Below, one piece after another: positions 1 through 43,622 of a stretch of DNA of 43,622 bases. This DNA is from Nitrospirota bacterium (lineage in GTDB: Bacteria; Nitrospirota; Thermodesulfovibrionia; Thermodesulfovibrionales; Dissulfurispiraceae). The number at the start of each line of letters is the position of its first letter. The stretch's first letter is position 1. The DNA lies in the NCBI GenBank assembly GCA_023476565.1, contig JAMCVZ010000036.1, forward strand, positions 1 through 43,622. Reading direction: 5' to 3'. The position numbers and the translations under genes are program-made. A model generated the notes under the pieces. That model saw nothing but the letters and a program-made list of their open reading frames with translations. It did not search any database and had not been told where the DNA came from.

Positions 1-137
1 CGTCTTAAAATCCACTCCCGCATCGCGCATTATTTTCTCTTTTCACTTTTCATCACCCTCTTCACTTCCCTATCAAAATCGCTTTCAAACTCCATGTCCT
101 GAACCACTCTTTTTTATTGGCATTCTTTGAACGCCTT
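1..137 (-). other. Left-edge DNA with tiny minus-strand ORFs, unresolved
   Basis: No gene can be named here. Reading the minus strand, a 21-codon ORF starts with ATG at 95 and ends with TAA at 32-30. That stop overlaps an ATG at 30-28 (TAATG), which opens a frame running off the window edge (MRDAGVDFKT). The stop-start overlap would suit translational coupling, and the frame could be the first ten codons of a real gene. A further 18-codon ORF overlaps the stop of the neighbouring Schlafen-like gene. All of this could equally be degraded sequence. Confidence 0.2.
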
Positions 138-1499
138 TCATTTCTTCACCACTTCCCAGTAACCTCCCTTGGCAGGGCCAATGCGTTTAAGAATGCCATC
201 CTGTTTAAGTTTCGCAAGCTGTTTTTCTACAGCCCTCAATGAGAGGCCTATATTTTTAGCTATTTCTTTTGCGCTTATGCTCTTATTTTCTTTTATAGCT
301 TCAAGGATTTTCACCGAACTTTTCACCGAACTTTTCACCGAACTTTTTGCCCCCTTTTCACCCAACTTCGTGCGCGGGACAAGTCCTGTCTTCTTGCCCT
401 CAAAATAACTCTTCCGCCTAAATGTAGTAATGAACTTAGTACCCACCTCGCTGAACTCAGTATCCGGCTCTTTTGAGAGTATCAGCTTTATGCCCCTTCC
501 CCATTTTTCTATGAAATGAACGCGGTGAAGCAATTCGGCAATCAACTCGTTTCTTCTCTCTGAAACCATCTTTGTCCTGATAGCTTCAATGGTCAAGCCG
601 CCATAAAGCAGCCCGGGGCTCCTTATTTCAACCCTGTCTTTAAAGACAGCAATATTTACGGAGTCGAATTCGCGGTAATCCCTATGACAAAAAGCGTTGA
701 TTATTGCCTCTCTGAAAGCCGCCTTGTCAATCTCAGGCACATCTATCCTTCTCAGACCCTCCAGCCGCATACCGATATGAATGTTTTTCAGAATGTATTC
801 CTCAGCTTTTTCGATCAGGGAGAAGAGGTCTCCTTCAAAATCCTGCATATCAATAGTGAACGATGTGTCTGTCGTGCCGAAAACAGCGCATCTGAGCCGG
901 GCGTTTGGGAAAAATGCCTGCGGTTTTTTTGCAAACAAGATTACGGCGGTATTGAGGAGCTTTCCATCGGATATAAGCCTTAATTTTTCAAGGGCATTGC
1001 CGACAGTATCATGTCTCAGCCCCGAGCTTTTTAAAAAAGACTTAACTTTGTTTGCGCTTATGTCTGCGAACTTTGCTTCTTTACAAATGTCAGTATCCCA
1101 TCTTAATTTATCCTTATTCTTTCCGAGAATCAGCTTTTCAAGTTCCTTAGCGCTTAATTGCCGGTCTTCATCAGCAACCCTGATATATGCCCTGCCATAT
1201 GCAAAATAGGGAATATCATTTCCCTTGAACCTGACTTTGATGCATGCTTTTCCGTCTATCTGAATATGGCTTATGTGAGGATAGATTTTGGGTTCAATAT
1301 TGTCAGCAATGGATTTTGATACATCACGGATTGTTTTTTCGGTTACATTTTTCCCGATAACAACCCCGTTGTTTTTAATTCCGAAAAATAATTCCCCGTG
1401 TTGATGTTTATTGAGGATTGCCGCTATAGATATGATCGCCTCTTTAATCTCAGAGGTGGTTTTTTTTAGTTCCAATGTTTCGGATTCAATAAATTTCAT
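138..1499 (-). CDS. AlbA_2 (Schlafen-like) ATP-binding regulator-type protein
   Basis: A 453-residue protein. The N-terminus (about residues 1-120, with ESETLELKK and ELFFGIKNNG) matches the AlbA_2 putative nucleic-acid-binding domain. The middle (about 240-350, with INAFCHRDY and EKWGRGI) matches the GHKL-type ATPase-like module usual in this family. The C-terminus (about 400-445, KEIAKNIGLSLRAVEKQL) is a winged helix-turn-helix. Such proteins are widespread in prokaryotes and generally annotated as transcriptional regulators or ATP-binding proteins; no target is known for this one. A serine-valine-lysine repeat links ATPase and HTH regions. The gene stands alone, 111 bp from waaA's stop, so it looks like an accessory neighbour of the lipid A operon. 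Confidence 0.85.
   Translation of the reverse strand: MKFIESETLELKKTTSEIKEAIISIAAILNKHQHGELFFGIKNNGVVIGKNVTEKTIRDVSKSIADNIEPKIYPHISHIQIDGKACIKVRFKGNDIPYFAYGRAYIRVADEDRQLSAKELEKLILGKNKDKLRWDTDICKEAKFADISANKVKSFLKSSGLRHDTVGNALEKLRLISDGKLLNTAVILFAKKPQAFFPNARLRCAVFGTTDTSFTIDMQDFEGDLFSLIEKAEEYILKNIHIGMRLEGLRRIDVPEIDKAAFREAIINAFCHRDYREFDSVNIAVFKDRVEIRSPGLLYGGLTIEAIRTKMVSERRNELIAELLHRVHFIEKWGRGIKLILSKEPDTEFSEVGTKFITTFRRKSYFEGKKTGLVPRTKLGEKGAKSSVKSSVKSSVKILEAIKENKSISAKEIAKNIGLSLRAVEKQLAKLKQDGILKRIGPAKGGYWEVVKK
311..346 (+). repeat. Three perfect 12-bp tandem repeats inside the AlbA_2 gene
   Basis: Unit TCACCGAACTTT occurs three times in a row (311-322, 323-334, 335-346). On the coding strand it gives repeated S-S-V-K in the linker before the HTH domain. 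The unit is a multiple of three, so copy-number change would lengthen or shorten the linker without a frameshift. Confidence 0.9.
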
Positions 1500-1610
1500 A
1501 TTCCAGTTATGTCAACAATACTGCTTTATATCAAGCGATTCGCCGTTCATCTGTTTCCTTTATTTCTTAAACAAAATCCTACCATAATTCTTTGTTTTTT
1601 AGAACATGTA

Positions 1611-2933
1611 TCATAAATATTTCTCGATGATCTCCACTGCCCTCTCTGTGGCGCCTGCGTTTTTTTCGTAAAGTCCTTTTGCGACCTTCCCCATATCAGA
1701 CATCCTGTCAGGAGAATCAAGCAGGTCCTTGAGTATTTTATAAAGATTGGAACTGTCGGCTTCCAACGCTCCTTTGCTTTTATAAAAATTATCAATAAAC
1801 GGAAAGTTCTCCATATGAGGGCCGCAGACAATAGCCCTTTCCCAATACGCGGGCTCAAGGGGGTTTTGCCCGCCGTGCCCGATAAAGCTTCCACCCATGA
1901 CAGCGATATCGGATGCGCCGTAAACAGATGAGAGCTCCCCCATAACATCGAGAATGACAACAAGACCGCCTGAAGCCCGCCGGTCGTCGGCTGGCGACCG
2001 TCTATCGTCAATTGCATTTTCGTCAAAGACTGCTTTTGGACTGCCGGCTATCGACTGCCGACTGATTTCCGACCTCTTTACATATTCAAGCCCCCGCCGC
2101 TCCACCAATTCTTCCACCTCTTTGAACCGACCAGGATGCCGCGGCGCAATAATAAGGTTAAGCCGGGGGAAGTCGTTCTTTAATTTGATGTACGCATCAA
2201 GCACCACATCCTCTTCCGTCCTGTGCGTGCTCCCGGCAATTATGACAGGGCCTTTCAATGCCTTTGTCCATTCGGGAACAGGTGCGGACGGCCTTGTATC
2301 GAACTTAAAGCTGCCGATCACCCTGACTCTCTCCGGCTCGGCGCCGAGGGATCGAATCCTGTCCGCATATATCCTTTCCTGCATGCAGAGAAGGCTCACC
2401 TTTTTAAGTACATCCTTTATAAAGAATTTTAATTTCTTATAGCCGTTAAAGGACCTCTCCGATATCCTGCCGTTCAGCAACAGCACAGGGATGTTCAGTT
2501 CACTTAAAATCCTGATGGTGTTCGGCCAGAGTTCTGTTTCCATGATTATGAATGCGGACGGCCTGATACGCTTGACGGTATTATGTATTGCAAAGGGAAG
2601 ATCGAACGGCACATAAATAATCCCTGCACTATCTCCCATCCGCTCCATAGCAACTTTCCGGCCTGTATCCGTAACCGTTGAAATGACAATATCCAGGGAT
2701 GGATGCCTCTCTTTCAGCTTCTTAATCAGGGAAGCCGATGCTATTGCTTCACCGACCGAGACGGCATGGACCCAGATCAGAGGAGCGTTATGGGTGGCAA
2801 TTGACGGGTCGAGGAGGCCGAACCTCTCCCTTATCCACCGCCCCCGCAATTCCCTTGGCCGCTTCAGGTACTCAAAAGGCAGCAGGAAGGTCAGGACTAT
2901 GGAATAAAGTGCGCTATATAAAAAATTCAGCAT
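1611..2933 (-). CDS. waaA: 3-deoxy-D-manno-octulosonic acid (Kdo) transferase
   Basis: WaaA transfers Kdo from CMP-Kdo to the lipid IVA-type precursor on the inner face of the inner membrane. The 440-residue protein has an N-terminal hydrophobic anchor (about 1-20), the family segment LIWVHAVSVGEA (about 52-63), METELWPN (about 131-138), a GT-B C-terminal lobe and the conserved GGSFIGHGGQNPLEP stretch (about 345-360). It is the last gene of the minus-strand operon bamD-siroheme-gnnA-gnnB-lpxB-msbA-waaA, 62 bp after msbA. An extra hydrophilic stretch of about 30 residues, roughly 285-317, lies between the APRHPGR region and VVILD. It coincides with a 7-bp-periodic repeat in the DNA, and the reading frame stays open through it. 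Confidence 0.95.
   Translation of the reverse strand: MLNFLYSALYSIVLTFLLPFEYLKRPRELRGRWIRERFGLLDPSIATHNAPLIWVHAVSVGEAIASASLIKKLKERHPSLDIVISTVTDTGRKVAMERMGDSAGIIYVPFDLPFAIHNTVKRIRPSAFIIMETELWPNTIRILSELNIPVLLLNGRISERSFNGYKKLKFFIKDVLKKVSLLCMQERIYADRIRSLGAEPERVRVIGSFKFDTRPSAPVPEWTKALKGPVIIAGSTHRTEEDVVLDAYIKLKNDFPRLNLIIAPRHPGRFKEVEELVERRGLEYVKRSEISRQSIAGSPKAVFDENAIDDRRSPADDRRASGGLVVILDVMGELSSVYGASDIAVMGGSFIGHGGQNPLEPAYWERAIVCGPHMENFPFIDNFYKSKGALEADSSNLYKILKDLLDSPDRMSDMGKVAKGLYEKNAGATERAVEIIEKYL
1982..2075. repeat. 7-bp-periodic repeat insertion within waaA
   Basis: On the plus strand the left arm can be cut into heptads GGTCGTC GGCTGGC (1982-1995) and then GACCGTC, TATCGTC. The right arm reads CTATCGA CTGCCGA CTGATTT (2048-2068). 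The two arms are roughly inverted copies of each other. The block encodes the family-atypical hydrophilic linker of WaaA, so it resembles a small mobile or palindromic element fixed in frame. It shares the 7-bp period, but not the exact sequence, of the repeats at 5189, 15319 and 30879. Confidence 0.55.
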
Positions 2934-2995
2934 CGCCTGTTAGATTAGCATTTTATGAAAAGGGTTTACAGGAAGGATATATGCAGACCCGGGAA

Positions 2996-4732
2996 TTAAC
3001 CCGCTGACGACGCGAGCCGGAGGTCATACAGCTTTTTGTAGATACCGCCGTTTTTCAAAAGCTCGTCATGGGCCCCGATCTCCATTATCCTGCCTCTTTC
3101 GAGGACGATGATCCTGTCAGCCTTCTGCACCGTGGAGAGCCTGTGGGCAATGACAAACGTGGTCCTGTTTTCCATCAACGTGTCCAGGGCCATCTGGACA
3201 ATCATCTCGGATTCCGTGTCGAGAGACGAGGTCGCCTCATCGAGTATCAGGATGGCCGGGTTTTTCAATATGGCCCTCGCTATGGAAATTCTCTGCCGCT
3301 GTCCGCCTGAAATCATAACCCCTCTCTCTCCGATTACCGTATCGTATCCCCTGGGCAGCTCCAGGATAAAATCATGGGCATGGGATGCCCCGGCCGCCTT
3401 GATTATATCCTCCTCAGCGGCCTCAGGATTGCCGAAAGCTATGTTGGCCCTGACCGTATCGTTAAAGAGTATGATATCCTGGCTGACCAGCCCGATCTGC
3501 TTCCTCAGCGACGGAAGCGTAACTTCTGCGATATTAACCCCATCGATGAGGATTGTCCCGTCCGACGGATCATGGAACCGGGGGATGAGGTCGATTATGC
3601 TCGTCTTCCCTGCGCCGCTCCTGCCTACAATGGCTATGATTTCGCCCTTTTTAACCGTGAGATTTATATCGCTGAGCACGTAATTTTTTGAAGTGGGATA
3701 TTTAAAGGATACCCCCCTGAACTCAATATTATCCTCAAGCGGTGATAAGCGGACCGAGCCCTCGGATTCCTTTTCCCTGTAAAAGAGCTCGTCCAGTCTT
3801 TCGAGAAAGGCCTTGGCCTGCTGGATGCTGTTGTTTGCAGACGAGAGTCTCTTTGCAGGGGTATAGACCATGAAGATAGCGGCAAGAAAAGAGAAGAACT
3901 CTCCGGGAGTGATTACATTCTTCACCACCAGCCTTCCGCCGTACCACAGTACAAAGGCTATCCCCAGCCCCCCGACCACCTCCATCATCAGGGAGGTAAA
4001 TTCTATGATCCTTGTCGAGCGCATCAGTTCCCGGTAATACCCCTGGTTCCTGTCCATGAAGATTTTCGCCAGAGCCCCTTCCCTTCCGAAAATCTTGACC
4101 ATCTTTATCCCGGAAAAAGTCTCGGTGAGAAATTCTGTGATGAGAGAGATCTTTTTCTGTCCCTCTGTGCTGACCTTTTTCAATCTCTTGCCGAGCTTTC
4201 TGGTGCCGTAAAAGGCGGCGGGAAGAACGGTTATTGAAATAAGCGCCAGGTCCCATCTCCGGTAAAAGGCAACAGTGAGCAGGACGATTACCGTTGCGGA
4301 TTCGACAAAAACATCTTTGATGGAATAGGCAAGAAGGCCCTGGAGCTGTCCCGCGTCGTTTATAACCCGCGATAAGAGCAATCCGGAGGATTCCTTTTTA
4401 AACTCATTGACGGGAAGAAATAGTATATGCTGGTAGAGGCTGTTCCTTATGTCTCTCATCACCTTGGCGCCCGCTGATCTCATCAGGTATGACTGGAAGA
4501 ATGAAAAGAGACCCCTTAAAAGATAGAGCACCAGTATCCCGAACGGCAGTATCGCCAGAAGGGTCGCGTCTTTCTTTACAAAAATTCCGTCAAGGGCGGG
4601 TTTAACGAGCCAGGCGAGACCGCCGTTGAGCCCTGATATAATGAGGCTCAGGACGGCGGCAGCAGCGAGTCTTGCCCAGTAGGGCCTTACAAGATAGACT
4701 ATTCTCTTTAATATTCCGGCACCCTTATCCAT
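2996..4732 (-). CDS. msbA: Lipid A export ABC transporter, MsbA type
   Basis: A 578-residue half-transporter that should flip lipid A-core across the inner membrane using ATP as a homodimer. The N-terminal half (about 1-310) holds six predicted membrane helices of the ABC exporter type. The C-terminal ATPase domain has Walker A GRSGAGKTS (about 369-377), a Q-loop at VSQD, the signature ISGGQRQR (about 478-485), Walker B ILILDEATS and the H-loop IAHRLS. Its position between lpxB and waaA is the classic lipid A arrangement and favours MsbA over a general multidrug exporter. No strong ribosome binding site precedes the ATG; it starts 59 bp after lpxB ends. Confidence 0.95.
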   Translation of the reverse strand: MDKGAGILKRIVYLVRPYWARLAAAAVLSLIISGLNGGLAWLVKPALDGIFVKKDATLLAILPFGILVLYLLRGLFSFFQSYLMRSAGAKVMRDIRNSLYQHILFLPVNEFKKESSGLLLSRVINDAGQLQGLLAYSIKDVFVESATVIVLLTVAFYRRWDLALISITVLPAAFYGTRKLGKRLKKVSTEGQKKISLITEFLTETFSGIKMVKIFGREGALAKIFMDRNQGYYRELMRSTRIIEFTSLMMEVVGGLGIAFVLWYGGRLVVKNVITPGEFFSFLAAIFMVYTPAKRLSSANNSIQQAKAFLERLDELFYREKESEGSVRLSPLEDNIEFRGVSFKYPTSKNYVLSDINLTVKKGEIIAIVGRSGAGKTSIIDLIPRFHDPSDGTILIDGVNIAEVTLPSLRKQIGLVSQDIILFNDTVRANIAFGNPEAAEEDIIKAAGASHAHDFILELPRGYDTVIGERGVMISGGQRQRISIARAILKNPAILILDEATSSLDTESEMIVQMALDTLMENRTTFVIAHRLSTVQKADRIIVLERGRIMEIGAHDELLKNGGIYKKLYDLRLASSAG

Positions 4733-4791
4733 TTCAGCTTACCTGGCGCAAACCTATTCTATCACTCCAGGACCTCCGGATGTTTCTTTAT

Positions 4792-5994
4792 TTACCTTAT
4801 GACGAGTCCCTCGATTATTTCCAGCACCCTTAACGACGCCTTTTTATCAACGAACAATTTCCCGACCTTCTCCAACTGCGATACCATGTCATTCCTGTAT
4901 TCCGGCTCATCTAAAATCCTGGAAAGCTCTGCCGTTATATTAGCCTTATTCGCATTGCCCTGCAGCAGCTCTCTGATACGCAATCCGGAATCATCCCTCA
5001 CCGATTTGCCGAGGAGGATATTCACAAGGGAAATATGTTCAACCTTGATGATAAGCTTCCCGATCAGATAGGTGAGCGGGGATATTTTGTACACAACCAC
5101 CATAGGCACTTTGAGAAGCGCCGCCTGAAGCGTTGATGTGCCCGATGCAATGACAGCAGCATCCGAAGCAAGGAGCGCCTTTATCGGGTGACGAGTGACG
5201 AGTAGCGAGTGGCTGGTAAATACTTCCAGCTCGTTATGCATTACGGATAACACGTTACTGCCCAGGTTCGGGGCAACGGGGATAATGAACTGGAAATCAG
5301 GATAAAGTCTTTGCATCTCCGTTGTCACTCCCCTCATTACGGGGAGAAGTTTTGCTACTTCATGGGGCCTGCTCCCCGGCATAAGCGCCATTACAGGTTT
5401 GTCCGGTATGAGTCCAAGCTCTCTTCTAACCTTCTTCTTCAATTCCCCGGCGCCGAGATCCTGGATGCCGTATCCCAGGCCCTGCAGTTCTTCCCTGATT
5501 TCATCCATAACAGGATGCCCGACAAATTCACACGGGATATCGGCAGTCCTGTATATTTCCTCTTCAAAAGGGAGGATGACAGCCATCCTGTCGACGAGCT
5601 TCCCGATAACCTTTACCCTGTTTTTCCGCCATGCCCATACCTGCGGGCTCACATAGTAAAGGATTTTGATCCCGGATTTTTTAGCCTCCCGCGCAACCCT
5701 CATATTAAAATCGGGATAATCGATAAGGACAAGGACCTGGGGCTTGAATGTCCGGAGGGCGGCAACGGCCCGCTCATAGGTCTTTTTAATGTCACGGTAT
5801 GTCTTTAGGGATTCCGCGAGACCGAAGGCGCTGGAGATTCCGGATATAAGCTTTACCCCCGCAGAGTGCATCCTGGCTCCCCCGACGCCGATAATATCGG
5901 TTCCCGGATTATGCCCTTTCAGCGCCCCGGCAAGAAAGGCGCCATACAATTCGCCGGAGCTCTCCCCTGATATTATCATCACCCTTTCAAGCAT
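4792..5994 (-). CDS. lpxB: Lipid A disaccharide synthase
   Basis: LpxB joins a UDP-diacyl sugar with lipid X to form the lipid A disaccharide on the cytoplasmic membrane face (GT19). The 400-residue protein shows the N-terminal IISGESSGELYGA motif, YYVSPQVWAWR, FVGHPVMDE, PGSRPHEV and SGTSTLQAAL, all family hallmarks. The start at 5994 overlaps the upstream aminotransferase by 16 bp, and an in-frame ATG at 5979 is an alternative. About a dozen residues around TSHSLLVTRHP, near residues 262-272, are encoded by a perfect heptad repeat and look like an insertion just before the conserved SGT region. With gnnA and gnnB upstream, the substrate sugar is probably the 3-amino analogue. Confidence 0.95.
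   Translation of the reverse strand: MLERVMIISGESSGELYGAFLAGALKGHNPGTDIIGVGGARMHSAGVKLISGISSAFGLAESLKTYRDIKKTYERAVAALRTFKPQVLVLIDYPDFNMRVAREAKKSGIKILYYVSPQVWAWRKNRVKVIGKLVDRMAVILPFEEEIYRTADIPCEFVGHPVMDEIREELQGLGYGIQDLGAGELKKKVRRELGLIPDKPVMALMPGSRPHEVAKLLPVMRGVTTEMQRLYPDFQFIIPVAPNLGSNVLSVMHNELEVFTSHSLLVTRHPIKALLASDAAVIASGTSTLQAALLKVPMVVVYKISPLTYLIGKLIIKVEHISLVNILLGKSVRDDSGLRIRELLQGNANKANITAELSRILDEPEYRNDMVSQLEKVGKLFVDKKASLRVLEIIEGLVIR
5189..5216. repeat. Heptad repeat (TGACGAG family) inside lpxB
   Basis: Plus-strand sequence reads TGACGAG (5189-5195), TGACGAG (5196-5202), TAGCGAG (5203-5209), TGGCTGG (5210-5216). The same kind of heptads fill the intergenic spaces at 15319-15390 and 30879-30940, yet here they are translated in frame within LpxB. 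Confidence 0.8.
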
Positions 5995-7082
5995 CGGTGG
6001 ATTACATCCGAGGCATATTTTATATCCGCCTCATCGAGTTCAGGATACATGGGCAGTGAAAGCACTTCCCGTGCGGCCTGCTCCGCCACGGGAAAGCTCC
6101 CTTCCCTGTGCCCCAGAAAATTCAAGGCCTCCTGCAGGTGGAGGGGGATGGGATAATATACAACCGAAGACACTCCGTGCTCCCTAAGCTGCTGCTGGAT
6201 GAAATCCCTTTGGGGGTTTCTGATGGTGTATTGATGGTATACATGATAAGCCCCATCCTTCTCGATGGGACAGGTGACTATATCAGACAGCAACCGGGTA
6301 TAAAGAGCGGCCTTCTCACGCCTCTTCCTGTTGTATTCATCGATCCTCTTGAACTTGACAAGGAGGACCCCTGCCTGCATCTCGTCGAGCCTGCTGTTGT
6401 ATCCAAGGCACTCATGCCTGTATCCGCCCCTGGAGCCGTGGTTTCTCAGCTTTTTTATTGTATCGGCCAGTTGGGGTTCGTTAAGGACAATCATTCCGCC
6501 GTCGCCGTACGCCCCCAGGTTCTTGCTCGGATAAAAGCTGAAGCATCCCGCATCGCCGAATCCCCCCGTCTTTATCCCGTCCAGGGAAGCGCCGAATGAC
6601 TGGGCGCAGTCCTCCACCACCTTCAGGCCGCTGCCCGCCGCAATATCCATTACGGCCTTCATGTCGGCAGGATGACCGAAAAGGTGGACGGGCACGATCG
6701 CTTTCGTATTTTTTGTTATTTTTTTCTCCAATCGGGATACATCGATGTTATACGTGTCCGGCTCGATATCGATGAGTACCGGCTTTGCGCCCGCATACAA
6801 AATCGCCTCGACCGTTGCGAAAAACGTGAACGGCGTTGTAATGACCTCATCCCCCTCACCGATCCCGAGGGCCTTGAGAGAAAGGTGAAGGGCGTCCGTG
6901 CCGGAAGCAACGCCGATGGCCTCTTTCACACGGTGATACTCCCTGATCCCCTGCTCCAGCTCGGAAACCCGCTTGCCGAGGACATATTGAGAGCTCTCGA
7001 GCACCTCATCTATCATGAAGAGAATTTCCTCTTTGATCTCCAGATATTGTCTTTTTAAATCGATCATCGGTTTCATATTCAT
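5979..7082 (-). CDS. gnnB: DegT/DnrJ/EryC1-type nucleotide-sugar aminotransferase, GnnB-like
   Basis: A PLP-dependent sugar aminotransferase of 367 residues. The fold-type I signature is clear: GTDALHLSL, TTPFTFFATVEAI, EDCAQSFGA and the lysine of SFYPSKNLGAYGDGG that should bind PLP. The start was set at ATG 7082, which overlaps the stop of the upstream Gfo/Idh gene (ATGA); a longer frame to 7184 adds only residues unlike the family. Next to a Gfo/Idh oxidoreductase and lpxB it fits GnnB, which with GnnA converts UDP-GlcNAc to UDP-GlcNAc3N for amide-linked lipid A. The enzyme class is certain. The GnnB assignment rests on gene context, since many DegT proteins act on other keto-sugars. Confidence 0.8.
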   Translation of the reverse strand: MNMKPMIDLKRQYLEIKEEILFMIDEVLESSQYVLGKRVSELEQGIREYHRVKEAIGVASGTDALHLSLKALGIGEGDEVITTPFTFFATVEAILYAGAKPVLIDIEPDTYNIDVSRLEKKITKNTKAIVPVHLFGHPADMKAVMDIAAGSGLKVVEDCAQSFGASLDGIKTGGFGDAGCFSFYPSKNLGAYGDGGMIVLNEPQLADTIKKLRNHGSRGGYRHECLGYNSRLDEMQAGVLLVKFKRIDEYNRKRREKAALYTRLLSDIVTCPIEKDGAYHVYHQYTIRNPQRDFIQQQLREHGVSSVVYYPIPLHLQEALNFLGHREGSFPVAEQAAREVLSLPMYPELDEADIKYASDVIHRCLKG

Positions 7083-8008
7083 ACCCACCCCTGTTTTATC
7101 TGTTCTCCTATCTGTAAGGCGACCTTCAGCGCGTTGCGCCCTTTTATTGCGCAGACCCTCGGCCTGCTCCGCTTTCCGATGCATTCCATAAAATCCCTGA
7201 GTTCCTCTTTCAGCGGCTCTTTCCTAACAACACTCATGGACTCATGCCGGATCGTGTCGCCATCCCTGAAGAACCTCTTTATCTCCATGTCCTGGTAGTC
7301 CACAACAAGATACGACTCCTCCTGAAAGATGGTGAGCTTTCTGGACTTGCCGGAAGATATCCTGCTCGCCGTAAAGAGCGCATGAGTACCGTCAAACTCA
7401 AGCCAGGCCTTCGCAAAATCGATATTCCCGGTAAGCACCCTGGTCCCTGCGGCCCTGATGCCGCTTACCGGCTTTCCATCCAGAAGGGAAAGCACGATGT
7501 CTATATCATGGATCATCAGATCTATGGTTATATCCACATCGATTCCCCTCCCTTGAAAGGGGGATAATCTTTCCGCCTCGATAAAAGTGGGGGCGTCCAG
7601 CAGCGGCTGCACCGCCGTAATAACAGGGTTGAAGCGCTCAAGGTGCCCTATCTGGATAAGTACCCCTGCATTCCCGGACGCGCGTATCAGTTCATCCGCC
7701 TCTTCGATGGTGGTGGTAATGGGTTTTTCGATCAGGATATCCTTGCCGGCTTCTATGCAGTCCATCGCTATTTTATAATGCAGCGTGGTAGGCGTGACAA
7801 TGCTGAAGGCATCCACCGCGCCGAAGGCGTCGCGGTAGTCGCCGAACGCTTCGCATCCATACTGCTGCGCTATTTCAGCGGCCCTCGCCTTATCCGTATC
7901 AGCTACGGCGGCAAGCCTGATGTGGCCGCATTCGCGGGCAAGCTCGGAAAATATCCTGGCGTGGTGCTGTCCGAGATAGCCGACTCCTATGACTCCGACA
8001 TTGATCAT
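7079..8008 (-). CDS. gnnA: Gfo/Idh/MocA oxidoreductase, GnnA-like
   Basis: A 309-residue NAD(P)-dependent sugar oxidoreductase. The Rossmann motif GVIGVGYLGQHHAR is at about residues 4-17, the family lysine sits in LIEKPITT (about 94-101), and DLMIHDIDI carries the conserved histidine region. In lipid A operons this family supplies GnnA, which oxidises the C3 hydroxyl of UDP-GlcNAc before GnnB aminates it. Gfo/Idh proteins beside lpxB are common in Gram-negative lineages outside the enterics. The gene is 33 bp downstream of the siroheme gene and overlaps gnnB by 4 bp, indicating co-translation. Alternative: an unrelated sugar dehydrogenase carried in the operon. Confidence 0.75.
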   Translation of the reverse strand: MINVGVIGVGYLGQHHARIFSELARECGHIRLAAVADTDKARAAEIAQQYGCEAFGDYRDAFGAVDAFSIVTPTTLHYKIAMDCIEAGKDILIEKPITTTIEEADELIRASGNAGVLIQIGHLERFNPVITAVQPLLDAPTFIEAERLSPFQGRGIDVDITIDLMIHDIDIVLSLLDGKPVSGIRAAGTRVLTGNIDFAKAWLEFDGTHALFTASRISSGKSRKLTIFQEESYLVVDYQDMEIKRFFRDGDTIRHESMSVVRKEPLKEELRDFMECIGKRSRPRVCAIKGRNALKVALQIGEQIKQGWV

Positions 8009-8041
8009 AATTCAAAATTGCGGAATTCAATATTCCTGATT

Positions 8042-8689
8042 TTACTTTTGACTTTCAGCCTTTGCATGGCGCATTCTTTTCATTATCATCTTCTTCGCCT
8101 CCCTGAGTCCTTTTTCCCTGAGAACAGCGAAGCACTCTTCCGAGGCAACTCCCTTGAGGAAACTTTCCCTTATGGTTTTATCGGTAATTTCTTTTACCGC
8201 CCTTGTGCGGAGCCCTTTTAAGAAACCGAGGAACAGGCCGAAACCCTTTCCGTAAATCACCTCAAGCTCTTTCCTGATCGCCTTTGCTGCGGCGGGGCTT
8301 GCGCCCGACGTCGATACAGCAATGGTCAACGGCCCTCTTTTCACAAGAGAGGGAACTATAAAATTAGCCTGTTCCGGCCTGTCGGCCACATTTACAAGGC
8401 AAGGGGCGTCATGGGAGATCCGGGCGTTCACCCGTACGTCCGATGTTGCGGCGACAGCCAGGAATATGCCTTTCAGGTCTCCCTTTCTGTACTCCCTTTC
8501 TATATGCTCTATGCCGCCCTTGCTCTTCTGCTTCTCGAGGGTCCGGGTAATTGCAGGGCTTATTACTTTAACCCTGGCTCCTGAGCGGAGGAGGGACAGG
8601 ACTTTCCGTTCAGCAACTTTGCCCCCTCCGACAACGGCGCACCGCTTTCCTTTAAGGTTTACGAAGGCAGGATAGTAAAGAGAATTCAC
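8042..8689 (-). CDS. Precorrin-2 dehydrogenase / sirohydrochlorin ferrochelatase (CysG N-terminal type)
   Basis: A Met8/CysG-N-like protein that should oxidise precorrin-2 with NAD+ and may insert iron to give sirohaem. Visible features are YYPAFVNLKGKRCAVVGGG with the dinucleotide-binding glycines, NVADRPEQANFIVPSL, and the VSTSGASPAAAK segment. The chosen start is GTG 8689, because the protein then begins just before YYPAFVNLKGK as family members do. A frame opened by TTG at 8761 would add 24 unrelated residues overlapping the bamD end. The role in an envelope operon is not obvious. Sirohaem or haem d1 precursors could serve sulfite or nitrite reductases elsewhere. Confidence 0.85.
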   Translation of the reverse strand: MNSLYYPAFVNLKGKRCAVVGGGKVAERKVLSLLRSGARVKVISPAITRTLEKQKSKGGIEHIEREYRKGDLKGIFLAVAATSDVRVNARISHDAPCLVNVADRPEQANFIVPSLVKRGPLTIAVSTSGASPAAAKAIRKELEVIYGKGFGLFLGFLKGLRTRAVKEITDKTIRESFLKGVASEECFAVLREKGLREAKKMIMKRMRHAKAESQK

Positions 8690-8729
8690 AATGCATACCG
8701 GCCCCTGAGAAATGTTATCCCAAAGCCTC

Positions 8730-9470
8730 TCAGAGGGTCCCTCTCTTCGCTTCTTGGGCAAACTTGCTGGAAGGATACTTTTCTAACAATTTTTTAAATA
8801 TCTCTTTAGCCTTGTCATTCATCTTAAGCGCCTTATAGGACCTGGCGAGGAGAGCCAGCGTCTCAGCTCCGCGCTTGTAATCAGGGAACTGTTTGAGCAG
8901 CCCTTCGAACCTGCCCGCGGCCGCATTGTACGAGCCTTTCTTGTAATAAAACTCTCCTATAAGAAACGCCCCATCGGCTATCACATCCCTGCACTTTTCT
9001 ATCCTGAGCCCTAGAACCTCTCTGTACGGGTTTCTCGGATACAGTTCCTTGAGCCGCAAAAATTCCTGCAGGGCTTTCCGTGCTGCGCCCGATCCCCTGT
9101 CAGGAGCTTCTATCTGCGAAAAGTAGGCCATGGCGATCTGGTACTGGGCGTACGATGCATACTGGTTGTCCGGGTAGAATTCAAGAAACTTCTTGTATTC
9201 CTCGATGCCGAGGTCGGGCTCTTGCTCTTTTATATACGAATCGGCGATCCTGAGTTGGGCAAGGGGTGCGTATTTTTTGGTCATATCCCTGTTCTTTACC
9301 TCGGTCAGGGTCCTTCTCGCTTGATCGTATTCCTTATCGTTAACCAGCTTGTCAGCCTTGACCAGGTATTTTTCAGGGGCAAAAGCCTCATCCTCTTTCA
9401 GCCCTTTGCTTCCTCCGCATGAGCTCAGGGTGAAAACCAATGCGATCATTAGTACTACCGTAATTCTCAT
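8730..9470 (-). CDS. bamD: Outer membrane assembly lipoprotein, BamD family
   Basis: A 246-residue lipoprotein with signal peptide and lipobox LSSC (Cys at about residue 18), followed by TPR-like helical repeats (for example YAPLAQLRIADSY, YASYAQYQIAMAYF, DGAFLIGEFYYKKGSYNAAAGRFEGLL). That pattern and length match BamD/YfiO, which helps the BAM complex fold outer-membrane proteins from the periplasmic side. AGGAG lies about 7 nt before the ATG. It is the first gene of the lipid A operon and faces a divergent plus-strand gene across 189 bp. A related TPR lipoprotein is possible, but BamD is the best fit. Confidence 0.85.
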   Translation of the reverse strand: MRITVVLMIALVFTLSSCGGSKGLKEDEAFAPEKYLVKADKLVNDKEYDQARRTLTEVKNRDMTKKYAPLAQLRIADSYIKEQEPDLGIEEYKKFLEFYPDNQYASYAQYQIAMAYFSQIEAPDRGSGAARKALQEFLRLKELYPRNPYREVLGLRIEKCRDVIADGAFLIGEFYYKKGSYNAAAGRFEGLLKQFPDYKRGAETLALLARSYKALKMNDKAKEIFKKLLEKYPSSKFAQEAKRGTL

Positions 9471-9518
9471 AATGCTGCTCCTCTTTACTGTCCGGCTTCC
9501 TGTTTTCTATAAAGAGTA

Positions 9519-9580
9519 TTAAAACCTTTAATATACTTTTTAGTCAAGGGTTTTGACTTATGCGCAGCCTATATTTTAAA
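9519..9580. promoter_or_regulatory. Divergent promoter region with mirrored -35 boxes
   Basis: AGTCAA (9542-9547) and TTGACT (9553-9558) form an inverted repeat. Read on each strand, this gives a TTGACT -35 box facing outward. Plausible AT-rich -10 elements lie 16-18 bp away on each side (TTTAAT on the minus strand near 9523-9518, TTTAAA on the plus strand near 9575-9580). These could drive bamD to the left and the VCBS gene to the right. The -10 matches are weak. Confidence 0.4.
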
Positions 9581-9659
9581 CTGTTTAAGATATAAAATTG
9601 AACACGATACCGTGCTTTTTTCCCCTTTCAGGGATCTGCAAACCGGAGGACGCGCTTAA

Positions 9660-11426
9660 ATGATAGAATGCATCACACAACCTAAGGCAAAAAGTAAGAA
9701 ATCAATATCAAGGAATGCGATGAGTTTTCTTTTTATCCTGTGCGTGTTGTGCGCTGTCGCACAGCCCGCCCATGCCCAGGAGATGCGGGGAGGTCCCGCT
9801 CAGAAAGGTTCAACCGGAGCAGAGGGTCCTCTCACGGAATTGAAAGACGAGGCACTGTCATATTTCACCCCTGTTACAGGGAAAATAGTTTCCGTGGAAG
9901 GGGACTCGATCAAAATAGACGCGGGCTCACAGAAATCCCTGAAGGCCGGGATGCGGCTTAATGCCTTCAAAGAGGGGGTAAATTTCGTCCATCCGGTAAC
10001 AAAGGAGCCCCTCGGCAAGATAGAGATGCCCGTGGGAAGTGCGGAGGTAACTGCATCAGGCCCGAACGGTTCGTCAGGCAGGATTCTTTCCGGGAAGCCC
10101 GGGGATTTTACACAGGCTCATATCAAGATCCCCGGTACAAAGGTCAAGATGCTGTTCTACCAGGGTGATGTTGATTGGTTTCTCGGTGATTCGTACTACC
10201 AGATGCTCAAGGAAAGCGGACGTTTTGAATTGATAGATACAGGGATAGAAGCCAATGACATATCAAAAATATTGGCCGAGGCAAAGGCAAAGGGCGCCGA
10301 AGCGGCGCTTGTCCTCAGCTCCGATGAATCCAGAGATAGTGTCGCTATCGAACAGAAACTCTTCTGGACCAGCGACGCGAAACAGTTTTCAGAAAAAAAG
10401 GTTTCCGTCGCTCTCTCCCGCATCAAAGAACTGCGCTTCAAGACCGGGGCCTTCGGACCCAAAGAAGGAGAAGTCCTCCTGTCCTTTCATCTGAAATCCG
10501 GGGCAGACCGCATCGCTGTCGGAGACCTTGACGGTGACGGCGAGCCCGAGATAATACTCACTTCAGGAAGCGACGTGAGGATTTACAAGCCCGGCACGGA
10601 TCTCAAGGCCATGTGGGATTTTAAAGTGCCCTCGACTGATGAGGTGCTCTGGGTTGACTGCGTCAATATCAGCAAGGGCAAGAGGGATGACATTGTCATA
10701 ACCTCTGTGCAGAATGAAGAGATAACCTCTTATATTTATGAACTGCAGGACTCGAAATTTGTCCGGCTCGTAAAAATGAAGGATACTTTTCTCAGGAGGC
10801 TCGGCAATGAAATAATAGCCCAGCACTACAATAAAGGCGAGGGGTACAGCGGAAACGTATATTCCGTTATATACGCTGACGGCGCTTATAAGAGGAGCGC
10901 TAACCTCAAACTGCCGGAGGGCATAAATATTTACGATTTCCAGTATGTAAGCTCGCCTGACGGCAGGCAGGCGATTCTGGCATGGGACGAAAGGGGCTAT
11001 CTCAATCTGTACAGCGATAAGGGAATACGCATGTGGGTAAGCAAAGAGGACTTCGGCGGCTTCTCAAGGATATTCAAAAGAGAAGCTCCGACGATCATGA
11101 TCGACAGGGGGCAGTGGTCAATAAAGGACAGGCTTCTCATGAGAGACGGCGATATCCTTGCCCCCAAACGCAAACCCCTGCTCGGTATAGCCAGGGGGCT
11201 CGGTTATGCGAGCTCGGAAATAAAAAGCCTGTGGTGGAACGGGATGAGCGTCGAAGAGAGGACGTTAATCGAGAGCTTCGGGGGAAACGTACTTGACTAC
11301 TATCCGGTAGGCGATAAAATAATAGTGCTTTCAAAAATATCTTTGGGCCTCAAAGCAAAGAACCTGCTGAAATTGGAGAGCCCTTCGGGCGTAATGCTCT
11401 ATATTTTCTCTGCGAGGGGACGGTAA
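9660..11426 (+). CDS. Exported FG-GAP/VCBS-repeat protein
   Basis: A 588-residue protein of unknown function. The N-terminal hydrophobic stretch (about 21-38, ending AQPAHAQ) is a signal peptide after a basic leader. Residues about 60-130 (GKIVSVEGDSIKIDAGSQ, LKAGMRLNAF) resemble the small beta domain of FlgT-like proteins. IAVGDLDGDGEPEIIL (about 287-302) is a calcium-binding FG-GAP/VCBS motif, with weaker beta-propeller-like repeats following. GGAGG lies about 9 nt before the ATG. The gene is 13 bp ahead of uppS, so it probably heads the uppS-cdsA-dxr operon. An exported, possibly cell-surface or periplasmic, propeller protein is likely; its ligand cannot be told. Confidence 0.75.
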   Translation: MIECITQPKAKSKKSISRNAMSFLFILCVLCAVAQPAHAQEMRGGPAQKGSTGAEGPLTELKDEALSYFTPVTGKIVSVEGDSIKIDAGSQKSLKAGMRLNAFKEGVNFVHPVTKEPLGKIEMPVGSAEVTASGPNGSSGRILSGKPGDFTQAHIKIPGTKVKMLFYQGDVDWFLGDSYYQMLKESGRFELIDTGIEANDISKILAEAKAKGAEAALVLSSDESRDSVAIEQKLFWTSDAKQFSEKKVSVALSRIKELRFKTGAFGPKEGEVLLSFHLKSGADRIAVGDLDGDGEPEIILTSGSDVRIYKPGTDLKAMWDFKVPSTDEVLWVDCVNISKGKRDDIVITSVQNEEITSYIYELQDSKFVRLVKMKDTFLRRLGNEIIAQHYNKGEGYSGNVYSVIYADGAYKRSANLKLPEGINIYDFQYVSSPDGRQAILAWDERGYLNLYSDKGIRMWVSKEDFGGFSRIFKREAPTIMIDRGQWSIKDRLLMRDGDILAPKRKPLLGIARGLGYASSEIKSLWWNGMSVEERTLIESFGGNVLDYYPVGDKIIVLSKISLGLKAKNLLKLESPSGVMLYIFSARGR

Positions 11427-11439
11427 GGGAGGGATTTAA

Positions 11440-12195
11440 TTGGAGAAAAGGAACATTCCAAGACATATAGGCATCATAATGGACGGGAACGGCAGATGGG
11501 CTGAAATGAGAGGGCTCCCGCGTTTTGAAGGGCATAAAAGGGGCGTGGGAAGAGTCACTGAAATCGTAGAGGCCGTAAAGGGGATAGGGGTAGAGGCGCT
11601 GTCCCTTTACGCGTTCTCCATTGAAAACTGGCTGCGGCCCGAAGAGGAAGTCTCGGTCATTATGGCTCTCCTTGAGGGTACCCTGAAAAAGGAATTCCTG
11701 AACTTCATGAAAGAGGGCATTAGATTCAGAACTATCGGCAATAGGGAGAAATTGCCCGAAAATATCAGGACTGTTATAGAAATAGCCGAGGAAGGCACCC
11801 GCGACAACCGGAATTTCACCCTGCAGTGCGCCCTGAGTTACGGGGGAAGGGACGAGATCATCAGGGCGGTCAGGAAAGCCGTCGGGGTGAATACAAAACC
11901 TGAAGACATTACGGAGGAGTCCATTGCAGGGCTGCTTGATACGGCGGGCACGCCCGACCCCGATCTCGTAATCAGAACCAGCGGGGAGCAGCGGCTGAGC
12001 AACTTCCTGCTGTGGCAATCCGCGTATTCGGAATTTTATTTCACCAATACATTGTGGCCTGACTTCACAAAAGCAGAGCTCATGGAAGCGATCCATGAAT
12101 ACCAGATGAGAAGCAGGCGCTTCGGAAAGGTGGACGGCGCCAGGAACCTGTTTGTGGAAAATTCTTTCGGCATCCCCACCAAGTGGAGTGATTGA
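11440..12195 (+). CDS. uppS: Isoprenyl (undecaprenyl) diphosphate synthase
   Basis: UppS elongates farnesyl diphosphate with isopentenyl diphosphate to the C55 carrier used for peptidoglycan and O-polysaccharide. The 251-residue protein has HIGIIMDGNGRWA (about 9-21) with the catalytic Asp, the GHKRG motif, and the C-terminal LRTSGEQRLSNFLLWQ and SEFYF segments. The start is TTG 11440, supported by GGGAGGG at 11427-11433. Its stop is directly followed by cdsA's ATG. Position with cdsA, dxr and rseP is a widely conserved bacterial order. Confidence 0.96.
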   Translation: MEKRNIPRHIGIIMDGNGRWAEMRGLPRFEGHKRGVGRVTEIVEAVKGIGVEALSLYAFSIENWLRPEEEVSVIMALLEGTLKKEFLNFMKEGIRFRTIGNREKLPENIRTVIEIAEEGTRDNRNFTLQCALSYGGRDEIIRAVRKAVGVNTKPEDITEESIAGLLDTAGTPDPDLVIRTSGEQRLSNFLLWQSAYSEFYFTNTLWPDFTKAELMEAIHEYQMRSRRFGKVDGARNLFVENSFGIPTKWSD

Positions 12196-13005
12196 ATGCA
12201 CTCAAAGAGGCTTATTGTTGCCGCTATTCTCGTACCGTTGATGTACCTTTATATAACCAGGCTGTCGCCTCTTTTTTTCCTTGCCCTCCTGACGCTGATA
12301 GCCGTGCTGGCACAGATCGAATTTTATTCGATGTACAATACGAAGAGACTTATCTCTGTAGTCGGGATCGCCGGCGGCACGGTAGTGCTGGCCGCGTTCC
12401 CGTTCTATTCAAGGCTGGCCGCGCACCAGAATGCATCCGGCTTCTTCTATCCCGTGCTTTTTATGCTCTCATTCATGCTCATTGCGTCAGCCCGCCTCTT
12501 TTCCATAAAAGAGCCTGTATCCTCATTGGCGGATATAGCCCCGGCCGTCACGGGATTTCTCTACATCCCCAACCTGCTCCTCACCCAATGGTATTTGAGA
12601 TTGCGGGGTTATGAGTGGATCCTGCTCCTCTATGGGTGCGTATGGTCGGCGGACAGCCTCGCCTATTATGTCGGCAAAGGAATAGGCAGGAGAAAACTTT
12701 ATAAAGAAGTAAGCCCGAACAAAACCGTCGAGGGGGCTTTCGGCTCTGTAATCGGCGGGATTATCTCCGCCGTGGTGCTCGGCAATTTATTATTTAAGGA
12801 TATCGGCGCCACTGCGTTCGCAGCAATCGGCTGTGCCCTCGGCGTAACGACTATCATAGGAGATCTTGTCGAGTCCATGTTCAAAAGAGATGCAGGAGTG
12901 AAAGACTCCGGCGCGCTTATTCCAGGGCACGGGGGTGTTCTCGATAAAATCGACGGCGTCCTGTTTGCAGGACCGGTGCTCTTCCTTATAACTCTGGGTT
13001 TATGA
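12196..13005 (+). CDS. cdsA: Phosphatidate cytidylyltransferase (CDP-diglyceride synthase)
   Basis: A membrane enzyme of 269 residues making CDP-diacylglycerol from phosphatidate and CTP, the branch point of phospholipid synthesis. There are several hydrophobic helices, and the C-terminal signature covers SMFKRDAGVKDSGALIPGHGG followed by LDKID. A lysine stands where many homologues have arginine in the D-R-x-D part. The ATG begins immediately after the uppS stop, and the gene's TGA overlaps dxr's ATG by 4 bp, so the three genes are translationally coupled. Confidence 0.95.
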   Translation: MHSKRLIVAAILVPLMYLYITRLSPLFFLALLTLIAVLAQIEFYSMYNTKRLISVVGIAGGTVVLAAFPFYSRLAAHQNASGFFYPVLFMLSFMLIASARLFSIKEPVSSLADIAPAVTGFLYIPNLLLTQWYLRLRGYEWILLLYGCVWSADSLAYYVGKGIGRRKLYKEVSPNKTVEGAFGSVIGGIISAVVLGNLLFKDIGATAFAAIGCALGVTTIIGDLVESMFKRDAGVKDSGALIPGHGGVLDKIDGVLFAGPVLFLITLGL

Positions 13006-14162
13006 AAAATATTGCGATTCTCGGGTCAACGGGCTCGATAGGCAAAAGCACTTTAGACGTTATCTCTAAATTCCCCGATAAATTCAAGGTAATCGGCTTA
13101 GCCGCAGGGAGGAACAGTTCTCTCCTGGCGGAGCAGATCAGCCTCTTCAATCCGGAAATTGTGGCCGTATCCGATGAAGGGGCGTGCAAAGCCCTGAAAA
13201 GCTCCCTGGCGGGCCGCAAAACTCCTGAAATCCTCTGCGGGACCCAGGGTATCTGCAGTGTGGCGGAAATGCCCGGGGCTGACGTTGTTATATCCGCCAT
13301 CGTAGGCGCTGCCGGGCTCTTGCCCACCATAGCGGCCATCAGGGCGGGAAAGGTCGTGGGGCTTGCCAATAAAGAGACTCTGGTCATGGCCGGGGATATC
13401 GCACTAGCCGAAACAAAACGGCATGGCGCAACGCTCCTGCCTGTAGATAGCGAGCATAGCGCAATCTTCCAGTGCATGCAAGGCCATGAGAGAGACCCGG
13501 TAAGAAAAATAATTCTTACGGCCTCAGGAGGCCCCTTTGCCGGCAAGACCATAGGTGAACTGGAAAACGCTTCCCCCCGGGATGCGCTTAAACACCCTAA
13601 CTGGAACATGGGGCAAAAGATAACCATAGACTCCGCCACGCTCATGAACAAGGGACTTGAGGTTATTGAGGCGCATCACCTCTTCGGACTTCCTCCCGGG
13701 AAAATAGACGTGCTGGTGCATCCCCAGAGCATCATACATTCGCTTGTCGAGTTTATTGACGGGAGCTGCATTGCGCAATTGTCGACGCCGGATATGAAGG
13801 GCCCCATCGCCCTTGCCCTTTCCTATCCTGAAAGGCTTGGCAATGTAATGGAGCCGCTGGCATGGGAAAAGCTGGCGGGCCTGACCTTTGGGAAGCCTGA
13901 CAACAAGACGTTCCCCTGTCTTTCTTTTGCTTATTCCGCTATAAGAGCCGGGGGCACTCTGCCTGCTGTCCTTAATGCGTCAAATGAGATTGCCGTAAAG
14001 GCGTTTTTGGACGGCATTATCGGTTTCAACCGCATACCTGCTATAATTAAAAAAGTAATGGACTCCCATAAGCTGCATCCCGCAGATACTATAGAGGCCA
14101 TTTTAGAGGCTGACAGACAGGCAAGAGAAGAAACTAAAAGAGTTATAGCGTCGGGCGTGTAG
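13002..14162 (+). CDS. dxr: 1-deoxy-D-xylulose 5-phosphate reductoisomerase
   Basis: Dxr (IspC) converts DXP to MEP with NADPH in the non-mevalonate isoprenoid pathway, supplying precursors for UppS upstream. The 386-residue protein starts with the NADPH motif LGSTGSIGKST (about 6-16). It has GLANKETLVMAG, the metal and substrate segment VDSEHSAIFQ (about 148-157), and the catalytic-loop region WNMGQKITIDSATLMNKGLE. Length and all motifs are typical. It overlaps cdsA by 4 bp. Confidence 0.97.
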   Translation: MKNIAILGSTGSIGKSTLDVISKFPDKFKVIGLAAGRNSSLLAEQISLFNPEIVAVSDEGACKALKSSLAGRKTPEILCGTQGICSVAEMPGADVVISAIVGAAGLLPTIAAIRAGKVVGLANKETLVMAGDIALAETKRHGATLLPVDSEHSAIFQCMQGHERDPVRKIILTASGGPFAGKTIGELENASPRDALKHPNWNMGQKITIDSATLMNKGLEVIEAHHLFGLPPGKIDVLVHPQSIIHSLVEFIDGSCIAQLSTPDMKGPIALALSYPERLGNVMEPLAWEKLAGLTFGKPDNKTFPCLSFAYSAIRAGGTLPAVLNASNEIAVKAFLDGIIGFNRIPAIIKKVMDSHKLHPADTIEAILEADRQAREETKRVIASGV

Positions 14163-14191
14163 CGTGCGGTCAATGAATCACAAACTTTGAG

Positions 14192-14227
14192 ACGCTATAG
14201 CGCTCACCGCGATAAACGCTATAGCGC
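14192..14227. repeat. Two copies of a palindromic CGCTATAGCG element before rseP
   Basis: The 12-mer ACGCTATAGCGC occurs at 14192-14203 and again at 14216-14227, 24 bp apart, which places both on the same helix face at slightly more than two turns. The core CGCTATAGCG is a perfect 10-bp palindrome. The pair lies in the 80-bp gap between dxr and rseP, just upstream of the rseP ribosome binding site, as a dimeric-repressor operator might. Confidence 0.6.
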
Positions 14228-14242
14228 ACAACGGAGGTTTTG

Positions 14243-15313
14243 GTGAGCATACTTTTTGCCATACTTTTATTCGGCTTCCTTATATTCATTCATGAATTCG
14301 GGCATTTCGTCCTTGCGAAGATCAACGGGGTGAAGGTCCTCAAATTCTCGCTCGGGTTCGGACCGAAGGTTGTCAGTAAGCAGATCGGGGAGACGGAATA
14401 TATGCTCTCCGCTATTCCCCTCGGCGGTTATGTCAAAATGCTGGGTGAAGATGCGGAGGAAGAGGGCGAACCCGGCGACGATGAGCGGTCATACAAAAAC
14501 CAGTCCGTATTAAAAAGGGCATCCATAGTTTTTTCAGGCCCCCTGTTTAATCTCCTGACCGCGGTAGTTATCTTCTTTTTCATCTTTTCTACAGGGGTGC
14601 CTACACTCCTCCCGGTAGTGGGTGAAGTGATGCCTGACACGCCTGCGGCAAAGGCGATGCTGCTGAAAGGCGACAGGATTACAGAAATAGACGGAGTGCC
14701 GGTCAAACAGTGGACGGACATGACGGATATAATACACAACAGCCCGAATAAATCCCTGGCGCTCACCGTACAGCGCAATGCAAAACCGGTCACCATATCC
14801 ATCACTCCTGAAAGCAAAAAGGTTAAAGATCTGTTCGGAGAGGAGAAAGAGATCGGCCTCATCGGGGTAAAGCCTTCGGGAGAGACGGTCAAGATAAAGG
14901 GAAATGTACCGGATTCGATCAAAAATGCCTTTTTGAAGACATGGGAAATTTCTGTATTGACCATAATGGGTATCGTAAAACTCATACAGCGGATAATCCC
15001 GGCGGAAACGATCGGCGGCCCTATTCTCATCTTTCAACTGGCGGAAAAGCAGGCCACCGCAGGTGTGCTCAACTACTTCTTCTTTGCCGCGGTCATCAGC
15101 ATAAACCTGGGGGTTCTCAACCTGCTGCCCATACCCGTCCTTGACGGAGGACACCTCCTGTTCCTCGGTATAGAGGCCGTCAGGAGAAAACCCCTCAGCG
15201 AGAAATCCGTTCTCATGGCCCAGCGTATCGGACTTGCGATAATAATCATGCTCATGGTATTTGCCATGTACAATGATATATTCAGGCTCATTCGCGGGAA
15301 GCCTTTGCCGTAA
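14243..15313 (+). CDS. rseP: RIP metalloprotease RseP (site-2 protease)
   Basis: An intramembrane zinc protease of about 356 residues that cleaves anti-sigma factors or signal-peptide remnants in the inner membrane. The N-terminal helix carries the zinc motif HEFGH. One PDZ domain follows (about 115-200). The C-terminal LNLLPIPVLDGGHLLF gives the second metal-ligand motif. GTG 14243 was chosen because GGAGG at 14233-14237 lies 5 nt upstream; TTG 14240 would be only 2 nt away. The order uppS-cdsA-dxr-rseP is classic, although a palindromic repeat pair separates dxr from rseP here. Confidence 0.95.
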   Translation: MSILFAILLFGFLIFIHEFGHFVLAKINGVKVLKFSLGFGPKVVSKQIGETEYMLSAIPLGGYVKMLGEDAEEEGEPGDDERSYKNQSVLKRASIVFSGPLFNLLTAVVIFFFIFSTGVPTLLPVVGEVMPDTPAAKAMLLKGDRITEIDGVPVKQWTDMTDIIHNSPNKSLALTVQRNAKPVTISITPESKKVKDLFGEEKEIGLIGVKPSGETVKIKGNVPDSIKNAFLKTWEISVLTIMGIVKLIQRIIPAETIGGPILIFQLAEKQATAGVLNYFFFAAVISINLGVLNLLPIPVLDGGHLLFLGIEAVRRKPLSEKSVLMAQRIGLAIIIMLMVFAMYNDIFRLIRGKPLP

Positions 15314-15318
15314 AAGAC

Positions 15319-15390
15319 GGTAACAAGTTACGAGTGACGAGTCACAAGTTAAAGGGAAATACTCACATCAACAGCCCGTTACTCGTTACC
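15319..15390. repeat. Heptad repeat with inverted ends between rseP and the Nudix gene
   Basis: Heptads TAACAAG, TTACGAG, TGACGAG, TCACAAG and TTAAAGG run from 15321 to 15355. The right end, CGTTACTCGTTACC (15377-15390), is nearly the reverse complement of the left end starting GGTAACAAGTTACG at 15319. The element fills almost the whole 84-bp intergenic gap and could fold as a long hairpin. Confidence 0.75.
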
Positions 15391-15397
15391 TAAAAAT

Positions 15398-15841
15398 ATG
15401 AAGCCGGCGGCTTTAAAATATCTACATTCAGCAGGCGGCGTTATCTTCAGAAAGCTCGAGGATACCTTTGAGGTTGCCCTTATCGCGACAAAGGGAAAGA
15501 CTGTCTGGACACTTCCCAAAGGCATAATCGACAAAGGGGAGCAGCCCGAAATGACCGCCGTAAGGGAGATAGAGGAAGAAACAGGTCTGCTGGGCAGGAT
15601 AGTCGACGCTCTCGGAGAAAATTCGTACTGGTTCTATCTCAAGGATGAAAATACAAAATACAGAAAGACGGTCACCTATTTCCTGCTCGAGTACACCGGC
15701 GGCAGCATGGAGAATTATTGCTGGGAAGTTGATGAAGCGCAGTGGTTCCCTGTTGAGAGCGCGCTGCAGAAAGTATCCTATAAAGGCGACAGGGAAATAC
15801 TCGAAAGGGCAAAGAGAAAACTTGAAGCGCTGACCGGGTAA
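15398..15841 (+). CDS. Nudix hydrolase
   Basis: A 147-residue Nudix protein. The Nudix box is complete (about residues 42-64), with the G-x5-E spacing in GIIDKGE followed by REIEEETGL. It should hydrolyse a nucleoside diphosphate linked to another moiety, with Mg2+ bound by the box glutamates. It resembles the Ap4A/diadenosine hydrolase or MutT-like class, but the substrate cannot be read from sequence. It lies between rseP and rfaE2 on the same strand; a repeat element separates it from rseP. Confidence 0.9.
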   Translation: MKPAALKYLHSAGGVIFRKLEDTFEVALIATKGKTVWTLPKGIIDKGEQPEMTAVREIEEETGLLGRIVDALGENSYWFYLKDENTKYRKTVTYFLLEYTGGSMENYCWEVDEAQWFPVESALQKVSYKGDREILERAKRKLEALTG

Positions 15842-15916
15842 GCAATGGGGATGCCGGGTAAGAGCGCTGACTCGACGGCCTCGTTGCCCCCGCGATTCAA
15901 TTATTGAGGACACGTG

Positions 15917-16393
15917 ATGGGAATGGTACTTACATGGAGCGAACTCAAGGAAGAAATCCTCTCCCTCAAGGCCGCCGGCAAGCGCATCGTTTTCACCAAC
16001 GGCTGTTTTGATATCCTGCATGTAGGACATATCAGATATCTGAGGGAGGCCAGAGGATTGGGAGACATCCTCGTCATCGGTTTGAATTCAGACTCTTCAG
16101 TCAGGAGACTGAAGCCCTGGAGGCCGATAATCACGGAGCTGCAGAGGGCCGAGGTGCTTGCCTCTCTTGAGATGGTCGATTACGTAACAATATTCGCTGA
16201 GGATACGCCTTACGAACTCATCAAACTGCTCCAACCCGATATTCTCGTGAAAGGCGGGGACTGGAAAAAGTCCGATATCGTGGGCTCGGAGATAGTCCCT
16301 GAAACTTACAGCCTGCCTTATATCGAAGGCATATCGACAACGGAGATTGTCAGCAGGATAATAAACACTAAAGATACGAATAACAGTTCATGA
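15917..16393 (+). CDS. rfaE2: D-glycero-beta-D-manno-heptose 1-phosphate adenylyltransferase (HldE C-domain)
   Basis: A 158-residue cytidylyltransferase-fold enzyme. FTNGCFDILHVGHIRYL carries the catalytic HxGH motif, and ISTTEIVSRI holds the second nucleotide motif. It matches the C-terminal domain of bifunctional HldE/RfaE as a separate protein, which makes ADP-heptose for the LPS inner core. The kinase domain is not in this window. ATG 15917 is preferred over GTG 15914, since GAGG at 15906-15909 then lies 7 nt upstream. Confidence 0.9.
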   Translation: MGMVLTWSELKEEILSLKAAGKRIVFTNGCFDILHVGHIRYLREARGLGDILVIGLNSDSSVRRLKPWRPIITELQRAEVLASLEMVDYVTIFAEDTPYELIKLLQPDILVKGGDWKKSDIVGSEIVPETYSLPYIEGISTTEIVSRIINTKDTNNSS

Positions 16394-16410
16394 GTGACAT
16401 CTTAGTGAGT

Positions 16411-16487
16411 GAGGGGACAGTCCCTATTCTACGACTTCGCTTCGTCCGTGGTAAACCACCTGCTGTTGGTAAATAGGGACAGTCCCC
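16411..16487. repeat. Inverted GGGGACAGTCCC repeat pair
   Basis: GGGGACAGTCCCTATT (16413-16428) and AATAGGGACAGTCCCC (16472-16487) are inverted copies that differ only at the central base. A small palindrome, GTGGTAAACCAC, lies between them. Motifs of this kind are familiar as dispersed REP-like sequences associated with Y1 (REP-type) transposases in environmental bacteria. No transposase is present here. Confidence 0.7.
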
Positions 16488-16499
16488 AGCGCACGATAC

Positions 16500-16569
16500 T
16501 GTCATTGCGAGGGAAGGATTCCCGAAGCAATCTCACGGCAAGATTCTTCGCTTCGCTGCCGAAGGACAG
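16500..16569. repeat. TGTCATTGCGAG-type dispersed repeat
   Basis: TGTCATTGCGAGG at 16500-16512, followed by GAAGCAATCTC (16525-16535) and then the partly complementary stretch AAGATTCTTCGCTTCGCTGCC, is an imperfect palindrome. It is recognisable as the widely dispersed TGTCATTGCGAG repeat seen in many bacterial genomes. It abuts the other inverted repeat, so the 257-bp gap between rfaE2 and the carbonic anhydrase gene is almost all repeat. Confidence 0.65.
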
Positions 16570-16650
16570 ACTTTATGAAACACTACAGTAGTATTCATCA
16601 AAGAGCTCTGTTGCTATGGCTTTACAATATCTATTTTCAGGAGGATTCTT

Positions 16651-17349
16651 ATGCTCAGGAAGAGTTTTTTCATCTCACTGGTTTTTGTCCTTGCCGTCTC
16701 TGTCGGCCTTACCTTTGCCGGCGCACAGAAAGGCGATGATGCTTACAGCAAGCTCATGGACGGCAACAAGCGGTTCGTTTCAGGGAGCCTCTCCCAAAAG
16801 GATACCGGAGATTCAAGGAGAAAGGAGCTCCTGAAAGGCCAGTCCCCCTTTGCGATAGTAGTCACCTGTTCCGACTCAAGGGTAGCGCCTGAAATCATAT
16901 TCGATGAGGGACTGGGTGAGTTATTTGTCGTGAGGGTCGCGGGCAATGTGCTCGATCCCGTCTCGCTGGGCAGTATCGAGTATGCCGCCGAGCATCTCCA
17001 TTCACCGCTTTTAATCCTCCTCGGCCACGAGAAATGCGGTGCGGTATCGGCAACACTCGAAGCAAAGGGCAAACCGGAGGGCAATATCGGAGCAATTGTG
17101 AGAAAGATAATGCCTGCAGTAAAGAAGGCGACATCAAAAGGCGGAACAAAGGACGAGATTCTCAATAATGCAATTAAGGAGAATGTATTGCTCTCACAGA
17201 ATTATATGCTCAGGAAAAGCCCCATTCTAAAACACCTGATGGATTCAGGGGAGCTCAAGGTCGTTACAGGCGTATATCATCTCGGCAGCGGTACAGTGGA
17301 GATCCTGAATGCTGCAGGCAGCGCACCGGAACAGAAAGCCAGGCACTGA
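16651..17349 (+). CDS. Exported beta-class carbonic anhydrase
   Basis: A 232-residue protein that should interconvert CO2 and bicarbonate. Zinc ligands of the beta class are present: Cys73 and Asp75 with Arg77 in CSDSR, His126 and Cys129 in GHEKCGA. The N-terminus (MLRKSFFISLVFVLAVSVGL, then TFAGA) is a clear Sec signal peptide, so the enzyme probably works in the periplasm, whereas many beta-class enzymes are cytoplasmic. AGGAGG lies 6 nt before the ATG. It stands alone between a repeat-rich gap and a convergent HPP gene. Confidence 0.92.
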   Translation: MLRKSFFISLVFVLAVSVGLTFAGAQKGDDAYSKLMDGNKRFVSGSLSQKDTGDSRRKELLKGQSPFAIVVTCSDSRVAPEIIFDEGLGELFVVRVAGNVLDPVSLGSIEYAAEHLHSPLLILLGHEKCGAVSATLEAKGKPEGNIGAIVRKIMPAVKKATSKGGTKDEILNNAIKENVLLSQNYMLRKSPILKHLMDSGELKVVTGVYHLGSGTVEILNAAGSAPEQKARH

Positions 17350-17363
17350 CACTCTTACCCGGC

Positions 17364-17392
17364 GTTAAGGGGCCTTCATGCGGCCCCTTAAC
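17364..17392. terminator. Strong hairpin between convergent genes
   Basis: GTTAAGGGGCC (17364-17374) pairs perfectly with GGCCCCTTAAC (17382-17392) around a 7-nt loop. It sits between the convergent carbonic anhydrase and HPP genes. There is no T tract on either strand, so intrinsic termination is not assured. It may serve as a bidirectional, mRNA-protecting or Rho-assisted end. Confidence 0.55.
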
Positions 17393-17416
17393 TACTCTCC
17401 ACCGCAAATGTAACAT

Positions 17417-17956
17417 TCACAACCAGTATTCCGGATATTTTCTGTGCCTTGAGAGGTTATTTAAGACAAGGGCAACTGCCAGCAGGATGAGGGCCCCGAG
17501 GCCGACAGGCACAAAGGGATAAAGAAACCCGAGCTTATGCACTTTCTCCCCGCCGATAACAGCAATTAATGCGGTGGCGCCCCCCGGCGGGTGCACGGTC
17601 CTCGTTACAAGCATTGCCGCTACCGCGAACGAGACAGCAAGGGCGGCGGCTACCCACAGGGTCCCGCCGAAGAGTTGGTAGCATGCCACGCCGGCAAGCC
17701 CTGATATTATATGTCCGCCGATCAGATTTCGCGGTTGCGCCAACGGGCTTTTGATCGCTGCGTACACAAGAACTGCCGAGGCGCCGAAAGAGCCTATTAT
17801 CAGGGTCAAATCCATCGGCTCAAAGAACTTCGAGGAAAGATACCCGCAAAAGCCGATACCGATAACAGAGCCGAACCATGACCAGAGCACTTCGCTGAAT
17901 CCGACCCCTGGAGGGCTTTTTGCCCCGCCTTTCATTTTCAACAGGTAATTTCTCAT
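17417..17956 (-). CDS. HPP-family integral membrane protein
   Basis: A 179-residue membrane protein with about four to five helices. The family signature TVHPPGGATALIAV lies at about 120-133. HPP proteins of cyanobacteria and chloroplasts have been reported to transport nitrite; bacterial members are mostly uncharacterised. The gene overlaps the CBS-domain gene upstream by 4 bp. Other bacteria carry HPP and CBS domains fused in one protein, so the two gene products probably form one regulated transporter. Its placement opposite norC hints at a nitrite or NO-related role, but that is inference. Confidence 0.88.
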   Translation of the reverse strand: MRNYLLKMKGGAKSPPGVGFSEVLWSWFGSVIGIGFCGYLSSKFFEPMDLTLIIGSFGASAVLVYAAIKSPLAQPRNLIGGHIISGLAGVACYQLFGGTLWVAAALAVSFAVAAMLVTRTVHPPGGATALIAVIGGEKVHKLGFLYPFVPVGLGALILLAVALVLNNLSRHRKYPEYWL

Positions 17957-18537
17957 TGTTTCGCTGCGGACCTCACAATGTCGGCCCTTGAGATTATGCC
18001 TATAAGCCTGTTCTCATCATCCGTAACAGGAAGTCTTTTTATTCTCTTTGCGTCCAGGACCTTCGCGGCCTCTTTTATATCGGCCTCGGGCCTTATGGCT
18101 ATCGCCGGCGATGTCATGAAGTGCGCAACTTTATCCAGTCCCTTGCGTTCGGGCAGCGGTTCCCCCAGTAAATGCCGTACTATATCTCTGAAGGTATGAC
18201 CTCTCTTCATTCCTGTTACGGAAAGGACATCCGCCTCCGTCACGATGCCGATGACACAGCCCTCGCCGTCCACCACCGGCAGCCCGCTGATCCTGTGCTC
18301 TGCAAGGAGTCTTGCCACTTCATGGATATCGGCATGCGGGGTAACTGTTATTACATCCGTGGTCATTACAGCTCTTACCGGAATCCCGGCTGCAAGCCTT
18401 TCCTTTGCATGTCTCAGGGCAATAAGGTAGATTTTTCTAAGGTCCTCCTCGGTTATATCCATATACGTCCTCATCTCCCTGAGGGCGGCCCTTAAGTCCT
18501 CATCGGTAAGCCCGCAATCTTTCAATTCATCGGTCAT
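17953..18537 (-). CDS. Tandem CBS-domain protein
   Basis: A 194-residue soluble protein. A helical N-terminus (about 1-55) is followed by two CBS motifs: VRAVMTTDVITVTPHADIHEVARLL with GIVTEADVL (about 57-108), and VAHFMTSPAIAIRPEADIKEAAKVL with GIISRADIV (about 135-190). CBS pairs bind adenine nucleotides and gate partner proteins. The downstream partner, overlapped by 4 bp, is the HPP membrane protein. The start lies 50 bp from the FNR-type palindrome shared with norC, with TAATAT (18562-18557) as a possible minus-strand -10 box, so the pair may be co-regulated with nitric oxide reductase. Confidence 0.88.
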   Translation of the reverse strand: MTDELKDCGLTDEDLRAALREMRTYMDITEEDLRKIYLIALRHAKERLAAGIPVRAVMTTDVITVTPHADIHEVARLLAEHRISGLPVVDGEGCVIGIVTEADVLSVTGMKRGHTFRDIVRHLLGEPLPERKGLDKVAHFMTSPAIAIRPEADIKEAAKVLDAKRIKRLPVTDDENRLIGIISRADIVRSAAKQ

Positions 18538-18586
18538 GGCTCATTCCTTGTGGATAATATTAGCATACTCCGTCGATTAAAAAAAT

Positions 18587-18628
18587 ATGATTAAGATCAT
18601 GGCAGCCTGAGCATCCTTCCTCTAAAAT
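18587..18628 (+). promoter_or_regulatory. FNR/DNR-type box and -10 element for norCB
   Basis: ATGAT-TAAG-ATCAT (18587-18600) is a perfect 5-4-5 palindrome of the CRP/FNR-superfamily type (compare TTGAT-N4-ATCAA). A TAAAAT -10 box lies at 18623-18628. A start site near 18635 would put the box centre at about -41.5, the class II activator position. The leader to norC's ATG at 18713 would be about 78 nt. The box could also serve the divergent CBS-HPP operon. Confidence 0.75.
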
Positions 18629-18712
18629 GTATGTAATCAAACCGGACATTCTGAATGTGTTTGTTTGGCCAGTGCCGTAACCGGTGCTTATTTAAATCAG
18701 GGAGGTGTATCT

Positions 18713-19384
18713 ATGAGCAATAAGGGAGCAAGGAATCTCTTTATTGTGGGCAGCCTTTTTTTCTTTGCGATCTTTCTCGCCCTTAGCTTTGATACTATAG
18801 GCAAGCTTGATAAAAGGGCGCCTGAGATCACAGAGGATGTGAACGCAGGCAAGATGGTCTGGCATAAATACGATTGCATCGGATGCCATACCATTTTTGG
18901 AACAGGGTCGTACTTCGCACCTGATATGACAAAGGTAAGCGAAAGAAGACCGAAAGAATACCTCAAGCAATTCATGATGGATCCTAAATCCGTAAAACCG
19001 AATGCAGCCATGCCGAAGCTGGGGATAAGTTCTGAAGAGGCGGATCACTTGATAGCCTTTTTTGACTGGATATCAAAGGTCGATACCAATGGCTGGCCGC
19101 CCAAGCCGATCCTCGCCACCGCAGCCGGGGTGAACAGCAGGGAGCTTTCAGCAGGTCAGAAGGTTTATCAATCTCTGGGGTGCTCCAACTGCCATACGAT
19201 AAGCGGTATTGGCGGGACCGCAGGGCCTGAGCTGACTCATGTAGGCAACAAAAGAGACAGGGCATGGCTTATCGGCCACTTCAAGAATCCTGATGATTAT
19301 GTTCCGCACTCGGCAATGCCGAAAGTGAAGGCGCCCGATGCCGATATAGAACAATTAGCCGAATATATGCTTACCCTTAAATAA
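18713..19384 (+). CDS. norC: Nitric oxide reductase cytochrome c subunit with two haem c sites
   Basis: A 223-residue membrane-anchored cytochrome c that feeds electrons to NorB. An N-terminal anchor helix (about 8-26) is followed by haem site CIGCH (55-59) with Met100 (NAAMPKL) as probable axial ligand. A second cytochrome c domain follows with CSNCH (157-161) and Met202 (SAMPKV). Classical NorC has only the first haem domain, so this is a dihaem form. ATG 18713 is preferred to a longer frame opening at 18665 because GGAGG (18701-18705) lies 7 nt upstream. norB follows after 14 bp. Confidence 0.92.
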   Translation: MSNKGARNLFIVGSLFFFAIFLALSFDTIGKLDKRAPEITEDVNAGKMVWHKYDCIGCHTIFGTGSYFAPDMTKVSERRPKEYLKQFMMDPKSVKPNAAMPKLGISSEEADHLIAFFDWISKVDTNGWPPKPILATAAGVNSRELSAGQKVYQSLGCSNCHTISGIGGTAGPELTHVGNKRDRAWLIGHFKNPDDYVPHSAMPKVKAPDADIEQLAEYMLTLK

Positions 19385-19398
19385 TAGGAGGTGAAAAA

Positions 19399-20790
19399 AT
19401 GACTATAAAGCATGAAAGTCAAAAGATAGCACAGAATTTTTATACCTTTGCTGTAATTCTGTTCCTGGTCCAGATAGTAGTGGGCATAATCGCGGCACTG
19501 CAGTTCATCTGGCCCGATTTCTTTATCTTAAACTTCAACACCATAAAAACGCTCCACATCAACGCGCTCATTGTGTGGCTGCTCACGGGGCTCATGGGTG
19601 CAACCTATTATGTTATCCCCGAGGAATCAGAAACAGAGCTCTGGAGTGTTCCCCTTGCCAGGCTTCAGTTCTGGGCAACGGTTGTCGCTATAACCGCGGT
19701 GGTCCTCGGCTATATATGGGCCGGGCTCAACCCCCAGGCCAACAAGCTTGTGTTCGGCACACTGATGCTGAACGAGGGGAGAAAATACATTGAGGCGCCG
19801 CGCTGGGCGGACAATCTTATTGTCATATCAGTCCTTCTCTTCCTCTTCAACTGCTTCATGACGGTACTCAAGACAAAAAAGTGGACAGGCATTCAGGGGG
19901 TACTCCTCGGCGGACTTACTTTTCTTGCGCTCATGTACATACCGGGGATGTTTTACACCAAAAGCATGGTCAAGGACCAGTTCTGGTGGTGGTGGGTTGT
20001 GCACCTTTGGGTCGAGGGCGCATGGGAAATTATAGCAGGCGCACTGCTTGCCTTTATGCTCATGAAGGTTATCGGCGCAAAGAGAGAGGTGCTCGAGAAA
20101 TGGATGTACATAGAAGTCGGCCTCGTCATGTTTACGGGAATCCTCGGCACCGGACATCATTATTACTGGATAGGAACGCCGGCCTACTGGTTATGGATCG
20201 GCGGCATCTTCAGTTCGCTTGAGCCTATTCCCCTGCTCGTTATGGTATGGGATGCCTTCAGGACAACACGAGAAGCGAGGGCAGTAACCAACAAGGCAGG
20301 ACTCTATTACACGGTAGCACATGCGATATTCAACTTTGTCGGCGCAGGTCTTTGGGGTGTAATACACACGCTGCCCCAGGTCAACAGATGGACGCACGGC
20401 ACACAAATAACCACCGCGCACGGGCACCTTGCATTCTATGGCGCCTATGTCCTTCTGGTTATGTCTATGATATATGTGACCTTGCCCGCCATAAGGGGCG
20501 TAAAGGAGTTCGACCCGTCCAGGGCGTTCCAGGCCTTCTGGTGGATGACCATTTCCATGATTTTCATCGTCCTGACGACAACCGGCGCAGGAATGGTCCA
20601 AACCTATATGGAGAGGCTCATGGGCCTTGATTATGTTACGGTCAAGGCAAGTTACAATCTCTGGTTCTGGATAGTAAGGGCGATTTTCGGCGTCGGTTTT
20701 CTTATCGGCGTCTTGATTTTTGTCGTCGATTACTTCAAATTGGGCAAGGAGCCGGTTCGTGTAATAAAGGCTGCCCCTGAGAGGGCTTAA
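19399..20790 (+). CDS. norB: Nitric oxide reductase catalytic subunit
   Basis: A 463-residue, roughly twelve-helix member of the haem-copper oxidase superfamily that reduces 2 NO to N2O in the inner membrane. All expected cNOR residues are in place: His53 (LHINAL) and His343 for haem b, His341 for haem b3, His202, His253 and His254 as FeB ligands, and glutamates Glu206 (HLWVEG) and Glu275 (SLEPIP). The offset from the Pseudomonas enzyme is a steady 5-7 residues. It lacks the N-terminal extension of quinol-type qNOR, and the adjacent norC supports the cytochrome c-dependent type. RBS AGGAGG precedes the ATG. No norQ or norD follows within the window. Confidence 0.96.
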   Translation: MTIKHESQKIAQNFYTFAVILFLVQIVVGIIAALQFIWPDFFILNFNTIKTLHINALIVWLLTGLMGATYYVIPEESETELWSVPLARLQFWATVVAITAVVLGYIWAGLNPQANKLVFGTLMLNEGRKYIEAPRWADNLIVISVLLFLFNCFMTVLKTKKWTGIQGVLLGGLTFLALMYIPGMFYTKSMVKDQFWWWWVVHLWVEGAWEIIAGALLAFMLMKVIGAKREVLEKWMYIEVGLVMFTGILGTGHHYYWIGTPAYWLWIGGIFSSLEPIPLLVMVWDAFRTTREARAVTNKAGLYYTVAHAIFNFVGAGLWGVIHTLPQVNRWTHGTQITTAHGHLAFYGAYVLLVMSMIYVTLPAIRGVKEFDPSRAFQAFWWMTISMIFIVLTTTGAGMVQTYMERLMGLDYVTVKASYNLWFWIVRAIFGVGFLIGVLIFVVDYFKLGKEPVRVIKAAPERA

Positions 20791-20823
20791 CAGTACGCAA
20801 AGGCAATTCAATAGTACCCTCCG

Positions 20824-20856
20824 GTTCCGCAAGGGGGTTCAGTCCCCTTGCGGAAC
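20824..20856 (+). terminator. 13-bp stem hairpin after norB
   Basis: GTTCCGCAAGGGG (20824-20836) pairs perfectly with CCCCTTGCGGAAC (20844-20856) around a 7-nt loop, 34 bp after the norB stop. No T tract follows. A TATAAT box (20873-20878) comes right after, so the hairpin may separate norCB from a new transcript or stabilise the norCB mRNA 3' end. Confidence 0.55.
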
Positions 20857-20872
20857 ACCCCTCCGTTAAACG

Positions 20873-20878
20873 TATAAT
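20873..20878 (+). promoter_or_regulatory. Consensus -10 box 7 nt before the haem-fusion gene
   Basis: A perfect TATAAT ends 7 nt before ATG 20886, and no ribosome binding site is visible. Transcription would start at about the A of the ATG, giving a leaderless mRNA. A weak TTGCGG (20848-20853) lies 19 bp upstream, inside the hairpin arm. Confidence 0.4.
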
Positions 20879-20885
20879 AAGAGCC

Positions 20886-21806
20886 ATGAACAGACGGCTC
20901 TTATACATCTTCCTTGCAGCCCTCATACTATCGCTATCTCCGCCATTAGCTCTCGCAACGCCCGAATACGCGCAACAGACTGGTCTCCAGTGCAAAGAGT
21001 GCCATGTCGATGCTGTGGGGGGCGGCCGGCTCACGAAGGCCGGAGAAAAATTCCTAGAGGACTTAAAGGCGAAAGGACTCCAAAGGCAGTTGACAACAAC
21101 GCAGCACATTGTCCATTTGCTTATCGGCTATCTCCATATGATGGCGGGGATAACGTGGTTCGGCGCCATTCTCTATGTACATATACTTTTGAAGCCCGCC
21201 TATGCGTCTAAAGGGCTGCCGAAGGGCGAGCTCTTTCTCGGCTGGATATCGATGATTGTGGTCCTCATCACCGGCATACTACTCACCATAGCCAGAATGC
21301 CGTCGTTGAAGGCGTTCTATGCGACACGGTTCGGAATACTTCTGGGCATAAAGATATTCCTTTTCCTGATCATGTTCTCAAGCGCCCTGCTCGTGACGCT
21401 CTACATCGGGCCGAAACTGAGGAGGCAGAGGTCTGCGGCCAATGCCAAAGAGAAGACCGCGTGCGAATGCAATCTTGACGCCCTTTTGCAGTACGACGGC
21501 AGAGAGGGCAGGCCCGCCTATGTCGTCTACAACGGCGCCATTTACGACGTCTCGAAGAGTAAGCTCTGGAAAAACGGCTCCCATATGAGAAAGCATCTGG
21601 CGGGGCACGATCTGACCGATGCATTGAAAACCGCTCCTCACGGGGAGGATAAAGTCCTCGCCATGCCCGTAGTCGGGACCCTCAGGGCGACCGTGGGAAA
21701 ACCTCTGAGGCCCTTCCACGAAAGGCTTTTTTATTTCTTTGCGTACATGAACCTCGCCCTGACCTTTCTTGTCATATTTGTCATCTCTCTCTGGAGATGG
21801 TGGTAG
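20886..21806 (+). CDS. Membrane multihaem fusion: c-type haem, CopD-like helices and cytochrome b5-like domain
   Basis: A 306-residue protein of unusual build. A signal peptide (about 1-24) is followed by one c-haem site CKECH (36-40) in a GGGRLTKAGEKFL context. Three membrane helices (about 75-100, 116-137, 150-175) resemble the CopD/DUF-type b-haem bundle. A cytochrome b5-like domain (about 195-265, with histidines at 233, 237 and 241 in the HMRKHLAGHDLTDAL stretch) precedes a last helix (283-303). The design suggests electron transfer across or along the membrane, perhaps toward NorC. Placement directly behind norB supports this, but no family member with known function was recognised. Confidence 0.7.
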   Translation: MNRRLLYIFLAALILSLSPPLALATPEYAQQTGLQCKECHVDAVGGGRLTKAGEKFLEDLKAKGLQRQLTTTQHIVHLLIGYLHMMAGITWFGAILYVHILLKPAYASKGLPKGELFLGWISMIVVLITGILLTIARMPSLKAFYATRFGILLGIKIFLFLIMFSSALLVTLYIGPKLRRQRSAANAKEKTACECNLDALLQYDGREGRPAYVVYNGAIYDVSKSKLWKNGSHMRKHLAGHDLTDALKTAPHGEDKVLAMPVVGTLRATVGKPLRPFHERLFYFFAYMNLALTFLVIFVISLWRWW

Positions 21807-21808
21807 GT

Positions 21809-21851
21809 ATGATTTATCTCATACAATCCCCTCATGCGTTCGTGTTATAAA
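21809..21851 (+). promoter_or_regulatory. FNR-like box and -10 for the polyferredoxin gene
   Basis: ATGAT-TTAT-CTCAT (21809-21822) differs from the perfect palindrome at one base and extends to GTATGAT-N4-CTCATAC. A TATAAA -10 lies at 21846-21851. The box centre is 42.5 bp before ATG 21858, so a class II promoter starting at that ATG would give a leaderless transcript. The box begins 3 bp after the upstream stop codon. Confidence 0.55.
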
Positions 21852-21857
21852 ATAAGC

Positions 21858-22823
21858 ATGGACAACGGAAGATTTTTAAATGCCGCCCGAAAAGCCACCC
21901 GGATAGGCTTTATACTGTTTATATTCCTCATGCCTGTCCTGGACATCCTGCGGTATGATACCGCAACAAAAGAACTCATCGTATTCGGCACGGTATGGGG
22001 GCTGGGTCTCAAGCAGGGGGTTTACGCTGACCAGAGCATCTCCGGCTCGCTGCATATAGCCCTGGCATTTTTTCTAAAGGCTATTCTGCCCTGGATATTC
22101 ATACTCGCCATATTCCCTCTGCTCGGTTATTTAACGGGCAGGTTTTTCTGCGGCTGGCTCTGCCCGGAAGGGGCGCTCTTTGAATGGGCCGATTACCTGA
22201 CCCTCAAACTGCTCGGCAGGAGGAGCATCTATGGCACAAGGCCGAATGATCCTGTTGTAATACAGAGCAATCGAGTTCCTTACGGCATACTTGCGTTATT
22301 GAGCTTAACAATAATACCGCTGCTCGGCGGGGTAGCGCTTACAGGCTACTTCGTAGCGCCAAAAACCATATGGACGCAGATTATCAATTGGAAATTCACC
22401 TTCGGGGTGAAAGCCGGCATACTCGGTGTCGCCATATACATGCTCATGACCTCGCTCCTGGTAAGGCACGTGCTCTGCAGATTTGTCTGCGCTGCAGGAC
22501 TGATGCAGATGCTTTTCGGCTGGGTCAGTCCCGTATCCTTAAGGCTAAAAATGGATACCGCCCGATTGGCTGATTGCACCGATTGTAAAGGCTGTGAAAG
22601 GGCATGCTTCATGAATGTCATGCCGAGAAAGAATAAACGGGACATATCGTGCGTCAACTGCGGGGCCTGCATAGCCGCCTGCAATAAGGAACTCGGCAGC
22701 GGCAGGGGGCTCTTCCACTACAGCCTTGGAGAACGCTGCGTCTCTCCCCGCGAAAACTGCAGGGGATTGGGGCATGCCCCCTCCCGCACGGATATCCGGG
22801 ACACTTTCGAAATGAACACATAA
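21858..22823 (+). CDS. NapH/CcoG-like membrane polyferredoxin
   Basis: A 321-residue membrane Fe-S protein. Several hydrophobic helices carry CGWLCP (98-103) and CRFVC (207-211), the paired cysteine motifs of the NapH/NosR/CcoG group. Two 4Fe-4S sites follow: cysteines 240, 243, 246 and 250, then 265, 268, 271 and 275. Such proteins move electrons from the quinol pool to periplasmic reductases or help metal-centre maturation. A longer frame begins at ATG 21834, but the -10 box at 21846 lies downstream of that codon, so 21858 is preferred. Being in the nor island, it may supply electrons to or mature the NO-reducing system; no NosZ or NapA is seen. Confidence 0.85.
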   Translation: MDNGRFLNAARKATRIGFILFIFLMPVLDILRYDTATKELIVFGTVWGLGLKQGVYADQSISGSLHIALAFFLKAILPWIFILAIFPLLGYLTGRFFCGWLCPEGALFEWADYLTLKLLGRRSIYGTRPNDPVVIQSNRVPYGILALLSLTIIPLLGGVALTGYFVAPKTIWTQIINWKFTFGVKAGILGVAIYMLMTSLLVRHVLCRFVCAAGLMQMLFGWVSPVSLRLKMDTARLADCTDCKGCERACFMNVMPRKNKRDISCVNCGACIAACNKELGSGRGLFHYSLGERCVSPRENCRGLGHAPSRTDIRDTFEMNT

Positions 22824-22849
22824 TTTAGCATAATTTAGTATTATCTCTG

Positions 22850-22867
22850 TGACCTCTTTTTCGGTCA
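22850..22867. promoter_or_regulatory. TGACC-N8-GGTCA inverted repeat before the cupin gene
   Basis: TGACC (22850-22854) and GGTCA (22863-22867) form an inverted repeat 25 bp upstream of the cupin ATG. It follows a direct repeat of CATAATTTAG (22819-22828 and 22829-22838) that overlaps the preceding stop codon. The arrangement could be an operator, but no known regulator is recognised. Confidence 0.35.
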
Positions 22868-22891
22868 AATCCCAATAAAAGGAGACATCTT

Positions 22892-23206
22892 ATGGAAACG
22901 CTGGATCTCAAAAAACTGATAAAATTTTATCCTGGCAAAATCTCAAGGGAAATGCTTTCCGACAAACCTGAAATGCGTATTGCGCTTATGTGCCTGAATG
23001 AGGGGCAAAAGCTCGATCCCCACAAGGCGCCCCTAAGGCTGCTTATGTACTGCGTCCAGGGCAAGGGAACATTCATTGTCGGCGACGAGCGTATAGAAGC
23101 AGATGAAAAGACCTGCATACTTTGTGATCCTATGGTCCCCCACGGGTTTGAGGCCGACAAAGGGGAAAAGCTTGTCGTAATGGCCGTTGTTACCCCGGTT
23201 GAATAG
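22892..23206 (+). CDS. Small cupin-domain protein
   Basis: A single-domain cupin of 104 residues. The beta-barrel signature is spread over LDPHKAPLRLLMYCVQGKGTFIVG and the later VPHGFEA, and the histidines at about 44 and 84 could bind a metal. AGGAG lies about 8 nt before ATG. Cupins in this size class act as sensors, small isomerases or dioxygenases; which of these applies is unknown. It is the last plus-strand gene of the NO island and might sense or detoxify a reactive nitrogen product, but that is only context. Confidence 0.82.
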   Translation: METLDLKKLIKFYPGKISREMLSDKPEMRIALMCLNEGQKLDPHKAPLRLLMYCVQGKGTFIVGDERIEADEKTCILCDPMVPHGFEADKGEKLVVMAVVTPVE

Positions 23207-23268
23207 TTAATGCACAGCGGCGATATCGGCCCGTCTCAGCAACTCCTGCCGGAAGGCTGTTCGAGAAG

Positions 23269-23310
23269 CCGGCTCCCGGATAAATATCAAGATATTTGGG
23301 GCAAAGCCGG
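23269..23310. terminator. Compound hairpin between convergent cupin and RseC-like genes
   Basis: An outer stem CCGGCT (23269-23274)/AGCCGG (23305-23310) encloses an inner stem AAATATC (23282-23288)/GATATTT (23291-23297). It lies between two convergent genes, as a bidirectional transcript end would, but has no T tract. Confidence 0.4.
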
Positions 23311-23318
23311 GCAGGATA

Positions 23319-23816
23319 CTAACAGCCCGAGATGTAATGTTCAGCCGTCCTCTCCTCTTCAGATTGAAATGTTCCGGTATTTCCGGCGCCGGACAGCACT
23401 TTCTTAATTTCGAGTGATGACGAGGAGTCGAGGCGCCTTAATCGTTTCAGCGAATACAGCGAGGCAATTATGAATGCGGTGAATCCTGAAATAACATCAA
23501 GCGGGGAAAGACGGAAGTATTCTCCAAGGAGGTGGCCTCCTAATGTGCCGAAGACAAGAGAGGCGCACGGAATGATGTAGGACAAAAGGTAGCCCCTCAA
23601 CTGGACGTCCTGGTCGAGCCCGATTGTTACGGTATCTCCTATCAGGGCCCCGGCGGAGTTTTTCAGGGTCAGCACCCTTGTATGCCCCCCGGGCCTGCAC
23701 AGGCCTATCTTTCCTGCTCCGCAGCCCTTGCACGGCTCTCCGCCCTGCAGGAGAATAACGGCGCTCTTGCCATCCAGCTTTACTACTGTCCCTGTTTCAG
23801 GAATTGTCGGCTTCAT
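23319..23816 (-). CDS. RseC/SoxR-reducing-system family membrane protein
   Basis: A 165-residue protein. The N-terminal domain has Cys29, Cys32 and Cys40 in EPCKGCGAGKIGLC, as in the RseC Fe-S or redox motif. Two adjacent hydrophobic helices follow (about 73-95 and 100-121, from RGYLLSYIIPCASLVFG). RseC-family proteins work with Rnf/Rsx complexes, help keep SoxR reduced, or modulate envelope stress; the exact role here is open. The start ATG 23816 lies 41.5 bp from a perfect FNR-type palindrome with an AT-rich -10 between, so the protein probably belongs to the NO regulon of the island. Confidence 0.82.
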   Translation of the reverse strand: MKPTIPETGTVVKLDGKSAVILLQGGEPCKGCGAGKIGLCRPGGHTRVLTLKNSAGALIGDTVTIGLDQDVQLRGYLLSYIIPCASLVFGTLGGHLLGEYFRLSPLDVISGFTAFIIASLYSLKRLRRLDSSSSLEIKKVLSGAGNTGTFQSEEERTAEHYISGC

Positions 23817-23821
23817 GCTTT

Positions 23822-23864
23822 AGAATATAATGAAACCATCGGCAACGTTTATGATTTAAATCAT
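23822..23864 (-). promoter_or_regulatory. FNR/DNR-type box and -10 for the RseC-like gene
   Basis: ATGAT-TTAA-ATCAT (23851-23864) is a perfect 5-4-5 palindrome. On the minus strand TATATT (23829-23824) or TATTCT (23827-23822) supplies a -10 box. The box centre is 41.5 bp from ATG 23816, so a class II promoter would start transcription at the initiation codon. No ribosome binding site precedes that ATG. Confidence 0.7.
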
Positions 23865-23971
23865 AGAGGCGGGCTTGCCGGCTATTAACAGGTACTTAAA
23901 GGATATGGTTGACAGCTCCATCCGCTCCTGAAGCTCCCTGTGAAGAGCATATTCCTCAGACCCGGAAGGGC

Positions 23972-24634
23972 TTAATTGATCGGCCGAATGGTTATCTTCA
24001 CAACCGGAGCGCGCCGGCCGGGCACAACAGGATCGGAACCATTGCCGGATTCCTGGCCGGCGGCATTTATGAGGATGAATTTCTTCGGACCCGGCCTTTT
24101 GTAGATACCACCACTCTCGTTCCGGGAACCTGGAATATCGTGTGAATCTCCCGGACCGGCCTCCTGCCCTGAGTAATAAATTTTGGCCTCAATGATCTTT
24201 TCTCCTCTTTCAGGCGTGATTTCCCCCTGGACAACAAAAAGGGTATTTTTCATATTCGCCATCATGCCGGCTGCAGAAATAAGTTGGAAATCGCTGTTCG
24301 CGTTGATTTCGAGCATTACAGAAGCATCGGGTATCAGCACCCGTGAGGACGCGGTTGCTTCATATACGCTGGGGAGCGAGGCGGCATAGACCAGAAGCGG
24401 GGCCGCATCTCCCTCTGCAGCCAGCGCGTTCAGCAGCGGGGCTACCGGAGAACCCGGAGAGAGCAACTGGAAATCTTTGTTGTGACTGATCACAACCGGC
24501 TGGACTACTATCTGACCGCGGGCAAGGTTTGTAATGGTGACAGCATACCGCTGATCCTCTCCGGCAAGGGCATTGTGAGCGGTAAGGAGAATGATCGCCA
24601 GGATAAGCAATAGTATGAGTCTTACCGGTTGCAT
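23972..24634 (-). CDS. Secreted spondin_N-domain protein
   Basis: A 220-residue exported protein. A strong signal peptide (MQPVRLILLLILAIILL, then cleavage near HNALA) precedes a spondin_N-like domain (about 28-140). The latter shows YAVTITNLARGQIVVQPVVI, the PLLNALAAEGDAAPL stretch and MMANMKNTLFVVQG, which match the bacterial version of this fold. The C-terminal 80 residues are glycine- and proline-rich and look disordered. Function is unknown; bacterial spondin_N proteins are generally secreted, and a matrix or surface role is only a guess. GGAGGAGG lies just before ATG. Its 3' end points at the RseC-like promoter. Confidence 0.75.
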   Translation of the reverse strand: MQPVRLILLLILAIILLTAHNALAGEDQRYAVTITNLARGQIVVQPVVISHNKDFQLLSPGSPVAPLLNALAAEGDAAPLLVYAASLPSVYEATASSRVLIPDASVMLEINANSDFQLISAAGMMANMKNTLFVVQGEITPERGEKIIEAKIYYSGQEAGPGDSHDIPGSRNESGGIYKRPGPKKFILINAAGQESGNGSDPVVPGRRAPVVKITIRPIN

Positions 24635-24760
24635 GGCTCGCCTCCTCCTTTTATGATCCGGGGAACTGTTAGGGATTACACATCATCTGCGGAAAGCCTG
24701 GCCTGATAGCCGAGTCCAAGGCTTCAGCCATACACTTTTTGTATTGAAACCCAGTTTTAA

Positions 24761-24806
24761 GAATGCTTATCACGTAAGAAAGTTGTATGAATGCTTATGA
24801 AATAAG
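24761..24806. repeat. Two GAATGCTTAT direct repeats with palindromic tails
   Basis: GAATGCTTAT occurs at 24761-24770 and 24789-24798. The second belongs to the perfect inverted repeat CTTAT-GAA-ATAAG (24794-24806), and the first to the near match CTTAT-CAC-GTAAG. They lie in the 236-bp gap between the spondin gene and the CinA-like gene, 127 bp before the spondin ATG. This resembles a pair of operator half-sites. Otherwise the gap is AT-rich and empty. Confidence 0.45.
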
Positions 24807-24870
24807 ACCTTATAGATAAATGCTACTATAAAAATCCAACATCGTCAATCCAATATTATTTCCGGAGTTT

Positions 24871-25605
24871 TCAGCCCTCAACTTTTATTATCTTCTCAAC
24901 CGGGATGCCGCCGAGGAGATTCTGGAGCGCCGAATTCAGGGCATGCTCATCGTATGATTCAAGTGTTACCATCACCTGGTAGTCCTGTCTATTGACAGCG
25001 GGATAAGAGCCTATTTTAATCTCTTTATTGTTCTTTACGATTTCATTCAAGACAGGCGCAAGCCTTGTTTCATATTCCGCTATGTATACCTTCCTGAGTA
25101 AAGGCGGCCTTCTGTTGAAGAGCAGTTTTGCAATCAGGATAAATTTCTCCCTGAGGTACTCGGGGATTCCGGGAAGTATATAGATGTTCTTGAAATGGAT
25201 AAGAGGCAAACCAATCGAATCGTCCTCTATAACTTCCGCACCTTCCGGCACTTCGGCCATTCTCAACTGCTCGGGGGTGAGGTCTTTCCCGAAACGCCTC
25301 TCGAGAAAGTTCCGCAAACACCCGTCGATAGCAGGTTTGAGCCCGAACGCCCTTGCCACTCCCTCGATGGTGACATCATCATGCGTCGGACCGATACCGC
25401 CCGAGGTAAAGATATAATCAAATCTCCCGGACAGCTCTCCGACCTCCTTTGCGATATCAGCGACATCATCCCTGATAACGGATATATGCCGGACATCTAT
25501 CCCTATTTGCCGCAATTCCCGCACCATAAAGAGCGAGTTGGAATCCTGAACCATTCCTGACAATATCTCATCGCCTATGACAATGATGCCTGAAGTTTGT
25601 GTCAT
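24871..25605 (-). CDS. CinA N-terminal / molybdopterin-binding domain protein
   Basis: A 244-residue protein of the MoCF_biosynth (MoeA/MogA/CinA N-terminal) family. IIVIGDEILSG at about 7-17 and TSGGIGPTHDDVT at about 67-79 are the family's nucleotide- or cofactor-binding motifs. GLPLIH and IYILPGIPEYL match the CinA/COT layout. The C-terminal deamidase (PncC) domain of full CinA is missing, so this is the stand-alone COT-type form, for which ADP-ribose-type pyrophosphatase activity has been described in other species. It ends with a 100-residue alpha-beta tail. The gene lies 11 bp downstream of the CvfB-like gene. Confidence 0.85.
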   Translation of the reverse strand: MTQTSGIIVIGDEILSGMVQDSNSLFMVRELRQIGIDVRHISVIRDDVADIAKEVGELSGRFDYIFTSGGIGPTHDDVTIEGVARAFGLKPAIDGCLRNFLERRFGKDLTPEQLRMAEVPEGAEVIEDDSIGLPLIHFKNIYILPGIPEYLREKFILIAKLLFNRRPPLLRKVYIAEYETRLAPVLNEIVKNNKEIKIGSYPAVNRQDYQVMVTLESYDEHALNSALQNLLGGIPVEKIIKVEG

Positions 25606-25616
25606 ACCGGGGTCCT

Positions 25617-26486
25617 TTAGAATTTAAATTTATGGATTATTTTTGCCTTATCCACTCTCTTAAGCTTTATCCCGTCGTACTTTATCTCTATAATCCCCTC
25701 TTTGTAAAGGCTTCCTATAGCCTTTTTGAAGGTCTTTTTGCTCATGTGCAGCACCTCGCGGATAAGCTCAGGCGCACTATTGTCTCCCAGGGGAAGGAAG
25801 CCTCCTTTGCTGTCTTTGAGCTTTTTTATGATGGTTTTTTTGGAAACCTCTATATCCTCAAAGCCGCCGCCTGTAAGTATGACATCTATCTTCCTGTCCT
25901 CTCTTATCTTTTTTACAAACCCCTTTACCTTGTCCCCGATATTGAGCTTCTGGTAGACTTCGTTTTCGTAGAGCATTCCCCAATAGCTATTATTGATTAT
26001 GACTTTTATGCCCATGTCGGTAAATTGGCAGACCAGAAGGTCAACGTTCTCTCCCTCGCGCAGGCGGATATTTTCCCTTTCTATAAATCTCATTATTTTT
26101 GTCGTGGCCGTAATCCTTTTTGTCCCCTCATCGAGAAAGATCCTGACAATGTATCTCTTCCCCGCTTCCATCCTCTTGAACTGCTCGCTGTAGGGTACCA
26201 GCAAATCCTTTTCGATCCCCCACTCCAGGAAAGCGCCGACCTTCGTTACCTCTTTTACCTTTAAATACGCAAACTCCCCGACCGTTGCCGCAGGAGCCAA
26301 AGTAGTCGCAATTATCCTGTCTTCGGAATCCCTGTAGATAAACACCTTCAGGCGATCCCCTATCTCCGTCCCCCCGGGAACATGCTTTTCAGGCAAGAGG
26401 ATATCTCCTGCTTCGGAATCCAGATAGACCCCGAAATCCGTCTTCTTTTTCACCGTTAATTGATTGTATTTTCCGATCTCCGGCAT
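25617..26486 (-). CDS. S1-domain RNA-binding protein, CvfB/YitL family
   Basis: A 289-residue cytoplasmic protein built of tandem S1-like OB folds (about 1-70, 70-135, 145-210) and a C-terminal winged-helix-like segment (about 225-285, with KKTFKKAIGSLYKEGII). Residues such as KKTDFGVYLDSE, VTKVGAFLEWG and YWGMLYENEVY mark the S1 repeats. CvfB binds RNA and affects virulence or growth in Firmicutes; the target here is unknown. ATG 26486 has AGAGG a few bases upstream. An open frame extends to 26597, but its extra residues are not family-like. Confidence 0.88.
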   Translation of the reverse strand: MPEIGKYNQLTVKKKTDFGVYLDSEAGDILLPEKHVPGGTEIGDRLKVFIYRDSEDRIIATTLAPAATVGEFAYLKVKEVTKVGAFLEWGIEKDLLVPYSEQFKRMEAGKRYIVRIFLDEGTKRITATTKIMRFIERENIRLREGENVDLLVCQFTDMGIKVIINNSYWGMLYENEVYQKLNIGDKVKGFVKKIREDRKIDVILTGGGFEDIEVSKKTIIKKLKDSKGGFLPLGDNSAPELIREVLHMSKKTFKKAIGSLYKEGIIEIKYDGIKLKRVDKAKIIHKFKF

Positions 26487-26686
26487 TTTAACCTCTTCTT
26501 TGAATATACCAAGCGGCCCCTTTAAATTGCTATACGGTTTTAACCGGTTTTGATAGAGGCCCCCGCAATAATTGCCGCTCAACTCCCGGCCTGGCATTCA
26601 GACGCCGGTCAAATGAGGAAATTAAGAGAGATAAAAGGTTAAAATAAAGAATACACTTTTTATAAAGCATGCAAGCTGGAAGAATC

Positions 26687-29600
26687 ATGCCGTCACTATA
26701 TCACCTTTTAAGAAATAATACCCGGGATATAAACAAGCGTTTAGAAGAGAGCGGGGTCAGGAGGATTTACAATCTCTCGCTCCCCCATCTCGCCGTGTTC
26801 CTTCTATTTCGCGAGGGATCCTTTATCGTTATTGAAGATTCGCCCGAGTCCGCGTCTATTCTTTACAATGACCTTTTGTTTTTTAGGGATGTTTTTGGGA
26901 CAAAGGGGAACGGGCAGACCGATGCGCCCCAAACCCGGGGGGCTGCTGCCCCCAAACCGCCGTCTTTGGCCTACTTTCCACCTCCATCAGACCCGGAATC
27001 CTCAGGAGAGAGGGCAAAGGTGCTTTTCAATTATATGATGGGCCGCGAGATATCCATAATCACCTCAAGTGAGGCCTGCCGTACCGGTCTTATTATTGCT
27101 GAAATAGAGGACAAAGTGCTCTCCATTAAAAAGGGAGCGGAGATGGAGAGGGGCGGCCTGGAGGAGTGGCTCAGGAGAAACGGTTATAAAAACGTCAGCG
27201 TGGTAATGGAGAGAGGGGAATACAGCCGGCGCGGCTGGCTCTTTGACATCTACCCCGCAACCGGGGATTCCCCCGTAAGAGTGGAATTTTTCGGAGATGA
27301 AATCGACCTTATAAGGGCCTTCGATATCGAAACGCAGCGTTCCATAAAAGAGATCCAGGAACTGACCCTCTTCCCCTCTCAGGAGGGCGCTCCGGAGCGC
27401 AATCTGATTGACGATATGCTGGAATACGGGCCTGTGGATTTATTCATTCATTCCGACAGGGCCCGTGCTTTTGAACACCGCCTCCAGAGTCCCGGGACTA
27501 CCGTAATATCCCATATGCCGTTTGCAGGAGAGGGAATTGATGCCCTTGAGCTCTCTGTTAAAGGATTGGGCGTTCTTCCTGAAGAGAGAAAGGACATGGA
27601 TGACATCCCCCGGGCATTGGCCAAAACAGGCAAACAGGTCATTGCTGTCCTGCGTTCCGATGCGCAGGCGGAGCGCCTCGGAGAGATCATGCTCAGCGGC
27701 GATATGATAGCCCCCCGGATAAAGAGGAGTGATTTGCTTGCATACGATGGGAATCTCTGTATAACAAAGGGCAGACTCTCATCAGGCGTGAACCTTCCCG
27801 AACTTCTCCTGCTGACCGACAGGGAAATCTTCGGCGAGAGGCCCGCCCACAGGTCCATCAGGAAATCAAAAGTCTCGAGACTTCTCCTGAGCATAGATGA
27901 CCTGAAGCCCGGAGATTTCGTAGTTCATAAAGACCGCGGCATCGGAAAATTCACCGGGCTGCAGAGACAAAAGACCGATGAGCACGAAGAGGACCTTATC
28001 AGCCTTGAGTACGCAAACGGCAGGCTGTATGTCCCGTTCCACAGCATAGATAAATTGCAGAAATACAGCGCCGGTGAAGGCCATACCCCAAGTCTGGATA
28101 AGCTTGGGGGGAAGGCGTGGCAGAGGACGAAGCAGAGGGTAAGAGAGGGCATCAAAGAGATGGCCGAAAAGCTCCTTAAATTATACGCGGAAAGGAGTGT
28201 CGCACGGGGCTTCGTCTTCAGTGAGGATACCCCGATGCACAGGGAGTTTGACGACTTCTTCCCTTATGAAGAGACTCCTGACCAGGCAAAAGCGGTAGAG
28301 GAAATCAGGAGGCATATGCATTCTGAGGCCCCGATGGATATGCTCCTGTGCGGCGACGTGGGCTACGGCAAAACCGAAGTGGCCATGCGGGCGGCTTTCA
28401 GGGCCGTGTTTGACGGCAAGCAGGTTGCTGTTCTTGTGCCGACCACCCTGCTCGCCGAGCAGCACTACAGGACATTTACCATGAGGTTCTCCGCCTTTCC
28501 GGTAAAAATAGACTACCTGAGCAGATTTAAAAACCGGGATACTGTGAAAAAGACCGTCAGGGCCGTTGCGGACGGAGAGGTCGACATCGTCATAGGGACC
28601 CATATGCTGCTGAACAAGAAGTTAGCGTTCCACGATCTCGGCCTCCTGATCATCGATGAGGAGCACAGGTTCGGGGTTGCCCAAAAAGAAAGGCTGAAAG
28701 AGCTGAGAAAGGGTGCGGATGTCCTTACCCTTACGGCAACGCCTATCCCGAGGACGCTTCAGATGTCGCTTTCGGGAATAAGAGAGATGAGCACCATCGA
28801 GACCCCCCCGGAAGAAAGGCTTGCGGTCAGGAGCATCGTGACCCTGTTCAGCGCCGATGCGGTAAGAGAGGCCGTAGAAAGGGAAGTGAAAAGGGGCGGA
28901 CAGGTCTTTTTCGTCCATAACAGGATTAAAGATATAGAAAAGATATCCGCGTATATCAAAGGGCTGGCCCCCCATGCGCGGATCGCCACCGCCCACGGCC
29001 AGATGAAAGAGGACGACCTCGAGAAAATCATGCTCGGCTTTCTGCACAGAGAGACGGATGTGCTGGTCTGCACGGCAATAATAGGTTCCGGGCTGGATAT
29101 TGCAACGGCAAATACCATCATCGTGGACAGGGCGGATACGTTCGGACTTGCAGACCTGTACCAACTGAAAGGAAGGGTCGGCAGGGGTAATGCACAGGCA
29201 TATGCATATTTCCTTATCCCCGGAGAGGACCTTATCACTGATGAGGCCAAAAAGAGATTACAGGCGATACAGGAGATGAGCTATCTCGGGGCGGGGTTCA
29301 GGCTTGCCCTCAAGGACCTCGAAATAAGGGGAGCGGGCAATCTCCTCGGGCCCGAGCAGTCCGGATATATTCTCGGTGTCGGATTCGACATGTACATGGA
29401 AATGCTGGAGAAGGCGGTTGCGGAGCTTAAGGGCGAAGAGATCAGGGAGGAGGTTGAGCCGCAGATCAGCCTCAGGCTCTCAGCTTTCATACCGGAGGAG
29501 TACATCCCTGATATAACACTCAGGCTGAGCATCTATAAGCGGATCTCATCGGCGAAATCCCCGGATGCGCTGTCGGATTTGAGCGATGAGATCCGCGACA

Positions 29601-29983
29601 GGTTTGGCGCCATGCCTGATGAAGCCGTCAATCTCATCCACATTATGAGGATTAAATTGCTGGCAAAGCGCCTCTACATCACAAAAGTTCTTGAAACAGA
29701 TAAAAGGTACGGATTCATTTTTCTTCTGGACCATGAAAACAAGTACAAGATTCCGGATAACTTCTTCGATGGCCTCCTGAAGATATTATTTTCTATATCC
29801 TCCGGCACATCCGTCAAGGATAAGGGAACGGGCAGAATCAGATTCCTGCCCGATGGTTTTGAGCTGGACATGCGCGGGATACCGCCAAACAGCGCCCTGG
29901 CAGAAATGGAGAGGGTACTCTTCGATCTGACTGAGAAACTTCAGGATGCCGGAAATCATGGCGGGAGCAATGGAAAGAATTGA
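26687..29983 (+). CDS. mfd: Transcription-repair coupling factor
   Basis: Mfd displaces RNA polymerase stalled at DNA lesions and recruits UvrA. The protein of about 1098 residues has an N-terminal UvrB-like region (about 110-300) and a CarD-like RNA polymerase-interacting domain (about 405-460, with DFVVHKDRGIGKFTG). The SF2 translocase shows Walker A GDVGYGKTEV (about 555-564), DEEHRFG (about 657-663), TATPIPRTLQMSL and LKGRVGRGNAQAYAY. The C-terminal TRCF domain carries SLRLSAFIPEEYIPD. ATG 26687 has GGAAGA upstream. ATG 26669, six codons earlier, is an alternative but lies 3 nt after a TATAAA box. Confidence 0.96.
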   Translation: MPSLYHLLRNNTRDINKRLEESGVRRIYNLSLPHLAVFLLFREGSFIVIEDSPESASILYNDLLFFRDVFGTKGNGQTDAPQTRGAAAPKPPSLAYFPPPSDPESSGERAKVLFNYMMGREISIITSSEACRTGLIIAEIEDKVLSIKKGAEMERGGLEEWLRRNGYKNVSVVMERGEYSRRGWLFDIYPATGDSPVRVEFFGDEIDLIRAFDIETQRSIKEIQELTLFPSQEGAPERNLIDDMLEYGPVDLFIHSDRARAFEHRLQSPGTTVISHMPFAGEGIDALELSVKGLGVLPEERKDMDDIPRALAKTGKQVIAVLRSDAQAERLGEIMLSGDMIAPRIKRSDLLAYDGNLCITKGRLSSGVNLPELLLLTDREIFGERPAHRSIRKSKVSRLLLSIDDLKPGDFVVHKDRGIGKFTGLQRQKTDEHEEDLISLEYANGRLYVPFHSIDKLQKYSAGEGHTPSLDKLGGKAWQRTKQRVREGIKEMAEKLLKLYAERSVARGFVFSEDTPMHREFDDFFPYEETPDQAKAVEEIRRHMHSEAPMDMLLCGDVGYGKTEVAMRAAFRAVFDGKQVAVLVPTTLLAEQHYRTFTMRFSAFPVKIDYLSRFKNRDTVKKTVRAVADGEVDIVIGTHMLLNKKLAFHDLGLLIIDEEHRFGVAQKERLKELRKGADVLTLTATPIPRTLQMSLSGIREMSTIETPPEERLAVRSIVTLFSADAVREAVEREVKRGGQVFFVHNRIKDIEKISAYIKGLAPHARIATAHGQMKEDDLEKIMLGFLHRETDVLVCTAIIGSGLDIATANTIIVDRADTFGLADLYQLKGRVGRGNAQAYAYFLIPGEDLITDEAKKRLQAIQEMSYLGAGFRLALKDLEIRGAGNLLGPEQSGYILGVGFDMYMEMLEKAVAELKGEEIREEVEPQISLRLSAFIPEEYIPDITLRLSIYKRISSAKSPDALSDLSDEIRDRFGAMPDEAVNLIHIMRIKLLAKRLYITKVLETDKRYGFIFLLDHENKYKIPDNFFDGLLKILFSISSGTSVKDKGTGRIRFLPDGFELDMRGIPPNSALAEMERVLFDLTEKLQDAGNHGGSNGKN

Positions 29984-30045
29984 GGAGCGCCGCTTAAGGC
30001 CCGTATATATTGCCTATAAGCAGCCGGATGGTTTAAACTGAGTGC

Positions 30046-30780
30046 ATGAAACAGATAACAATGAGATTTACGCATCAATTATCTGCAGCCTCTCTCCTGT
30101 GCCTCGTACTCTTTTTCAGCGGCTGCGCCTCCATTCCCCCGGAACAGCAGAAAGAAGCCGATTTCCACTATAAAATGGGGTTGTCCTATCTGGATGAAGG
30201 CCAGATTCAGACGGCCTTTGTCCAATTCCAGAAGGCGCTCCAGATTGACCCTGACCACAAGGATTCCCTGAACAGCCTGGGCACGATTTATATACAATGG
30301 GGAGAGCTGGAGAAAGCAAAAGGGCTTTTTCTTAAAGCCGCAGCTATAGATCATGACTTTTCAGATGCCTATACTAACTTAGGGATAACTTACAGGGAGC
30401 TTGGGCAGTGGCGCAAGGCAATAGAGGCTTTCAAACGAGCCCTCTCCAATCCCTTGTACCAGTATCCGGAATGGGCCCTCTATAATCTCGGGATCACTTA
30501 TTACAGAGCAGGACAACCCGATCTGGCAATAGAGGCTTTTAAAAATTCCTTGAAGAGGTCTCCCTCTTACTCTCTGCCGTACTATGGGCTTGCCCTTGCG
30601 TTTAACAAGACCGGAAGATACGGGGACGCTTCCTCGATTCTTGAGAGGGCTATCGGGCTTGACGCAGCCTACAAGGGTGATCGGGCAAAATTCATTGACG
30701 ATATCAAGCAAAGGCTCCTTACCGTAAAGGGAACAACTGAAGCCGATTTCAGGGATTATCTCGAAATAATGAAGTATTAG
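30046..30780 (+). CDS. TPR lipoprotein (PilW/PilF-like)
   Basis: A 244-residue lipoprotein. Its signal peptide ends in the lipobox FSGC, with Cys at about residue 27. Five or so TPR units follow, for example ADFHYKMGLSYLDEGQIQTAFVQFQKAL, SLGTIYIQWGELEKAKGLF and ALYNLGITYYRAGQPDLAIEAFKNSL. The design matches PilW/PilF proteins that help assemble type IV pilus secretins, but many TPR lipoproteins share it and no pilus gene is nearby. It follows mfd after 62 bp and is convergent with the tRNA genes. The ATG lacks a strong ribosome binding site. Confidence 0.82.
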   Translation: MKQITMRFTHQLSAASLLCLVLFFSGCASIPPEQQKEADFHYKMGLSYLDEGQIQTAFVQFQKALQIDPDHKDSLNSLGTIYIQWGELEKAKGLFLKAAAIDHDFSDAYTNLGITYRELGQWRKAIEAFKRALSNPLYQYPEWALYNLGITYYRAGQPDLAIEAFKNSLKRSPSYSLPYYGLALAFNKTGRYGDASSILERAIGLDAAYKGDRAKFIDDIKQRLLTVKGTTEADFRDYLEIMKY

Positions 30781-30791
30781 GAAGCTTTAAT

Positions 30792-30867
30792 TGGAGGCGA
30801 CGAGCGGATTCGAACCGCTGAATCGAGGTTTTGCAGACCTCTCCCTTAGCCACTTGGGTACGCCGCC
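30792..30867 (-). tRNA. tRNA-Cys (GCA)
   Basis: Reading the minus strand, the cloverleaf has acceptor GGCGGCG/CGTCGCC with one G-U pair, anticodon stem GAGGT/ACCTC around CTGCAAA (anticodon GCA), and a GGTTCGAATCC T arm. The discriminator base is U, as expected for tRNA-Cys. CCA is encoded. Confidence 0.96.
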
Positions 30868-30878
30868 GATAACTGCGG

Positions 30879-30940
30879 TAACGAGCAGGCAGTAACGAGT
30901 TACGAGTTTTACTCTTTAACTTGTTACTCGTTATCGTTAC
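30879..30940. repeat. Heptad repeat hairpin between the two tRNA genes
   Basis: Heptads run TAACGAG, CAGGCAG, TAACGAG, TTACGAG, then TTTTACT, CTTTAAC, TTGTTAC, TCGTTAT. The arms TAACGAGTTACGAG (30893-30906) and CTTGTTACTCGTTA (30920-30933) are complementary at 12 of 14 positions. This belongs to the same family as 5189 and 15319 and fills the tRNA spacer. Confidence 0.8.
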
Positions 30941-30954
30941 TTTTCATTGTTTTA

Positions 30955-31030
30955 TGGAGCGGGCGACGGGATTCGAACCCGCGACCCCAACCTTGGCAAG
31001 GTTGTGCTCTACCAGCTGAGCTACACCCGC
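30955..31030 (-). tRNA. tRNA-Gly (GCC)
   Basis: On the minus strand the acceptor GCGGGTG pairs with CGCCCGC (one wobble). The anticodon arm CAACC-TTGCCAA-GGTTG gives anticodon GCC, and the T arm reads GGGTTCGAATCCC. CCA is encoded. It precedes tRNA-Cys on the same strand, so the two are probably one transcript processed through the repeat spacer. Confidence 0.97.
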
Positions 31031-31112
31031 ATTCTTAAAGATACTTCCATTACTTCCTAAAGGATAAACTAAACCTGCACCTTAAACCTGTAGAAAAAAG
31101 CTTATCAAGAAA

Positions 31113-33591
<2,479 letters not shown>

Positions 33592-33604
<13 letters not shown>

Positions 33605-34695
33605 GCCCTCTCCATAAACCCTTTAAATTCCATCCTAAATCGCTCCTTGCTGAATCTCTCGGCATTCTTTCGAATTTTTATACAATCAAAACCATCCTCT
33701 TTCCGTTCAAAATCTTTTACCGCCTTAATCAGGGAGTCCACCGTCTGTTCCCTGAAGAATAACCCGGTTTCGCCTTCAATAACGGTTTCCAAGACACCAC
33801 CCCTGCCGAAAGCGATAACAGGAGTGCCGCAGGCCTGGGCCTCGACAGGAGCGATCCCGAAATCCTCTTCGGCTGCAAAGACAAAAGCTTTGGCCTTTTG
33901 TATGTAATTTTTCAAAACTTCGGCAGGCTGATGACCAAGCAGCTCTATATTTTTACCTGCCTTTGATTTTATCTTCCCGAAGTCCGGTCCATCTCCTATC
34001 ACAACAAGCCTTTTATCAGGCATTGTGGAAAAAGCCTCTGCAATAATGTCTATTTTCTTATAAGGGACCATCCTTGATACCGTTATATAAAAATCCTCTT
34101 TCTTTGAGTAAAGCTCAAACATATCCGTATACACAGGAGGATAGATCACCGTTGATTCTCTTCCATAAATTTTCTTTATCCTTTTTGCTATATAATCGGA
34201 AATCGCAACAAAATAATCGGCTCTATGTGCGGTTGTTACATCCCATAATCTTATATAATGCAAAATCGATCTGGCTATATTACTTCTCAATCCTCTGTCA
34301 AGTCCCGATTCCTTCAAATAGTGGTGATACAAATCCCATGCATACCTTATTGGTGAATAACAATAGCAGACGTGGATTTGGCTTGCAGTAGTCAGAACCC
34401 CTTTTGCTACAGAAAATGATGATGAGATTACTAGCTCATACCGGGATAAATCAAACTGTTCTATAGCGAGGGGGAAAAGGGGCAAGTAGCTCCGGTATTT
34501 CGATTTTGCAAAAGGAATGCCTTGAATAAACGACGTGTGTACTTTCTTGTTGAGGATAAACTCTCTTTCGCGCTCAGGCAGAAAATCTATTAAACTGTAA
34601 ATATCTGCTTCAGGATAAAGCTGAATAATTTGCTCCAGTGCTTTTTCCGCCCCGGCATAAGTAACAAGCCAGTCATGCACTATCGCGGTCTTCAC
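33592..34695 (-). CDS. GT4-family glycosyltransferase
   Basis: A 367-residue GT-B glycosyltransferase. The N-terminal acceptor lobe opens with MKTAIVHDWLVTYAGAEKAL, and the donor lobe includes TVSRMVPYKKIDIIAEAF and VVIGDGPDFGKI. The conserved E-x7-E-like region EEDFGIAPVEAQACGTPVIAFGRGG matches GT4 (WbaZ/mannosyltransferase-like). The donor cannot be fixed; GDP-mannose or a GDP-heptose is plausible given the neighbouring genes. It overlaps the next gene upstream by 4 bp and should act at the cytoplasmic membrane on the lipid-linked intermediate. Confidence 0.9.
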
Positions 34696-35819
34696 TGTAC
34701 TACTTCCCGAAAGGTCTCAAGGTGCTCCTGTGCGGAATCTTTCCAACTGAATAACCTTGACCTTTCAAGACCTTTATTTATAAGGTTTTGTCTTAAAAGA
34801 CTATCAATCAGTACTTTATACATTCCGTCAGCAATGCTTTCCGTATCATAAGGATCTACATAATACGCAGCGTCCCCGCATACCTCAGGCAAGCTGGCTG
34901 CACGGGAGGCTACAACCGGGCAGCCGCATGCCATCGCTTCAAGAGGAGGCAATCCGAATCCCTCATAAAAAGAAGGGAATACAAACAAATCGGCAAGGTT
35001 ATACAGTTTCCCTAATTCTTCATCAGGGATATACCCTATATATAATACTTCATTCCTGACGCTGTCAAGCAAGTCCATGATTGCCTTATTCTCCCAGCCC
35101 TTAAACCCGGCCAGCACCAATTTGAAATCTCTTCCTGCCTTTTCACGCAAGATACGATACGAAAGAAGCAAATTCTTTAAATTCTTTCTCGGTTCGATTG
35201 AACCAACGAATAAAATGAAATTGTGAGGTAAAGAATATCTCTCTTTAACATGCAGCAGGTCCTGTGGAGCGTATACCTTAAAAACGCCTGTATCAATCCC
35301 GAGATAAATAGTCTTAAGTTTACTTTCGGGGAATTTGAAGAGTTCCATGGCGCTCCTCTTTATGTAATCGGAAATTACAATAATCCTGTCTATCCTATCA
35401 ACATTTTTTATAAAATTCCTCTCAAAGTAAACGACCCTGTCTTTCGGATGCCATTCAGGATGCACTTTCAGGGAGAAATCCGGAACCATACTAATTATGT
35501 GTTTTGCCCTGATATTTATAGGAATGGTGTTTGGTTCAAAATAAAGATCGAAATTCGATGAGGAGAATTTATTTATGGCGCCGCTTAATCCCCTCAGCGC
35601 TAAACTGACGGTATGGTTCTTTTTAACAATCTCTTTAATACGATAAAATTTTCCTCTATTCTCTTTATAGGTGAAAAGCTTTTTAGAGTAATAACCGTAA
35701 AAATATGTATAATCGTTAATGGAATCTATTGTCCTCAGGTGCTTTGCAATTTGATAAGTATAATGACCTACTCCCGTGAGAGGGGAAAGCAGGGGGATCG
35801 TGTTAATTACTATCTTCAT
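34692..35819 (-). CDS. GT4-family glycosyltransferase
   Basis: A 375-residue GT-B enzyme. The start MKIVINTIPLLSPLTGVGHYTYQIAK has the glycine-rich acceptor loop, and the donor lobe shows FVGSIEPRKNLKNLLLSY and SFYEGFGLPPLEAMACGCPVVAS. ATG 35819 is preferred to 35831, because MKIVINT fits the family start; it overlaps the preceding nucleotidyltransferase by 17 bp. It resembles mannosyl- or rhamnosyltransferases of O-antigen clusters, and specificity is undetermined. Confidence 0.88.
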   Translation of the reverse strand: MKIVINTIPLLSPLTGVGHYTYQIAKHLRTIDSINDYTYFYGYYSKKLFTYKENRGKFYRIKEIVKKNHTVSLALRGLSGAINKFSSSNFDLYFEPNTIPINIRAKHIISMVPDFSLKVHPEWHPKDRVVYFERNFIKNVDRIDRIIVISDYIKRSAMELFKFPESKLKTIYLGIDTGVFKVYAPQDLLHVKERYSLPHNFILFVGSIEPRKNLKNLLLSYRILREKAGRDFKLVLAGFKGWENKAIMDLLDSVRNEVLYIGYIPDEELGKLYNLADLFVFPSFYEGFGLPPLEAMACGCPVVASRAASLPEVCGDAAYYVDPYDTESIADGMYKVLIDSLLRQNLINKGLERSRLFSWKDSAQEHLETFREVVQ

Positions 35820-36516
35820 TGAGCATTGCAAGATGTTTTCTTGTTTCTTCTAAACCCTTGTGTGATCCTATCTCATAAAAGCGTTTGGTTACCTCATATC
35901 CCAGCATTTCTCCCTTAACAACTAAATTCCCATACAATTCTGCAAGATCAAATACTTCTTTTTCGAGAAAATCATCAAACGCTTCCTTTTTTAAAAGTGC
36001 AAGGCCGTAGTCAATGTAGTGCATATCGGGAGTAATATTTTGTTTGTCATACCTGATAATCCTCCCATGATTATAGACAACATTACTTCTATCCCAGTGA
36101 TTGTCATTCCTGAGAACCGTCATTAACCCCTTCTCATCATGAGAGGTATAATAGTCAAGAATAGGCTTGAGGTCGACATCGAGATAAGAATCACCGTACA
36201 TTACCCAAAATGTATCACCTAATAATGGTAAAGCCTTCCGCAAAGCGCCGCCCGTACCTAGGAGTTTATCGCCATCGAACGAGTATGTAACTGTTATGCC
36301 AAACGGACTGCCATCTTTCAAAAAATCCTGGATCTGTTTACCCAAATATCCTGTACATAAAACAACCCTCTCGATCCCCTTCCTCTTGAGGAGTTCCATT
36401 TGATAACTGATAAACGGCCTGCCCGCTATGTCAATCATAGCCTTTGGGATTGTCTCAGTAATGGGACGAAGCCGGGTGGCAAATCCACCTGCAAGAATTG
36501 CGACAGGAGGCATCAT
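35803..36516 (-). CDS. hddC: Sugar-1-phosphate nucleotidyltransferase, HddC-like
   Basis: A 237-residue nucleotidyltransferase. The N-terminal AILAGGFATRLRPITETIPKAM carries the nucleotide-binding signature, and MYGDSYLDVDL has the metal-binding aspartate. Length and context beside a GHMP kinase match HddC, which makes GDP-D-glycero-alpha-D-manno-heptose from heptose-1-phosphate. Close relatives make other NDP-sugars, so nucleotide and sugar are unproven. It starts where hddA ends (4-bp overlap). Confidence 0.7.
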   Translation of the reverse strand: MMPPVAILAGGFATRLRPITETIPKAMIDIAGRPFISYQMELLKRKGIERVVLCTGYLGKQIQDFLKDGSPFGITVTYSFDGDKLLGTGGALRKALPLLGDTFWVMYGDSYLDVDLKPILDYYTSHDEKGLMTVLRNDNHWDRSNVVYNHGRIIRYDKQNITPDMHYIDYGLALLKKEAFDDFLEKEVFDLAELYGNLVVKGEMLGYEVTKRFYEIGSHKGLEETRKHLAMLNEDSN

Positions 36517-37496
36517 GATTGAGTTACTACTTTCGTACCCTCAAAATCAAAACGGAAACGCACCTCTTGCAGCCCTGCTTCTGCCATAGTATGACGCAAC
36601 CGGCTTTTATCTTCAGTATAAAACATGAGAAAGCCTCCGCCGCCTGCTCCAATCAATTTTCCTCCAAGTGCACCATTTTTCAGGGCAAGGTTGTACAGAT
36701 CGTTGATATGAGAATTGCTCATGGAGCCGGAACGCTTCTTTTTGTAGTCCCAGTGCTCATTCATAATCTTCGCGAATTCACGCAGGTTTCCGGACTCGAA
36801 GGCATCCTTGCTCCTGAACCCAAGCTCTTTTACAAAGTGAAGGTTTTCGATCATGGAGTTATCTTTCTTTTTGCTTTTTTCGTCCTGCTCTTTAAGAATG
36901 GATGATGCGCTCCGTGAGTAGCCGGTAAAAAAAAGCAATAAGTTATCCTCAAGATTATAAAGCGTTTCATTGGAAATCTTAAGAGGCCATGCTTCAACTT
37001 TCCCGTCAGGCAGAAAATTAAAACAGGTGATCCCGCCATAGGCGGCTATATATTGATCCTGTTTTCCTATAGGCTCACCAAGCTTTTCAATTTCTATATG
37101 GCATGCCTGTTCTGCCAATTCCTGGGGATGAATAAGGTTCTTTTTCAAAGTGTGAAATGCTTTAAGAAGAGCAGTGGTGAAACTCCCTGAAGAGCCTAGC
37201 CCTGTTCCTGCCGGTATATCAGCCATGCTGGTTATTTCAAGATAAGGAGCCGCAATTCCAAGTAAGTTGAGCGCCTCCCGGATGATAGGATGCTGGACAT
37301 CTTCAATTTTCAAAACCTTTTCAAGCTTCGAATATTTGACGATCAATTCTTCTACAAAGGTTTGGTGCAAGGTTATGTATACATACTTATCGATAGCGGC
37401 AGCAATAAGAAACCCGATATGTTCCCGGTAATAGGACGGCAAATCCGTACCGCCGCCCCCAAGAGATATTCTTAAGGGGCTTCTTGTTATAATCAT
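36513..37496 (-). CDS. hddA: GHMP sugar kinase, HddA-like
   Basis: A 327-residue GHMP-family kinase. The opening TRSPLRISLGGGGTDLPSYY is characteristic of heptose-7-phosphate kinases. PAGTGLGSSGSFTTAL (about 94-109) is the ATP-binding motif, and GGKLIGAGGGGFLMFY (about 277-292) is the third motif. HddA phosphorylates D-glycero-alpha-D-manno-heptose 7-phosphate at C1. Its partner nucleotidyltransferase overlaps by 4 bp. The usual companions gmhA and gmhB are not in this window. A different sugar substrate is possible. Confidence 0.75.
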   Translation of the reverse strand: MIITRSPLRISLGGGGTDLPSYYREHIGFLIAAAIDKYVYITLHQTFVEELIVKYSKLEKVLKIEDVQHPIIREALNLLGIAAPYLEITSMADIPAGTGLGSSGSFTTALLKAFHTLKKNLIHPQELAEQACHIEIEKLGEPIGKQDQYIAAYGGITCFNFLPDGKVEAWPLKISNETLYNLEDNLLLFFTGYSRSASSILKEQDEKSKKKDNSMIENLHFVKELGFRSKDAFESGNLREFAKIMNEHWDYKKKRSGSMSNSHINDLYNLALKNGALGGKLIGAGGGGFLMFYTEDKSRLRHTMAEAGLQEVRFRFDFEGTKVVTQS

Positions 37497-38471
37497 CTAT
37501 TTGCTACCTCCATATATCTTACTTACAACAACGAGAACTGCCTTAGCATCATAAAGATTGCCTTCAATTTCATGACCATCGGCAATTGCCTGGACAAAAT
37601 AATCAAATTCCCTCTTCCAGGAGTTGTCGGGAAAAGGGTATTCCCACATTGTAGTCTCCGGAGGTCCCAGATGGGGCAGCATTTTATAGTACGTCAGGCG
37701 CTCAGTTCCATAACTGCCTCCCAGACCATCAATCTGGAGTTTCCCGTCTTTTCCGTATATTTCCAGGCAAAACATATTCTTCCATTCGGAGCAGCTGGCA
37801 TGCAACCACGCCATCTGGCCCTTTTTCGTCCGCATAGAGATGAAGCCGTTATCTTCAACAGGCATATCCCAAAAATAAGTATTTACAAATCCCTCAATAG
37901 CATCGAAATCTCCCAGAATCCATCTTGATAAATCAATTAAATGAACCCCCTGGTCCAGTAATTCACCGCCCCCTGCAATCACAGGGTCAGCTCTCCATTC
38001 CCGGTCATAACCGATGCGTCCGCCGTGACCATATCTTCCGCGGATAAACATCAACTCACCAAGCACTCCCGAATCGATAATTTCTTTTGCCTTCATCATT
38101 GCCGGATGGAATCTCAGGTTAAATCCAACTTTGACTTTCTTCCCGGATGAGTGTGCTTTTATTACAAGCGGCTCTATTTCCTCCGGTGAGCGCGCTGCAG
38201 GCTTTTCCACCAGAACATGTTTGCCCTGTTCTATTGCAAACAAGCTGACCGGTGTCAGCCAGTTATTTGTCGTAGCAACTATGACAAGCTCTACATCCGG
38301 ATGTCCCGCTGCTTCCTTCCAATCAGTTGTTGCAGTTGCTTGTGCTCCCATGCTGCTTATATATTGCGCCCTTTCAATACTCGTATCTGCAGCTACTATC
38401 AATCGATGTTTTCCTAATGCCTTTGCCCTCTTCTCACCAATCAGTCCACACCCGACTATCGCAATATTCAT
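37497..38471 (-). CDS. Gfo/Idh/MocA family oxidoreductase
   Basis: A 324-residue NAD(P)-dependent sugar oxidoreductase. AIVGCGLIGEKRAKAL is the Rossmann motif, VLVEKPAARS has the family lysine, and ELLDQGVHLIDLSRW the conserved histidine. ATG 38471 overlaps the stop of the SDR gene upstream (TAATG), so this start is preferred to 38483. It lies between the SDR gene and the HddA-like kinase, where an isomerase would be expected, so it may act on the sugar that the kinase and nucleotidyltransferase activate. Substrate unknown. Confidence 0.88.
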   Translation of the reverse strand: MNIAIVGCGLIGEKRAKALGKHRLIVAADTSIERAQYISSMGAQATATTDWKEAAGHPDVELVIVATTNNWLTPVSLFAIEQGKHVLVEKPAARSPEEIEPLVIKAHSSGKKVKVGFNLRFHPAMMKAKEIIDSGVLGELMFIRGRYGHGGRIGYDREWRADPVIAGGGELLDQGVHLIDLSRWILGDFDAIEGFVNTYFWDMPVEDNGFISMRTKKGQMAWLHASCSEWKNMFCLEIYGKDGKLQIDGLGGSYGTERLTYYKMLPHLGPPETTMWEYPFPDNSWKREFDYFVQAIADGHEIEGNLYDAKAVLVVVSKIYGGSK

Positions 38472-39337
38472 TATGCGTCCCACTTTTTCCCGCGATCTTC
38501 GGGAACGATTCTCCGTAAAGTATAGATGTCGCTTTTTTGCAGATCATCCTTATACTTTGCGAAATCTACCCACGGGTCCCAAACAGCGCTGATCAATTTG
38601 CCGGAAATGCCATCGCTTTCAGAGGATGCAAGATATACACAGAGAGAAGCCCCTTTGTCCAGGGGGGTCCCTCCGGTTTCATGCTGGCTCAGGGCCTTTT
38701 CATAAAAACTCCTGCCTACTGCCTCTTGACCTGCATCCAAAACCTCTTTCAACAGCCTGGTATTTAAGGCCCCTGGAGCCACTGCATTAATATCAATATT
38801 AAATTCGCGGCATTCTTCAGCGAGTGTTTCTGTCAGGCGTACAACAGCAGCTTTCGATGCAGCATATGCGCTAATCCTCGGCAGCGGTGCAGTTGCCCCA
38901 CCACCCGAGAGATTTATTATTTTCCCGTAACGCCTCGCTTTCATATCGGGAATCACATACTGACAGGTAAAAAAGGTCCCGAATAAGTTTATTTCAATTG
39001 CCTGTATCCATTCTGCACTGCTGACCTTTTCGGTAGGGCCTTTCGGACCATAGATACCTGCGTTATTGACAAGAATATCGATATGCCCCATTTCTTCACC
39101 GCCGATATCTATCAGGCGCTTCACATCATTTTCATTCGAAACATCTAACTTTAAAGCGATTATCTTTTGGTCTGCATCAGCAATTGATTTCAATCTCTCG
39201 GCTGCATTCCTTATTTTCATCTCATCTCTTGCACAAATTGTTACAGAAGCACCCTCCCTGACAAATTCTTCAGCAATAGCCAAGCCAAGCCCTTGATTGG
39301 CCCCTGTAATAATTGCATTACGCTTTTTTAGTCTCAT
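38471..39337 (-). CDS. Short-chain dehydrogenase/reductase
   Basis: A 288-residue classical SDR. TGANQGLGLAIA is the cofactor motif, NNAG follows, and the catalytic serine (INLSGGG) and YAASK with Tyr and Lys are in place. The extra C-terminal tail of about 30 residues (after ISAVWDPW) is longer than most SDRs. It should interconvert a sugar or polyol hydroxyl and keto group. It overlaps the UDP-sugar dehydrogenase-like gene by 20 bp and is translationally coupled to the Gfo/Idh gene. Confidence 0.87.
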   Translation of the reverse strand: MRLKKRNAIITGANQGLGLAIAEEFVREGASVTICARDEMKIRNAAERLKSIADADQKIIALKLDVSNENDVKRLIDIGGEEMGHIDILVNNAGIYGPKGPTEKVSSAEWIQAIEINLFGTFFTCQYVIPDMKARRYGKIINLSGGGATAPLPRISAYAASKAAVVRLTETLAEECREFNIDINAVAPGALNTRLLKEVLDAGQEAVGRSFYEKALSQHETGGTPLDKGASLCVYLASSESDGISGKLISAVWDPWVDFAKYKDDLQKSDIYTLRRIVPEDRGKKWDA

Positions 39338-40628
39338 TCAATCCCCTCCCGACAGCACTGTACCGTATTGTAGGATTTTGATCCAAAAGCTTTTGAATAA
39401 ATCCATTCGCATCAATTACTATCTTGTCCTCAAATAATTTTATAACGCTCCTATCCATATCACGAAAAACAGGGTATTCAGTTGCAATAATAATACAGTC
39501 CACTCCAGCAACAGCCTCTTCGATTGACTTTCCAAGTGATATAATTCTATCGAGGCCATCTGTTAAGTGCCTAATCTGTGGATCGTATGCCTGTACTGAT
39601 ACCCCATTGTCATAAAGCCACCGGCAGAGCTCAATTGCCCATGATCTTCGCAGTGTACTGGTGCCGGGCTTATAGGTTAATCCAAGTACAGCAATTTTCC
39701 TTCCTCCAAGATTCTCCAGATATTCTTTACATTTTCTTTTTACCCAATCTCTGTGGTAATCATTGCTGTCTTTTACCGCCTTGAACAGTAATGTCTGACT
39801 ACCACAGTGTTGTCCCATATTGATCAGGAACTGTACATCTCTTGCCAGTGTCCCCCCCGCAAATGCAGCACCAGGACTGAGATAAGCCTTCGGCCCTATC
39901 CTCTCCTCGCTCTTTAATCCCCGTTCCACCTCTTTTGCATCTGCCCCAACAGATTCACATAACGTAGCTATTTCATTGGCGAATACAACGGAAGTAGCAA
40001 GAAAGGCATTAATAGCGTGTTTTGTCATCTCTGCGGACTCAGTGCGCATCCATTCCAGGCGCTTTGCTAAAACGGAAAAGATAGGCTGAAATTCCGTGAT
40101 GCATTGAGCATCTCTTACTCCGATCACTATCCTATCAGGGTTCTCAAAAACCTGAATAGCTTTTCCCAATCGTAGGTTTTCAGGTGAATAAGCAAAAGCG
40201 GCCTTGCGACCGGGGTAATTGGTTGCGTATATTTTTTCCATGCGGCCTGTAAATCCCACAGGCACTTGTGATGAGATAATTACCCGTACGCCGTCTTTGA
40301 GCAGTCCCATAATGGATAATAATCTTTTCTCTATGAACTCTACATCAGCGCGATCTTCATCATCTACAGGGGTATCAAAAGTCACCCATACCACATCTGC
40401 ATCACCTACCGCAAATGCCACGTCAACAGTGAAGCTCAGATTGCCATTCTGAATACAGCTGGAAATGAGATCATCCAGGCCTGGCTCATAAACCTGAGAC
40501 TTCCCGCTAATCAAGGTAAGAATTGTCTTCTCGTCAAAATCCAATCCTATTACTTTAAAGCCACTCTTAGCAAGACAGGCTGCGGTAACAGAGCCTAAAT
40601 GCCATAAACCGAAAACACATATTTTCAT
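39318..40628 (-). CDS. UDP-glucose/GDP-mannose dehydrogenase homologue lacking the catalytic cysteine
   Basis: A 436-residue protein of the nucleotide-sugar dehydrogenase family. The N-terminal NAD domain (VFGLWHLGSVTAACL), the substrate-binding lysine region (EMTKHAINAFLAT) and the C-terminal UDP-binding domain (LGLTYKPGTSTLRRS) are normal. But the motif that holds the thiohemiacetal cysteine, usually F-G-G-S-C-x-x-K-D, reads F-A-G-G-T-L-A-R-D. Thr260 replaces Cys and Arg replaces Lys. Two-step oxidation to a uronic acid is therefore unlikely. A one-step or non-oxidative activity may remain. ATG 40628 gives an ATGA overlap with the epimerase gene. Confidence 0.85.
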   Translation of the reverse strand: MKICVFGLWHLGSVTAACLAKSGFKVIGLDFDEKTILTLISGKSQVYEPGLDDLISSCIQNGNLSFTVDVAFAVGDADVVWVTFDTPVDDEDRADVEFIEKRLLSIMGLLKDGVRVIISSQVPVGFTGRMEKIYATNYPGRKAAFAYSPENLRLGKAIQVFENPDRIVIGVRDAQCITEFQPIFSVLAKRLEWMRTESAEMTKHAINAFLATSVVFANEIATLCESVGADAKEVERGLKSEERIGPKAYLSPGAAFAGGTLARDVQFLINMGQHCGSQTLLFKAVKDSNDYHRDWVKRKCKEYLENLGGRKIAVLGLTYKPGTSTLRRSWAIELCRWLYDNGVSVQAYDPQIRHLTDGLDRIISLGKSIEEAVAGVDCIIIATEYPVFRDMDRSVIKLFEDKIVIDANGFIQKLLDQNPTIRYSAVGRGLNETKKA

Positions 40629-41578
40629 CTCCGGTCCAGAACCCATTTATTCACCTCTAAATATTTCACTGTACGTATAATAGCATCCTTAATCGTCAAT
40701 TTAGGCTGCCATCCAATATCCCTTATTTTCGAGCAGTCAAGAAAGATAAATGGACTATCACCAATCCACCCCCGCTCCCCGCCCGCATATTTAAGTGCAG
40801 GATTCAGGCCCAGATGTCCGGTGATCCAGGAAATGGAATTATTGACCTCGCAGTATTCGTTTGTCCCGAGGTTCAGTACGTTAACTTTCTCCTGAGCTTT
40901 TTCGGTAGCCAGCATCATTGCATCGATACAGTCCTGAATATATAAATAGGATTTCCTCTGACGCCCATTCCCCAGCACATTAAGTTCATTGGGATTAGAC
41001 AGGAGTTTATTATAAAAGTCGAAGACATGGCCGTGAGTATATCTCTCGCCAAGAATAGAAACGAATCTGAAGATCCATGCCTGGAATCCAAAGCCTTCGC
41101 AATATGCTGAAATCAGTCCTTCTCCCGCAAGCTTAGAGGCAGCATAAAGGGACGTTTGAAGAGGAAAGGGCGCACTTTCTGGAGTAGGGAAAATATCCGG
41201 TTCCCCATAAACAGAACCGGTCGAGGAAAAAGCAATCTTTTTAATTCCATTGGCCCTCATTGCCTCGAGGACATTAAATGTTGCGATAGTATTTTGCTCC
41301 AGATCTCTTCGCGGATGCTCTGTTCCGAAGCGAACGTCGGCATTAGCTGCAAAATGGAAGACAAAATCACATCCTTCCATCGCTACGCTCAATGCATCGA
41401 GATTAAGAACATCATCTCTTACAAGCGTAAATTTTGCGGACTTTTCTGCGCCTGCCAGAAATTCCTCCAGGCCCGTTGAAAAGTTATCATAGCCGACGAC
41501 ATGGTGACCTTCCTGAAGAAGTCGATCAACAAGACTGCTTCCGATAAAACCTGCTGCTCCGGTGATAAAATAACGCAT
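40625..41578 (-). CDS. NAD-dependent nucleotide-sugar epimerase/dehydratase
   Basis: A 317-residue extended SDR. Its GAAGFIGSSLVDRLL motif binds NAD+, FSSTGSVYG has the catalytic serine, and YAASKLAGEG the Tyr-Lys pair. It resembles GalE-like UDP-GlcNAc or UDP-glucose epimerases and is about 20 residues shorter than the galE product at the other end of the cluster. AAAGGAG lies about 10 nt before the ATG. It probably supplies another epimerised NDP-sugar for this surface polysaccharide; 4-epimerisation is likely but unproven. Confidence 0.88.
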   Translation of the reverse strand: MRYFITGAAGFIGSSLVDRLLQEGHHVVGYDNFSTGLEEFLAGAEKSAKFTLVRDDVLNLDALSVAMEGCDFVFHFAANADVRFGTEHPRRDLEQNTIATFNVLEAMRANGIKKIAFSSTGSVYGEPDIFPTPESAPFPLQTSLYAASKLAGEGLISAYCEGFGFQAWIFRFVSILGERYTHGHVFDFYNKLLSNPNELNVLGNGRQRKSYLYIQDCIDAMMLATEKAQEKVNVLNLGTNEYCEVNNSISWITGHLGLNPALKYAGGERGWIGDSPFIFLDCSKIRDIGWQPKLTIKDAIIRTVKYLEVNKWVLDRR

Positions 41579-41667
41579 ATTGTAAATACTCCTTTTAGAA
41601 TTTAATGGATTCAGAAGCCAGGGGCTCTACCAAACAATGATTTCCAAATACCGTAAATTTTGTGGAC

Positions 41668-42111
41668 TTATAAACTCGCAGCGTTCGGAGTGAAAACCCA
41701 GAACTTCGAGATAAGATAGCCGGTAACAGCCGTAAAGCATGTCGCAAATATGACCCCCCAATAAGGTTGCAGTGAAAGTATTTTAACGGATATCTCTACA
41801 ATTATCATGGTCAGCAGGTAATTGAATCCTATCATAACAGTATATCTTCCTACCTGATGCAATGCCTTAGCATTCCGGCTTCGGAAAGTAATTCTCCGGT
41901 TCATGGAGAAGTGGAACAAAACCCCTCCTAGATATGCCACTGTTACAGCCATCCTATAGTCAAGACAGAGCAGTTTCCATAGTAGAGTATAGAGGGAGAA
42001 GTATACTGCTGCGGTAAGAATTCCCACTACGACAAACGCGGCAACAGACCTCTTATTAAATGCAAAAAACCTTTTCACAGCATCACTGCCTTTGGATACC
42101 TTTGCTGCCAA
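41668..42111 (-). CDS. GtrA-family membrane protein
   Basis: A 147-residue protein with four predicted helices, of the GtrA/DPMS family that flips polyprenyl-linked sugars or supports GT2 enzymes. FVVVGILTAAVYFSLYTLLW and FHFSMNRRITF are typical. TTG start with GGAGG about 5 nt upstream. It lies with a GtrB-like GT2 gene (right edge), with a methyltransferase between. The pair would glycosylate a surface polymer on the periplasmic side. Confidence 0.87.
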   Translation of the reverse strand: MAAKVSKGSDAVKRFFAFNKRSVAAFVVVGILTAAVYFSLYTLLWKLLCLDYRMAVTVAYLGGVLFHFSMNRRITFRSRNAKALHQVGRYTVMIGFNYLLTMIIVEISVKILSLQPYWGVIFATCFTAVTGYLISKFWVFTPNAASL

Positions 42112-42139
42112 AATTCCTCCTTACTCTGTCAGATCCGAG

Positions 42140-43027
42140 TTATCCGGCCTTGGTGCATGTTACTAGACACCTTATGCCAAAAGGATATGATATCCATCTG
42201 CCCAGTAATAGCTCGATCTGCATAAGGAATTTCAATAGTCGACTATCCCCCGTATTCTTAATATCTTTTTCTACAATCTCCTGAATGGCGGAGTCGTCAG
42301 ATAAAGAAAGATGCTTGTTTTTCCGTTTAATCATACTGAATCCAGGATACACAAAAAATCCGAGGTGTGATTGCTTTAATACATCAAACCCTGTTTTATG
42401 CACAAGATCAAGCAGGCCTGAAAGTGTATAACGCCGGCGATGGAGAAGCATCTTATCATATATATCATATAAATGAGGCCCGGCCGGAACCTCAATAATG
42501 GCAATACCTCCAGGCTTCAAAATACGATAAATCTGCTGGACTGCTGCTTTATCATCGTCAATATGCTCAAGAACATTTAATAAAATTACAACATCCACGC
42601 AATTATCAGGCAGAGGACAATTTGCGAGGTCAAACTGAAAAAGCGGCACTTCAGGCATGCAGGAAGCAAGCTGTTTAAGCGCTCCACAGATAACATCCGA
42701 TCCCATTACAACAGCATCAGGCAAATACTCACGGATAAGACGCAGCATAAATCCTGATGAGCATCCCACCTCAAGAACAACGGAAGATAACCCCTTCATG
42801 TACTTCAAAAGTTGTTCAAGGGCATAATGGCGTGATGCACAATCGATAAAGTGGTTCGATCCCGCCGATTCCTCATGAAGTGTCGTTAACTCATCCGTCC
42901 AGCCACACAAATTCGAACTATACTCCAGTACGGAAGTCTTCTGCCCACCAATACGGAACCCGCTTCCTTCCCAAATTGGAATAGTCCCACCCAGTGTTAC
43001 AGGCGGCAAGGTAAACGGCAGCTTCAT
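42140..43027 (-). CDS. SAM-dependent methyltransferase
   Basis: A 295-residue class I methyltransferase. VVLEVGCSSGFML (about 78-90) is the SAM motif I, and VVILLNVLEHIDDDKAAVQQIYRILKPGG covers motifs II-III. The N-terminal 65 residues (with WEGSGFRIGG) form an extension that may bind the substrate. It overlaps the GT2 gene upstream by 4 bp and stands with GtrA, so a sugar or lipid-linked intermediate is the likely acceptor. Confidence 0.88.
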   Translation of the reverse strand: MKLPFTLPPVTLGGTIPIWEGSGFRIGGQKTSVLEYSSNLCGWTDELTTLHEESAGSNHFIDCASRHYALEQLLKYMKGLSSVVLEVGCSSGFMLRLIREYLPDAVVMGSDVICGALKQLASCMPEVPLFQFDLANCPLPDNCVDVVILLNVLEHIDDDKAAVQQIYRILKPGGIAIIEVPAGPHLYDIYDKMLLHRRRYTLSGLLDLVHKTGFDVLKQSHLGFFVYPGFSMIKRKNKHLSLSDDSAIQEIVEKDIKNTGDSRLLKFLMQIELLLGRWISYPFGIRCLVTCTKAG

Positions 43028-43622
43028 AAATTAACCTTGCGATCAATAATATACATTGGACGACGTTTTACCTCATCATATATGCGCCCGATGTATTCTC
43101 CTATCAGCCCCATGGAAAGGAGTTGTATTCCCGAGAAGAAAGTTACTACCAATACTGTTGTGGACAGCCCAGGGGTAAGCTCAACACCAATGAGCTTTTG
43201 AAAGACATACCATGCGCCAATGAGGAAGCTAAGAAATGCGAATAAAGCCCCGACAATAGACATTAACTGTAAGGGTTTGCTGCTAAAGCTGATAATACCG
43301 TTAAGTCCAATTTTAATTGAGCCTGTAAATCTATTATAATTGCCTTGTCCACAGGCTCTTTCATCACGGTCGTATTCTATAAATGTCTGCTTAAAACCAA
43401 CATAAGCAACCAACCCTCTTAAAAATCCATGCATTTCATTGAGCCGCCTGAGTTCCTCTATTACCCTGCGGGTCATAATACGAAAGTCGCCAGTGTCTCG
43501 CGGGATTTCAACTTCACTTAACTGAGCAATTGCTTTATAGCCAATTTTAGATATTATCTCCTTAGCAACCGTCTCACCTTTGCGTGAACGCCGTTTAGCA
43601 TAAACAACCTCGTAGCCTTCCT
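43024..43622 (-). CDS. GtrB/DPM1-like GT2 glycosyltransferase, 5' end outside window
   Basis: The C-terminal 199 or so residues of a membrane-anchored GT2. The frame runs to the right edge without a stop, so the gene is cut. VVYAKRRSRKGE, then the catalytic-region IPRDTGDFRIMTRR and the two helices (about the LMSIVGALFAFLSFLIGAWYVF and TTVLVVTFFSGIQLLSMGLI segments) and IGRIYDEVKRRPMYI match GtrB/ArnC-like polyprenyl-phosphate glycosyltransferases. An ATG at 43476 is internal, not the true start. It would charge undecaprenyl phosphate with a sugar that GtrA flips. Confidence 0.9.
   Translation of the reverse strand, partial: EGYEVVYAKRRSRKGETVAKEIISKIGYKAIAQLSEVEIPRDTGDFRIMTRRVIEELRRLNEMHGFLRGLVAYVGFKQTFIEYDRDERACGQGNYNRFTGSIKIGLNGIISFSSKPLQLMSIVGALFAFLSFLIGAWYVFQKLIGVELTPGLSTTVLVVTFFSGIQLLSMGLIGEYIGRIYDEVKRRPMYIIDRKVNL

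Follow-up and report, generated by a model that had tools for sequence, protein, structure and literature searches.

A conserved palindromic box points to an undescribed nitric oxide control network in Nitrospirota

Nitric oxide (NO) reductase genes in a Nitrospirota genome and its uncultured relatives are preceded, at a conserved promoter position, by the palindromic box ATGAY-N4-RTCAT; the box recurs before a defined set of further genes, and its occurrence with norCB is matched by that of one regulator. Judged from sequence comparison, the palindromes are conserved switch sites at a fixed promoter position in uncultured Nitrospirota, and they suggest a control network, so far undescribed, by which these bacteria deal with nitric oxide. 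Probably, a single CRP/FNR-family activator acting at the boxes controls a nitric oxide/nitrosative stress regulon in Thermodesulfovibrionales and related Nitrospirota, with the protein encoded on C56 as the candidate.

Genes and palindromes of the norCB block

The window is the whole 43,622 nt stretch analysed. Its block of interest comprises the following features:

17417–17956, minus strand: HPP family membrane protein, putative nitrite transporter (PF04982, 3.6e-60)
17953–18537, minus strand: CBS-pair protein, in an operon with HPP (PF00571, 2.1e-33)
18587–18600, no strand assigned: box 1, ATGATTAAGATCAT, exact palindrome in the divergent promoter of norCB (plus) and CBS-HPP (minus)
18623–18628, plus strand: -10 element TAAAAT of norCB, 22 nt gap after box 1; matching peak in the alignment of 54 norC promoters
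18713–19384, plus strand: NorC-like subunit with two cytochrome c domains (PF00034, PF13442, PF22085); Shine-Dalgarno sequence GGGAGGTG before ATG 18713
19399–20790, plus strand: NorB, catalytic subunit of cytochrome c-dependent NO reductase (PF00115, 1.8e-65)
20886–21806, plus strand: fusion of CopD and cytochrome b5 domains (PF05425, PF00173)
21809–21822, plus strand: box 2, ATGATTTATCTCAT, polyferredoxin gene promoter; one mismatch, exact ATGAY box in 23/46 relatives
21858–22823, plus strand: NapH/CcoG-like membrane polyferredoxin (TIGR02163, 2.8e-18)
22892–23206, plus strand: cupin-domain protein, same operon direction as the polyferredoxin (PF07883); near norCB in 16 loci
23319–23816, minus strand: RseC/MucC-like membrane protein (PF04246, 2e-13)
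23851–23864, minus strand: box 3, ATGATTTAAATCAT, RseC-like gene promoter; exact, box at the same distance in 3/4 relatives with the gene

The gene identities given in a preliminary description of the window (HPP, CBS, di-domain NorC, NorB, CopD-cytochrome b5, polyferredoxin, cupin and RseC-like) were borne out. NorB matches the Pseudomonas aeruginosa cNOR NorB of 3o0r (3o0r_B) with an E-value of 9e-116, and the catalytic His/Glu motifs HLWVEG.WE, GTGHHY.WIG and AHGH.AFYGAY are aligned, which marks it by sequence as a genuine cNOR subunit. Two start codons probably differ from those first described: norC more likely begins at the ATG near 18713, which has a Shine-Dalgarno sequence, and the polyferredoxin gene at 21858 rather than 21834. 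The latter ATG lies about 35 nt past its box, and that of the RseC-like gene 34 nt past box 3; leaderless mRNAs are thus predicted for both. The HPP and CBS genes recur in relatives as a pair that moves as a unit near norCB, and the CopD-cytochrome b5 gene accompanies norCB at 21 of the 67 loci. In cyanobacteria/chloroplasts an HPP protein is reported to transport nitrite, as cited in PMC7438415.

Exact copies of ATGAT-N4-ATCAT occur in the window at 18587–18600 and 23851–23864 only, as first described; shuffled windows contained a mean of 0.06 exact copies and never reached two. The copy at 21809–21822 does differ by a single mismatch, yet relatives have a box in the corresponding position ahead of this gene, and its CTCAT right half is also found in L125 and L132. 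An earlier statement that the window holds no other such site stands for exact copies but not for one-mismatch copies, two of which (20557, within norB, and 42455) had gone unlisted. The five window sites at one mismatch, against 2.28 expected, do not form a significant excess by themselves. Within the 2.67 Mb own genome there are six exact palindromes, four of them intergenic.

Promoter geometry

The proposal that each box is followed by a -10-like element at the class II distance was confirmed, with spacings of 21–23 nt at the three sites. Besides the norCB element, box 1 has a weak GCTAAT 22 nt downstream on the minus strand (CBS-HPP side), box 2 has TATAAA/TTATAA 22–23 nt downstream, and box 3 has TATATT 21 nt downstream on the minus strand. 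Alignment of 54 norC promoters on the box likewise gives a -10 peak at +22, as expected of class II promoters. Control of both divergent operons from the single site at 18587 is plausible on this arrangement. In close relatives (L043/L051) CBS is served by a second box, and overlapping tandem boxes 14 bp apart are present in some promoters.

Conservation of the box in relatives

NorB relatives came from 60 genomes related to the own genome and from a set of named genomes, the latter giving 67 loci, almost all from Nitrospirota/Thermodesulfovibrionales MAGs, with Magnetobacteria, one Syntrophaceae and one Aquificaceae in addition. Counts for norC covered 61 species-level loci with norC upstream sequence, searched to a depth of about 250 bp; shuffles and other ORFs served as controls. 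ATGAY-N4-RTCAT precedes norC in 54 of the 61, against a mean of 0.15 (maximum 2) in dinucleotide-shuffled upstream regions and 26 of 482 other ORFs in the same loci, some of these being NO-type genes themselves (p about 1e-46). A scan of related genomes had been proposed in the preliminary description, and in it the boxes precede orthologues at the same promoter position and are rare ahead of unrelated ORFs; absence from orthologues and equal frequency at unrelated loci had been named as grounds for rejection.

A T at position -1 of the box, though not selected for, is present in 54/54 norC promoters. Box columns of the norC alignment carry near 2 bits of information and the flanks about 0–0.3 bit; since box and -1 T are invariant and the flanks nearly informationless, shared ancestry of the whole promoter is not the explanation. 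Gene order is reshuffled across genomes, with boxes remaining at norC, CBS and polyferredoxin. The seven norC loci without an exact box include two with one-mismatch boxes, one with a box before polyferredoxin instead and one with a box before an upstream gene; L120, L135 and L152 have no ATGAY box at the norC locus. The own genome has a second, diverged norCB (C15), and this too shows no box near norC.

Among the other genes, the box precedes CBS in 10/14, the RseC-like gene in 3/4 and polyferredoxin in 23/46. No box of their own was found in relatives' loci for norB (0/66), CopD-cytochrome b5 (0/21) or cupin (0/16). From these counts, the CopD-cytochrome b5 and cupin genes would be regulon members solely as downstream operon genes. 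The suggestion that the block is one NO-response system is supported for the boxed norCB, CBS-HPP, polyferredoxin and RseC-like genes, and for CopD-cytochrome b5 and cupin by operon position only.

The regulon beyond the window

Genome-wide sites were inspected in five genomes, where about half lie inside ORFs and represent background. Counts of the pattern over whole genomes did not distinguish those that have the candidate regulator from those that lack it. A reversed-pattern control for these counts was dropped as misleading, the excess appearing also in the regulator-less genomes G002, G006, G018 and G052.

Intergenic boxes precede a RIC-type haemerythrin gene with a ferredoxin-like partner in three genomes (own C59, G016 and G046), a gene too rare to serve as a co-occurrence test, and, in one genome only, hcp (G016, L227; Prismane 1.5e-163). 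Boxes are also found before a c552-family (NrfA-type) nitrite reductase cytochrome (L047/L049), a multihaem cytochrome (L194) and a second polyferredoxin (own C57, G005, G013), as well as before HPP-CBS, CopD-like, DUF1858 and NifU-like genes. A gene for a 135-aa COX1-like membrane protein is found in 36 of 60 relatives and boxed in 32 of the 36, one of these boxes coming from L176. Genes of this kind are typically controlled by NO regulators (PMC1274295). The boxed hcp, RIC, c552-type nitrite reductase and multihaem cytochrome genes, as annotated from sequence, lend support to the NO reading.

Candidate regulator

The own genome encodes at least seven CRP/FNR-type proteins with a full C-terminal match, and the C56 protein (G000:C56:21517-22176, minus strand) appears to be the best candidate. 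Its orthologues are present in 26/26 relatives with this norCB clade and absent from 14/34 others (p=8e-5, a statistic that ignores phylogeny). In many families the regulator gene adjoins the 135-aa COX1-like gene, and in many order-level relatives it is convergent with a boxed copy; in G016 a C56-type regulator lies within 3 kb of norCB. In family f1, which includes the window's genome, the regulator gene neighbours those for pyruvate:ferredoxin oxidoreductase and no box is near it, and G059 has a boxed COX1-like gene and no detectable regulator orthologue.

The C56 helix reads LTKQDIAEMVGTTVETxIR, its TTVET.IR part is invariant, and the recognition helix of the own protein is TTVETAIR. C56 retains Val208, Glu209 and Arg213 of FNR but has Ile in place of Ser212. 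Specificity of CRP/FNR proteins at this base pair depends on those helix positions, and the Ile could account for A rather than T as the first half-site base. Specificity positions R180 and E181 have been described in the family (PMC1274295).

No invariant Cys was found among 18 C56 orthologues, and the FFGGVAVMRGFPYPANAV segment has neither the Glu nor the Arg of a cAMP cassette; cAMP or an FNR-type Fe-S cluster is thus unlikely in C56. His134 is invariant in the orthologues, which makes haem binding possible; in HcpR, NO is sensed via haem with Met68 as ligand (PMC12750200). The AlphaFold model of C56 (pLDDT 84) has a CRP fold, and by sequence and fold (AlphaFold, Foldseek) the protein is nearest to mycobacterial CRP/GlxR rather than DNR; AlphaFold and Foldseek gave the CRP fold only, with no indication of ligand class.

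Proposed mechanism and alternatives

In the proposed mechanism, a regulator dimer would bind TATGAY-N4-RTCAT centred near -41.5 and activate sigma-70 promoters in class II fashion. NorCB would be switched on for NO reduction alongside putative nitrite transport by HPP-CBS, with polyferredoxin, CopD-cytochrome b5, RseC-like and cupin proteins co-induced as possible partners in electron supply or repair. Elsewhere the same regulator may act on hcp, RIC, c552-type nitrite reductase and multihaem cytochromes. We infer the identity of the regulator, activation as its mode and NO as its ligand, perhaps via haem; NO, nitrite and redox are each possible as the signal.

That a different CRP/FNR paralogue binds the same boxes of the same regulon is improbable, even with at least seven such proteins in the own genome and with box and target occurring without the C56 candidate in G059. 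Tried as general regulators, the L001-type paralogue (HcpR-like neighbourhood) is missing from 22/26 norCB genomes and the L007-type from 16/26, and both were rejected; the co-occurrence comparison of alternatives covered these two types. Additionally, by the R180 rule (PMC1274295) the L005/L007 helices (RETVTR) would go with a G at this base. Returning to C56 as the regulator, anoxia, redox or nitrite could be the signal instead of NO, with the NO genes as part of an anaerobic respiration regulon. Boxes before NuoE-like, NifU-like and multihaem cytochrome genes earn this reading some weight, but it is still unlikely given that the best-conserved targets (norCB, hcp, RIC) are NO-specific and that C56 has no FNR-type cysteines.

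Fur-type boxes, too, contain ATGAT/ATCAT half-sites, and an NsrR/Rrf2 or Fur-like repressor might occupy the palindrome in place of a CRP/FNR activator. The 5-4-5 spacing and the constant 20–24 nt to the -10 element are nevertheless the geometry of a CRP/FNR class II activator, and the published NsrR motif is gATGyAT-N5-ATrCATc (PMC1274295), so that a factor of another type is very unlikely. Chance palindromes or mere shared promoter ancestry would fit the one-mismatch count in the window and can be given practically no credence beside the norC result (54/61 against 0.15/61 in shuffles) and an invariant box between unconserved flanks, by which this reading is refuted.

Significance

Nitrospirota with norBC occur commonly in aquifers and the subsurface and could contribute to N2O production. 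A literature search of open-licence papers found no description of a Nitrospirota NO regulon. The defined operator and candidate regulator yield direct predictions for every genome in the order and link several so far uncharacterised genes for membrane and redox proteins to NO metabolism. Somewhat more likely than not, the regulator represents an NO-sensing CRP/FNR subfamily at the level of the phylum, which has an operator code of its own (TATGAY-N4-RTCAT), tied to Ile at the position of FNR's Ser212, and controls several genes newly linked to NO.

Genes not earlier tied to NO are, under the subfamily reading, HPP-CBS, CopD-cytochrome b5, the polyferredoxins, RseC-like and the 135-aa COX1-like protein. 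A half-site that goes from TTGAY to ATGAY as one helix residue changes, together with TTGAC boxes at a Syntrophaceae norCB, offers a testable case of regulator-operator co-evolution.

Comparison with known NO and FNR-type systems

Published operators are TTGAT for DNR, TTGcg for NnrR, TTGAC or TGTGA for HcpR1 and GTAAC for HcpR2, in addition to that of NsrR (PMC1274295); none is ATGAY. The DNR regulon of Pseudomonas and beta-proteobacteria shares a CRP/FNR activator, nor genes and a 5-4-5 palindrome with the system described here (PMC1274295). It differs in its box (CTTGATnnnnATCAAG against TATGAYnnnnRTCAT), recognition helix, gene set and phylum; all 54 boxed norC promoters have the ATGAY half-site rather than a DNR-type TTGATnnnnATCAA box. 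The NnrR regulon of alpha-proteobacteria is likewise a case of CRP/FNR control of nor genes, by an NO-responsive protein, with a different box, ctTTGcgnnnncgCAAag (PMC1274295). Escherichia coli FNR has the 5-4-5 palindrome, the class II position and Val208, Glu209 and Arg213 in common with the Nitrospirota system, whereas C56 has Ile for Ser212 and, in the 18 orthologues compared, lacks the N-terminal Fe-S cysteines. The term FNR-type palindrome, used in the preliminary description, is accordingly apt for the CRP/FNR geometry but not for the half-site, ATGAY as opposed to the canonical FNR/DNR TTGAT.

The HcpR1 regulon of delta-proteobacteria (TTGACnnnnGTCAA; hcp, frdX) shares the FNR-type palindrome, hcp and ferredoxin-like targets, and anaerobic hosts. 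Its first half-site base is T where the Nitrospirota box has A; in the Nitrospirota set norCB is the target conserved best, and the HcpR-like paralogue L001 fails to track norCB. An hcp gene is among the boxed targets in G016 alone, and the ATGAY boxes match no published HcpR operator (TTGAC, TGTGA or GTAAC type). The Syntrophaceae norCB promoter (L135, NorB 73 % identical) has TTGACTTAAGTCAA and TTGACTCAGGTCAA, of the delta-proteobacterial HcpR1 type. At this one locus the norCB pair appears to carry the operator of the local lineage, as a lineage-specific regulator predicts. The Nitrospirota regulon is a lineage-specific variant of the DNR/NnrR/HcpR-type NO regulons, new in its half-site and member genes.

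Box position and arrangement

Start codons of the genes for the NapH/CcoG-like membrane polyferredoxin and the RseC/MucC-like membrane protein lie 33–35 nt past the edge of the ATGAY box (ATGAY-N4-RTCAT, the putative CRP/FNR-type operator), that is, at the predicted transcription start, implying that both mRNAs are leaderless. Such start codons are:

Window, 21858
Window, 23816
Relatives, L047, 9639
Relatives, L043, L049, L051 and L052

Two ATGAY boxes abut at the norC promoters of loci L118, L122, L125, L127, L128, L132, L133, L134, L143 and L151, and likewise at the COX1-like promoter L160/L240. Across these norC and COX1-like promoters there are 10 distinct pairs, centre-to-centre exactly 14 bp, in which the downstream box holds the class II distance to the −10 element. 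Three more pairs (L247, L250, L254) are spaced at 23 bp.

norCB loci lacking the box

A second, diverged norCB in the window's genome (L065, contig C15, 26334–27641; NorB 52 % identical) has no ATGAY box near norC. At the Syntrophaceae norCB promoter L135, two TTGAC-N4-GTCAA boxes stand upstream of norC in place of ATGAY.

Associated genes

The CopD-cytochrome b5 fusion (window 20886–21806) carries an N-terminal CKECH motif of the haem c type (CxxCH) and, judging from this motif, may additionally bind haem c. The COX1-like gene is absent from the window's genome; its copies elsewhere are:

L153, 2177–2584, COX1-like membrane protein, 135 aa
L237–L274, orthologues

It is preceded by an ATGAY box in 32 of 36 genomes, and in many cases it and the gene for the candidate regulator lie in convergent orientation. 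Within the window's genome, exact boxes precede a NifU-like gene (C43, 741) and a NuoE-like [2Fe-2S] gene with cooS adjoining (C44, 14903); both genes are possible additional members of the regulon.
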